Assembly (NCBI GenBank): GCA_910574455.1
Contig: CAJSYZ010000009.1
Coordinates: forward strand, 496,001 to 560,000
DNA length: 64,000 bases
Source: Trichaptum fuscoviolaceum
Lineage: Eukaryota; Basidiomycota; Agaricomycetes; Hymenochaetales; Trichaptaceae
Reading direction: 5' to 3'
The position numbers were made by a program, and so were the translations under genes. The notes beneath the pieces were generated by a model. The model worked only from the letters and a program-made list of their open reading frames with translations. It was not told the origin of the DNA and did not search any database. Shown here one piece after another: positions 1 through 64,000 of the stretch (positions are counted from its first letter, which is position 1; each line of letters starts with the position of its first letter).

Positions 1-1091
1 AATAAGTTCCGAAAGAAGTGACTCTCAATTTCAACTTTCAACAGACGGGTTCGCTAGTCGAATGACAAGTAGATGTACTAGCTCATCTTTGCGTTCCGAA
101 GCTCGTTAACAACTTGAAGGTTTTTAACATAAATTTCGGATGCTTACTTTCAAGTAGTAGTGTTCGAAATTCGAATGAACCAACCGATTGACTAAAGCTA
201 GAGGAACATTAACACAGCTGAACTTGAAGATGATTTTCACGCATGAAATGAGATAAATTTATAGATCGGTAATAATGAGAACACATTGGAGAAAGTCATG
301 GACACGGTGATGTACCTGTAAGACATCAACTAAGTCTGAGACTCTGAGATGACTCGGCCCGCCGGGAGTCTTCGGCAGCAGCCTCAGGCAGCCAGGCTCA
401 GGCTACTAGTATTAGTAGTAAGTGCGTGGAAACATTATACTACTAGTAGTAGTAGATTACTCACAAAATACTAGTACTGCCACTGACACTTCTCTGCCAC
501 GATCATCGACCAACTCATCCCTTGAGATGCCTTTTTAAAAGAATTGGCCCGTATCCCTCAACTCGACGAAATTGCGGGCCCCTAGCTGCTATGCCCTTTC
601 CAACTCGGAGTGAACGAGATCAAAGGACTAATCTTGTCGACGATTGTCTTAGTGTACACTCATTATGTTTAGAACGACAGGACCGGAAGGCCCAGTGAGT
701 CCCTCCTTTCTGTTCAAGCTCTTATTTAATGATTTTATTCATACTATTGTTAGGAGATACTGCGACCTCAGGCCTACCTTTACGGAGTGGATGCGGAAAA
801 TGTGGCTCTCTGATTGGATGAGATGTTCCGACTGACCTGCGTAAGAGCACCTTTAGTACACCGGCGTGCTCAGACGAGAGCCGACATCCGTCATACATTC
901 TGTTATATCTCTATCATATGGGAGTAAGGAAAGCTGAGATTCGTCGCTAATCACATCTATGTTTGGGTATGTGTCGGTGTGACCGTTGATGAGTGTACCT
1001 ACGGCTTTCCAACGGAGCTGTCGGTCGTCTCTCGGTATCAAAGTGAGAGATCCTTATTTATTCTGAAAGACAGACGCTCGATTACTCTTGA
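1..1091. other. Intergenic region upstream of the ABC transporter gene
   Basis: I see no protein-coding gene here. Around 404 to 456 there is a low-complexity stretch of TAGTAG/CTACTA units that can fold back on itself. The only long open frames are short and lack any family resemblance. It should contain the promoter of the transporter that starts at 1092, but I could not pin down a convincing TATA box. Confidence 0.6.
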
Positions 1092-4000
1092 ATGTCTGCG
1101 ATGTCTCCACGCCCGCTGCTGTTTTCCTTACCCCTCTGGTTGATGTATACACCTCTTGCTGCAGTTCTTGCCATCTGCATTTTTGAAAGTGCAGCATCTT
1201 GCTTTCACAAGAAACCTTTGACCTCCCTCATTTCCGTATTTCAACCCTTGCTCTCAATACACGAAGCTGAGGCCCTCGTCAATGGCGAGTCTCTCTCGTC
1301 AGCAAAGATCAAACAGAAAGCTCCCCTACGGTTGACGCTGGCCTTGTCTGTGGTTGCATTTATCGAGACCGTGTTTTGGTCGAGCGGTTTCATCCGATCC
1401 TTTATTCACCAGACCTGCGCGGAGTGGGGACTTTTCGCTCTTGCGTTCAGCTGGATGTACGCCTCCGTCAAACCAGTTCTACGTCCAACATATACTCCGC
1501 CATACGATCTCCTCTTTCTATACCTGACGCTGCAGGTTTCTGGGATTTACCATTTTGGATGTCTTTTGCTTCAGTGGTCACTCGCGGATTCTTCCCCTCC
1601 CGCTACCCTCCTAGCTTTCCACACGCTCAACGTCGCATTTATCTCAACCCTCATCATCATAGTTCTTTCACGGCCGGTCGCAGAGCCTCCTGACGAGCCT
1701 GCGAAGTCCCCAATGCCCTCCGCCCCAGAGAATTCTGCTTCACTATGGAGCTGGTTAACCTACGGCTGGATGAACCCGCTCATCAAACAGGGTACCTACA
1801 ATACGCTGAACGAAGACGATGTCCCGTCACTCAGCGTTACGGGAAGGGCCAAGCCCGTGTTCCTCAAGTTCAATACATTCAACCAAAAATCGCTACCTTG
1901 GAAGTTGTTCATGGCTAACTCATTGGATCTATTGTACGTGACGATAATTTCCCTTTACAATTGTAACCGCTAACCATAAAGTTAGAGTTAATTTCATCGG
2001 AAGCGTTCTTTCCGTAGTATTGAACTACAGCGGTCCGTATTTTTTGAGGTGAGCACGATGACTTCTGTCCTTTACTGCCAGCTTACTGTTTCATAGGAAA
2101 ATCATTCGATCTATGGAAGATATGACTCCCGAAAGGCGCGCCGAAGCATATGTTACGGCCCTTCTGATGCTCGCTTCACAAGTATTGAAAGCAATTGTCG
2201 ATGGACAGCAGCTGTGGGCTTTGCGGCGCGCAGCTACACGCCTTCGCCCTGAGCTCATGTCAGCCATCTACGAAAAGGCGCTCAAGAGGAGAGACTTCTC
2301 GGGCATCACGGGTAAAGCAGCGGGAAAAGTCACAACTGAAGACGACGGGAAGACGAATAAGGGGAAGAAGAAAGGGAAGGCAGATGGAGAATCTGGGGCT
2401 GGTGCAGACATCGGCAAAATCATTAGCCTAATGGCCAGCGACACTAGTGTTGTGAGTTTTCGCGACATTCTCTGCTTCCTTTCGTTAACTATTTAAACTT
2501 TGAGATTGTATCTCTGGTCTCTGGCTTGAACCAAATCTATGGAGCGCCGTTCGGTGAGACGTTGACGTATATGAGCGATTCATCCTTACTCATCGTCTGA
2601 AAAGAAATCATTATCGCTTGCGTGTTTCTCTATCAGTACGTCAAATGTTTCATATGACAAATCTAGGTAACTAACTTTAAATTCTCTCAGACTCATGGGG
2701 TGGTCCGCCTTCGTTGGCTTTGGAGTGATCCTGATTGTATGGCCGCTGAATGTCGCTCTTTCTCGGCGGGCAACGAAAATTAGTAAAGGAACCATGAGTG
2801 CACGCGACAAACGTCTGAGCGTGCTGAATGAACTGATCAATGCAGTACGTATTGTATAGCAAGTATCATTCTCATAACATTTGGTAACTTAGCTATTCAT
2901 TCAGGTCAAGCCCATCAAGTTCTTCGCCTGGGAAGATCGGTGGATCAACCGTGTTTTAGACGCAAGAGAGGCGGAAATGCGCTGGATCAGAAAAGCACGC
3001 ACAAACTCTATCATGTTGCAAGCGTTGTGGACTACCACTCCGATCCTCGTCTCGGTCGTGTCGTTCTTCGTCTATGTCATGAGAAAGAATGACTTTGATG
3101 TCGCAACCGCATTTACTGTCAGCGAAATACATATTTGCAATGGAGAAGCATGCCCACTGACTGTGATTTAGGCCATAACATTATTCACTATGATCAAGCA
3201 ACCTCTAAACACTATTCCGACATGGGTTGTCCAGTTGCTCAGAGTAAGCTTCCCATTCTTGCGCAAACCATGTCCTTCTGATACTTCCTTCAACCAAGAC
3301 TCGCGTCTCTGTTAATCGTATCGAGACATTCTTAGGCGAGGACGAGGTGCCCGAACAGGTCTCCATGTTGAAACGGGCGCAGGACGACCCATCGAAATTT
3401 TCAAGTGACGCACTTGGATTCCGAGATGCCTCTTTCAAATGGAACGCCGTCACGGAGCAGAGCAAGCTCCCCAAGAATGATTCTCCGCACATTTCCCCTG
3501 ACGTGGACGTAGCGAATGGCGCCCCGGAACGCAAGTTCGAGCTACACGACTTGAACGTAATATTTCCGGAGGGGAAGCTGACTGTTGTCACTGGCCCAAC
3601 AGCGAGTGGAAAGACCGCTGTTATCGTGCGTGCTATGCTGTACAAGTCTGACTCATCCGCAACTGACTCAGGGTGCGATTACTTTTTCTTGCCTTAGCTT
3701 GCTTTGCTTGGTGAAATGACGCTTTTACCTGGGGGTGACATCTTGCTTCCAAAGGAACCAGGAATGGCTGATGAGCATGGGCTGACACGATCCATCTCAT
3801 ACGCCGCTCAGAGCCCTTGGCTGCAACACATGACAATCAAAGATAACATCCTTTTCGGAAGTCCATTCCACGAGGAGCGTTACAAGCAGGTCATCGAGTG
3901 TTGTGCGCTATTGCCTGATCTTCAGATTCTCGAGGACGGGGATGAGACAGAGATCGGCGCGCGAGGTATAAACCTTTCAGGAGGACAAAAAGCAAGGTAA

Positions 4001-6809
4001 GATGGTATTCTTATACTCTCGACTATAAGTTATGAAACCATCATCCCAGAGTTGCACTGGCTCGCGCAGCGTATGCGAGGACGAAGTACGTCCTTCTTGA
4101 TGACCCTCTCAGTGCAGTCGTACGTCCGTATGCTATTTCCCTAGTTGAATCTGATTTGATTGATCTTGCTTACAGGACAGTCCAACAGCTCGTCATCTTT
4201 ATGAGAAACTACTGTGCGGACCTATAATGCAGCATAGGACAATAGTGAGTCTCTTGACCTAATCTTCCTCGGTGCAGTTCCTAACGAGTGATACTTTGGG
4301 AAGATCCTGGTCACTCATCATGTGGACCTCGTCCTCCCTCGTGCATATTATCTTATTCGCATGAACAATGGTAGAATTGATTTACAAGGAGAGATCACAG
4401 ATCTCCAGAAGAGCGGGGAAATTGGTCCAGTCTTAGCGAACGACACTTTCGAGAATGAGAAACACTTAGATACTGATATCAGGATGGAGCCCAAAGCTAC
4501 GGAGACGCCGATTGCGGATTCTATACCGAAGACGATCAAAGGGACGACTCCATCGAAGCTTGTCGAAGCGGAGGCCCGAGAAGTAGGCAGAATCAGGTGG
4601 TCAATTTATAGGGCTTATCTGAAAGCTTCATTGTATGTGTGGTACACCCTGAGCTGCTCATGTCTGCTAAAATTTCTTATGAAGCCCATACAAAGTCTGG
4701 GCGGTAGCGTTGTTGGTGACAGCGCTGATACAAGGAGTTGGATTCATAGAGAAGTTCTGGATCAAGGTCAGTGTCTTTTTACATTAAAGTCGTCTGTTAC
4801 TAATGTAAAGATAGACATGGGGAGAAGCGTATGGGAAGGAAGCTTCACCGTCGAGCGACGCTTACCAGACATTGGATACCTTCAATCAAGTCTTGTTGAG
4901 CGGCCCATCGATTGAAGTTCAAGGTCTTCCATCCGCTGAAGCTCATCCTCTATTCTATGTGGGTGTATACGCCCTGATCGGGCTCATTACAGTCATACTC
5001 AGTGTCCTGGCTTCATCGTTCCAATACATTGGGTCCATACGGGCATCCCGAAAACTCTTCAGGCAGCTTCTCAACTCCATCGTGCACGCGACAATGCGGT
5101 GGCACGACACCACGCCTACAGGTCGTATCCTGAACAGGTTTAGCAAGGATATCGAGATAATCGACGCTAGCATCTCGGGCTCATTCCGATCAGTCTACAC
5201 AACCATTGCGAGCTTCGTAACGTCCATGGTCATCGTCATCGCGGTGTTCCCCCCTTTCGTCTTCCCCGCTGTGCTAATCGGGTACTTGTACTATCGGGTG
5301 GCGATTGGGTATCTGAATACAAGTCGGCATCTGAGAAGGATGGAATCGACGACCCGTTCTCCTATCTTCTCAGGCTTTGGAGAGCTTCTAGATGGGATTG
5401 TCACCGTCCGTGCTTTTTCAGTCGAACAACGCTTTTTAAATGATTTACATACAAGAGTTGATCTGACGCTGGTAAGAGCGCTCCTCTAATTGTTGACTAT
5501 AATATTCTGAACATGAGTTTCTCTTACAGAAAATGTTTTACTACTTCTGGATGACAAACCGGTGGCTTCTGCTCAACTTTGATTGCCTCGGAGCGCTCGC
5601 AGTCTTTTCCACTACGATCTTCGCTCTATCGTTGCACAGTAATGACTCCGAAAACTGGGCCGGGTGGGCAGCGTTGTGTATCACAAGTGCGATGACATTT
5701 ACCTCCAGGATCTACTGGGCTTGCCGATACTGGACGCGTCTAGAACTGGATCTGAACTCGGTCGAACGCATTGTTGAGTATCTGGAGATTCCGCAAGAGC
5801 CGGCCTCAATCATCGAGGGCCACCGTCCGCCTGCGTACTGGCCATCGGCTACAGGACCCAACAGCGAAGTCATGTTGCTCGTTCAAGACTTAGAGGTTCG
5901 GTACGCCCCGAATTTGCCATCTGTATTATCAAACATCTCGTTCTCTGTGAAAGCTACAGAGCGTATCGGCATTGTCGGAAGGACTGGGAGCGGGAAGAGT
6001 ACCCTCGCGATGAGCATCTTGCGTTTCATCGACCCCGTGCACGGCAAGATCGTCATTGATGGGATTGACATCTCGGAGATTGGCATATATGACTTGCGTT
6101 CGCGCCTAACATTCATCCCCCAGGATGCTACGCTATTCTCTGGCTCCATCAAAGACAATATCGATCCATTTGGGGACTATAGTGAAGCGGAGTGCTTGGA
6201 TGCATTGCGGAGAGTCCACATGATTACGGACGAAGCTGAAGAAATTGCAGAAGCTCTCGAGCAACCCGCAGCTGGCGAGTCTGTGTCCACTGTGTCAGAC
6301 GGAGCGTCGTTGCTATCAGGAACGACACTGTCCAACTCTACTCACAAGGTGACAAAGCTATCCTTGACCACTGAAGTTAGCGCGGGTGGTATGAACTTCA
6401 GTGCCGGACAAAGGCAGCTCATTGCTATGGCTCGCGCTATTCTCCGGCAGAGTAACATCGTTATATTGGATGAAGCGACAAGCAGCATTGACTTTGAGAC
6501 TGACAACAAGATACAGACGGCGATCCGTGAGGAGTTCAAGAGTTCACTCCTGCTAACCAGTAAGTACTTGTGTCCATCCCCATGCTAGTGTTTCTTTGAT
6601 TCAATTATTTGGAAGTTGCACACAGGCTTATGACAGTCATTGACTACGACCGCCTTCTCGTGTTGGATGCCGGTCGTCTCGTTGAGTTTGACACTCCTTA
6701 CAACCTTATAAAGAGAGAGGGCGGAGTGTTCAGAGACATGTGCGCCAAGAGTGGAAGCTTCTTGGAGCTAGAACGAATTGCGAAGGAAAAGGTTGTAGAC
6801 GAGCATTAG
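1092..6809 (+). CDS. ABCC-type (MRP/YCF1-like) full-length ABC transporter
   Basis: A plus-strand gene with more than ten exons encodes a full ABC transporter of the C subfamily, which pumps drugs, conjugates or metabolites across the plasma or vacuolar membrane using ATP. Exon 1 (1092-1933) carries hydrophobic N-terminal helices and the typical block SLWSWLTYGWMNPLIKQGTY. The first transmembrane domain runs over 1986-3250. The first nucleotide-binding domain has Walker A GPTASGKT near 3594, signature LSGGQKAR near 3976 and Walker B YVLLDDPLSAVD near 4090. The second transmembrane domain is at about 4680-5750. The second nucleotide-binding domain has GRTGSGKST near 5980, FSAGQRQL near 6400 and IVILDEATSSID near 6457. 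The frame closes at 6809 after AKEKVVDEH. Both ATP sites keep their catalytic motifs and no lesion was seen, so the gene is probably functional. The substrate cannot be told. Confidence 0.93.
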
Positions 6810-7404
6810 TCATTACCTCCGAGAATTCGACTGAGCTAGAGCGGTAAATGTTCACGCCATATGAAGCCTGAGTACGGTCATATACACACATACAGTAGGA
6901 CAGTAAAATTTCTTGGCAAGCATAATTATTCCTGTCCTCCCACCTAGAGTGATGTGTCCAAAGCACGGTAGTAAATTGGTGGTGATTCAAAGCGCAAAGA
7001 CATGGACTACTCCGAGTCGTACAAAGTGCCAGTGCTGCCACTGGCACTGCATTCAAGTTGATGACATAATTCGAAAAGATTGTCGCGTCGAATCTCGATC
7101 GCCGTGCCGCACAACCGCGACGAACACGATCTGGCGACGACGACAACGATTAGCTTCACGACGACAACGACGATATCTGAGGGCAAAGCTTGCTAGACTG
7201 TTTTTAATCCCACTATTCCGACTCTTGTTCATCGACTACGCCGCAGTTGTGTGCGGTAGATCTACGCTTATCACAAAATCATATCGCTCTTCAGATTTGC
7301 GTGAACGACGAAGGAGTATAAAGGATTTCTACTATCTTGTGAGTCTAAAGTCTATAGCTACGAGACTTGTTGCTTACCTGTCAGAGATTTATCCTAGATT
7401 TATC

Positions 7405-9563
7405 ATGACCTCGCGTAAAAATGCCGAAGACCCGTTCTCATTCCTTACTTCACCACTCCCACCTACAACTACTTCGAGGGAAAGAGAATCGATATTCCAA
7501 CCTATGAAGCCTTCAGAATCAATAATGTTCTCGAACAAGGTGACTAGCAAAGCACCTCATAGGCGAGAAGATTCCGCAGGTTCCGACTTTGGTGCATTTG
7601 TATCGGGAACAGGGGTAGCCTCCCACCCTTTAAGCGGATCGACCCCTTCGTCTCCTTCTGCGCCCCGTCAATCAAGTGACATGAATAGATCTAATGCAAC
7701 AATGGGATCATCGTCGATGGACGGAATGGCAGTAAGCCCATTCGCTGGTGTCTTCTCATCCTCAGCGAGAGAGCGAGCAGAGCAAAATCAGCAACGCGTT
7801 TTGAATGAACACAATGTAGACGTAGATGATCCGCTTGGATGGTTAGGGTACCCCACTTCTTCTACTGCGTCTTCAAATACAGAAACACCAAGGGAGAGCG
7901 ACTTCAATCCTAAAGATGAGGGTTTGTCCAGAGTAGATGAGGAATCGTTAGTCGAGGCACTAGCAGAACAATCTTTGATCGATCTGTCAACGCCTCCGGT
8001 ATCCACATCTACTGCTCCTCCAATCCTTTCAAACCTTAAACCTCCAACCGCTCAACATGAACCAGAAGTGCCATTCTTGCCTATCACCACTGCACCGTTG
8101 CCCATTCCTACGCCTCATCTTCCCCGAACGTCCTCAGACAACTCCCTCCACCTCGGCCACGATCGTTCACAGTCACGTTCTCCCCCTCGTCCGAACATGC
8201 ATCGCTCACCCACAAGCACAAGCACCCTCTCGCGTGGTTGGATGTCCTCCCTTCTCTCTACTTCCCGTGCCTCGCCGGCGCGCACGTCCTCTCCCTCAGC
8301 CGCAGGCTTAGCCGTACCCCTCTCCCGATCACCTTCCATCGAGTCTGGCTCCGAGTCATCTCGGTCTGGATCCCGCTCCGCCGGAGGCCATGAGGGTGGT
8401 TCAGAACATGGTGCACCCATGTCCCCCACTGAAGAATCCTTACATTCCCTTTTCGCTCGTGCCCAACATGCTTCAACCCTTCCGCTCCCCTCCCTCACTT
8501 CGTTACCCTCTCTCGCCAACCTGCACTCTCCTTTTTCTACAATCCGAAGCCGAGTCGGGACTGCTGCTCATACCCGTTCGGCAACTGAACCCGCTTCAGT
8601 CGCTTCTTCTACCACGTCACCGTTCGCCCCGCATACCTATACACCCCCGTCCGGCGCCCCCGGATTCGCCGGAGATCATAACTGGAATTCTGGTGGGTTT
8701 GAGTATGATGCAATCGTCGAGAAAAAGAATGTCAAGCTCGTTGGCCGGAAAGAAGGCACGGAAGCTGTTTTGGACACTAAATTGGCTGGGCTTGTGAGCT
8801 AGACTCATTTTATATTTTAGTCAATTTTCTGACTGGTAGCTTCCGCTAGCTCCGACCGCATCTTCCTGCTCTTGCTCGACTACCGTCAACTTGGACCCTT
8901 CTCTATTCACTAGACCAACATGGTATTAGCTTGAACACTCTTTACACACGATGTGACGTTCCCTTACCCTCAGGTAATATACTCAATACTTTTTATTTCT
9001 TTCCATGCTAACCTCTTTCCCCCTAACCAAAGTAGGTGGGAAGATTCCCCCAGGAACGCACGGCCAACTTCTAATAGTGCAAGATGTTGAAGGCGGGGTC
9101 TTCGGTGCGTGGATCAGTGAAGGCGTCCATCTCAGCCACGGCGTTTATTATGGTGGAGGCGATTCGTATGTACTATGCCTTCTATCGTGAGTGTAACTCG
9201 CTAACTCTCAGTAATCTATAGGTTCCTCTGGCGCCTGACATCAAGTGACGAACTGGACATCTTCAAATGGACGGGCAGGAACAATTACGTGGCTCTCTGT
9301 TCTCCGCAATACGTTTCTTTTGGCGGAGGGTGATTACAATTTCATGCTCTTGATTTGACTGATCTCTAATCTACGGCGCATTCATTAGTGATGGCCATTA
9401 CGGTCTCTACATATCCTCATCCTTGATCTCTGGCACAACCGCTCCGTGTCCTACCTTCGGCAATACCGTTCTCTGTGCGCATGACGAACACCGCAGCAAA
9501 GGACCTGGTGGAATGGAATCCTTCGACTGTGTTGGCCTTGAAGTATGGGGTGTCGGACCTTGA
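7405..9563 (+). CDS. TLDc-domain (OXR1-type) protein
   Basis: Five exons (7405-8793, 8850-8973, 9036-9165, 9222-9329, 9389-9563) join in phase to about 641 residues. The first ~460 residues are low-complexity, rich in Ser, Pro and Thr and probably disordered. The C-terminal third is a TLDc domain. It starts at LRPHLPALARLPSTWTLLYS, continues with LDQHGISLNTLYTRC and VEGGVFGAWISE, and ends with the family's typical GLEVWGVGP. TLDc proteins (OXR1, NCOA7, yeast Oxr1) protect against oxidative stress and bind the V-ATPase. I chose the ATG at 7405 (MTSRKNAEDPFSFL) because upstream codons look non-coding and contain CGA/ACG-rich simple sequence typical of a leader. The gene lies 595 bases past the transporter on the same strand. 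The family call is firm, the exact role is inferred. Confidence 0.9.
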
Positions 9564-10137
9564 GCGGCTGAGTGTTCGAATCTGCTTTTCTCGGTTCGCT
9601 TGATCATTATCTTCAAATTCGGGCGCCCTCTGTGAATATAGGACTTAATTCGCTTTGTTCTGGCCACGACCGCACTGTACCTTTATCCTGTATTCCGTAC
9701 TATCGCATCTCACATCTGCAAGGACCTGTAGTGTATCTCTGTAGCATCTTCATCACCAGTCTCGATAATTATGTATTGCCAGGAAACCCCTTCATCACTT
9801 CACTCACTGACAGAGCCTGGCGACAGAAGTGAGAAATTGGGGCGTTCCGTACATACTAAATAGCATGTATACGCATTAAATTCACAGAAAGGCACCCAGT
9901 GCGTAACGAATGTCTAGACAATCCGACCAAAAAGTGGTGAAGCATAAATACGGTTTGTACATACATATGTATACACGTACGATAGATATTCATCAAGAAA
10001 AAGAAAACAGGAGTGAATTCGTTGGTATCGCAACGACAGCAAGACGTTAACGGGCCGGTGCGTATTATGGGAAGTGTTAGAAGTGATTGGTGTTCCGTCA
10101 TGCACTCCTATAGTGTGAGTAAATGCTATCAGCCTTT

Positions 10138-10990
10138 CTAGATAGACAATGTACTATGTATATAACAATTGACGTACGGTCCAGCCTCATTTTCGACATT
10201 TTGCGCTCGAGACCCCGAGATTGAACTAGCTTTCCGCTCGTTCTCGTCTGACACCCACTTTCCCGAAGTCATCGCCCATTGGTGCTTCTCTTCCCGACGT
10301 TTACGCCTTCGTTCGCGCGACATCATGAGCCAGAGAATCAGCTGGTGTAAATATTTTGGAGATCCAATGTATGAGGTAAACTGAAAGGATATTAATGTAA
10401 AAGAAGAGTTTGGAAACATACCGCTGCGAGGACAAGAATTCCGACTACGCTTCCGACGATGGCGCCAACCATGCTATGCGGAGTTGCGACACCGGAATCC
10501 GACGAGCCTGAGGTTGAAGTCGAATCGGGAAGAGTCGTAGTCGGAGAGGGCATGGCCTCAGAGGCGGGACTGCATTAAGAGGAGCCAGGTCAGTAATCGA
10601 TCTTCAACAGATTAGATTGATGTTATACATCGGCGTCATATACGTTCCGCCTCCCGTCGGATATATTTTGAAGCACTGAGCACCTGTGGCTTGAGGTCTA
10701 TGGATACAGATAGTGTCAGCGTACCTCTGCTATTGATCAGATAATAAGCGCACGCACACAGATGGTGTCGAGTATGTGATGCTATTGCTGACGCTGTATA
10801 CCCAACATTCCGTCACGGTCTGCGTCAGTGTCGGTACCCCCGTCGCGCTGCTAAACGAGTCCGTCATCGTGCTATATCATGTTATGCACATCCATTGGAG
10901 TAAGGCGTTCGGAAAATCAGCAGATTAGTTATGAGGATTAAAGAAAAGAGGTACGGACGGAGGTCGAGATGAAGACGATTAGGTTAAGTA
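10138..10990 (-). CDS. Small single-pass membrane protein with Ser/Thr-rich ectodomain (5' end unresolved)
   Basis: At least four minus-strand exons can be joined in phase. They give a short extracellular part with cysteines (TVTECWVYSVSNS, then GAQCFKIYPTGGG), a Ser/Thr/Pro-rich linker (about 10500-10570), one transmembrane helix (MVGAIVGSVVGILVLAA joined to LILWLMM) and a basic cytosolic flank RERRRKRREEK. A tail of about 45 residues ends at 10138. The helix is split by an intron, and joining at CAG near 10347 restores a continuous membrane span followed by positive charges, as expected for a type I protein. A hydrophobic stretch near 10955-10990 (LLNLIVFISTSV) may be the signal peptide, but I could not find an in-phase ATG. 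The architecture resembles fungal cell-surface sensors or Mid2-like proteins, but no family is recognised. Confidence 0.55.
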
Positions 10991-13253
10991 GAGACGGCGG
11001 CCTTATTCAAAGATGACTGAACTGATGAAGGGACGGTGTTTCAACGAGATCATCGGATAGGGCAGAGCCCTCCTTGATATATATGCCTTGCCTTGCTGGC
11101 CACTCCGGATTTTCCGATACTTCCTTATCCAACGCACGAACAGCTTCGAGCCCCGTCCACGTCTCTGCAGACCGGCGATCAAAATAGATCGACAGGGGCC
11201 CCTGTGGCGGTAGAGTCACAAGCCTCGCGAATGTATTCAAAAGCTCATAATATCATTGAAATGCTAATCGTGATGACGCAGTGGTGATAGATAGCTAGGT
11301 TGGAAGATCAAAAGCGTAGATATTTGGGTTCTTGGCAAGATCAATACATTCAACTAGTCATGGTGTTGGTCGCAAAAATCATCTGTCCTTGATAGTTTAA
11401 TTCACGTTTCTGTTCACGTCAGTACCCAGGAGGTTGACTCACATATGTCAGTTTGCGAAGGCGGGCACCTCAGATCCAGATGCAAAATCATCTTGCACAT
11501 ACGGGGAAACTTTGAGGGTGCCAGCGATTCAAGAAAGAGCGCGTGCCAGCTCTTTGCCTATCCGACGTTTCCCCGATCGCATCTCCGTTATTTGAATATT
11601 TTATTTTAAGGGAAAGGTTATGAGAGCCTGAGAGGCTAGTAAGGAGTTCGGTCAGCTAAACATCGCAGATTACGAGTTGGACCAAGGACCAAAGACAAGA
11701 GTAGTAATAAGCTATAAATACATTCTATAGTATCGGAGTTTCAACCTTAATCAAAATGACGTAGTTTTGTTGTGCTTGTGCAGAAATACTATATAACGTC
11801 GTGGACGACAGAAAATCCCCCGTTCGCTCTCTCTCAATAACCACCACCTTACCCACAGCGCGTATACTATGGTCCCTCGCATACTCCGCAGACCTTGGAA
11901 ACTCAGCTTAAGCATTCTGAATATACATATTACCTATCTGGCAACTTCTGCTCTTAGCTCCGTTTGAAACTCTCTGGTTCGGCTTTCTGGATCTGCGCAA
12001 CTACATCCTTTCGCTCAAATATTTGGCCCTCGTGTGAAGGCGCCTTAGCGTTCTGCCGGGTCCACTTAGGATGCGGCCGAAGGGATGTAGCCGCGCTAAT
12101 TTCGATGGCTGACAGATCTGCTGGCGACACATGCACTCTGTGAGCTGGCTGTATGCGCTTGACTACTTCGAATCTCTGTGCAGTACGTCATCTACAGAAA
12201 CTAAGGTAAACCTTCTCTATAATTAACGCTGCGCTGATCCTCTGTAGGCCTCATTGGCTTGAAAGCGGGGATACATAAGTTGCCTCTTCTATCACCTTTG
12301 AAACACATATACCGAATTTGTTGAAGCTGTTGGTAGCAACTAGCGCAGACACCGCTATTCCTTACAGCTACAGGTAGACTCGTTTACTATTGCTACCTCT
12401 AGCCGTGAATTCGATGCCTTGGTACCTAAGCTCAGGATAATCGCTGGTGTCTGGATATATCTCAGGTGTTGCTCAGATCCCCAACTATTTGTGATTACTT
12501 ACAATGTTCGACATCAACGGATCCTTGCTCAACATCTCTAATGCCTAGATTACTATACTGCTCTACTAATTGGCTGCTTTCCGTTGTTTAAGGGTGTCAA
12601 GTAGAGAATGCGCGTAGACGGTGACATCTCCGCCTACTTACTCTAACCCGTCTCGCAGCGGGGACGCGAACCGTGATGGTATTTACTACAAGCTACCGCT
12701 GACCTTGGCCAGGAAAGACACAGACACCATCATATTCTCATGCAAGACTTGTACCGTCGAAAACTTGACCAACTTGAAGTTGTGTGTAACAAGCGGCTAG
12801 ACGATACTCTTTTTACTTCGCTATTGCTGACGCTGCCTACTCAGGTGCCGCTATTGGTACGCGCGAGATGCTCATTCTATCCTTAGGTTTAAAGGAGCCA
12901 ACAGTACATCTAGACAAATTCGCGGTATGCCCGGAGCCCGTCCAACTTGCGCCAAGATTCACGATCTACTACATACATTCGGGCAGTGACCCCGGTGCGG
13001 GCCGTGCGGCCCCGGGTTTCGGGTAGCTGTGGGTGCGGCCTGGTAGCAGCCCTATTTAGGGCCCGCTCGGTAGCACGGATTAGCTTGCCACCGGGAAGGA
13101 TCTTGCAGATGGGAAAGTTTCTAAGCACTGTGACGGCAAATTCATGAGGCCGGACGCGAATCAACCTCCCGTAAACTACTACTGGTATTACGACGCCTCC
13201 GAATCAAACAACTCTTCGATTCGTGACCTTCGAAGTGACCTTTTGTCTCCAAA
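10991..13253. other. Gene-poor stretch before the F-box-like gene
   Basis: No gene could be supported. A GC-rich patch near 12980-13080 differs in base composition from its AT-rich surroundings and may be an old insertion or decayed coding sequence. Minus-strand open frames at 11007-11240 and 12910-13164 show no recognisable family. The plus-strand codons near 11960-12035 read like a short leucine-rich peptide, but stops follow at once. Confidence 0.4.
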
Positions 13254-14293
13254 ATGGGGCAATATTGGCTAATGTACGTCTTTAATTCCTATACACAGAT
13301 GAAGCTCATCCCCTGCAGCGCGAATATAGACAAACAGGAAGCCATTTCGACTGCGAAGCTCGGTGAAACTATTTACGAAGGTATTGGTTCAGACCTTTAC
13401 TCTCAGCTGCTCGAAGCAAAGTGGAGGTCGGTCAAGGAGGTCATGAACGATTTCGGGTGTGCCATTTCTACCGTCACTACGAGCGCACCGACGTTTACTT
13501 TTTTTACCTCCTTAGTGTCCCCAAAAAGAAGGCTACTCCGCTTAGTCTCGGGTATCTCGAGCTTCCGAAGGAGATCATTGACATGATCTTCTCCAGTATC
13601 GAGGACCCGTGGACTGCTTTCCGGTTCGGCTGCGCAAACACACAGCTTTTGGTCATAGGCGAGAAACACATCCACCAGCTCATGGGATCGCCAAACTGGA
13701 GGGGTGACCGCATCATTTGTGTCGGAGACTATTGCGACGAAGATGACATTCCTGAAGGGCTCGATCTAGGCGACGACTATGAAGAATTCTACGACTCCGT
13801 AGACGACGACGACAACGTAGGACCATATGGCTGGGCATGCACCTTTCAAAAGCCCAACTCAGGACACAATTTAAGTGCAGGCCTCGATTGGATTTCTCCT
13901 ATCAAAAGCATCGGTATAGATATGTCCGAGCCTATGTGCGTGGGGAAGGAACCAACCGTTCTTTGGAATCTCTCGAAGCAAGTCTACTTCCGGCGCGAGT
14001 CAATACCCACTGAACTCCCAAAAGCCGCGGAGAGATTCGACTCTGACGATGTGATGGGCACCACCTTGCTACTCCAAATCTGTTGGTCATCCGACGATAG
14101 CTTAAGCCTCGCTTATGGCCGTAAGAGCGATGATGTTAAACTCAGCCGAGGGAAGTGGGCGGGTGATCGCTTTGAGCTAACCGGAGATGATGTTCTACAG
14201 TCACGGTTGAGAGAGGAAGGAAGCAAATGGGAAGATGTTAGTGAAGAAGTTATCAAGCTCTTCGTGGACGTTTTCAAAGCCGAGCGCGGATAG
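13254..14293 (+). CDS. MGQYW-type F-box-like protein, copy A (intact)
   Basis: Three exons (13254-13273, 13319-13426, 13516-14293) add up to exactly 302 codons including the stop. Splicing turns the start into MGQYWLI followed by ANIDKQEAISTAKLGE, matching a basidiomycete family that begins MGQYWxxxNxDKxE..GKLGE. Intron 1 is only 45 bases. Intron 2 ends in a strong pyrimidine tract before TTAG. A degenerate F-box-like motif follows (LELPKEIIDMIFSSIEDPW, then FGCANTQLLVIGEKHI), and the rest is an acidic, Trp-containing domain of unknown fold. F-box proteins usually link targets to SCF ubiquitin ligases; that role is inferred. Its 3' end faces the lipase gene on the other strand, 223 bases away. 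A frameshifted paralog lies at 48011-49061. The donor of intron 2 (GTCGGT) is unusual, so that junction is less certain. Confidence 0.75.
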
Positions 14294-14516
14294 TGACGAA
14301 AAACGAGTCATCTCATCGCAAACAATTCAAATGAAGGGTGTCTTTTTGGGTAGTATCAGCTTTTGGATCCAAATAGTTCTTGGATGTATCTCAGTTTCAA
14401 CGGCACATGGTCTGCTTGCTCTCTATTCTGTGAGACATTACTGAATAGACATTGTAACTCGAGACGGGATGAGGGAAGACACATGAGCCCGATATAATAG
14501 AGCAAAGTAGAACTTT

Positions 14517-15885
14517 TCAACATCCCATTTCAACACCATCGTATGGTCCATCGTGATCTGACTCATCCGACTCAAATATGTTCGGAACATCACCTACGAT
14601 GCAGAGGTCTGACGGGTTATCTTGGCCTACCAGATAAAGTCAGTCAGTTCAATAACAACTTGCGACACGGTCTAGAATACAGACCAGGGCAGGCATCCCA
14701 AGCACCGGAATCCTGTATATGAATCTCGCCGCTCGGATGATGAAAGCCCAAGAACATTCCCGGCAAGATCGGAACGGGGTCTTCCTTATTATTGATACGG
14801 ACGAGTCCAGCTCCGCCGCTGAGGATCGTGATGTGCTGGTCAACATAGTCCGCGAAAGCCTGGTTTCCGACGCGCGGTAATCCGTAAGCAACCATACGAA
14901 GAAATGTTGAGGACGGAAGGTGTAGCTGAAGAAATACAGTGTCGAGGAGGGAGATGGCTGCACCGAGGGAGTGGCCGACAACGGTGACGCCTGAACCCGG
15001 GTGGATAGCTAACGTCTGTTCAACTGCTGAAAGTATTGTCGTAGCGGTACTGCGGATACCAGTTGTAAATGCCTCTTCGTTGAGAAGACAGAGAACTGAT
15101 ATTACTCACAGTGCTTGCTCATTCGCAAAACCGGAATGGACTTCAACAGAGGAGCTAACTCCCGGAAAGAGGGTCGAATCCAAATTTTCCTTCTCAATGT
15201 CAATGTCTGAGAGGTCCGAGGTACTGTTCAAAGGTCATTGAATTCCGATCGGTCACCAGGTTTGTTTGAATCTCACAATGAAGATGTGTTTGTCCCCTGG
15301 TGCGCTACAATGACAGTGTTGAGTGAAGGATCAAAGCCAACATACCCTGTCGATCAAAACCAATTGCGGTTAGCAATAGCAGTCAATCAGAAGATGCTAA
15401 ATACGGAAAAGGAAAAGAAGCTTAAGTATGACCCAAAATACACTTGTCAGCTAGACAATAGGAGTGTCTGGATAAGTACATACATTTGTAGCCGTCGAGC
15501 CCTCGAAAGCGGAAAATGCTGAAAGATTGACGAGACTACTCACAGAACTGAGTATCCGTGCCATCTCCTCCGGAGGCGGTCGGCAAGAATCCCGCATTTG
15601 CGTTGCAGTTCGCTATTTGGGCGATGAAGAAGGACACAAGGAACATAAACAGTCAGAGAAAAGTCCAAGCAAAGAATCATAGAGTATCTCACCTCCGCAG
15701 GACCAGTTAATTGTTGTGCTCGGATTGCAATAGGCTGCACTAGCAAAGAACGTGAACGGTTTGAATGTCTCAATCTGAGATGTAGAGAGCGTTGTTATTG
15801 ACTGGCGGCGAACAGCACCGAGTGGTGACGCGTAAGTCAAGCTTAAGAACGAGAAAGCGGTTGCAGCTGCGACCAGATGAACCAT
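14517..15885 (-). CDS. Secreted class 3 (fungal) lipase, copy A
   Basis: A multi-exon minus-strand gene starts at 15885 with a clear signal peptide (MVHLVAAATAFSFLSLTYAS) and a short pro-region ending in RRQS. Family landmarks follow: FTFFASAAYC and WSCGG in exon 1, GFLPTASGGDGTDT, then YVGFDPSLNTVIVAHQGT. The first part of the last-but-one block should carry the nucleophile elbow GHSLG seen in copy B. Next come YGLPRVGNQAFADYVD, the acidic residue in KEDPVPILPG, the conserved GFHHPSGEIHI, and the probable catalytic histidine in SDHDGPYDGVEMGC just before the stop. Class 3 lipases hydrolyse triacylglycerols or feruloyl and other esters outside the cell. The cysteines suggest disulfides. It is convergent with the F-box-like gene. 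Exon borders in the middle are approximate, and no lesion was noticed. Confidence 0.85.
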
Positions 15886-16006
15886 GTCGAAAGATGCCCG
15901 AAGGTGAATACGTATGGGCGTAGGCGACAACCGCTTTCCTTGGCCTCCGGCCGAGATAGGGGGCAAAGACGAACTAAGCTAGAGGCGGGAAAACATCCAA
16001 AGCAGC

Positions 16007-16013
16007 CTTTATA
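16007..16013 (-). promoter_or_regulatory. Probable TATA box of lipase copy A
   Basis: Read on the minus strand, TATAAAG lies about 122 bases upstream of the lipase start codon, followed by GCTGCTTTGG. Lipase copy B has the matching segment around 50063-50080, but with CTTAAAAGG in place of CTTATAAAGG. The core promoter therefore seems homologous but altered. This is inferred from position and from the comparison of the two copies. Confidence 0.5.
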
Positions 16014-16703
16014 AGATTTCAATCCGATCAAGCGAATACAAGTTTCATGATGGAAACCAGCGCTTGTGGGCATCCGACTCCCATTTGTGCAGTTCGAGCG
16101 CCTGAACATCACATTCCTCGTTTCCTCGTGCGTTTTTACGCGCTTCTATTGCAATGTTGTTTGCTTCTGACATCCTAAATGAAAAGGGTGCGAGAGTTTA
16201 AGGTATTTTAAGTATGACATTACCTTTGAGGATTTAGTTGCCTGCGCAGGGTGGTGTATGATAGGAGAAACACATGTGGCCGACATATGGTTCGACCATG
16301 AGGTGGTTTGATCACGTTCCTCGGCCTAACTTCTCGAATGATCTCAAAATAGCCTGTTGGTGCGGTCACAATAAGTATTAAGAATAGCCTCTAGGGGGGC
16401 TGATACATTCTGAGAAGCTTAATGGTAATTGAAAAGTCAGAGTACAGACTGAGGTGGACAATGATTAGCGTACCTAACGCGCCACATTGTCAAGCAAGCC
16501 AACTTGTTGAGGCAACGCTGGCTTGGAGTCAATCATGATGAACTGCTTGACAGTGGGCTGAACATTAGCTCCCTTGCTTTCGCTTACTAGACGAGCTCCT
16601 CGACACAGAAGGTAGGGAAATGACAGTGCGGCTCTCACTTTCATGAGTTGCGAACGTGTGACGTGTCCACCCCGGAAGAGATGAAGGGCCGTGTGCAGAT
16701 TAC

Positions 16704-16712
16704 ATAGTACAG
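16704..16712. repeat. Left target-site duplication of the 711-bp MITE
   Basis: ATAGTACAG directly abuts the left terminus CAACCTCC. The identical 9-mer abuts the right terminus at 17424-17432. Confidence 0.85.
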
Positions 16713-17423
16713 CAACCTCCTTCCCAGGGTTCGCCTGACGGGCTCCCACCCTCTGTTCCAAAAAAGGGTTTGAACAAACAAGACATAACTTAACGGATTT
16801 GGGTAGGAGCCGTCAGGCGACCCCTGGCATAATACTTTTTAGCGAGCTCCCGCTCACCGCGGGGCAAACAAGATCAAACTTGCCCCGCCGGTCCTAAATC
16901 GGGTAATGGGCCCGCCACTTTCGATGGCGGGCTCAATACCTCTGTCAAGTTTTGTCATAATACTATAGAATTTTGTACATAGCATATTGATAGTAATCTG
17001 GAGCCTTTAAAATATGAAATATAATTTTATTTGTATGAATTTGGACTGAAGATCTTGCTCAACAGCTACCTTTTTTACAGCCTATTTTAATTCACTCCAG
17101 ACGTATTTGCATATAATAACATTACATAAACTATTATATGATATGCCATAATGTATTACAGATAGAATTATAACTTTTAAGTACTTCATTGCAAAGTTAT
17201 TGAGCCCGCCATCGAAAGTGGCGGGCCCATTACCCGATTTAGGACCGGCGGGGCAAGTTTGATCTTGTTTGCCCCGCGGTGAGCGGGAGCTCGCTAAAAA
17301 GTATTATGCCAGGGGTCGCCTGACGGCTCCTACCCAAATCCGTTAAGTTATGTCTTGTTTGTTCAAACCCTTTTTTGGAACAGAGGGTGGGAGCCCGTCA
17401 GGCGAACCCTGGGAAGGAGGTTG
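16713..17423. mobile_element. 711-bp MITE with 226-bp inverted repeats and 9-bp target duplication
   Basis: The first 226 bases (16713-16938, beginning CAACCTCCTTCCCAGGG) reappear as an almost perfect reverse complement at 17198-17423. The flanking 9-mer ATAGTACAG is present on both sides (16704-16712 and 17424-17432). The 259-base centre is AT-rich and has no coding capacity. A long inverted repeat with a 9-bp duplication is the hallmark of Mutator-like (MULE) non-autonomous elements, so that class is the best guess. It sits between the lipase promoter and the SKN1-like gene. The near-identity of the arms suggests recent activity or folding-driven correction. Confidence 0.88.
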
Positions 17424-17432
17424 ATAGTACAG

Positions 17433-18225
17433 GTGATTTCCTTCAGGCGCCAGTGATGCGTCTTCCCGGTAGTACCTGAAGGATATAAGAGAACACATAA
17501 GAAAGACGAATTAGCATACGTAGCTGGACGGACCGAGGTGAGGGCGACTACTAAAACACATCTAGTTGTGTTTATAACCCGGCCGTTGGAATTTAGATTG
17601 ATTTCAAATGTCTCGCAACACAGTCGGAAAGAGTACACATTTAAGCTATTTCCTTGCACACTACTAAGAAAGAAATATGTACGCGTACAGAAGATGCACA
17701 GACAGCCGATAAGAAGAGCGAGAACACACTCGTAACCCTAAGGGACGTAAAGATAACCACATTTAGTCCAGCGAAAGAATACAAGATGGCGATAGAGGAC
17801 AAGGAATGAAGAGGCGAGCCGAAATTCAACCTGAAAAAGAACGGTGTGCAAGAGCGGCAACAATGGAAAACAAGCGAACAGATAGGAGCCCGATGGCGTG
17901 CGTGTAGCAGAGAATGTACTCAAAATCTCGTGGGAGGAGGGAGAGCTTAGATGACAGAATAACTTAGACACACAAGTTCTTTTCCATCAACAAGGGGTAA
18001 ATGGAGCGGGAATTGGGTATCAATGGGGATAAAGAGGATATAAGATATATGTTCGGGGATGTCTGGGAAGAAAGTTGATGTAAGGGCGTATCAATTAGAA
18101 TATCCGCCCAGACTAAGGGCGGATGAGTCGTGAGGGGCTTGGCTATGAGAGAAGGATATTGGATAGAACATCGCGCGAGGAGGTTTCGTAGCATGAATTA
18201 CTCGGCGAGTAAGGTGCAGCTGGCG
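17433..18225. other. Region downstream of the SKN1-like gene
   Basis: No gene could be supported in this 0.8 kb. Short open frames on both strands lack family features. It should include the 3' untranslated region of the minus-strand glucan gene ending at 18226. Confidence 0.45.
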
Positions 18226-20456
18226 CTAACATCCATCAAACTTTGAATTCCTAGGGAACGTATACCCCGCGCCTTCCCAAGTAGTCAAGTTCGGGTTCAT
18301 GTACGCATTGAGATGACTGAAAGGTGCATAATGATGAGCGTTAGATCATGATAATCATTAGAATGTACAACTCACTCTTCGATGTACTTCGCCGTAGGGT
18401 AGTTCGGCGGGCTACAGCCTATTCCGTCTTTCGGATCAACATCTGCACGCTGGTACACGCGGATGTAGTCAATGTACATCTTCGAGGGGAAAATGAGGTG
18501 CTGGAAGTCCTGTCCTTCGAAGGAGGGCGACATGCCGAGGTTCATAATAAGGTACTTGTTAATCGTCATTCGTTAGGGATGCACAGTAAATCGTTGGTTG
18601 GACAGAGAGGACGTACCAAAGGCTCTTCTGGAATCAATCGCTGACCAACGCCACTCCCTTCATCTGGCCCAATACTCGCACTGGTGATCTTCCAGCTCTC
18701 TTGCCCGGAGCTATACCACTGCACATACCCATCATCTCGATTCTTCGGATCGCTCCAGTACTCCAGGCCGTACAACGCATAGCCACTGCCGTTGTAGTTC
18801 GCATTATCTACATAGGTCACCGCTGAGACGCTCTGCTGAAGATTCGTTCCTGTGAAGCTGTTGAAATGAGTCAAGGTAGAATCGGATATGGTAGTGGCGG
18901 GTGAGGAGTTGAAGAATTTTACAAATGGGTCAAAGGGCGCAATCTGAAACGATTGCGACACCTCACCCTGGCCCAGCGATCTGTCGACCTGGGCTTCGAG
19001 TATATCGATCTCCGGAACGCCGCGACCCTTAGACATCTTCGGGCCTGGGTGGTCCGAGCCTGGACAAGAACACGCGCTGAGTTTTTGGCCTGGAAGATTG
19101 CTCAACTGTCCACCATCCCACCCATTTGTTAAGGAGCTCGCAGGGTTGCCGCTCTTATCCATCTGGTTTGGGAATGTCCCAACATCGCAAGAATCATACG
19201 AGTACGGCCACGTCCCTTCCGTCGTCGCACCGTATCCGGGACGTCCCAAGTTCCCCATAGTCCAAACGCCCGGCCACAGACCCGCAACGTCTCCCGCGCC
19301 TGGTAGCGAGACACGCGCCTCAATATATCCTGTAGTAAAGCAGAACTTATTCCAAGAAGTGAGCATCCCCGAGGCGTAATTAAGGTCATGAATAGGGGTT
19401 TTCGTCATCGTAATAACGAGCGAGCCGTCAGCCGTCGTCACAGCAGAGGGATCATACCACTCGAGGTCACCAGTCGCCCAGTAATGCATGTCCTGAGCTT
19501 CCCAATACGGGTCATCTCCCGGGTAGAATGATCGTCCATCCAAATTAAACTCATCCGAGAAGATCAAGTTGTACGTCTGACCATCTGTGCCCACCCGTGA
19601 CTTCGCTTCATCTGGCGTGTCTTTGTCCACCATCTGGGGCATATTCGGCAGGTCCGGAATCTGTCCGCTCCCATTGATCCCACCGACGTTGAATCCGGGT
19701 CCCGAATACGGATGCGAGCGGTAGTGTGAGATAACAGGAAACCCAACAAAGAGCGTGATAAGCCCGCCAAGAAGGACCACCAAGGCGAAGACATTCACCC
19801 ACCCTCGTGGCGAGAAGCAAACGAATGGCTGATCGATTTTGTCTGGCCGGTGTAGAGCATCATCCTCTTCAGCTTCGTTCTGTGAATAGACATAGGGAGG
19901 GAGGGCAGTAGTGTCTGGGAATTGCTTCCCGCGACGAGGAGATAATGAAGACTGGACGGAGCTGTTCTGCCGTGTCGTAGGAGGCGGAGAGGCGAATTTC
20001 TCGGATGACGGTCGGAAACCATTTGGAAACGAAGACGCAGATTCGGACGAGCGGTGAGTATGTTCATACTAAGTTCGATCACGTTAGAAATCTTATAAAC
20101 AATGAGATAGAAAATGCACATACCGCATAGGGCCCATATGCCGCTCCTACATCTCCTCTTGCGACACTTTGCGCCGTCGGATTGCTCCCCCCTGGCGTCC
20201 GTGGAGGGAAGTTCGCTGCGTGTGGTCCCCGGAATGAGGGCGAGCGGGGGCCAGGGGACATCATCGGTGCCGGTGCGTATTGAGACTGGGCTGCCGATGG
20301 TGAAGGAGGTGTATGAGTGCGAAGTAACGAATGTGTTGGCGCGCCTGCTTCTTGCTCGAGGAGATCTTGAGAGCTTGAGCTGGCGGCGACCACCTGGCCA
20401 TAGAAAGGCTTTACAGGAGGTGCTGGTCTTGCTTTATGAAGAGGCCTGGACATCAC
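18226..20456 (-). CDS. SKN1/KRE6-family beta-1,6-glucan assembly protein (GH16-like)
   Basis: Four exons (20456-20124, 20068-18617, 18554-18376, 18316-18226) join in phase to 684 residues. A Pro/Ser-rich cytosolic N-terminus of about 190 residues leads to one membrane helix (VFALVVLLGGLITLFVGFPV), making a type II protein of the Golgi/ER or plasma membrane. The lumenal part is the SKN1 domain: LIFSDEFNLDGRSFYPGDDP, YWATGDLEWYDP, FTTGYIEARVSLPG and GLWPGVWTMGNLGRPGYG. The glycoside-hydrolase-16-like acidic motif EIDILEAQ is at the expected place. The C-terminus has YLIMNLGMS and YIDYIRVYQ. Members are needed for making cell-wall beta-1,6-glucan. All key blocks are present and no break was seen. 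Basidiomycetes often have several copies, so no symbol is assigned. Confidence 0.93.
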
Positions 20457-23400
20457 GGCCTTCCCTTTCGCTCGGAACTAAATTGAGCGATAGCGAGATC
20501 AGAAGCGTTGATTGCAAGTCAGCAGACCGGAATGAAGCGTTTGCAAAAGAGTGTGGGCAGGCAGATGGCAGGCAGCGAGAAGTGCGGAGGAGAAAGAAAG
20601 GGGCAAAACCACGAGAGGGGGGCATGTTGATGCTGGCACGAGAGCTTTTGAGTTCAAACCAAATCAGCTAGAAGACGGCGGCTAGTTGATGTAGAAACAG
20701 GCCGGTGTGTGAAACCAGTTTGGACCTCGACGGGCGCTGAAGGCCGTTTGGGTGGGCGCATCACGTGGAAAGCGGCATCAAACGTCGGCTCCTGTGCAGA
20801 GCGGCACTGCATCTTTCGCAGCCGGAGTTCTCTCATCTTCTCTTGGCATCATCGAGCATCGATGTTGGACTTGAACAACGGAACACCAATTAGTTGAAAT
20901 CGCTAGCAAAGAAGTTTTCCAACTCACTCAAAACTGATATCATCCATATGATACTGTTCAGCCATCTGTCATCTATGCGGCATTTCGATGAGAAGAATCC
21001 GTTTGAAATCATCTCGCGGTTGTCCGGTTGTATTGCAATGAGACGAATGCATATATATAGTCATCGGGCAGTTCTCGCAAACTGGAACCCAAGTATTTTT
21101 GGCCACAACAAATGTTATCCCGAATTGTCTTGCACTCGGTAAACAGACCATTTCTATGTCCATTAAATAAAATCCTGAAACCCAATAAAAAAGACAAACG
21201 CACAATTTGGTTCCAACTGGCGTGGCAGTTAGAGTCGACCAACATCGCAATTAGACTCGTAAACCAGTCCCCTGTCGTCACTGGTGCACGTCTACATCGT
21301 ATTAAGCTCATCTAGTCGTCGTCACTGCGGGTTATTTAGTAAATCTGTATCAATATCACTGCTCGACCTCTATCATATGGTAGAATCTCTTCCATAATCA
21401 AAACTGCATACGTAGGCCGACCATTCCGCAGTTTATCCCCAAGCAGGGAAGGTTCGTATATCAAGAGGTAGTAAGCGAATTCTCTTGAAGTATCAATATC
21501 TCGAGAGGTAAGGAGATGGTGGAAGTCGTAAAGAAAGAAAACAAATCGCGTCTGCTTGGATGTGACGCGTCTCGCTTACTTTCACATCACGTGACCAGAT
21601 ATCAGATATTCGTTGTTCCTTTTTCCAATTCAAGTCGTCTCTTCTTTTCTACCGTTCATTTCTTTGCGGCTCTACCATAGTATGAATATTCTGGTGGACT
21701 ATCAAGTACCTGCACTACTGGCTATAATCTTCCGCTCCCTTCAACTTGTCAGACTGTTGCTGTCAAAAAGCGTCTTACTTACATAACTGACTGCTTCCAT
21801 ATTCTAAAGCTCAAACATCAAAGCCTGGATTTGGAATATCAACCGGCTGTGACCTTCTCGGTATGCATCTTGTCGCAAAGCCGGACCCTGGTGTCCTTCA
21901 ATGACTTCTGAGCCCATCTGAAGGGTTCATGTTCAGATTCCATAACTTTGCGACGTATTCAAATTTCTCATAACCTCCAGTGCTGTTTTCTCGCTAACGG
22001 AGCTTCGTCACGGTCTTGCCGCACTACATCGAACAATGCAGTATGATATGGAGCTAGTGACTGACATCGATCTACCCTTTGTTGTTGACGGGTGATGTGG
22101 AAGGTTATGGTCGGTGACTTCAACCCGCTTTGCGAACTCCTTCGTATGTTTCTCGCTCTATCTTCGCATTTCTTAACCCCAGCTTATCAGTTCTCTCCCA
22201 CTTTCATTTTCGCCCTTCCGGAATCATTTGAAAAATTCTAATCACAGTCCATTCCTCCCAGGACTATATACAATACTGTAGTCCACAGTGCACTGCCCTC
22301 AAAGAATTCCCCCATCAGGATTGAAGGTATGTATATTCGTTAACTAATCATTTTCAGATGCCTTACCGTCGTATCTATGACTGGATACGTTCTGCGACTG
22401 TTCGAAGGACCATCACGATCTCGAAGCTCATGGCACGGGAATAGCTCCGATTTGTGACTCTCAGTATGTAATTACTCGATCACTCACTGTCCATGGCAAC
22501 GGACGGCTACGGTCAGCAATGCAACATACTAGAGAGTCTTCGAAATTCTACCCGACTAAATTGCACTGTTGATAATTTCAGACACGACTCACGGCTGAAA
22601 GTCACCGTACTCTGAACCAGCTATATAATCTAACCTTCGTTCTCTTTGCGACGGTCGCTTCTGACACATACAGCATTACTTGTCTTCTTTCATTCCATGC
22701 GACCACGCTCATCAACCAGAATTACTCGTTCATTTTTCACCATCTGCTTTCGCTCCATGGTCACTGAACGCCGTGAACTATTCCGCTGGTTCTACCTGCA
22801 TCCAGATAACAGACCTAGCTGTGGGTCTTGGTAATGGAAAATTCACGTCTTGAATCAGGGATAGATATGTGCGTCTCTGACACGCCATATTCTACTTGTT
22901 GTTTACTTGTCACTAACTACAAGTATCGCTATTAACCTGCCCTTCTTATCAGCTCTGCACATCGTTTCTGCTTCTGTAGCTGCACCTCGACCCTCTTTCT
23001 GCGTACGGCTTCAATATGATTATACATCTTCATTGCTCTAAAGTTCACATTTATAGCTTTGCTATTACATCGGTCTACACGCGTTGGCTCCAGTTGCCTC
23101 CGTCAATCATCTAATCTGCATTATCCCTCACATAGATTTGATTCCGCGAGATCCCCTTGCTGAGAGACCAGCCTGTCACCTCTTCGCTCATAAATTGGGT
23201 ATCTCGGACACCTTCTGGAATTTTGACTTATATTGACTTATAATGTAATCCTCTACATCGCGCGTACACTGGACTCCTCTTAGGTGAGATCCCAAAATTC
23301 CCTTCCAACTCATCACCACAACACGGTCAACACCTGGGCTGTCATCTAGAGCTTGAATAAATCTACACCATGGCGGTTAAAAGTCTTGCCCAATTATAAT

Positions 23401-23827
23401 CGTGTGAACTTTGTTAGGATTTTCATTTGAAGTTGATTGGCCCGACGATTTGTGGATGAACAGATATCCCGAGTCGCCGGCCGTTACTTCGCTCGCTTCG
23501 TCCCATGACTTCCTCTCATTCAATCCACCTCGCTCACAACGTCAGATTATCTTACTTGCGACACAGCGAGCTCGTACGCAGCCGCAATGTAGTCCTATCT
23601 TACCATTGAAGGTAAGCGTTTATTGTAAATTTACCATGTTTCTTACCTTTCTAAGACATGCGTTCCTAGTAGTCATAAAAAATATTGGCGAAGACATCGG
23701 AAGTCAACTTTTCAGGGGATTGTATAAGCTAGCGCCTCTTGGACTATATATATGACCTGAGCGTTTCCTATACCGATGGCCGAAGCACCTACGCTTCTTA
23801 AGTTCTTCCTACCTACATCAATTCGCG
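20457..23827. other. 3.4-kb stretch without a recognisable gene
   Basis: I found no supported gene on either strand. From about 21600 to 23800 the plus strand is noticeably rich in T and C, with many TTTCTC- and CTTCC-like runs and splice-like motifs but only short open frames. That could mark a long non-coding transcript, an old decayed gene, or the distant leader of the CoA ligase at 23828. A 100-residue minus-strand frame at 21009-21311 has no family resemblance. Confidence 0.4.
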
Positions 23828-25838
23828 ATGGTCTTCAAGTCGAGATGGACGGTCGACATCCCTAACAAGGACCTTCTCTCCTTCGTCTTTGGTGAGCTCA
23901 GCAACTTATATCTCACAGCTGAACGGGTAGCTGAACACCGAACAGATGACTGGAAACACGGCTGGGACAGACCGCTGTTCGTCGACGCCGACGACCCCTC
24001 GCAGTCGCTCAAAGCCGGCGAGTTTCTGAGCGCGGTGAAGAAGATTGGACGCGGGCTTCGGGAGGGCGCGGGCGTGCAGACGGGCGATGTGGTAATGATG
24101 TGCTCGGCCAATCGAGTGGTCACCCCGGCCCTCGTCCTCGGGATCATCTGCGCAGGCGCGACCATGTCCGGAGCAAACCCATCGTTCTCAAACAAAGGTG
24201 CGTTTGCATATGACGGCTTTCCGGAACAAACAAAACTAATTCCATGTCTAGAGATTTCCTACCAGATTGGGGACTGCGGTGCGAAGGTCTTATTCGCCGC
24301 GGATAATACATTGGACAAAGTTCTGGAGTGCTCTCGCGGACTGGGCATGTCCGACTCTCAGGTGTACCTCTTGACATTAGAGAAGGGACCGAAACGGGGA
24401 ATCCGGACGCTTGGGGACCTGTTAGAGTTCGGGGAAATGGATTGGGAGAGGATAACGGACAAGCGTCTGTTGCAGAACCGGTAATTTACGTGATACCCTA
24501 TGGTCCGGATAATGGCTGAACATCGCATCTCAGTATTGCTGCTTTAAACTACAGCAGCGGAACAACTGGACTTCCTAAAGGTTGTATGATCTCGGTGTAC
24601 AACATGCTGGCGTATGCTGCACAGTCGGTGAAAAACCGAGAGGTCGGTCGGGAAAACATGCGAAAGCAAGGTGTCATTCTTCCGGACACCGAAAGGCAAC
24701 TTGCATATGTTCCTTTCTATCATGCCAGTAAGTTCTTGGATATAGCTATGAGGAACTTAGAGTGACCAATTCATTCGCGACTTGTAGTGGGCCAACAAAC
24801 GTTCTGCATCGCAGGTGTTAAGCTGGGGGATACGACATACGTAATGAACGCCTTCAGCTTTGAGACATTCCTTGCCCAGATTCCGCGGCACCGCATCACT
24901 TCTGTACCTTGTGTGCCCCCTATCGTTGTGCTCATTGCCAAGCACCCCATCGCTGGGAAGACTGACTTCAGCAGCGTCCGTCAAATGGCATGCGGTGCAG
25001 CTCCCCTTGGTGCAGATATACAGCAGCAGGCCGAGCGCGTCATCGATCCCTCGGGCAAGTTCAAGATCCAGCAGGTGTGGGGTATGAGCGAGGCGACTCT
25101 TGGAGCCACGTTCTTTCCCTTGGGTGAGGCGGATCCGGACGTGAGTGGTGTAGGATTCTTGGCGGCCAACATGGAGGCAAAGATTGTCGATGAGGATGGT
25201 AAAGAGCTTGGTTATGATGAGCCGGGTGAGATTCTTCTCAGAGGCCCGAATATCTTCCCTGGGTATTGGAAGAAGGAGAAGGAGACGCGAAGCTCGTTTG
25301 ATCATGAGGGCTATTACAAGACGGGGGATATTGCTGTATTGAAGAAGTCAACTGGTATCATCCATATAGTAGATCGTAAGAAGGAGTTAATCAAGGTCAA
25401 GGGTGCGTAATCAATTTTGCCGTTTTTCTCAAATTCGAAATAGACTCTCATCCGCTCATACAGGCTACCAAGTCGCACCTGCTGAGCTGGAGGAGCTCCT
25501 CTTACAGAGCCCGGACGTCAACGATGCCGCCGTCATTGGTATCCCTGGGTCAGTTTCAATAGCTTGCTTCTATCCCATTCATGCCCTTATCTTTGCTCTG
25601 AAACAGGGAAGGCACAGAACATCCGAGAGCGTACGTCGTGCGCGCACACCCAGATGTCACTGAGCAAGCCATTCAAGAATTTGTCACCGCTCGGGTCGCG
25701 AAATACAAGCGCCTAACTGGCGGAGTCGTCTTTCTGGACGCGATCCCGAAGAGCATAAGTGGGAAGATCTTACGAAAAGACTTGAGAGATCGTGCAAAAG
25801 CGGAGTTCCAGAGTGGAAGCGTGAAAGCAAAATTATGA
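23828..25838 (+). CDS. AMP-dependent acyl/aryl-CoA ligase with peroxisomal AKL signal
   Basis: Six exons (23828-24197, 24252-24480, 24534-24727, 24788-25402, 25464-25548, 25607-25838) join in phase. The protein belongs to the ANL adenylating superfamily and resembles 4-coumarate-CoA ligases and medium-chain acyl-CoA synthetases. These activate a carboxylic acid with ATP and transfer it to CoA. The AMP-binding loop is [11 protein letters not shown] (near 24550). QVWGMSEAT is the A5-like motif, YYKTGDIA and [11 protein letters not shown] are A7/A8, and the catalytic lysine lies in [10 protein letters not shown] near 25750. The C-terminus is KAKL, whose last three residues fit the peroxisomal PTS1 consensus, so the enzyme probably acts in peroxisomes. 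The acid substrate cannot be read from the sequence. Confidence 0.92.
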
Positions 25839-25977
25839 TGGTCGTTATTTACAGTTCTGTTGTAGATGGGTATTTAATCTCGATCAATATCTTTATCTTT
25901 CAAGGAAACATAGAATGACTATTACTTCGAGTCCATCATAAACAAGGAGTAAGGCACGATCATAACATGTAACATCA

Positions 25978-28155
25978 CTAGAGTCGGAACTGTGGCAGGT
26001 ACACACTATCTTCGTTCAGCTCCCCACTTTCCATCTTCTTTTGTACTTCCTCGTAATAGTCTAGGCATTTCTTAATCTTTTCATCACGACCTGCCATTGA
26101 CGCCGCCGTGCGCTCCCAGATGCGCAGCATCTTCGGATAAGATGTTTTAAGTTTCGCGAGCAGGGGAAGTACAGTACGGAGAGTAACATCATCGAAAGTC
26201 CACCAGGCCTGCAGCGATGTAGTTATATACGCTGTATCGATGATCTCAGCACTAAATCAATATCGCATGAAGGAAATTAAAACATACTGCAACATGCTTC
26301 ATCGTCTTCCGGGAACTCTAACGCCGCATACCAGTAAAGCTCAGCGGATTCGCCTGTAAGCTGCGTCGCTTCAGCAATTGGCTTGCCTTTCGCCTTCATC
26401 TTATGACAAAATGCCTTTACGCTTTTTCAAAGATTATCAACAAATAGGATACGATAGTAGCTGAAAGCAGTACTCACGCGAGTGAATCGGCTGCGGGGTA
26501 TACAAAGAAAGCGAGGAAGAAGCCTGGAGGATATTTTGTATCATTTGTCTCTCGTGCCTCGATGGTGGCTTCGTACAGATCCTCTGCCATCTGGAGAAGC
26601 TTTTCTACAGAGTAGTTGGGGAGACCCTGGCTAATTGCCTGTTAATCCATCAATGTTAGTATGTATGTTACTTTCTATCACAATTTGATACCCACACCCA
26701 TGTAAGCTTGGTTCAGCAGAAGACGTATGCCACGAATGAATGTATCCTCAAACACAACGCCCCTGTCAGCCGTGGAGACATCCCGCCAGATTTTCCGGCC
26801 GCGTTCGATGATCTCCAACGCCCATTCATAGAATTGGATAGCGGAAGGGTAATTCTGCGCGACACCAGCTGAAAGGAACGCCCGCATCACCCAAGCACTG
26901 AACGCCATATATGGTCATTAGAATTGCTTTCCTCACAGGAGCTTGGTTGCTTACCGGATAGTGATGGACAATGCATGTCTGGTGTGATCCCAACCCAACG
27001 TTCGGACTCTCCTCTGAGCGTCTTCAAGAATAAACTCCGGACCACCTTCTTTCCATGCGTTTGAATCGTTAGACTGTATAATGACTTCTACAGCGTAAGT
27101 GCTATCATAAGAGACAAAAAGCTATAGATACCTTGCTTATTGAATTCTTCCAACCACTTTGGACCGTCCATATGAAACACCCGAGCATCCATGATAATGG
27201 CGTTCGAAAATGATTCCAGTACCTACTTCAAATCAGGACAATGACCACAGGCAGATGGTAGTGTAATGTAACTGACGTTCTTTCTCCCAGTCATGCCCGT
27301 GACTCTCCCGAAGTTATCCTTAACGTAAATGATCTGTTTGAGGTCTCTCGATGCTGCAGAAAATGACTATCTCAGAATTCAGTAAGAAGATCCACAGAAT
27401 GAGGAGAGGATACGTACTTCATACGCTTCTAGTATCATCCAAGCCTATAACTCGAGAATCAATATGATTTCAAATGTACGTGAAACCTCAACGAACGCTG
27501 CTTTCTGGACCGACTGTTGAATGCGAAGTGAATTCTTTGGCGCGGTTCCACGGCAGGCCATCATTGTCTGTTTTCCTTACGACAAACCGCGACCCATCTA
27601 CGACCTTTGGCTTGTTCTTTCTCTTAGATACTTCTAATCCCGCTTCATACTGCTCCTTCTGCTTTTTCTCCGCCGGACTCAAGTTCTTCTTTGGTAAAAG
27701 CTCTAAAGCCTTTTCGAAAGCTGGTATGGCGGCGTGCCAACTCCCTATTTCCTATACATAGATTGGACTCTTAAGCTCCCACTAATTCAAAGTACATACC
27801 TGTTCCGCCGCTGCAAGCCTTCCCCACGCCTTTGTGTACTTGGGGTCTAGTTCAGTCGCCTTGAAAAGCGTTCATGTCAAAATATCAAAGAACGATACAG
27901 AAATAGTCTACCTTTTGCGCATCGGATCGAGCATCAAGATATCTATCCATAGATTCTCAGTACCTATTCTACAAAACTGGGGTTCTGCGCTTACTTTCCT
28001 AAGCCCATGCAACAGGCAGCCCTATTCGCGTACAGAATTGCATTTTCCCCTCCCTTCTTCAGAGCACTAGTGTACTTGTCATACGCTTGTGAATACTCTT
28101 TCTTGGAGAAATGGGCATTCCCTTCTTCCTTCAGTTTCGCAGCAGCGTCAGCCAT
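25978..28155 (-). CDS. TPR protein, tandem copy 1
   Basis: A multi-exon minus-strand gene starts at 28155 (MADAAAKLKEEGNAHFSKKE). The N-terminus has tetratricopeptide repeats of the STIP1/SGT type: a KLKEEGNAHF..YxQAxDKYTxAL helix pair, NAILYANRAACCMGL, then ARSDAQKATELDPKYTKAWGR. A long helical region follows, and the C-terminus is YPKML..CLDYYEEVQKKMESGELN ending at 25978. Such N-terminal repeats usually bind the C-terminal tails of Hsp70/Hsp90; here that is inference. The rest matches no family I can name. A close paralog lies 3 kb further on the same strand (31090-33296), with the same exon order and same C-terminal block. About nine introns were inferred, and inner borders are approximate. 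Confidence 0.75.
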
Positions 28156-28396
28156 ATCAATCAGAAAGGAATTAATGGGAAGAACTTGAATTTGAAGCTC
28201 GCGTTCCGAACGCGTTCGAACACTGGCACGGACCCTAGAATACGCCCGCTGCCAGACGTCTTATGTACGTCACACCGGCAGCCTTGAATTACAACTTGAA
28301 GGCCGGCTTCATCTCGGCATTCTGATATTCAAGTTGCCGAAAGCTGCCGGTAATTTACATTGTTCTCTAGCGGTACCACTGTAGCCCGCACTGTCA

Positions 28397-30202
28397 TCAA
28401 CCAGTACTACTCATAACTCTTCCAAGAATTAACCCAAAGAACTGGACAAGATCTTCATCTCGATATCTGCTACTGATGACATCATATGTATATCCGTCAA
28501 ACAATATACAGTACTCTGCAGTGTCACGGTACTCACAAATCGGTATGCCTCCTTTACAATCTGATTTTGGAGAAAGGTTTGAGCTTGTGCCTCCAAATAT
28601 AGCCGGTAGGTCATGAAAGGATACTGTACGCCTCACGTTGAGGACAATACGTGATCCAATGATTGCCATGCATGAGCGAAGAGACATTAAGAACATGTCA
28701 GAGAGGCCACGCCGGTTGTCCGGCAAGGCAGTAAAAGCTGCTAGGTTGGCCGCACTGCACACTATTCCGGTCTCAGTATCTGCTCGCAGCAATATTATTA
28801 CGAGGGACACTCACAAACGATCACAAAATAGAACACAAGCCCTACGGAAACGTTTGTGGAATTCTATCAGCTTCACGGAAGATGGAATTAATGAGTAGCC
28901 TATACCATCTCGCATCAGAATGGACAAAATCCGTGTCTTCGCTACCTTAACTAGATTTCCATGGGAGTCAGTTAATAGACTGAAAGGAGCGGATGTAAAC
29001 CCTACGCATGACTATGGCACGGAACATTGTGAGAATGAATATGACGGTGTCAAAAGCCATGAGAGCAGACCATGCCTGAACTGTCCCAGACTAGAGAAGC
29101 TCGAAAGCCCGCTGGTGCATCCAAAAATAGGTTGGATCCTAGATAGATGTCTCAGAAATCCTCGAGACAACCTCAGAAAGCAGCTTACAGTGGATCGGGG
29201 ACAACTGGATATCATAAATGATAGATCAGACTGCATTTACTGACAATGAAGAGCTCTTGTGACACGAAGAATATCAATGAACATAGCAATATCTGTGCCC
29301 TGTATTATTACGAGGCTTCAGCTTTTTATTTCATAGAATTGAGGGTTTAATCACATACTATTGCAGTTGCAAATAGCACCACAAGAATTCTGCGGTCTTT
29401 TCCCCAAAGAGCAGTGGTGCGAATGATAAGAATAACTAACTTTCTGTTAGCCTTCTTTTGAATTTATGAAGCCTGCTAAGGAATGCATTACATTGCACAG
29501 GAATGACGAACAGTAGTGAAGCCCAAGCATCCATAAGTGTCGTGATCTTGCAGCTTTTTGTAGAGCAAATGAGGATACTGCACCAACTATAGCAAAAAAG
29601 AGGATGACATACAACTAAATTCATAATTGATATCAAACATTTTAGTCATTTACATAGAGGATTGGTGAGAGTGTGCTTACAGGTAAACTCAAACCTGAGA
29701 CGGTGAAATCTACCAAATGTATTAGATTGACAGTACAAAACACGGAAGGAGATCTCACTTATGAGGAATAGCACTCCCTCTAGTACCACGGGCCACCGAG
29801 AAAGAAGGAAGAGCACTTTGCCATACGACCACGGCTTCCTCCAGATATGCTCCACCTTTACACCCTATCAGTAATGTAAACGATAACGCACGGACTATCT
29901 TGCCTCGCTGCTTCAAGGTCAGTAAAGCGATCTCAATGCGTATACACCCTCACGACGTACTCAGGTAGGGTGGAAAAGATATCATAAATGAGCACCGTGA
30001 AAGCGACCACTTTCATACGTGGTAAGTATAGTCACTCAATGACAATAAAGCTAGAAGAGGCGTTACCCGATAGATACTACAAGTATATGTTGTAAGCTGA
30101 GCGACGATGATCCTCATTAAAGTAAGAACGACTCACACGAGTGATCGTCAAGTCTTCAGCGGATTGTATCAGGAGCTCTATGTCAGCGACGACAGTAGCC
30201 AT
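28397..30202 (-). CDS. DUF6533-type multi-pass membrane protein, tandem copy 1
   Basis: A minus-strand gene split into many small exons begins at 30202 (MATVVADIELLIQSAEDL). The signature of fungal DUF6533 proteins is clear once spliced: VVAFTVLIYDIFSTLPE (near 29980), then VEHIWRKPWSYGKVLFLLSR (near 29840). Further helices follow: WSALMAFDTVIFILTMFRAI (near 29060), LVFYFVIV, AANLAAFTALP, and MAIIGSRIVLNVRR (near 28650). These give about six or seven membrane spans, as is usual for the family, with a cytosolic tail ending at 28397. The function of DUF6533 proteins is unknown; they are abundant in mushroom genomes. The copy appears open. The upstream neighbour pair is repeated at 31.1-34.3 kb, where this gene is broken. 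Confidence 0.72.
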
Positions 30203-31089
30203 GTTGTTTAAAGAGCCTCGTAAGGATACACGCTCTTTTTATCTCCCAACCGCATATCAGCAACGCTTCCATATCTCCAACACCTGTGAAGTTCGCGCAA
30301 GAATGTTCGGAGTTCAACAATGAATGTGTACAGGGTTGTCGACGCTAGTTATGCAACTAATCCACTTGTTCTGATATGGGAGATCAGAAAGATAATTGAG
30401 ACTTCTTTGACGAGTTTCACAGCGGCTGAGCTGCGGTGAAAAGGGAACGAAGATGAAAACACTGACAACACACCGAATGAGTGTAAGCGGCCATCACTTC
30501 ATTGAAGACCGAGACGCCGGCCACTGGCAGTGGCAGGGTCGGCATCCGAGTTGTCGGCAAATGTGGACTTTCCCAATCGGGGGTCCTGCCAGTGAGTTGC
30601 AACCGTTTGCTGAGCATGAAATGGAAAGGATAGCTGAGAAGCATCAAAATCATTACCTATCCATTATCATAGTTAGCCCCATAAAGGTTACAAGACGAGC
30701 GGCGATCAAGAAGCTCTCCGGGTGGGAGGCGGTTAGTGAATAGATCTGACAATATTCAAGAATGATACAAGTGCAAGGAAACCAGATCAGACATATGTGA
30801 AACCATCTTGCGCTACTGCAGCATCACTGGTATTGTGACAAGTGCAGGACGACTGTGGATGATGCAGCTTTAAAAAGAGCATTTATGTTGAATATGACCG
30901 GTTACGGTTTGCATAGTATTCTCTATGTGCTGCCAGTGGATGTACGCGATAGTAGATTGCCGTACATTTAACAAAAGATATAAAGAAGAACTACATGACA
31001 TTATCCTGAGATCAGTACGCTTATAATCCGTTACATGGCGTTCGAAAACAAGTTGTTATACCTAAGTATAAACTGCGAAGATATAAGAT
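30203..31089. other. Spacer between the two tandem units
   Basis: I see no gene in these 0.9 kb. The notable feature is an inverted pair CACTGGCAG (30522) / CTGCCAGTG (30586-30594) about 50 bases apart. Confidence 0.5.
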
Positions 31090-33296
31090 TTATTCATGAA
31101 ACTTGAAGTCAGGGTTGTAGACACTCTTCTTGGTCAGCTCGCCAGAACGCAACTTCTTCTGAAGTGTTTCGTAGTAGTCCAGGCAGTTGCGGATCATGAC
31201 GTCCCGCGATGGGATACCACTTCCGGAGTTCTTCCAGATGCGCAACATCTTTGGGTAGCACTCCTTCAGTTTTTCCAAGCGAGGCAACACAGTACTGATA
31301 GGTACGCCGTTGAAGTTCCACCATGTAGAAAGGGAGACTGTTATGTAGTCTAATCAGGAGAAAGATCAGATATGCAGCGGTAAAGTCCACAATGAACATC
31401 ACGTACAGCAGCAATATTCATCGTCTTCCGGAAATTTCTGCGCTGCTTGCCAGTAAAACCGAGCGGAATCATCGATAAGTTTGACAGCCTCAGATTCTGG
31501 TTTCTGTCTTGCTATTTTCTTGAGGCAAAAGGCTTTTATACTGAAATTATTGGTAGTAACTCAATAGAATAATGGGCGGCGAAATGAACAAAATACTCAC
31601 GAAAGAGCCTCGGCCGCAGGGTAGACGAAGAAAGCCTGGAAGAAGCCGCGAGAGTACTTCGAAGTACACTGAGATCGTGCTCTTTCCGTATCTTCATACA
31701 ACCTTTCGGCCTTTTCGAGAAGTGCTTCAACAGTGTAATTTGGGATGTTGGCGGTAATGGCCTATATCAGAGTTCATAATTAATTTGTCATTACAATATG
31801 AACTGCGCTTTACGTACATTCATGTGCTCCTGAGCTAGCAAAACACGTAGCCCACGAATGAACGTGTCCTCGAAAACGATGCCTCGATCATGAAGGGGCA
31901 CATCTTTCCACACCTTCTGACCGCGTTCGAGAATCTCGAGAGCGCCTCCGTAGAACTGCAAAGCGACCGCAGTATCGCGGTCAAGTCCAGCAGAAAGATA
32001 CGCGCGAATGATCCAAGCACTAATTCACAATGATCGCATCGAATAACTAATCTGATGGCATGCACACTCCTCACCGAACGGTCACAGACAATGCAAGCTT
32101 GGTCTTCTCCCATCCAAGTGTCTGCACCCGCTTCTGAGCATCCTCTACAATAAAGTCCGGACCAGCATCAGTCCATGCTTCGCTGGACACCATTTCCATC
32201 ACGACTTATCCATTTTTAACGGCGGCTCGGGATCTTAGCTGAATTCACTTACGATGGTCGTTATATTTCTCGAAGAACAGTTTCAGATCCAAGGAAAAGG
32301 CGCGGCTGTCCATTAAAATAGCGTCTGAGAAGGCTTCCAGTACCTGAGGGATGGACATTTCAGATGATGCAATCCCTTTAGTTGAATCCACTAAGACTGA
32401 CACCTTGTTTCCCGCTGAACACAGATGGAATTCCCAGATCCTCTTTCACGAGAGCCAGTCGATTAAGTCCTTTCCAGAATTCGTTGAATCTCTAAGTAAT
32501 AGTAAGAAATTGTGAGCGATAAATCACTGATAGTCTCGCATACCTGATTTGCTTCCCTCACTACCCAGGCCTGAGCAGAAGTATTACATCAAGAGAAGTA
32601 ATCAAATAACGTAGGGATTGAACGAACACTACTGTCAGGCCCGACGGAAGAACTAGAGGTCAGTCTTTTCGCACAGTCCCAAGGCATTTGGCCACCATTG
32701 GCTGATTTTAAGCGAGACATTGCATAAACTAGACTGGGCAAATCCTTTGAGTTCTGCTTCTCTCTTGACGTTATCAGACCTGCAGAATACTGATTCTTCA
32801 ACTTCATTTCAGTTGGACCCATAGTTTTCAAGGATAAGAGCTCTAGCGCCCTTTGATACGCCACGATAGCAAATTCCCAGTTTGCCAAGTTCTGTATGCG
32901 TAAGATTAACTCATAGGAGAGAAAGATCTGAACACCTACCTGCTCAGAGACAGCTAGCCTACCCCAACCTTTAACGTATTGCGGATCCTCTCTTGTCGCC
33001 TTGACGAAATGTGTAAGTCTGAGAGTAAGTCATATGTAAAACTGACACACTCAACCCTCTTAGCATCGGAACGAGCATCAAGATATCTGAGATAGAGATC
33101 AAGGCGTGAATTTGAGCACCAGAGGCGTGGCTTACTTTTCCAAGCCTATATAGCAGGCAGACCTATTCGCATACAAAATTGCATTATTCCCTCCTTCTCT
33201 CAACGCGTCGGTGTACTTGTCGCACGCCTGGAGATATTCTTTCTTCAAGAAATGAGCATTTCCCTCCTCCTTGAGCTTCGCAACAACTTCTTCCAT
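31090..33296 (-). CDS. TPR protein, tandem copy 2
   Basis: This is a paralog of the gene at 25978-28155 with the same layout. It starts at 33296 with MEEVVAKLKEEGNAHFLKKE, followed by NAILYANRSACYIGLEKYLD, RATREDPQYVKGWGRLA and LANWEFAIVAYQRALELL. The C-terminal block is NCLDYYETLQKKLRSGELT, ending at 31090. As in copy 1, the N-terminal tetratricopeptide repeats suggest a scaffold or co-chaperone role (inferred). All blocks seen in copy 1 have counterparts, and no definite stop or frameshift was found, so both copies may be expressed. The divergence between the copies is clear at the protein level, so the duplication is not very recent. Inner exon borders are approximate. Confidence 0.73.
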
Positions 33297-33559
33297 AGCT
33301 AAAATAATTGTGGAGTCAGCAATGTAGAAGGGCTGAAGGTTGTCGATGTCTCAGAGTTGACGATGGAAAAACGTACAAAGACGCGACGCGCCCACCTTTT
33401 TGCAGTTCCAGGGTCTTCGAGTTCCCGGAAATATCCGAAGTTTTATCATGATGTCAAAAACTGGATCGATCTGAGTATGCAACTTACAAACTTCCGTATG
33501 AATCCGCTATCCGTTCCCTGTAATTATTGGTGAAGCCTTGGGTTTTGTCTACAAAGAGA

Positions 33560-34322
33560 TCCAAGTCTAAACTGCGGTGCTTACACCAAAGAGCAGTTGT
33601 ACGGAAAACGAAAGTAACTATCTGCATCTCCGTCATACTGTCCTCGTGTCTTGGGCTAAGCTGGAGATCTAATTAACTGTACGATGAAAAGGAATGAAAG
33701 ACAAAATGAAGGACCAAGCGTCTATGAGAATTTCAGCCTTACAGCTATTATTGAAGGTCAGATCACTGAGACTCGAGAGCTTTGACGAAGAAGGGAACGC
33801 ACAACTAGTGAATTATTAGATTTTGCAGTACGAGCCATTGTCAAATAAGCAGCGCTTACAGATCATTTATACATTGAAATCTATTCATGATTAGAGGTTA
33901 GTAGTGTGACAGCTGTGAGCGCTCTCCACACTTACATATGAGGAAATCACTCCGGGACAGCAGGCCACCGAGCCATGAGGAAGAGAACTTTGCTACGAGA
34001 CAATCGTCTCCTCCATATGTATTCCACATTGCCTTACTGAGTCGAAATAAGCAAAGTTTCACGGATGGACATAAGAGTTATACGACGCACTCAAAAAGCG
34101 TAGAGATGGTGGATGAGCACAGTGAATACCACCACTACAAGAAACCGTTACTGAGACATTTTCACATATATGGGGAAGAAATCAAACCGGATAGATACTA
34201 GGAGAGGAATTGGTCAAATAGAATGAAAGCGAGTCGCAAAGTACAAGGAGACGTACTCGCGAGACTGCTAGGTCTTTGGCAGATTGTATGAGCAAGTCTA
34301 CCTCAGTGTTGACGGACATCAT
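33560..34322 (-). pseudogene. Decayed DUF6533-type gene, tandem copy 2
   Basis: Behind TPR copy 2, the minus strand holds remnants of the membrane-protein gene seen at 28397-30202. The start is recognisable at 34322 (MSVNTEVDLLIQSAKDLAVS), and a relic VVVFTVLIHHL is near 34120. IWRRRLSRSKVLFLMARWP near 33960-34020 is followed shortly by a stop. The 3' half (the TMs near 28650-29070 in copy 1) has no counterpart: the region is only about 0.75 kb against 1.8 kb. It is therefore a truncated pseudogene. Confidence 0.65.
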
Positions 34323-35129
34323 GTCGTTAAGCGTAATCAAAACAAGACGCAGTCGTATCCTTATACTCTGCACTCGAGACCCTACACAGAATGAGCGTGA
34401 AAAGCAACACATCCATCGTCGATGAAAATCGATGATTGCGATGTATTGGCGCAGTCGAACTGTGATGATCAAATCAATGCGGGACACGTACAAATTTAGA
34501 GTCGTTCGTTCTCCGCCGCTCCTTTCAAGTTGACCATTAGCTCAAGGTCGATTCTGTTACAGACATTGCGAAGGGTTGAAGCATCCAGATCGTTATGAGC
34601 TAAGATCCCAGACAACTCGAACGCGTCAGGCTGAGCCTTGCTGCCAATCTACTCAAACTACTCCATGACCGTGACAAAACTTTGAGTAGTGACTCAACTT
34701 GAGTGCAATCTGTTGTTTGTGTTCCTCAGTAAAGCCGTGTAGATGGAGGTCTAAAGTTACTCACCCCATTTTGTGATATCGCCGTTACAATAGAGAAAGA
34801 AGCGCGAACCGATTTCGCCGTAGTGAAAAAAGGGGATTGAGCGGTCAAGAGTTCAGCTAGGAAAGTGAAGATCCAATCAAACAACTCTATAAATACGACA
34901 GCAGAACCTTGCGTAGGACAGTGAGAAACATATAACATGCAATATTAATATACCCAGAGATGGGAGAAAATCCTTCTAGTCCACAGATGCAGAAATGAAG
35001 AGGTTTAGTATCTTATAAGACAGGTAAAAGTGACAAATTGATGATGGTGGGCTTTAGACAGGTGCTTCAAGACACTGGTTTTGGATAGAGAGGGAGAAGA
35101 GACAAGTTGACGAGGTGGAAGACGGACGA
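34323..35129. other. Non-coding spacer
   Basis: No gene or repeat could be supported here. The open frames present are short and lack any family motif. The right end should contain the 3' untranslated region of the fucosyltransferase-like gene. Confidence 0.45.
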
Positions 35130-36814
35130 TCACCAGAAACGGTTACTTCGCGGGTCCATTTCCTTTGCCATACGCAGCATGACGATATTAGAAGAAAGAC
35201 TCGAAAACTGGCGAGGGAAGAAGCAGTTAGCCGAGTTAACGGAGGATGAAAGGAGTGATGGCTTACACCGTTGCCGACGAACACCTCCGCACGCTCCGCA
35301 ATTGCCATATCAATCGCCATTGATACATACTTCTGCTCTCTATCGAGTTGCACGTCCAGACTGCTCTTCACCTCTTCCCAGCCATCCCGTCTCAGTTCAT
35401 CGCGCAGCTCGCTCACCCACCAGCCCCACCCGTTCGTGAGGACATACACCCGCTTCAGTCCCTGATGTTCCTCGCGGACTGCACGGAGTTTCTCGACAAT
35501 CTGCTCAACAGACGGCCAGCAGTGTTCCATATAGTAGTCTGTGCGCCCGTCAAGATTTTTCAGATGCGAGAAGGAGGGAGGTTCGAATTTATCCGGCAAG
35601 GAGGGAAATTGGTTGAAGCCCATGTACGTTGCACCCCATTGCGCCAACCGAGGACAGTGACGGACATAGTCTCCTCGCCGAAGATGAACTGCCACGAGGC
35701 CGTGTATGGTCTCATCTCGAGAACCAGGAGCACGAGATTCAAAAGGCGGCAGAGATGGCGTTCGGGTAATGGTATCCTTTGCCGAGTGTGCATGTAGAAG
35801 AGCGAAGTTACGGGTTACACCAGAGGCCACTAGGGGTGACCACGCGTAGTCTCGGATGATAGGTGACTGAGAGAGCGAAGACCATGTAGCTAGAACACGG
35901 TCTGACCCGAATAAGCTGGAAAATAGAAAATTACTAAAGATGCTGAGGTGTATAAGAGAGCACTCACAACCAATTGAAGACAGGAGGATCGTTCTCCACG
36001 TCCACACATCCCTCCGGTGTCTCTGCAAGTCGCTTCACCCACCAATCCAAAAGCTTATCCCCAGGTTCATCTGCAGGAGCGTCTTTCGAGCTTATTGTCA
36101 CTCGCTTCTCCTTCGGACAGATCATCTCGTAGAACTCCGCGCTGACTGCCCTTGGCTGCGCCATGGGGCCGCCCGCAGAAGGTCCGGAGATGAACGCATT
36201 AAGAGGTATTCGTGCTGGTCTAAGAGCAAAGTCGTAGATTGTCCACGGAAGAGGTGTGTGCGACCACGTGTACTCCTCGAAGACATACGAGCGATTTGCG
36301 AGATACGCAAGGTGAGACATCATTATTCTGAAAAGTTAGATCAGAGACTGAAACGCAGCTGACCTCTGAGTACTCACATCTCTTGCAAAACATTATTTAG
36401 CCCGTGCCCCCAAATGTGCCCCGGAAACCTCAGAAACATCCCATTCCGCCCCTCAGGATATGGTAGTGATACATTATGTTGCGGCAAGTGTCTCTCGTAT
36501 TCGCGAATGCTGTCGAAGCTGGGCGGAACGCCTGACCATAGAATACCAAGCGCCAGTAACACTGGTATCGATAATAAAAACGTTATGGCCCGTTTTAATG
36601 TAATAAGATGCAAGCAGGCGAGAGAAAGGGCACGTAGAGCTCTCCCATGCCTTCGAAATGAATGCCGTCCAGACGGTACGGGGGAGCCCCTCCTTGATGT
36701 AGGCGAAGGTAGATCAAGGCTGCGTTCGGAGTCGGTTGAGACAAGTTCGTAGGCGTGTGCGTTGCGTGGTTGGGGAGACCATAATCTTCTTGCAATGCCT
36801 TCCCAGGAGCCCAT
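35130..36814 (-). CDS. Type II membrane fucosyltransferase-like (O-FucT family) protein
   Basis: Four minus-strand exons are visible, starting at 36814 (MGSWEGIARRLWSP). A cytosolic tail of about 74 residues precedes one membrane helix (AITFLLSIPVLLALGILWSG, residues ~76-95), a typical Golgi type II layout. The lumenal part has FRFPGHIWGHGLNNVLQEM-like sequence with a GxNN-type donor loop, then LANRSYVFEEYTW and SDRVLATWSSLS. The diagnostic VAVHLRRGDYVRHC (HLRRGDY) is next, a motif shared by O-fucosyltransferases and related GDP-sugar enzymes. The end is VYVLTNGWGWW, ERAEVFVGNG joined to FSSLSSN, and MAKEMDPRSNRFW, closing at 35130. The likely reaction is transfer of fucose or a related sugar from a GDP donor. 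The acceptor is unknown. The start was chosen because the membrane anchor is in the same frame. Confidence 0.8.
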
Positions 36815-37040
36815 TGTTGTCTGGTTAGTGTTTCTAAGTCATGAAGCGTTGCGAGCTCGTGGTGCAAGAAGCTCAACACGTCGTCGGTGCTGCGGCGGAG
36901 GCTACCTGATTTTCGTGTGCCAATTTCCATATCCAACTTGAAGTCACGGTTCCCTTTTTAGTAAGAACTTGAAGGCGGAACTAAATAATAATTAAATTAA
37001 ATGATGTGATTCATTTCATTATAGTGGCTGCAAGCCCTTC

Positions 37041-37400
37041 CTATAGTATATAGAGAACAGAGATGCCACAGGTGGCGGAGGTCAACAGCAAGGAACGATG
37101 GTCTGTAATTTTGTGATACGAATCATATATAGTAAGTATTTCCTGGAGCAAGGTAGAAATCGTAGCACCGAGGCTCGGCAATGCCTTGCAAAGACTACAT
37201 CTCTTCGTAAAAGAAAAATAAAGAGCCACTTGCGTCTCCCAGTATTCCTGTCAGGTGTCGGAGACTAGCCTTCGGTGCGTCCAAAGAGGCTGTACCTTGC
37301 AGACAATCCCTGTTCTTCCGTGCCCGATAGTACAATTCTCCGCGTTTTACGACCAAATCGGACGGTATATCATGCACATTAGAATTTGCCGTATGAGTAC
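37041..37400 (-). pseudogene. Kinase-like gene fragment with internal stop
   Basis: On the minus strand a short run ends FFFYEEM, then a TAG stop, then SLQGIAEPRCYDFY in the same frame. This block is close to FYEEMQSIQGVAIPWCYGLY in the kinase-like gene at 55551-56561, where it belongs to the N-lobe of fungal protein-kinase-like proteins. Only this part is present, and the insertion site of the large transposon lies about 100 bases further along. It is a remnant, not an active gene. Confidence 0.6.
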
Positions 37401-37505
37401 CAAGGCGTCGAGGTCCATTAGCATGTTTTAATCTTACTTTCTCATAATTTTCATCGAAGAGCGCGGCTTCGATTTAGTCTCGGAAGCGCTCACCTGAAAG
37501 GGCAG

Positions 37506-37877
37506 CACCTAAGACTCCCGGTATCCAGAACCTTGTTAGCCGGTAGCCTTGGCTCAAGGCTGCTGGCTAACTAGGTTCTGATACACCTATATTACTATAC
37601 TGTGTGCCATCCCGTCTGTTAAAAGGGACTTCGTCATTCACAGACCTGCTCACCGGGCCTAGCTTGACCGAGGACCCTGGGGGCTGGCCTCGGCGACCGC
37701 CGTAAGGGTCTGTCCTGCGTGTCGCGCGCGCGCGCCGTGCCTCGGACCTTGCCGCCGCGCCTCCCACGCGCCCACAACGCGTCGTCGCCGTCACCACACC
37801 CTTGCTCGCCGTCGCCGACAGCGAGCACGGCCGTCTCGCTCAATTCTTGTCCGTTTGGCTTCGTTTTTTTGCATTAT
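37506..37877 (+). repeat. Left terminal inverted repeat of the class II element
   Basis: This arm matches, as reverse complement, 47653-47332 continued by 40597-40547 across the retrotransposon. Identity is high with scattered substitutions. Similarity fades after GCATTAT. The arm contains a 64-base terminal palindrome (37521-37584) and a GC-rich tract with CGCG runs (37730-37800). Confidence 0.88.
37521..37584. repeat. Palindrome close to the element terminus
   Basis: GAACC..GTTAGCCGGTAGCCTTG pairs with CAAGGCTGCTGGCTAAC..GGTTC around a three-base loop (GCT), and the pairing extends outward to GTATC/GATAC. The same structure recurs in the right arm near 47575-47638. It may be a transposase recognition hairpin (inference). 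Confidence 0.8.
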
Positions 37878-40546
37878 GCATTAAATTCATAGCAGAATGC
37901 AATTGTGAATAGAAAAACAATAAATATATTTATTTGTCTATTAAATTATACATCAAGAAATCTCTCTGTGCTGTCCTTGTTGTCAGTCAGCTGTCCCTGC
38001 CATCCAACTGTTTCGGGTTCGCTTCTATGCATATTTCATGCATCTCCGCCTGCCCAACTTCAGCCGCCCTTGGGTCGCCCCATTCCGCCCACAAATGCTT
38101 CATTCTACCCCTGATCATTTGGTGTTGCTGTCAGCAAAGGCTGGGGAACAAGAGGGACGAGAGCTCGGAGGGCGTGCCGCTTGATGGGGGCCTCTGGTTC
38201 GGAGAGCAGGGCAAGGACACCCGCTGCTGATGTTTGTGTTCGCGCTACCATAGCGGGTTGGAGAGGAGGGGGATGGAAATGAGGAGAAAGGAAAGGACTT
38301 GTGCGACAAAATTGACCGTGGCTGCAGGCACATGCACCGGGCAGTCTCTGCCGCAGGCCCTTGCTGCTGGGTACTCCAGAATCCACATGCAGCCTCCCCC
38401 GCCAACAATCCGAAGCCCCGCAGCCATTGGAATCTTGCTAGAGTGGTCTGCACTCGAAGCTATTGCAGCGATGCAAGAGGTGCGTCGCTCAGCGCCGTTG
38501 AAGGAAGCCGTAGAATAGTGGTTGCGCAAGGCGGCAACAGACCACGGGAGATATTCAAGCCTCTGCGGCTCGCATGTGTGACGGGCGCTGGCAAAGACGT
38601 CCGTCGGCGCAGACGTGTCTGTGGTGTCCGTCGAGTGGTATCCACAGCACAGACGTGTCTGTGGTGTCTGTTAGGGATAAAGAGGCATCTATGGCAGGCC
38701 ATTAGCTTACAGCAAATGATAGCATAAAAAAATAGATAACTTACCACGTTAATTTGAGGCCTGGAGGCCATCCGTGATGGACACGGACAACGTTGAACGC
38801 AAAAAGACGACGTCCACGCGCGTTCAACGTCGCCCGGAAGTTGCCAAATGTGGCAACTGAAGCATCTCCAAGCACATTTCGTGCCCAGAAACACTTCAGC
38901 AGCGCATCTGATACTCAGGCACGCTATGTGATATGCAAGTGCTGTACAATATACATTGATCCTGATTTTATTGGTATTTATTGCTTAGTCCGATATGATT
39001 TGGTGAGGCAAACACTGACTCTACAAGTGCTCATTTCACTGTTTTCGGAATAGAATATTTATTTGATCTTGTAAATTTGTGATCTCTTTTGCATTCAAGA
39101 GTACTTGTAATATTGAAGCAGATTCAAGAAGAATTACAGCTGCAGGTGAGCTACAATATGGTGATCTCGATTTTGTGCACTCGAATGCATGAGATCAAGC
39201 TAAACTCACCTGAAACCCACGGACCTCAACTACATTTGAGCACTGACAACAAGTCCAGTTAGTGGAATTCTGTCAAAACTTCTAAAACGGTCATCTACTA
39301 TCTCTTCTTGAGTGTCACATATCTTGCAGAATTTATTAATGAGGGTAATGTATGTCTATTCAGTAAAGAACATGTATTGTACATGATTTTATGCCAAAAG
39401 TACTAGTTTTGAGCAATGTTTAGATGCTATCGGAGTACTACAGTCTCTACACACTCTGAAACTTTTTTAGTGAGTATTAATACACCCATATTAGATCTTC
39501 ATGAAGTTTGAAAGACATCCATGCAAGCGCTATGCTTAAACAAATCAAAAACATATGCATTAGCATGCATACAGGCTGCACTTCAGCACTCGCAGCTTAT
39601 TTGTGAGCCCAATTTAGCCCATTATGTTATGCAACTTCGCAGCTACACTCTATATTATATCATTAAGATGCCTAATGCATGTGCCTGATATAAAGCACAA
39701 TACAAAGATGAGCAGTCAATATGTTTTGAATGCTCAAAAATAAAGAAAAGTAAAACATACCTAATTTGGACGCGCATTCTCACGTTTGGAGACAACGCGC
39801 GGCCTCGTCGCTGTCGTCGTTTGGGCCTTGCTCACTGTCTTACACTCCTCCTCCACCCCATAAAAGAGCTTCGTATGAACAAGCACACTGCAAGTAAGTT
39901 TTATTAACCTTCTCTACTCTAATATGTGCTAATAGTTGTCTTTAGTAGGTGATATGCTAGCCGATAGGCTCACCCGTGCACCCAAGGTGCTGAAACAACT
40001 CATTCAGCAACGATGAGCTTGCCAGGCCCCTCCAAACGCCCTCGCAATCTTGCAAGAAATCCGCAACAGAGGCTCTATCTTCGTCGGCGCTATGTACCAC
40101 GCGGTCTCTCCAGCAGAGGCCAAGGATGCGATCAACCACCATTGGCATGTCATGCACGGCAGGAAGAGTGCAACACACAAAATGTCCGCCTGGCGCGTCT
40201 CGGCGCTGAAGCGCGACCGCGATGGACTCTGCGGGAAGACGACTTTGAGGTGCAGAGTCACAGCAACGACGATGGCGAGATGTGCACCCGCTTCTCCTGC
40301 CTGCTGCTGAGACATCTGTTGTGGTCGGCGGTGTTGCCCCTTTCATGACACACGTTGTTGGACAAGTCTTTGACACCTTTGCTTGGTTATCCCTGACCAA
40401 TGCAACATCCCAGGACAAGTACGCGCTCCGCCATGATGTGGGCATCGCAGCTGTAGAACTGGTTGCTCTTTCTGCTGGCACCATTGCACTATGTAGTAGA
40501 TAATTTTATTTTACTATTGCAATATAATCTAAACATTAAATTACAT
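37878..40546. other. Internal region of the class II element, no transposase recognised
   Basis: About 2.7 kb with several GC-rich overlapping frames but no protein family I can name. Around 38612-38670 a 21-base unit containing the palindrome CAGACGTGTCTG occurs twice, 35 bases apart. A possible two-exon start (ATG at 39875, intron of GTAAGT..TTTAG type) leads into codons reading LQEIRNRGSIFVGAMYHAVS near 40048, but stops interrupt it. The 38.9-39.8 kb part is AT-rich. The centre may hold captured host fragments or an eroded transposase. Confidence 0.45.
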
Positions 40547-40597
40547 ATAATGCAAAAAAAACGAAGCCAAACAGACAAAAATTGAGCGAGACGGCTG

Positions 40598-41427
40598 TGT
40601 CGAGATCCCAGGCCCCTTTTCTCATTTCCCGCACTTTCCCGCCAAGGATCCCGACATGAGCAGACAATTCCGCGGGGAGAATCCCGCCATTGGATTCCCC
40701 GCGCGAAACCCCTTTCCCGACTCGCACGACCCCCCGCAAGATCCCCCGCTCACGTGACCTATCCCGCACCACCGTCCCGACCACCACGCACGCATACACA
40801 CATTCATTTACGACGACCCGCCACGGCACACGTACATTCACTTATCAACATACGCTCATTAATCCGTTAGTACCTCAAGGTGACGACCTGCAACAGTCTG
40901 GCATACCTAGTCTGGCTAGTCGCGGCCCCGGACCGGACGCTGACGTCCACGGACAGGCCGTAGCCATCTGGAGAGACGGGATAGACATGCCTAGCAGTGC
41001 GGTCGTAGCATGTATCGTTTGTAGTAGATAGGTGCGCATTGCGCAAGGACACTTAGCGTAGATTAACTATACAGTCTTTACGAAGTAGATAAATAGCTGT
41101 AGGCATCGTAAGGAGCACCCCACTTTTGACCTCTTGTGGAGTGCTTCCTTAGGTGCGATCTCTCTCTTTTCTCCTGTGTAGTTAGTTGCGCAATACTTAC
41201 TTGTGGAGTGCTTCCTTAGGGATCCGCTTACTTGACGTTCAAGCAGTGAAGAGTCCTAGCTGGCCTTGAGAATCCCGCGACGCGCCTGGATAGAATCCCG
41301 CGCGTTTCCCGCCTGAATTCCCACGCTCGTTTCCCAGTCGCGAATCCAGATTCCCGAACGCGGGTTCTTGTCGCGAATTCCAGTTTCCCGAAACTGTTTC
41401 CCGCTACAATTCCCGACGGTCGTAACA
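40598..41427 (+). repeat. 5' LTR
   Basis: 830 bases, starting TGTCGAGATCCC and ending GGTCGTAACA. The 3' LTR is 828 bases and differs by single-base losses (GTGCGGTCG versus GTGCGGTG near 41000, and CGTTTCCC versus CGTTCCC near 41330). A TATA-like GATAAATA at 41088-41095 lies about 30 bases before ACTTTTGACCT (41122-41132), the probable start of R. Confidence 0.95.
41122..41132 (+). promoter_or_regulatory. Predicted transcript start / self-primer of the retrotransposon
   Basis: ACTTTTGACCT here is the exact reverse complement of AGGTCAAAAGT at 41430-41440, just two bases inside the 5' LTR border. In Tf1 of fission yeast, the first 11 bases of the mRNA fold onto the primer site and prime reverse transcription. 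The same length (11) and position (about 30 bases after a TATA-like box) support that reading here. Confidence 0.7.
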
Positions 41428-41429
41428 TT

Positions 41430-41440
41430 AGGTCAAAAGT
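41430..41440 (+). promoter_or_regulatory. Primer-binding site complementary to the element's own LTR
   Basis: AGGTCAAAAGT begins two bases after the LTR terminus. It pairs over all 11 bases with 41122-41132 in the LTR. No TGG start expected for a tRNA-primed site is present at this position. Confidence 0.7.
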
Positions 41441-41516
41441 CCTGGCTCACCGCCGCTCGGACTCGACACCCTCACGCTCTTTACTTCTACCCCCGCACCC
41501 GTACCGCCGACCAGCG

Positions 41517-42726
41517 ATGTCATCCCACCAGGAATGGGGAGGACTCGCAGATACCTTCGCTTTCCCGTCCCCGAGCTCCTCGATGGAGGAAGACAAACTC
41601 CAGCCCATCCTTGATCGCCTCGACACCCTCGAAAAACGCTACTCCAAGTTAGTCAACGAACACAATCAGGTTCAGAACACTGTCGCCCAGCTCAAGCACG
41701 CCAACCAGGCGTTAGAAGCCCAAATCGCGAGCCAGCCCGCCTCCCCGTCTGGGGGTGGAGCAGGGCTCAAGATGAAGCTTCCCGACACCTTCGAAGGCGA
41801 ACGAGCCAAGCTGGAAAACTGGATTCACCAGATTAAGCTCTACCTGTTCGGGACAACACCCGGGGCTGGACGAAACCCGCAAGGTCGCATTCGCCCTGAT
41901 GCTACTGCGGGGACCGGCGCAAGACTGGGCACGACCCATTCTAGATCGACTCCAGGACATCCCGACACCGCCAGAAGCCGCCAGCCTGGAGGCCCTGTTC
42001 GCCGCCCTTCGCGCCTCGTACGGAGAAATCGATGCAGACAAAGCCGCAGCCGACAAGCTGATGCGCCTACGCCAGACAGGAACGGTCGCCGAGTTTGCGT
42101 CGCAATTCCGTGCCCTCCAAGCCCTCACCGGGTGGCCCAAGGACGCGACGACGGATGTCATCTACCTCGACATGTTCCGGAAGGGACTCAAAGACCAGGT
42201 TCGCCAGCACATCGCCAGCACAGAGGCGAAGGATATGAAATTCGATGCCTACGTCAACTGGGTTTCCGAGACGGACGAGAAGCTAAGGCTCGCACACGCC
42301 TATGGACCAGTATCAAAGCCAGCGGCTACGCCCCGAAGCAATCCCGGCACCACTAGTTCAGCTCCGCGTACGATCCCGACTGCGGGCGCAAGCTCGACGA
42401 AGGATCCCAACGCAATGGAGATTGACAGGGTGCGCCGGGAGCGCAGGAGTAAGGGACTATGCTACTACTGCGGAGAGAAAGACCATTTGGTGAGCGATTG
42501 CCCAACGCGACCGCCATCCCGAAACCTAAAGGCGACGAAATCCACGTCCCCGTCGAGCCCATCGCCCCCCGCGCTCCAGTCGTTTGAAGAAACGCTCAAA
42601 CGTATGGCGGAACAGTACGTCCAGAATGTGCAGCAGTCCGTGCTACAGAACGCATTCGCCGCCATGACGCCCGCCGCCAAGAACGTTCACAATCCCGAAG
42701 CCCCGCCCCCAGCGGATTTTCAGTAG
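41517..42726 (+). pseudogene. gag: gag of the chromovirus, interrupted by a +1 shift
   Basis: The ATG at 41517 opens a frame with an N-terminal coiled coil (LQPILDRLDTLEKRYSKLV..). It leads into the capsid region KMKLPDTFEGERAKLENWI. After GGGG at 41862-41865 the coding potential jumps by one base to the frame starting LDETRKVAFALMLLRGPAQ. That frame continues through the capsid (FRALQALTGWPKDATTDVIY) to a CCHC zinc knuckle CYYCGEKDHLVSDC near 42460, and stops at 42726. A one-base gain in the G run is the simplest explanation; programmed shifting or an assembly error are alternatives. Gag would form the particle that packages the RNA. Confidence 0.8.
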
Positions 42727-45700
42727 GGTCGTATTGCTCAGTCGCGCCCTATACGACCCAACCGCCCTTGTGGCCGAAGAACTCTCTTAATAATGGTCCC
42801 TTGTATTTAACCATCTCTACAATAGACCGTCGTCTTCGACGACATTTGAAGTTCCCGGTACAGGTTAGCGACGGAAAAACGGATGCCTTAGCCACAGTAA
42901 TGTTAGACAGCGGTGCGTCGGGAACTTTCATAAATTCCCGCTACGTTTCGCGACACGGACTCCAGACTCGGGAATTGGTAATCCCGATACTTTTGCGCAA
43001 CGCGGACAATTCCCCGAACGCGATTGGACGCATCACCAAGGAAGTAGTCCTCAACGTCGAGATGAAGGGACACTTAGAACAGTTGACCATGGCCGTCGCG
43101 GATATTGGCGACGACGATATTATCATGGGGATCGACTGGTTGCGGCACCATAACCCAACCATTGACTGGACCAACGATGTGGTCGATCTCAACCGCTGCC
43201 CGCCCCAGTGTGACAACCAGCAACGCCTGGTCCCGCTTCCCCGCCTCGCCATAGCAGAAGAAGTCGAGACCCCCTGGGGGCCCGACAGGACCCAGGCCGA
43301 ATGGGAAGCTGTCCCACCAGGATTTCGGTACTCAGAAAAATATTGGGACCAGTACCACGACGCTGAATCCTACTTCGTCACGACGGACGACCATTTCGCG
43401 TACAAAATTGCCGCCTCGTACACCCACTCCCAGGCCATCGCGGAGAAGTCAGCAGTGAAGGAAGGCGAGAAAACCTTCGAGGAACTAGTTCCCCCCGAAT
43501 TTCGTGAGTTTGCCGACGTTTTCTCGAAAGTTGAATCCGAAAGGCTCCCACTACGCAAGCCGTATGATCACGCCATAGATTTAGAACCCGGGAAGGTTCC
43601 CCCGTACAGCAAAATCTATCCGTTGGCCCCGGCCGAACGCGACGCCCTTCGCGAATTCGTTGACGAAAACCTGCGCAAAGGGTACATACGACCTTCGAAA
43701 TCCCCTGCAGCGGCTCCCGTCTTCTTTATCAAGAAAAAGGACGGAACCTTGCGCATGGTAGTCGATTACCGACGACTGAACGATATCACGGTCAAGAATC
43801 GATACCCGCTTCCCCTCACGATGGAACTCGTAGACGCACTGCAAAAGGCGAAGGTTTTCACGACGTTAGATTTGCGATGGGGCTACCACAACGTGCGACT
43901 GAAGCAAGGCGACGAGTGGAAGGCCGCATTTCGGACTCAGGCAGGACACTTCGAACCAACGGTGATGACATTCGGGCTCACGAATGCCCCGGCGACCTTC
44001 CAGCATATGATGAACGATATCTTCAAAGATCTCATTGGAGTATACGTGATCATCTATCTTGACGACTTGCTGATCTTTTCCGAAGATGAATCGCAGCACG
44101 AGGAACACGTACGGGAAGTCCTTAAGCGGCTGCGCGAAAACGACTTGTTCTGTAAACCCGAAAAGTGCAAATTCAAACAGACTTCCGTCGAGTATCTCGG
44201 AATGATTATTTCGCAGGGAAAGGTGGCGATGGATCCCGCCAAGGTACAGGCGGTCCTCGACTGGCCTACCCCGAAAAAGGTGAAAGACATTCAAGCCTTC
44301 CTCGGGTTCGCGAATTTCTATCGACGCTTCATTCGGGATTTCTCGCACATCGTCAAACCGCTCACGACGCTGCTGAAGAAGGACGTTCGCTGGGCCTGGA
44401 CAGAAAACCAGCAGTTCGCCTTCGACTATCTCAAGCGCATGTTCACGACCGCCCCCGTCCTGATGATGCCAGACATGTCGCGACAATTCATCGTGGAATG
44501 CGACGCCTCTGATTTCGCGACCGGCGCGGTCTTGTCCCAGGAAGGCGACGACGGGCTGATACATCCGGTCGCCTTTTTCTCGAAATCCCTCAACGATGCG
44601 GAACGCAACTACGAGATTTACGACAAGGAGCTACTCGCGATTATTCGAGCTCTGGACGAGTGGCGACATTATCTCGAAGGTGCGAGTCATAAACTCGATA
44701 TCGTGTCTGACCACAAGAATCTGCTATATTTCTCTGAATCCCGAACGCTGACGCGACGCCAAGCCCGGTGGAGTCTGTTCCTCACCCGCTTCGATTTTAC
44801 GATTCGCCATCGCCCAGGGCGACTCGGGGGCAAACCCGACGCCATGTCACGACGCGTCGATCTTCAACCCGAAGGCGAAGACAACACGGGACGGACCCTC
44901 TTGACCCCCGAAATGTTTCGACTAAAGGCAATTCGTCGGGGAATGACGCAGGTACACGGGGATCAGGCCCTCCTACGACGCATTCGTAAGTCAGATCAAT
45001 ATGAAGACGAACTGGTGGACGCGATCGAGCTGGTCAAGTCCAAGGCGCCTCGAGTCCTGACCAAGGAACTTGAGGACTGGAGCACCGAAGAAGGCCTCAT
45101 TCTGTACCAGGGTAAGGTTTACGTCCCGAAAGACGAGACCATTCGCCGGGATGTGGTGAAGACTTACCACGACAGTCTCCCCGCCGGACATCCTGGACGT
45201 TGGAAAACGTTTGAGATGGTAAGCCGCAACTACTGGTGGCCCGGGATGTCTAACTTCGTAGAACGATACGTTTCGGGATGCGATACCTGTGCACGCACGA
45301 AGAACCGATCCCAACGCCCGGTAGGACTCCTGCAACCGAACGAAATCCCGCAGGGCCCCTGGCAGGCGATTTCGTGCGATTTCATCACCCAGCTCCCCCG
45401 ATCTGAGGATTACGACGCAATTTTCGTGGTGGTCGACCGTCTCACCAAGCAAGCGCATTTTATCCCGACCACGTCTGATGTCGATGCACCGGAAACTGCA
45501 GAACTCTTCCTGCAACACGTCTGGAAGCTGCACGGAACCCCCCGCCAGATCATATCCGACCGCGGACCACAGTTTGTCGCGCAGTTCATGAAAGCCCTTT
45601 TTTCCCGACTCGGTATCAAGGGTACCACGTCGACTGCGTATCACCCGCAGACGGATGGGCAAACCGAAAGGGTAAACCAAGAGCTGGAACAATATTTACG

Positions 45701-46658
45701 GGCTTTCATAGATACACGACAAGAAAACTGGGCCGGATTACTCCCGATGGCAGAGTTCGCGCACAACACGAAAGCGCACGCGGCAACACGACAATCCCCG
45801 TTCGCGCTCGTCTACGGCTACAATCCCGAATTCACGATTGCCCCGAGCGACGGCCTGTCCACGGTCCCCGCCGCGGACGCACGACTACAGGAGCTTCAGC
45901 AGGCACAGGAAGAGGCAAGAGCGGCTTTGGAGGTTGCGGCAGAGCGCATGAAGCAGCACTACGATCAGGCCAGGAACGAGGCCCCGCAGTACGCAGTCGG
46001 GGATAAAGTATGGCTCGAGGCGACGAACGTTCGGCGACCGGGAGCGCGCAAATTATTACCGAAACGACTAGGGCCGTATAAAGTGAAGGCAAAGCTAAGT
46101 GACCTCACCTACGAACTCGAACTCCCCGCGTCGCTGAAGATTCATCCCGTATTTCACGTATCGCTGCTCTCGCCATACCACGAAGACGACATTCCCGGTC
46201 GAACGCAACCCCCGCCGCCCCCAGTCGAAGTGGAAGGAGATCTGGAATACGAGGTGGAAGAGGTACTGGACGCTAGACGGTTTAGACGGAGGTTTGAATA
46301 TTTGGTACGATGGAAGGGATATTCGAGCGCGGAAGATACATGGATTCCCGCAAAGGATATGGGTAATGCAAAGGCTAAAATTCGCAGTTTCTATCGAAAA
46401 CACCCGGACGCCCCTCGAGAAGTCAACGCTATCGAGCTCTGTGACCTGAGCAAGATTCAAGCTTGGCGCCCCGGAGTTGCGCCTTTGGAGGGGGGTAATG
46501 TCGAGATCCCAGGCCCCTTTTCTCATTTCCCGCACTTTCCCGCCAAGGATCCCGACATGAGCAGACAATTCCGCGGGGAGAATCCCGCCATTGGATTCCC
46601 CGCGCGAAACCCCTTTCCCGACTCGCACGACCCCCCGCAAGATCCCCCGCTCACGTGA
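42727..46658 (+). CDS. pol: pol polyprotein: protease, RT, RNase H, integrase, chromodomain
   Basis: A single open frame runs from the gag end to 46658. Counting from a TTG at 42768, the protease motif is LDSGAS (residue ~47). The RT has the YLDD box at ~430-433, the RNase H has ECDAS at ~577, and the integrase has its HHCC finger (HDSLPAGH..CDTC). The integrase core has D871, D931 and E967, with exactly 35 residues between the last two. The C-terminal chromodomain (EVEEVLDARRFRRRFEYLVR, then WKGYSSAEDTWIP) can target heterochromatin. There is no ATG before the protease, and the frame is open across the gag end, so expression as a gag-pol fusion by -1 shifting is likely. The last ~53 codons lie inside the 3' LTR. 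All catalytic residues are present. Confidence 0.95.
46487..46498 (+). promoter_or_regulatory. Polypurine tract
   Basis: GGAGGGGGG followed by TAA lies directly before the 3' LTR (TGTCGAG at 46499). This is the standard site for plus-strand priming. It is also translated, because the pol frame runs through it. Confidence 0.8.
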
Positions 46659-47326
46659 CCTATCCCGCACCACCGTCCCGACCACCACGCACGCATACAC
46701 ACATTCATTTACGACGACCCGCCACGGCACACGTACATTCACTTATCAACATACGCTCATTAATCCGTTAGTACCTCAAGGTGACGACCTGCAACAGTCT
46801 GGCATACCTAGTCTGGCTAGTCGCGGCCCCGGACCGGACGCTGACGTCCACGGACAGGCCGTAGCCATCTGGAGAGACGGGATAGACATGCCTAGCAGTG
46901 CGGTGTAGCATGTATCGTTTGTAGTAGATAGGTGCGCATTGCGCAAGGACACTTAGCGTAGATTAACTATACAGTCTTTACGAAGTAGATAAATAGCTGT
47001 AGGCATCGTAAGGAGCACCCCACTTTTGACCTCTTGTGGAGTGCTTCCTTAGGTGCGATCTCTCTCTTTTCTCCTGTGTAGTTAGTTGCGCAATACTTAC
47101 TTGTGGAGTGCTTCCTTAGGGATCCGCTTACTTGACGTTCAAGCAGTGAAGAGTCCTAGCTGGCCTTGAGAATCCCGCGACGCGCCTGGATAGAATCCCG
47201 CGCGTTTCCCGCCTGAATTCCCACGCTCGTTCCCAGTCGCGAATCCAGATTCCCGAACGCGGGTTCTTGTCGCGAATTCCAGTTTCCCGAAACTGTTTCC
47301 CGCTACAATTCCCGACGGTCGTAACA
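46499..47326 (+). repeat. 3' LTR
   Basis: 828 bases, nearly identical to 40598-41427. It ends GGTCGTAACA, after which the target duplication GGCTG and the rest of the class II right repeat resume. Confidence 0.95.
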
Positions 47327-47331
47327 GGCTG

Positions 47332-47653
47332 TGCTCGCTGTCGGCGACGGCGAGCAAGGGTGTGGTGATGGCGACGACGCGTCGTGGGCGCGTGGGAGGC
47401 GCGGCGGCAAGGTCCGAGGCACGGCGCGCGCGCGCAACACGCAGGACAGACCCTTACGGCGGTCGCCGAGGCCAGCCCCCAGGGTCCTCAGTCAAGCTGG
47501 GCCCGGTGAGCAGGTCTGTGAACGACGAAGTCCCTTTTAACAGACGGGATGGCACACAGTATAGTAATATAGGTGTATCAGAACCTAGTTAGCCAGCAGC
47601 CTTGAGCCAAGGCTACCGGCTAACAAGGTTCTGGATACCGGGAGTCTTAGGTG
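47332..47653 (-). repeat. Outer part of the right TIR of the class II element
   Basis: The reverse complement matches 37506-37827 closely, including the terminal palindrome. The inner part of the same repeat lies at 40547-40597, on the other side of the retrotransposon. Confidence 0.88.
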
Positions 47654-47661
47654 AAGGGCAG

Positions 47662-48010
47662 GATAATAGTGACTGGTAAAAGGAACCCCACCATTTGAAC
47701 TTGCTGCTGCTGAGATTAAGTCATAAGGACTGATTTTTTATGACAACTCCGCCACTACTAACATTCAGAATTTGTTGCACAAACAGGAAAAGATGAAAAG
47801 CTTGCTGTAACCATTATGGCTTGTTACGTACACCAGAGAGTTCACTGCCACCCGAGATTCATCACCTACTGTCTTAAAGGATAAAATGTAGTGGAAAGGT
47901 GATGAAAACAAGAGCCAATTAACATCCAGAAGCTGCTACTGTTAATAGAGAATCAGGAACATTTACATGTAGAGTGAAATTGATTGTAATTAAAAACTTG
48001 TCTTTCGTCA
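47662..48010. other. Spacer right of the mobile block
   Basis: AT-rich sequence without a gene. No repeat was found apart from the target duplication at its left border. Confidence 0.5.
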
Positions 48011-49061
48011 CTATCCGCGCTCGGCTTCGAAGACGTCCACGAAGAGCTTGATAACTTCTTCACCAACATCTTTCCACTTGCTTCCTTCCTCACTCAACCG
48101 AGACTGTAGAACATCGTCTCCGGTTAGCTCAAAGCGATCACCCGCCCATTTCCCTCGGCTGAGCTTAACATCATCGTTCTTACGGCCATAACCGAGGCTT
48201 AAGCTATCGTCGGATGACCAACAGATGTGGAGTAGTAGGATGGTGCCCATGACATCGTCAGAGTCGAATCTCTCCGCGGCTTTTGGGAGTTTAGTGGGTA
48301 TAGACTCGCGCCGGAAGTAAACTTGCTTCGAAAGGTTCCAAAGAACGGATATTTCCCTGGCTTCGTAGACAGGTTTTGACAAACGACGTCCGATAGATCC
48401 GATAGGGCTCTCCCAAGACCACTCGAGGTCCGCACTTAAACTGTGTTCTGAGTTGGGCTTTTCAAAGGTGCATGCCCAGCCATATAGTCCTACGCTGTCG
48501 CCATCGTCTACGGAGTCGTAGAATTCTTCATATTCGTCCCCCAGGTCCACCCTTCAGGAATGTCGTCTTCGTCGCAATAGTCTCCGACGCAAATGATGCG
48601 GTCACCTCTCCAGTTCGGAGATCCCATTAGTTGGTGGATGTGTTTCTCGCCTATGACCAAAAGCTGTGTGTTTGCGCATCCGAGCCGGAAAGCAGTCCAC
48701 GGGTCCTCGATATTGGAGAAGATCATGTCGATGATCTCTTTCGGGAGCTCAAGATAACCGAGACTATGTGGAGTTGCCTTCTTTTTGGGAACACTAAGGG
48801 GGTAAAAAAAGTAAATGTTGGTGCGCTCGTAGGGACGGTAGAATTGGCAGACCCGAAATTATACATGATCTCCTTGACTGACTTCCACTTTGCTTCGCGT
48901 AACTGAGAGTAAAGTTCAGATCCAATACCTCTGTAAATAGTTTCGCCGAGCTTCGCAGTCGAAATCGCTTCTTGTTTGTCTATATCCGCGCTGCAAAGAT
49001 TAAGGAAAAGCCTTCACAATAAGAGGTCAGAATCGACGTACATCATCCAATATTGACCCAT
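48011..49061 (-). pseudogene. MGQYW-type F-box-like gene, copy B (frameshifted)
   Basis: This is the paralog of the gene at 13254-14293, read on the minus strand from 49061. It has the same two introns: MGQYWMI joins to ADIDKQEAISTAKLGE, and a TTTTTTTACCCCCTTAG acceptor precedes VPKKKATPHSLGYLELPKE. The F-box-like motif and GEKHIHQLMGSPNWRGD are conserved. After DEDDIPEG one base is missing (around 48545), so the coding frame moves. The second half (DLGDEYEEFYDSV to EAERG, stop 48011) is intact only in another frame. Apart from this it is very similar to copy A. Unless the missing base is an assembly error, the protein would be truncated. Confidence 0.72.
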
Positions 49062-50155
49062 CGTTTCTGGAGAAACGAGAAAGATGTTTGGTGGTTCTGT
49101 TGGTCTTCAACTTGAAGTCACTACCTTCCTTTTTATCATTTATGTATTAAGTAACACTGTTCAGGGCAGGTCGATACGCGTCTTCAAGTTCAAGTTCAGA
49201 GCTTGAATACACCACTCGCACTAACGAACCATTGTGATCGGTTTACTATCTGTAAAATCAATCCCAGAGTGAACTGTTTTCTTCTCCTCCTCATCCCATC
49301 CGTAAGCTAATATCGATTCCGCAGGTTGAGGGAAATTTCTCCTATTCCGGAAGCACTTCACGTCCGGAGTTCAAACGTCAGGCAAGGCAAAGGGGTCGAA
49401 ATTTCAAAATCCTAGGACAGAGGCTCTCGAGAAATCGCTCACGGATCTAATATGTCAAAGGAATGTGCCATAACACGCCCATCCTCCAACATCGGCATCG
49501 GATCTTCGGTTCAGCCGGTACCGGCCTGGGCAAGGCTGAACACTGCTGCCATTCTCCGTGGTTCGGGCGAGAACAAATTGGCTTCGTGTGAGTTCACTGC
49601 AAATTTTGAGGCTCTTCTCATTTATACAAGTATAGTCTATAGATGACCTTCTTTCTGCGAGCGTTGCTGACGGATTCTTATATCATCAAGTGGAAGATTC
49701 GAATCCTTCAGAAGATGACAGCAGTGGCATCTCAGGCAACAAGTTCACTCCAATTTTATTTATGTTCTGGTCCGTGCCCAGCGAGTACCTAGGCCCTCTT
49801 GCTGAGCAGTCCACTGGCCACGCTTCTGTCTCCTTGCATCTCGTGTGCGAAGGTACTGTCCTAGAAAGACTATAACTCTCGCACCTTGCTAACTTTAAAT
49901 CATAGAAGAAAACGCACATTTGCAATAAGAAGCGAGTAAAGCGCGAAAGAACACAACAGAGCCGGATGGACCACCGCTTCACGACATAATTAGGTTCTGG
50001 ATGCTTTGAAAGACAGTTTTCCCCCAGAAACCAGATTCCCTTGATCGACCGCTAGGACTTAAAAGGATGCTTTGGATAGACCTCCCTCAACACCAGTGGT
50101 GAAAGAAGAGGCTCTTGCTTGCGCCTCACACTTTACCCGCTGAAGTTGTTTCAAG
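49062..50155. other. Region between F-box-like copy B and lipase copy B
   Basis: No gene could be supported. The right end shares promoter-like sequence with lipase copy A (CTTAAAAGGATGCTTTGG near 50065), where copy A has CTTATAAAGGCTGCTTTGG. Both genes transcribe away from this region. Confidence 0.5.
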
Positions 50156-51513
50156 ATGCTGCATCTGCTCGTAGCCACAGTCGCTCTCTATCTCTTCAGC
50201 TTGGCCTACTCATCACCATTGAGTGCAACCCGTCGCCAGTCAATCACAGCACTCTCAGCGCCTCAAATTGAGACATTTAAGCCGTTCACGTTCTTTGCTA
50301 GTGCGGCGTACTGTAATCCCGACACAACCATCCACTGGTCGTGCGGAGGTGAGGAACCTTTGAATTGCAGTTCCGTGTCCACGGACTGACATACTACTTA
50401 ACACATGTTCTTAATAGCAAACTGTGACGCAAATCCGGGATTCCTACCGACAGCCTCAGGGGGAGATGGGACAGACACTATGTTTTGTAGGTAAACCTCT
50501 AATGTATCGGAACATATAGGACAAAGTATACTTTTTCTCCGATTGGCGGGACCTCGACTGCCGCAAATCCGCTCAGCCAAATGTTTCTCTTGCCAGTGTC
50601 CAGCTGACTTTCGTGAAGTGTATTCTTAACAACACTTAACCTTTCTTCCTTTTCCCTAATAAGCATCAGATTGATAGTGTATGCTAAATTTGGTCTTGAT
50701 CGACAGGGTATGTCGGCTTTGACCCTTCGCTAAACACTGTGATCGTTGCGCATCAAGGAACAAATACGTCCTCACTGTGAGTTTCTATCATGAACGGTGA
50801 TGCACCAAAAGCGGTTAACATTACCATACAGTCTTTCCGACCTTACAGATCTCGACATCGCGATGGAGAACCTGGATTCCACTCTTTTCCCGGGTGTAAG
50901 CTCTTCTGTTCAAGTCCACTCGGGCTTCGCAAATGAGCAGACACTGTGAGCGTCATTGCTGCATAAGCTTATCCTCTCAGAGATACTCATGTCCATTATT
51001 ATGCAGCACCGCAACTATAATCCTCATCGCGGTTCAACAGACATTGAACGCTCATCCCGGCTCGGCCGTTACTGTTGTCGGGCATTCCCTCGGTGCAGCT
51101 ATCTCTCTCCTCGACACAGTCTTTCTTCAGTTACAACTTCCTTCCTCAACGCCCCTTCGTATGATTGGCTACGGTTTGCCGCGCGTTGGCAACCAGGACT
51201 TCGCAGACTATGTCGATCAGCATATCACGAGCCTGGGTGGTGGAGCTGGCCTCGTCCGTATCAATAATATGGAAGACCCCGTTCCGATCTTGCCGGGGAT
51301 GTTCGAAATTCATATACAGGACTCGGGAGCTTGGGATTCTTGTCCTGGTCAGTGCTTCTGAATATAGAGAACGCCATGCGTCTTAATACAATATATCTGT
51401 CAGGTCAAGATAACGAGTCAGACCTCTGCATCGTAGGAGACGTTCCGAATATATTTGAGTCGGATGAGTCGAATCACGATGGCCCGTATGATGGTGTTGA
51501 AATGGGGTGTTGA
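50156..51513 (+). CDS. Secreted class 3 lipase, copy B (8 codons missing near the active site)
   Basis: A multi-exon plus-strand gene starts at 50156 with a signal peptide (MLHLLVATVALYLFSLAYSS) and the same blocks as copy A: FTFFASAAYC, GFLPTASGGDGTDT, YVGFDPSLNTVIVAHQGT. The nucleophile elbow VVGHSLGAAIS is near 51080, followed by YGLPRVGNQDFADYVD, MEDPVPILPG, and the probable catalytic histidine in SNHDGPYDGVEMGC (stop 51513). Relative to copy A, 24 bases are gone after PGMF, so the conserved LGFHHPSG is missing and PGMF joins directly to EIHI. The frame stays open, so a protein can be made, but folding or activity may suffer. It would be secreted and act on lipid or aromatic esters if active. 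Confidence 0.8.
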
Positions 51514-52092
51514 TCTGCTCTTGGGTGTGGGTATTACGTTTGCCGCCGTACGCTATATTCATGTTGACGTTGGAATGTTGTCTCCAGATCTTCATGGCTG
51601 CAAGAAAAGGGCTGTATGTAGATAGTAATGATTCGGGTGAGGTCCCTAGGGCCAGCCCACCCTCTGCGGCAGTCAACAGCAAAGTCCCCTTACTATCTAT
51701 TGATGCTCAACGTGATCACTACGGTAGCCAACACGATATGGATTTCAGAGCAAGTAGGCGGAAAATCATCAGAAGTCACCGAATCATTAAGTGATTCCCA
51801 ATTTGAAGTTGCATAGCGATTTGCTACCCACTCTACATGTAGTAGTATGACCTTGCAACATATGAAGTCCAGTGCTCGGGCCTTGAATCTCCGTTCGCCG
51901 AAAGAGTTATATCACCTGAAGAAATACATATTGGGATCTAATTATCTGTTTGCCCAGCTTGAGAGCCATGGTCAATGAATAGGTGGGACCGAACTTGAAG
52001 CTTGGCAGCGTTTTTATTGCCAGACCGTGTCACTACGGGGCTGCCTCAATTTGGTGCTAATGAGTAATTGGTATGGAAAGAATTCCCTTAAG

Positions 52093-52305
52093 TAGACTTT
52101 GGTGTGCAGGGTCTACCCGCAAATGGAGCTAGTGTGAAGGGCTCATCCGAAATTAGAAAGGAGTATCCGAGATAGGCAAAGGAGACATACAAAAAGGAAT
52201 TTTGGTGTGAAGGGTTTACCCATAAGTGGATTTTGGTGTGAAGAGCTCGATCCATAAAGGGACTTTGGTGTAAAGGGTCTACCCATAAATGGATTTTGGA
52301 GCACA
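52093..52305. repeat. Degenerate minisatellite, unit around TTTTGGTGTGAAGGGTTTACCC
   Basis: Several imperfect units of roughly 30 bases share the core TTGGTGTGAAGGGTCTACCC followed by ATAAATGGA-like sequence. Units differ by substitutions and small indels. Confidence 0.75.
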
Positions 52306-52429
52306 AAAAGGGCAATTATAAGGCACATGTGTCGTCACATAGACTATAAGTATACAGTACATATTATGTCTATTGCTATTTCGGAGTGGCTGTGGTTTGT
52401 TGTGCAGGGGTCTTGGACAAATAAAGAAA

Positions 52430-52525
52430 TGGTATGAAAAGGGTCTGGATCGAAATGGGAGAATGGTGAAGAGTCTAGGACGAAATGAGAGAATGGTGTG
52501 AAGGGTCTAGGACGAAATGGTTAAA
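52430..52525. repeat. Second degenerate minisatellite, unit around GTGTGAAGGGTCTAGGACG
   Basis: Three imperfect units of about 31 bases (AATGGTGTGAAGGGTCTAGG, then ACGAAATGRGAG). The core is related to the array at 52093-52305. Confidence 0.72.
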
Positions 52526-52553
52526 TGCTGTGCAGAACAAACCAAAACGAAGA

Positions 52554-52635
52554 TTGGTGTGCGGGATTCGGCACTGGCAGGCCTGTAATTGGCTGGCAAG
52601 GGACACTGCCACGAAACTCTGCCAGTGCACACCAA
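52554..52635. repeat. Imperfect hairpin with TTGGTGTGC and CACTGGCA arms
   Basis: TTGGTGTGC..GCACTGGCAG on the left pairs with CTGCCAGTGCACACCAA on the right. It directly follows the second minisatellite. A further TGCCAGTG lies at 52661. Confidence 0.6.
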
Positions 52636-52712
52636 AATGTACGGGCCCGGGCCCGTTCTTTGCCAGTGTCACGGTCACGGTTTAAGTGCTAGCTCAACCT
52701 CAACGTGACTTA

Positions 52713-52862
52713 GGGCCTGCTCGGATCCAGCGGTAGTGCGGCGACAGATAGCCTTTTAAGGAAATTGACGGGCGGTAGTCAAGGCCAAGACCGGCCTACT
52801 GAATTGAAAAATACCTTGTTCCATCCCGCCAGCTCACGCTACCGCCGGATCCGAGCAGGCCC
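52713..52862. mobile_element. 150-bp PIF/Harbinger-type MITE
   Basis: Inverted ends GGGCCTGCTCGGATCC (left) and GGATCCGAGCAGGCCC (right) extend over about 24 bases with one mismatch. The flanks are TTA on both sides (52710-52712 and 52863-52865). Termini beginning GGGCCTG with a TTA target duplication are typical of PIF/Harbinger (Tourist-like) elements. No coding capacity. Confidence 0.88.
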
Positions 52863-53490
52863 TTATTTGCCGTCATTTCAACCCTCGTCCGTTTCTAACA
52901 CATTGGTTTTTGGCTTTACTTCAACCTGTTGTTCAATTCTCGAGGGTTCTGCTCATTCACTATTCTGCAAATCGTTTCCTCGAAGGAATGCGCGTTCTGT
53001 TCTCACTTTCGAGTCATTGTACTTTTCGTCCCTCTGACTCAGCTAGTACACCAGCGTTGACCTCATAGATCTATACCCAAGAATACTCTCGGAACTCTAC
53101 AGAGCCTTTAAGTCTGGCCTATTTGGATGCTGATAGGCAGAATATCACAGTACTCTATAATTTGGAATCCATCACATGTCGAGGAACCTGTAGGTACTCT
53201 TGCGAGCATCTTCATTCCGACATACAGTACAACTCATAATAGTAGACCACGGGACGGAGGGTTCATGTTTCAAGAATGAACATAACAAATCTCGGGCGCG
53301 GGCCTACAAACTACAGATGCGTTACTACCTCATCCACATGTCCCACTCGCCTCAAGTCTAAGGAATCGATGCCTCCGCTCGGGATATGTCGTCCCGCATC
53401 TGGATAATCATCCTTTCAAGTCATTCTCGAAGCTCAATAAATTTCTCCCGGAAAGGCCGCCCATTTTTGGCCCTACGCATCCTCACTACT

Positions 53491-55011
53491 ATGACAGGCT
53501 TACTCTCAAGCTTCAAAATGCCGCGCTCAAATGTCATCCGTGCAACCATTCTCACCACGGGTGCCGTCGTGGTCGCTCTCCTCATAGCTGCACGAAGGCA
53601 TGGAGAAACCGAGGTAGCTGAGGTCGCTGAGATTGCATCCGTTGCTTCCATTGCGAGTTTCGAGGGTGACCCATGGCATCAAAGAGCTTTGAGAAAGCAA
53701 TCCCCCATCAAGAAACCACAGCTGGACCTGCCAAACCTTGAGAATATGTCGCAGATGATGGCCGGAGCTTCTGGAGCAATCTTGAAGTTTGGAAATCCCG
53801 GTGAGTCCCATGAAGATCGTCCCTTACAACTTACACTAATCATATCTCATGTTACACTATCATATAACTGATAGGCCCGATAAACGATTTTCTGGTCCGC
53901 AAAGCGTATGTCACAGCGTATGATAGACGGCTACGACATCCGGCATGGGTGAGTATCGCAGCCTGTTTATTTTCCTTGGGAGCTGCAAATGACTGGTTCA
54001 TGTCAAGGGTGCCGAGCATTTAACTTCATCGTCCTTAGGTCGCGCTCACTCGGACATCCACGGCGACGACGATGACCCTGCGAATGAAGATAACGAGGAT
54101 GAAGATAACGAAGACGAAATGCATGCCGACGCTGAAAGGGGAGTTCGTAGCAGGTCTAATTTCCGTCCGGATGTGTCCATACCAGTTGCATTCCGTTCGC
54201 AACTGAGAGATTACTTCCGCAGTGGATATGACAGAGGGCACATGTGAGTATAGCGCAGAGCCGATGGATTCATTGCTTACGAGCAGCTATGTAGGGTGCC
54301 TGCCGGAGATGCCGCAATGTCCCAGGTTAGTCCAGTGCAAGTAATAGCTTACTATATGATTTTGATTAATCTCGAAATATTAGGAAGCAATGGATGAGAC
54401 ATTCCTACTCTCAAATATGGCCCCGCAAGTTGGCAGGGGATTCAACAGAGACTACTGGAAATATCTCGAGGAGTGGTGCCGCGATCTGACAAGCACTTTT
54501 CAAGATGTCTTCATATTCACCATTCCTCTTTACTTACCGTCGAAGGATTTGGACGGCAAGTGGAGAGTGGTACGTCAATTTGCCGACTCAGCGATCATCA
54601 GCTAAGGTTTAAATGTGTTTATGTAGAAGTATGAAGTGATTGGCAATCCTCCTAATGTTGCCGTACCTACGCACTTCGCAAAGGTTATTCTCACTTCTCA
54701 TCCTTCATCATCAAATTCAGATGTACGGGAGATCTCAACCGGAGCATTCGTTCTTCCAAATGACGTGATAAATAACGATAAGCCGCTAGAAGACTTTGTA
54801 GCTCCGAGTATGCTCCTCTACATCCGTGCGAATGATTACTGACATTAATCTATTTGTAGTTGAAACGGTAGAGCGCGCAGCTGGTCTTACGCTCTTCACT
54901 GAATCTGTGAAAAGTTCATCAAAGCCAATATGCCAAGCGACTAAATGCAGTCTTTTTGTACGACGGGGGAGAACAAGGGCCTCGCCTCGCAGGACAAACT
55001 CAGCGCCATAA
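53491..55011 (+). CDS. nuc1: Mitochondrial DNA/RNA non-specific endonuclease (NUC1/EndoG)
   Basis: About six exons on the plus strand. The start is the ATG at 53491 or 53518 (MPRSNVIRATIL); both give a basic, hydrophobic N-terminus fit for mitochondrial import or a membrane anchor. Family blocks follow: FGNPGPINDFLVRKAYVTAY, DRRLRHPAW, then after an unusually acidic insertion (PANEDNEDEDNEDE, near 54090) FRSQLRDYFRSG. The catalytic DRGHM (54230-54244) is next, then VPAGDAAMSQEAMDETFLLS, NMAPQVGRGFNRDYWKYLEE, and the C-terminal TKCSLFVRR. The histidine of DRGHM and the metal-binding asparagine region (NMAPQ..FNRDYW) are conserved. NUC1/EndoG degrades DNA and RNA in mitochondria and in regulated cell death. 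The end at 55011 follows the last homologous block and is moderately sure. Confidence 0.88.
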
Positions 55012-55172
55012 CGCATGTGTATACTACATAGTAGTGGTCTTTTGATTCACCCAGAAATCCATGCAGTCACTGAACTGAATCCGTTTACGTTCGTAGCTGT
55101 GATTATCTGGAACTATCCTTATGCCGTATACAGCGACATCAGGTGCATAATTTGTTCGTGATGCGTGTTTTC

Positions 55173-55385
55173 CTAGTACATAATGCGAGTGATCGCGTTA
55201 TTACTCCTTCGCTGAAACACCGTTAACCTAATATCGATACTCCGACGTTTGATATTCGTGGCTTGGTCATTCTTTACTTTATCGTGCTCTACTATATCGT
55301 TGCCAAAGGGGCATGGACCGCATGTTTTTGTCGCGCATGGACTTTCAAGGTAATAGTCTGGCGAGAATTTCATTTCAGCATTCAA
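55173..55385 (-). pseudogene. Short fragment resembling the kinase-like tail
   Basis: A minus-strand stretch with NDQATNIKRRSIDIRL resembles QATNSDATDIKCRIIELS from the tail of the kinase-like gene at 55551-56561. No start or other domain is present. It may be a duplicated end or chance similarity. Confidence 0.35.
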
Positions 55386-55550
55386 GATTGATAATTGGCT
55401 TTGCTTCGCCTTACAGTAACCTACCGAACTAGATCACCTGAAGTGATCGACTGGACATCTTTCACAAAGTTTGACTCACTATGCTATTCTGAATAGGTTA
55501 CATAAAAATTATTGATTTATCGCAGTTAATGCCTCTTCGGATAAGTACTA

Positions 55551-56561
55551 TTAGACATACTGGCCAATGGGATATCCGGATCGAGCGCTATTTATCAACC
55601 TCTCGAGATAGGACTTGTTCATGAAATTAAGACGCTTTATGGTGCTACTTGTCTTCATAGATAATTCGATAATTCGGCATTTTATATCAGTGGCATCGCT
55701 ATTAGTGGCTTGGCCCGGATCGTTGGATTCGCTCCTCGCCATATTATTGTCTTGAAGAGAAGGACTCATTCGCACATGCGCCTTCAAGATATTCTCGTGC
55801 TTGATGTCATTATGAAGAATCCCCAACTCATGTAGCTTGCCATTCATAAACTTCTTTCCTGTATGCAGATCACGGTTCAGCCCTTGCTTTCTCTCATCAA
55901 CCAAGCGAGTTCACATACGATATATGTTTAGGAGTGCGTTTATCCATTGGCCAGTTCTTGCCTCCCTCCGGAAGGTAGGGCTTACCAAGCTCTTCCAAAA
56001 TCAATACAACAACTGTATTGTGTTGTTCTGTCTCATCGCCGAGTTCCCGAACCAAATCACTGTATTGATCCCTGAAATTTCCGTTTTGTTCGAGGGCGTC
56101 CTGTTCCACCTCCGGGACCTCCTAATAATGGTCATCTTTCCCTTCGGACTCCTGATAAAGTTGAACCACTCAGTTGATCTCTATAACGTGGTCTTATGGT
56201 AAACGCTCCTCTTCCAACCTTCTGCCCTGGGCAGAAATACTTGACCGGGAATCTTAGGTATGTGAGCAGAGTAGAGACCATAGCACCATGGTATGGCCAC
56301 GCCTTGGATAGACTGCATCTCTTCGTAGAACCAAGCTTCCCTAAGAAGCCATTTATTATAATCTTGTCGACCGATCTTTGCGACCAACGGCGGTAGAGAT
56401 GCATTCGGTGCATCCGAGGCCAGTCCCTCAGGCTCTACTCTAAAGACGATTCCTGATCGTTCGAGCCCGATGCATTCCCAAAGTCTCAGTTTCGGGTTCG
56501 AGGGAAGGTCGTGATATATAGCGGAGTTTGGTGGTTGTGTACGTAGCTGACGCACGGGCAT
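55551..56561 (-). pseudogene. Fungal protein-kinase-like gene with an in-frame stop
   Basis: The minus strand from 56561 reads MPVRQLRTQPPNSAIYHDLP, then LPPLVAKIGRQDYNKWLLRE and FYEEMQSIQGVAIPWCYGLY, a kinase-like N-lobe of a family common in Agaricomycetes. After an intron, EINWVVQLYQESEGKDDHY meets a TAG stop near 56124. The same frame then continues EVPEVEQDALEQNGNFRDQY and HNTVVVLILEELGKPYLPEG. A later frame carries HELGILHNDIKHENIL, the catalytic-loop-like motif (HNDIKxEN), and ends at 55551. Because of the internal stop it is called a pseudogene, though a missed intron could rescue it. A second remnant of the same family lies at 37041-37400. Confidence 0.6.
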
Positions 56562-57568
56562 GCTGGTGAGGCAATTTTCCTGTGAGCTGATTTGTAATCC
56601 TTGGATTAGATTCTCAGGGAGAGGTGCGTGTTAGACAAAAGTCAGAGGTTTTTTCATCATGTTTTCACTTGAGAAGGCGGCATCCAAAACGAATGTTGCT
56701 GGTGGATCTACCTTAAAGGCACGGATATAAGAGGCTTTTGAAGTTGAAGCTGTCAAACTCACTGGACTTTCTGATGACTGCGGCATACTATAAAAATGTG
56801 GAGACGATCACAGGCGGTGCAAGCAGTTTGGATAATCCGTTCAGGTGTCATGAAGGCACGATGAACTTGAAGGAACGTTGCGTCTTCGAGGTTTCAAGAC
56901 GCAGATTCCAAAGTCTATCTGGAGCCGCCGGACTTTTAAATGCCGGTGCATGCATAATGTTTGGTAACCAATAGTAGTAGCTGAGAGTACTACTACTACA
57001 CATTCAAGTTGTGGTTCGGATTGTAATCGTGGGAATTTAGATACAATGTAAAAGCGTCTGCTTTCGAGAGCTATGAGAAATCTGTGGGATCCCGTATGAT
57101 TCCATCACTGGATTACATACATAAGGAGTAGATGAGTATCAAGCACTCACTTTGGTTAGCGCTATGAGCGAATTATTGCGCAAGCTTTCAGAAATCTTCT
57201 ATATATTTTTTTTGGCCAAGTGAAAAAAATGATAAAACAGATTTCCTTTCTGAATATCATCACGTATGAAACTTATGTGTGAAACTCACTAACTAACACT
57301 CCAAACTGTAGGCATTTGTTTTTTTCCCAAGTTTGAATGATATTGTGATAGTAAATCTCGAATAAAATGTGTTGTGTGATTTCAGTCCCAAAAGACAAGA
57401 TCACCATAACCATGCCCAGTTCCTACTCTCTGACACCAATGCCAATAGCCAGTGGTATGAGCTCTCTGAGCCCCACAGTTTCCTTATGAGTGCACATGTG
57501 AGTCCATCAAATACAAATCAAAAGACCAGACATGGTTAATCGGTAAATAATCGACGACCAGCCAGAGT
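56562..57568. other. Spacer without a gene
   Basis: No gene is supported. Around 56973-57001 TAGTAGTAG and TACTACTACTA form a small hairpin of the same simple sequence as at 404-456. Confidence 0.5.
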
Positions 57569-60500
57569 TTATGACCTCCTACTGTCAAACTGTGAGGCTG
57601 GCGAAGGCAAGTCCGAGTCGTTCACAGGTAACGCATCTGTATCCCCCGACTCTTCAATGCCAGTTTCCAAGTCAGAGCGCCCACTATCTCGTGCCCAATT
57701 GGGAGCTCGCTCTTCTCCTGCGTCTGCCAAAGCTCCGAGGTCGTAGTCAACGCTCGCGGAGCCCGATGCCCCCCTTCGTCTTTCATGATCCTGGGCCAAT
57801 ATCTGGGAGCTTAGATCACCACGATGTTCGTTCTCAGATAAATGCTCCGCTCGCCGGGGAGATGGACCATCACCCTCGCCTCCATCATATGCTGCATCCA
57901 CCTCGATGGAAGGCACTGGCATTAAAGGAGTTAGTACTGCGTCCGCAATCACTCCGTTCGTCACATGAAGTGAGCATGCGGGTGTTGGTAATGCCGCGTC
58001 CTCGAGATAATATTGTAGACCCTCTTGTTCTACCGCCTGAAGGACAGGCAGGACGTTCTCGGTAAACAATCTAAGCAAGCTAGGATAGCCCCATAACATA
58101 TGCTTCATCCTTATATCTAAACCAAAGGCCGGAAAACTATGCACAGACGTCACCGAACGTTTTTCAGCTCGATGACTTCTGACGAACGAAACATGGTATT
58201 TGCGTACCTTTTGCCTTTCCATCGTTGAATACAGTAATCAAAATCATCGACAATCATCGAGGTTTTAAATGTTTTCGCCACAGCAAGGCGGAACTCTTCC
58301 ACGACTCGATCAACGTCTTCATGATCCTTACACAATGCTTTCACTCCGTTCGTGCCATGACCCTTGCCGATCTCAAGATCTTCGGGCGACGATTGTACAA
58401 CTTGTTTCCTGTCGAGTCCACGAGTCATCGTGGACATCGAGCGTTTCACTCCCCGAAGAGGATTTTTGTTTCGGACAGTGCGGCGAACGTGCCTGAAGAT
58501 TGGACGAAGAATGCGCTTTACCCAACGAACAGTAAGCACCAAAGCCCTCTTTGATTCCCGAAACGGTAGTCGGATAAGAATCAGAAACGTGCGTATGGCC
58601 TTCACGAAGAAATTTGGACGAGAAGATGGGTTGGCTGCCCATTCGGTAATGTCACCAATCATTTTGTTGACATGGACCACATGATCCTCACGAAGTAACA
58701 CCCTATCGAAGAGTTAGGTCATACAGCTGTGATGCATAAGTTGGGCAGTTCTCCGCACCAGAGGAGATTCCTTCGTATAGATTGGAGGAGATAAGTTGTC
58801 CATTTGGAACTGATAAAGTACCAGGTCGCCACGATCATGAGCCCGAGGACATGTAACGCCGTGAACGCGTTCGTCAGAGTTGAAACGTAGATAGGCTAGT
58901 TATTAAGGTTTGCTGTTAGCGGAGCTAAAAGAAGATAAAGGGTGCCACACACCTGAAGGGAAGAATACGGGAAGAGGTTGAGTCCAACGATAAACGTGAA
59001 AGCGGAAATGGCCAGGAAGACGATGGGAGACTTGGTGAGCCAGAGCTCTATGTATTTCGGAGGTTTGTAATTTGAGTAACTGAGCGAATTCCTTTGATTA
59101 GCGGATCTTTACCCCACAAATGAGAAACGCACACAGATGACTTCCTCCACATCATGCTCAATAGGCCATTGACGCCGGATGAAACGCTGAAAATAAGCGA
59201 CAAGAACCAGAGCAGGTTCACAGCGTTGTTCAGGCCGCCGACCGCGTTTTGGTACGAGAACTGGAGCGTGGTCGCCGTGATGCTGGAAAAGAAGGTTGCG
59301 ATAGTCGTCAAAGTAAGATACCGCGTCGTCGCTCGTTCCTCCTCCTCAGCGGCGAAAGAGGGAAGAGCTGATAGTGGACCGAAATGGTATGAGCCGAGAG
59401 TAACGACATCATAGCAATCTGCACTCGCCTTGTTCAGAAAACTTCCGGAACTCTTTGTTCACGTCCCCACACGCCTTGGTAAGCTTTGGAACGTTTCTGA
59501 AAAGGGTCTCAAGTTTCGCTTCCACGTACGTTTCCGCATCTGCAACAAGAAGTACAGTAAGTTCGCGAACGCTTTCGAAGGGAGGAAGCAGTCGGTACTT
59601 ATTGCCTCGAGTATTTTCTGATGTTAATTTCCGTAGTCAGTCATGTATTCTGTTTCGCAAGATTAAGGTAAACCCCTACTATTCATGTTTGCGACATCCG
59701 ATGAAGGTGACGAAAGGAGAACGCGTGTTTTTGGACATTCAATGTCTTATTCAAATCCGCGCATGTGACCTGAAGATCGGCAAGACGCCTGATAGCATAG
59801 AAAGTCGATTCTTCGGTTCCTACAGAGATTGTCAGAAGGTATGGTTTTTCCCTGAAAGAGTATCTACCGAAGTACGAACCTTCCGAAGTCGCAGCCAGAG
59901 CATCGTCAAACTCCGCGACTCTTACTACAGCACTGTTCAGTGCTTGGATTACCGTCAATATATGTTCACCACCAATGTGCTCGAAATGTCTTGCGAGATC
60001 TTGGAGCTAATCGATCACAATTAGCCTTGCGGTGTAGAAGATATGGACTTGAATAGATACCTCCATCTTCAGATCGTCCGATTTTCTATTGGCATAAGAG
60101 TGTTAGAAAGAGAGCACGAGATGAGTCAAAAGGCATACTCTTTATAGGCTTGGACATAGCCAGTCCGGGTCGTCTCTGTCAAGGGTTTATGTAGAACGAA
60201 GTTGGTTTCATGACCTGCATGCGAAAGTATTAATTAGGACCGTAAGAACGTAACCTCTGACAATTTCTGAGGTTCATCTTACCATCATCACTGGTTCCAT
60301 TTGCATCCGTCTTCTGTTCTGTTCGCGTTCAGTGCGATGGATATAAGCTCATTAATTCTGAGAGCCTTAAGCAGAGTTGAAGATACTTACCAAGAAATGG
60401 GTGCGAGCTTCCGACCGGCGCGGCCGCCATGCTTTCAAACGCATGTCGAAGCTTTCTAAGAAACTCGACATCCTCTGGGCTCGGATGCGGCAAAGCACAG

Positions 60501-60571
60501 GCCTCTGAAGGCTGGTGCATGATTTCTGCTCGTGAGCCGAACCGTGACCTGCGCTTCAGCTGCAAGTTCAA
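57569..60571 (-). CDS. Four-helix membrane protein of unknown function
   Basis: A multi-exon minus-strand gene. From 60571 it reads MNLQLKRRSRFGSRAEIMHQ and PSPEDVEFLRKLRHAFESMA. Small exons then give ETNFVLHKPLTETTRTGYVQ and LQDLARHFEHIGGEHILTVI. Four membrane segments follow: TTIATFFSSITATTLQFSY (~59290), NAVNLLWFLSLIFSVSSGV (~59210), SPIVFLAISAFTFIVGLNLF (~59000) and ALHVLGLMIVATWYFI (~58840). A basic helical cytosolic part comes next (58701-58213). The last exon (from about 58140) ends in an acidic, Ser-rich tail at 57569. The helices resemble those of uncharacterised Agaricomycete membrane proteins, and I cannot assign a role. The splice sites used have GT..AG borders; whether it is one gene or two is not fully certain. 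Confidence 0.6.
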
Positions 60572-62492
60572 TCCTCTCTCCCTCAGTTACAAAACTGAAA
60601 GAAATACGCACGAAACTAGGAGAGCTTTTCGATGAGGGTATCAAAGTACAGCGCGAATTAGAGGACCTACAAAGGCACGGAGAGTGTAGAGGTCAAGAGG
60701 CTGTGGGCTATCGTGGAGAAATCTGATTAGTGATGTGAAATATTGGCCGATGCATCATGCAACAACACGTTGCCGGAGGCAAAGCTTGACAATTCCGACG
60801 ACAATATACCTAACTCGGAGTCGATTACGATTGAATATCCAATAATTCTTGATCTTGAAGAGCCGGATAGTACAAAGGCGGAAGGCACAGTTGATGTTCA
60901 TCATTAATTTCGATGTTGATGGCATTTAGCGCCCAGGCTGAGGCTGTGCCAAACTGGCAGATTCTGCCACTGCAGTGTTCACTTCAACATCGCATTCTAA
61001 GACCTGTAAAAGTAAGCTAATGAACCTATCCGTGTTATATGGGCATCACCTAACTTACAGATGCTGATATTACGATTTAAAAAAAATAGGGAACACTGAT
61101 CCTCGTGGTTTTTGCTGGCCCGCGCGGCAATCTACGTTGACGAACACCATGGTAGACAGAACAGTCACGGTGCGGTTAGTTGCTAGCAGCGATGAAGGAG
61201 GGCAGAACTCAGAGGTGTACATCCACTCACACTTGCAGTGATGGTGGATGTATTGAGGATAGGAAAATGGTGTGTCGCTATTTCTTGCCACTCCAGCGCG
61301 CACCGCTCACTCTGATGTCCGCAATTTAAAGCATTATGCGTTCCATTCTCTGTGAAGCTTGGATGTTGAGGATCTATTGAGGCCACAGAGCTAACGCCAA
61401 GGTGATCGAGGAACAAAAGCAGGAAGGAAGCTTCTCTCTTGTAACATATGCGGTATGTCGCATTCTTTCTGAGCTATGATTCATTCATCCAATCTATCTA
61501 AAAGCCAGAATACTTGTTTCATCAGACGACCTTGGAATACCCTCGGCGACATCTTCAATATACTCGAGATTTCATCGTCCTCCGAACACTCAAAATGCCT
61601 AACAACGACCAGGGATGTCTATCTGGAATAGTGAGTCGCCAGTGTGGGATGACAATGTAGGATGTGGGAAGTAAGAGTCGTCTGGCTCGCACTGTAGGGT
61701 ATAAGCTTCTGTGAGTTTCGACCAGTTTATCTGTTGCTCGAAAAGTTAAATATTCGTCTGAAACCTAGCTCTCGGAAGGACGGCTTTCAAAATGGCGCTA
61801 CTGTCTATACACCATTCTGATGATACTAAGATCTGGCCAGCAATTGCGTTGTCACTGGCCCAGATTCAACGCCTTGGGCTTCTCTTGACTCACTCGGACT
61901 TTTCACGCAAATGGACATTCCCTGAACATTCGCTCGCCAAGTCACCACCTCCGTCAAGCAGTACACGTACTTAAGCACCTCCAGACGCATTGCTTCCCTT
62001 GAGCGACCCACCGTCGATCGGCTTCGCACATTCGCGGATGAAGGTAGTCATTGGATTTTGGTGCAGAGCTTATTTTTGAAGAGCGGGGAAGGAGGCTCCG
62101 TGAAGGTGTCACCTGTAAGTTGTCCCGATTTCATCATACACCAACCTTCACATCTGACATGCACTGCTTCTATCGTCTTTCTACAGATTCCGAGCAGCTA
62201 TCTGATAGAGCCACTTTACCGCTACTACACCACATTCTTCATTACCGTTTCCCCGTTGTAGTCCGCTACGCCTGGAGTCCTCCCTTTGTCCGAAACGCGT
62301 TAGCATCAATACTCGTCCGTGGCAGACCGTCGACATCCAGGTAGTCTAGTCCTGCGGCCTGGGATGAACCCGAATGAACCCGAATATTTTTAGCGGCTTA
62401 TTCCGACTGTGAGACAATGACAATTATACTCCCGCCCTGCCGCGGTACAAAAATGGAAGCGAAAGTTCGAGGCTGCTCGGAGCTCGGAAAGT
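60572..62492. other. Mostly non-coding stretch with a doubtful F-box-like remnant
   Basis: Near 61527-61620 the plus strand reads RRPWNTLGDIFNILEISSSS, then CLTTTRDVYLE, followed by a GT donor. It resembles the start of fungal F-box proteins (LPxEILxxIF..L..CLVNRxWY). Later frames up to about 62340 could belong to an F-box/LRR gene but do not join cleanly. The rest shows no feature. Confidence 0.3.
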
Positions 62493-62852
62493 ATGCAAGC
62501 AGAAGTTAGTAAGACACCCGCTTCCCGCCCACGGTGTCCGATGGGACTGAGCGCTCGGCCGGGTCATCTGCTGCTTCTAGCACCGGGTCATCTGCCTGTA
62601 GAACCTTCTCGTCCTCCACGTCCGAAGGCCTATACCTATTCTTTCCGAGCACTTGACTTCCGACCTCTGGAGGATATGCTTATCGATTCACGAAGCATGG
62701 AATGTTGGATCATTGATCAGCTAATCGCCTTTCACTCACCACCCGGAGACGTCGCCATCCCTTTCGTCATCGGGGCACATAGCTTACACGAGCCATCGCG
62801 CGGCGCCGGGATGGCGCGTTCGAGTTCGAGCACCTTCTCCGCGTCTGCGTAA
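62493..62852 (+). CDS. Unrecognised 119-codon open frame
   Basis: A GC-rich frame beginning MQAEVSKTPASRPRCPMG and rich in Pro, Arg and Ser. No family, signal peptide or membrane helix is visible. It lies directly upstream of the MARVEL-like gene promoter and could be spurious. Confidence 0.2.
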   Translation: MQAEVSKTPASRPRCPMGLSARPGHLLLLAPGHLPVEPSRPPRPKAYTYSFRALDFRPLEDMLIDSRSMECWIIDQLIAFHSPPGDVAIPFVIGAHSLHEPSRGAGMARSSSSTFSASA

Positions 62853-62928
62853 GCCACCACTTGACGTTGACAAAGTCCTAGAAGTCGGTCAGCGGGTCTG
62901 GATATGACGAGAAGAGCGTCGGATACCG

Positions 62929-62936
62929 TATATAAG
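62929..62936 (+). promoter_or_regulatory. Probable TATA box of the MARVEL-like gene
   Basis: TATATAAG lies 186 to 193 bases upstream of the ATG at 63122, in a context with a pyrimidine-rich leader (CATCAATTCACTGCAATCAACC) before the start codon. Confidence 0.6.
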
Positions 62937-63121
62937 CGCACTGCCTCGCTCCTCATCCCAGACATCAATTCACTGCAATCAACCAAGCTAATCAGCTAAC
63001 GAACTCACCGCCCACCTATCCTCGGGGCTTACGATCTTATAACGACCGCGGGCTTCATCTCCGTTTAACGACACTACTACCTCATCTACTTTCTTCGAAG
63101 CCACCCTTACTCTCTACACCA

Positions 63122-63709
63122 ATGGCATTCGGAAGATACTCTGGTCCCCGATCTGGGCTATACGCCTGCTTGGTACGTCGTCAGATCTGCTCAATTCTAA
63201 GTCGTGATTGCTAACTCCATCTGTAGTGGGTAGTCGCTCTTATAGAGCTAGCATTGACTGGCTACAGGATTCATCACACCGAATCCTCTGTGGCTAACAC
63301 CTACGACCCCATCGTCGCCGCCCTTCTCGTCACCTCCGCCCTCACTCTTCTATGGGTTCCCTTCGCCGCATTCGTCGGTCTGCGCAACACAACTTCGCGC
63401 TTCGGTGGCCTGCACCACGAGCTCGGCGGCGGCTTCGTCCTCTGGGTCATGTGGCTCATCGAAAGCGCCATCGCGACTAACAAGTGGCCGACGCGCACCT
63501 TCGCACGTGCGGTCGCCGAGGACAAGAAGCAGGGCAACATCCTCATCACCATCGTCGCCTTCGGGTGGCTTGCCTTCAGCGTCCTGAGCATCGTCAAGGT
63601 CTTCTTAGCCATGCACTATGCGCACGTTGCTGCCGGAGCACCGGCTGCGGTCACATCTGGCAAGAGCGACGTGAGGGAGAAGCCAGCGATTGCTCCGGTC
63701 AATGTCTAA
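63122..63709 (+). CDS. MARVEL-like four-helix membrane protein
   Basis: Two exons (63122-63172 and 63227-63709) join in phase to about 177 residues: MAFGRYSGPRSGLYACL then WVVALIELALTGYRIHH. Four membrane spans are visible: around the exon junction, IVAALLVTSALTLLWVPFAA, GFVLWVMWLIESAIATN and ILITIVAFGWLAFSVLSIVK. The tail is short and polar (KSDVREKPAIAPVNV). This layout, with a charged loop after the third helix (WPTRTFARAVAEDKKQGN), matches fungal MARVEL-domain proteins. These sit in the plasma membrane or vesicles and shape membrane domains. The specific role is not known. Confidence 0.8.
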
Positions 63710-64000
63710 GACGCTTTCGACGATCGGATGAATGAATGAACGACTTGGATGACTTACACTAACTTGTCACTCTACGAATTCCTTTCACCATCCATATTTT
63801 AACAATATTCGTCATTGCGACGCTATTTGGATTCCTTATAATGTTGTTCTTCTATCACAAGTTTCTTAGCAACTCATCTAATATTTAATACTTTCGCATC
63901 CGCTTCCTTTTATCTCATTCTTTATCTCATTCGTCACATAATTTTTGAGGTTTTCAAAATGAAAGAATATGTACAATATGTAGTACTACAAATTAGAGGT
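63710..64000. other. Downstream flank
   Basis: AT-rich sequence after the MARVEL-like gene, presumably its 3' untranslated region and intergenic DNA. Nothing else was seen before the window ends. Confidence 0.5.

What the first reader, a model, noticed from the sequence alone, without database searches (positions are those of the whole stretch)
37506..47653. Nested mobile elements: a chromovirus inside the terminal repeat of a long-TIR class II element
Outer ends CACCTAAGACTCCCGG / CCGGGAGTCTTAGGTG have an 8-bp duplication AAGGGCAG. The Gypsy element lies inside the right repeat with its own GGCTG duplication. Joining 40597 to 47332 restores a match to the left repeat. This gives a clear order of events, and a split repeat probably immobilises the outer element.
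Basis: seen in the sequence. Interest (0 to 1): 0.75.

Follow-up and report, generated by a model that had tools for sequence, protein, structure and literature searches.

The report
Retrotransposon nested in a cap-swapping transposon
In a mushroom-type fungus, a recent retrotransposon has jumped into one end of an older, dependent DNA transposon whose non-coding cargo also turns up between the ends of other transposon families, which suggests that such passengers can change the enzyme that carries them.

Summary
A Ty3/Gypsy chromovirus (40598-47326, target duplication GGCTG) lies inside the right terminal repeat of a class II element (37506-47653, target duplication AAGGGCAG). The rejoined arms match at 363 of 372 positions. 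Nesting itself is ordinary: 2 of the 12 other complete copies found also have an arm split by a later insertion.

The outer element is a non-autonomous member of the KDZ (Kyakuja-Dileera-Zisupton) superfamily. One 8.67-kb copy with the same ends carries a KDZ transposase gene. "Immobilised" is not supported: the outer 322 bp of the split arm are intact, longer than the whole repeats (139-241 bp) of KDZ elements shown to move in Cryptococcus.

Beyond the finding: the terminal repeat is modular. The outer ~149 bp ("cap") comes in types A and B, each identical in some copies to the cap of a transposase-bearing copy. The inner ~224 bp and the 2.67-kb cargo are shared, the cargo up to 99.2% identical across cap types. 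The cargo tree rejects one origin of the A-capped copies (p 0.00017). A third, more distant cap type also carries the cargo. The cargo has probably changed transposase families by exchange of ends.

The parts
37498..37505 (.). target site duplication AAGGGCAG, left
37506..37877 (+). left terminal inverted repeat of the outer KDZ-type element (372-373 bp)
37506..37654 (+). cap A: outer ~149 bp of the TIR; the 33 fixed differences to cap B lie in columns 6-149 of the arm alignment
37655..37877 (+). inner TIR module (~224 bp), shared by cap types A and B
37878..40550 (.). interior (passenger cassette) without recognised coding: 3 frames of 157-182 aa scanned, no Pfam match above cut-off; no Rfam family above its cut-off
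38433..40023 (.). core of the interior, 78-81% similar at 16 dispersed loci that show no match to the A, B or C arms
40551..40597 (-). inner end of the right TIR, left of the Gypsy insertion
40593..40597 (.). Gypsy target site duplication GGCTG, left
40598..41427 (+). 5' LTR of the chromovirus (830 bp)
41430..41440 (+). putative primer binding site AGGTCAAAAGT, complementary over 11 nt to ACTTTTGACCT at LTR position 525 (41122-41132): self-priming suggested
41250..42726 (+). gag region, open in two overlapping stop-to-stop frames (41250-42356, 41776-42726); Retrotrans_gag and zinc knuckle in the second
42588..46658 (+). pol frame, 1356 aa stop to stop: protease, RT, RNase H, integrase, SH3_Tf2-1, chromodomain (runs into the 3' LTR)
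46499..47326 (+). 3' LTR (828 bp)
47327..47331 (.). Gypsy target site duplication GGCTG, right
47332..47653 (-). outer 322 bp of the right TIR, with its complete cap A (47505-47653)
47654..47661 (.). target site duplication AAGGGCAG, right

Best explanation
A non-autonomous KDZ-superfamily DNA transposon (about 3.41 kb without the insert) inserted at 37498 with an 8-bp duplication, moved by a transposase supplied in trans by an element like the 8.67-kb copy on C9 (L010), which has the same ends. Later a chromovirus that is now common in this genome inserted into the inner part of the right TIR and duplicated GGCTG. The outer element belongs to a family whose TIRs are modular: an outer ~149-bp cap that follows a transposase lineage, then an inner ~224-bp module shared between lineages, then a shared passenger cassette without recognised coding. 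The cassette has passed between cap types, most likely by ectopic gene conversion or double crossover through the shared inner modules. Shown: nesting, order, KDZ membership of the same-ended transposase-bearing copy, cap/cassette discordance. Inferred: trans-mobilisation, cap specificity of the transposase, and the recombination mechanism.
For: Arms, duplications and LTRs. Copy L010: TIRs 98% to the window's, TSD ATTTTTAT on both sides, KDZ Pfam PF18758 at 8.5e-27 and 1.8e-45 on two neighbouring frames, which read as one protein of about 690 residues across three introns chosen by eye, then stop (a fourth intron is presumed); the eight best of 1173 relatives are KDZ proteins of Hymenochaetales at 45-51% identity (order recalled). 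Modular TIR: 33 fixed A/B differences, all in columns 6-149, none in columns 150-398, over 23 of the 26 arms of the 13 pairs. Shared cargo: the interior of A-capped L011 is 99.1% and 99.2% identical to B-capped L016 and L018, while the caps of L011 and L016 differ at 36 of 146 columns. Caps of L011 are identical to those of L010, and caps of L016 to those of the transposase-bearing B copy. One clade of A-capped interiors rejected, AU p 0.00017, lnL difference 77.8. Third cap type C on L024 and L025 with the same core at 85-89%; its outer 142 bp recur (84-87%) at both ends of 5 paired loci that each contain a KDZ match and have 7- or 8-bp duplications in 5 of 5.
Against: No transposition, binding or expression assay. 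L016, one of the two B copies with the A-like cargo, has no normal duplication and sits between inverted flanks, so its history is abnormal; L018 has an exact duplication but one arm is split. The inner module is not uniform: some B arms (L015, L017, L018) are only 88-90% like that of L010. Caps of L024/L025 are only 84-87% like the nearest transposase-linked ends found, so no direct donor for type C is in hand. Transposase genes A and B are similar (77-79% in DNA over the matched parts), so one enzyme may act on both caps. The B-type KDZ gene is interrupted today (its halves at C10:2384218-2385735 and C10:2363518-2364972).
Confidence: 0.85

Rival explanations
1. The split terminal repeat has immobilised the outer element.
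For: Only one copy of the composite is present among the 46 TIR matches.
Against: 322 of 372 bp of the arm, with the complete cap and terminus, remain. Active Cryptococcus KDZ elements have 139-241 bp TIRs (PMC12810828, passages). The LTRs carry no substitution, so there has been little time for a composite to move.
Confidence: 0.2
2. The 3.4-kb element is an ordinary internal-deletion derivative of the transposase-bearing element, with no exchange between families.
For: TIRs are 98% identical to L010.
Against: The interior shares nothing detectable with L010 beyond the TIR, and the same interior at about 99% lies between B caps that differ at 25% of positions.
Confidence: 0.06
3. The cassette stayed in place and the caps moved: one cap was overwritten by ectopic conversion, then the two arms of the element were equalised by conversion between inverted repeats.
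For: In 4 of 11 copies with both arms aligned (L009, L010, L016, L022) the two arms are closer to each other than to any other arm of their type. Both ends of each copy carry the same cap type.
Against: In the other 7 of 11 copies the arms are not closest to each other, and in L015 and L017 they differ by 26-27 bases. It needs two steps per switch. The end product is the same as with cassette transfer, so present data do not decide.
Confidence: 0.35
4. The inner module is alike in families A and B because it is under functional constraint, not because it was exchanged.
For: It is present at both ends and has a second, nearby copy at one end of each transposase-bearing copy.
Against: The cargo between the modules, without recognised coding, is also shared at about 99%, and the five C-type loci lack the module among the 38 matches, so it is not needed by all KDZ ends.
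Confidence: 0.1
5. The outer element belongs to another 8-bp-TSD superfamily (hAT, P, Merlin).
For: 8-bp duplications occur in those groups too (recalled).
Against: The copy with the same 382-bp ends encodes a KDZ transposase and none of the 8 frames scanned from it matched another transposase family at E 0.1 or better.
Confidence: 0.02

Closest known systems
KDZ1, KDZ2, KDZ3 of Cryptococcus neoformans (PMC12810828, passages seen)
   Same: KDZ transposase, long TIRs (241, 139, 169 bp), about 9-11 kb, 8-bp (KDZ1) or 4-8-bp (KDZ2, KDZ3) duplications
   Different: the window element has no recognised transposase; its TIR is 372 bp and made of two modules; its cargo is shared with other cap types
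Zisupton (KDZ superfamily; described in PMC12730594, abstract and passages seen)
   Same: TIRs and 8-bp target duplications
   Different: assignment to Zisupton rather than Dileera or Kyakuja was not tested by phylogeny
Kyakuja of Laccaria bicolor (PMC12730594, passages seen)
   Same: KDZ transposase, ends 5'-CA..TG-3'
   Different: Kyakuja has 7-bp duplications and no TIRs there; here mostly 8 bp and long TIRs
Fungal chromoviruses, Tf1-like and others (PMC2864245, PMC4600332, passages seen)
   Same: pol with chromodomain, TG..CA LTRs, a stretch just after the 5' LTR complementary to LTR sequence
   Different: the clade was not determined by a tree; self-priming is inferred from 11 complementary bases only
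Pack-type elements and MITEs (recalled)
   Same: passenger DNA between transposon ends, moved in trans
   Different: here near-identical passenger DNA is found between ends of different families of one superfamily

Membership tests
KDZ DNA transposon (non-autonomous member) | KDZ-type transposase in an element with the same ends | tested here: met
   L010, TIRs 98%, PF18758 on two frames
KDZ DNA transposon (non-autonomous member) | 8-bp target duplication (4-8 bp reported in Cryptococcus) | tested here: met
   11 of 13 complete pairs exact, 1 with one mismatch, 1 without
KDZ DNA transposon (non-autonomous member) | mobilised by the KDZ transposase | not testable with these tools
   needs an excision or insertion assay
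Zisupton subgroup | transposase groups with Zisupton rather than Kyakuja or Dileera | not tested
   TIRs and 8-bp duplications fit Zisupton as described in PMC12730594; no tree was made
Kyakuja subgroup | 7-bp duplication and no TIRs, as described for L. bicolor | tested here: not met
   8-bp duplications and 373-382 bp TIRs
Ty3/Gypsy chromovirus | protease-RT-RNase H-integrase order with a chromodomain, between LTRs | tested here: met
   one 1356-aa frame with RVP_2, RVT_1, RNase H, H2C2, rve, Chromo; LTR pair
Ty3/Gypsy chromovirus | short (here 5-bp) target duplication | tested here: met
   GGCTG on both sides; that 5 bp is usual is recalled
Tf1-type self-priming | site next to the 5' LTR complementary to the 5' end of the transcript | tested here: inconclusive
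   11-nt complement inside the LTR at position 525; the transcript start is unknown

The most novel reading that the evidence does not exclude
A passenger cassette without recognised coding survives in this genome by changing its ends: it is carried between the terminal caps of at least three KDZ families, exchanged at a boundary about 142-149 bp from the terminus, so that a parasite of transposons can switch host transposase when one autonomous lineage decays (the B-type KDZ gene here is interrupted). The 'terminal inverted repeat' would then be two functional modules: a transposase-specific cap with a long hairpin, and a recombination adaptor.
Probability: 0.5. Interest if true: 0.6.

Novelty: new variant of a known kind. 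Interest (0 to 1): 0.38.

Why it matters
Nested transposons are everyday, and the nest itself would not surprise a specialist. The modular ends are more useful: they give a natural experiment on which part of a KDZ end is read by the transposase, and on how non-autonomous elements outlive their helpers. The boundary at about 149 bp makes directly testable constructs possible.

Tried and rejected
Coding potential in the outer interior: no stop-to-stop frame over 182 aa; the three interior frames scanned gave no Pfam match above cut-off. Mismatches between distant copies (window against L043-L045) show no consistent 3-base rhythm in 18 windows; the window at 40353-40472 is an exception (27, 14, 8 by phase), so a short conserved exon there is not excluded. 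No Rfam family above its cut-off (best E 0.27). The interior as part of the transposase-bearing element: rejected. A giant cargo-carrying KDZ element (35.26 kb, C10:2351736-2386995): it is a B copy swollen by repeats that interrupt its KDZ gene, among them a Gypsy-like pol frame, label by eye. The dispersed core as a gene family: three frames from L043-L045 gave no Pfam match above cut-off. Literature: four searches on KDZ, one on self-priming and two for exchange of TIRs between families; the last two listed 14 and 4 papers, none on TIR exchange by title or start of abstract. Such papers may use other words, so this is weak evidence of novelty. The first attempt to align C-type ends used an end string that most ends lack and is void; one search replaces it. 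The first splice of the L010 gene had one acceptor a base off and did not read open; one search moved it.
Full report
Observation. The outer element runs 37506-47653 between two copies of AAGGGCAG. Its left TIR is 37506-37877. The right TIR is cut in two by a Gypsy element at 40598-47326 that is flanked by GGCTG. Rejoined, the right arm matches the left at 363 of 372 bases, with a score of 694 against a best of 11 in 200 shuffles. The LTRs (830 and 828 bp) differ by two single-base gaps and no substitution, so the Gypsy insertion is recent. The closest fully aligned relative of the outer interior is 95.7% identical (L014; L009 is 97.5% over 2060 bp), so the outer family is older.

The inner element. 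The 1356-aa pol frame holds protease, reverse transcriptase, RNase H, integrase and chromodomain: a chromovirus. The gag region is open in two overlapping frames, with the Gag domain in the second, so Gag of this copy is not one frame. Its LTR query has 40 listed places, all at 99-100%, the window's own among them (only 40 of 715 candidates were scored). Just after the 5' LTR an 11-base stretch is complementary to the LTR at position 525, as in self-priming elements (PMC4600332, passages); the transcript start is not known.

The outer element. The genome (59.09 Mb, 12 contigs, unnamed, completeness not given) has 46 matches to the left arm. I resolve them into 13 complete pairs: 8 with the window's ends (type A) and 5 with other outer ends (type B), plus partial pieces. 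11 of 13 pairs have exact 8-bp duplications, one has a single mismatch, and one (L016) has none. One A copy, L010 (8672 bp), carries a transposase gene with the Pfam KDZ domain. With three introns chosen by eye its exons read as about 690 open residues, then stop; a fourth intron is presumed. The eight best of 1173 relatives come from Sanghuangporus, Phellopilus and Schizopora, 45-51% identical. A host gene in the window, a KRE6/SKN1 homologue, is closest to an unnamed metagenome protein (99%) and, among named sources, to Phellopilus and Coniferiporia (67%), Fomitiporia (65%) and Sanghuangporus (63%). The host is therefore probably a member of the Hymenochaetales (order of these genera recalled). 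L010 is the only full-length match to its own body; the B-type body is 66-79% similar in pieces. 11 of the 13 pairs, the window's among them, carry instead an interior of about 2.5-2.7 kb without recognised coding and with nothing detectable from the L010 body.

Is it immobilised? The insertion is at TIR position 323-327. The outer 322 bp stay whole. Cryptococcus KDZ1-3 move with TIRs of 241, 139 and 169 bp and lengths of about 9-11 kb (PMC12810828, passages); the composite is 10.15 kb. Two other copies of the 13 also have a TIR cut by later insertions with 8-bp duplications and TAGGG..CCCTA or TAGAGC..GCTCTA ends (L020 and L018/L019; hAT-like by eye). Splitting of these long TIRs is thus not unusual, and nothing shows that it stops movement.

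Modular ends. In an alignment of 23 of the 26 arms (left out: the two arms of L020/L021 and the split arm of L018), the 33 columns that separate A from B all lie in 6-149, none in 150-398. The two transposase-bearing copies differ at 36 of 146 columns in the cap but at 10 of 223 and 6 of 222 in the inner module, while their transposase genes are 77-79% alike over the matched parts. So the cap follows the transposase lineage, and the inner module does not. The inner module is not uniform, though: B arms of L015, L017 and L018 fall to 88-90% of L010. The interior ignores cap type: L011 (A) is 99.1 and 99.2% identical inside to L016 and L018 (B), whereas L011 and the window copy, both A, are 95.3%. 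The sliding comparison of L011 and L016 drops to 68-83% only in about the outer 150 bp on both sides. On the interior tree of 10 copies (10 of the 11 A/B carriers; L020/L021 left out, L009 in part) the A-capped copies as one clade are rejected, p 0.00017, and at least two cap changes are needed; the caps themselves split A from B with 100/100 support. The groups were named by caps, but I had seen the identity table before the test.

Third cap. L024 and L025 have ends CACCTAATGAGCC. L024 has the duplication AAAAATCT; L025 has TCCAGCTC if one base is counted to the duplication. They carry the same core at 85-89%. Their outer 142 bp match at 84-87% both ends of five loci of 9.9-19.4 kb that each include a KDZ match; all five have duplications, 3 of 8 bp and 2 of 7 bp, and in one of them (C7) the right end is of a slightly different type. 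A further set of places matches positions 12-183 at 70-74% (not followed). The five loci lack the inner module among the 38 matches. A boundary near 142-149 thus recurs in another family, although the direct donor of the C caps was not found.

Mechanism. The simplest account is that a cassette bounded by inner modules has replaced the body of a differently capped element by ectopic gene conversion or double crossover through the modules, giving a passenger with new ends that then moved with the other transposase. Overwriting of caps followed by equalisation of the arms gives the same product; arms are closest to their own partner in 4 of 11 copies. What is shown is the discordance; the recombination path and the cap specificity of the enzymes are inferred.

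Where the cassette came from. 16 further loci hold the core at 78-81% and show no match to the A/B or C arms; three were read (L043-L045). Against L043 two of them are 96-99% and most others 77-83%, and in many the match ends near positions 1424 and 3370 of L043. The core shows no consistent coding rhythm and is of unknown nature.

Verdict. The nest is real and ordinary; the outer element is a new member of the KDZ group; the exchangeable ends make it a variant worth following.

Noticed in passing
L016, L049, L050 (G000:C1:3240126-3246897): A B-type KDZ copy without a normal duplication: its two flanks are inverted copies of each other right up to the KDZ ends (99.4% over 1266 bp including the TIR). 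The flank is itself a dispersed repeat that also occurs as inverted pairs elsewhere.
   Followed up: partly
window:38433-40023 and L043, L044, L045: A core without recognised coding has strongly conserved blocks (7-11% mismatch at 39033-39272 against 32-42% at 39393-39752) and is dispersed at 16 loci without matches to the A, B or C arms. Next to it in L044 and L045 lie fragments that look like WD40 repeats of a coatomer subunit, by eye only.
   Followed up: partly
L020 (C9:1015766-1020449) and L019 (C4:602875-609165): Two more KDZ TIRs are split by insertions with 8-bp duplications (CTGCTCAC, GTCCCGTC) and hAT-like ends (label by eye).
   Followed up: partly
G000:C10:2351736-2386995 (L022, L046, L047, L048, L023): A 35.26-kb B-type KDZ copy swollen by nested elements that interrupt its transposase gene. 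It also contains two palindromes of about 3.0 and 2.25 kb that are related to each other at about 84%.
   Followed up: partly
window:37521-37584 (cap A), also cap B: Each cap contains a near-perfect inverted repeat of about 60 bases that would fold into a long hairpin (RNA parameters).
   Followed up: no
window:41250-42726: The gag region of this chromovirus copy is open only in two overlapping frames, while pol is one long frame.
   Followed up: no
L010:449-672 and 754-975; C10:2386326-2386540: Both transposase-bearing KDZ copies carry a second copy of the inner TIR module close to the first at one end, starting at the cap boundary.
   Followed up: partly
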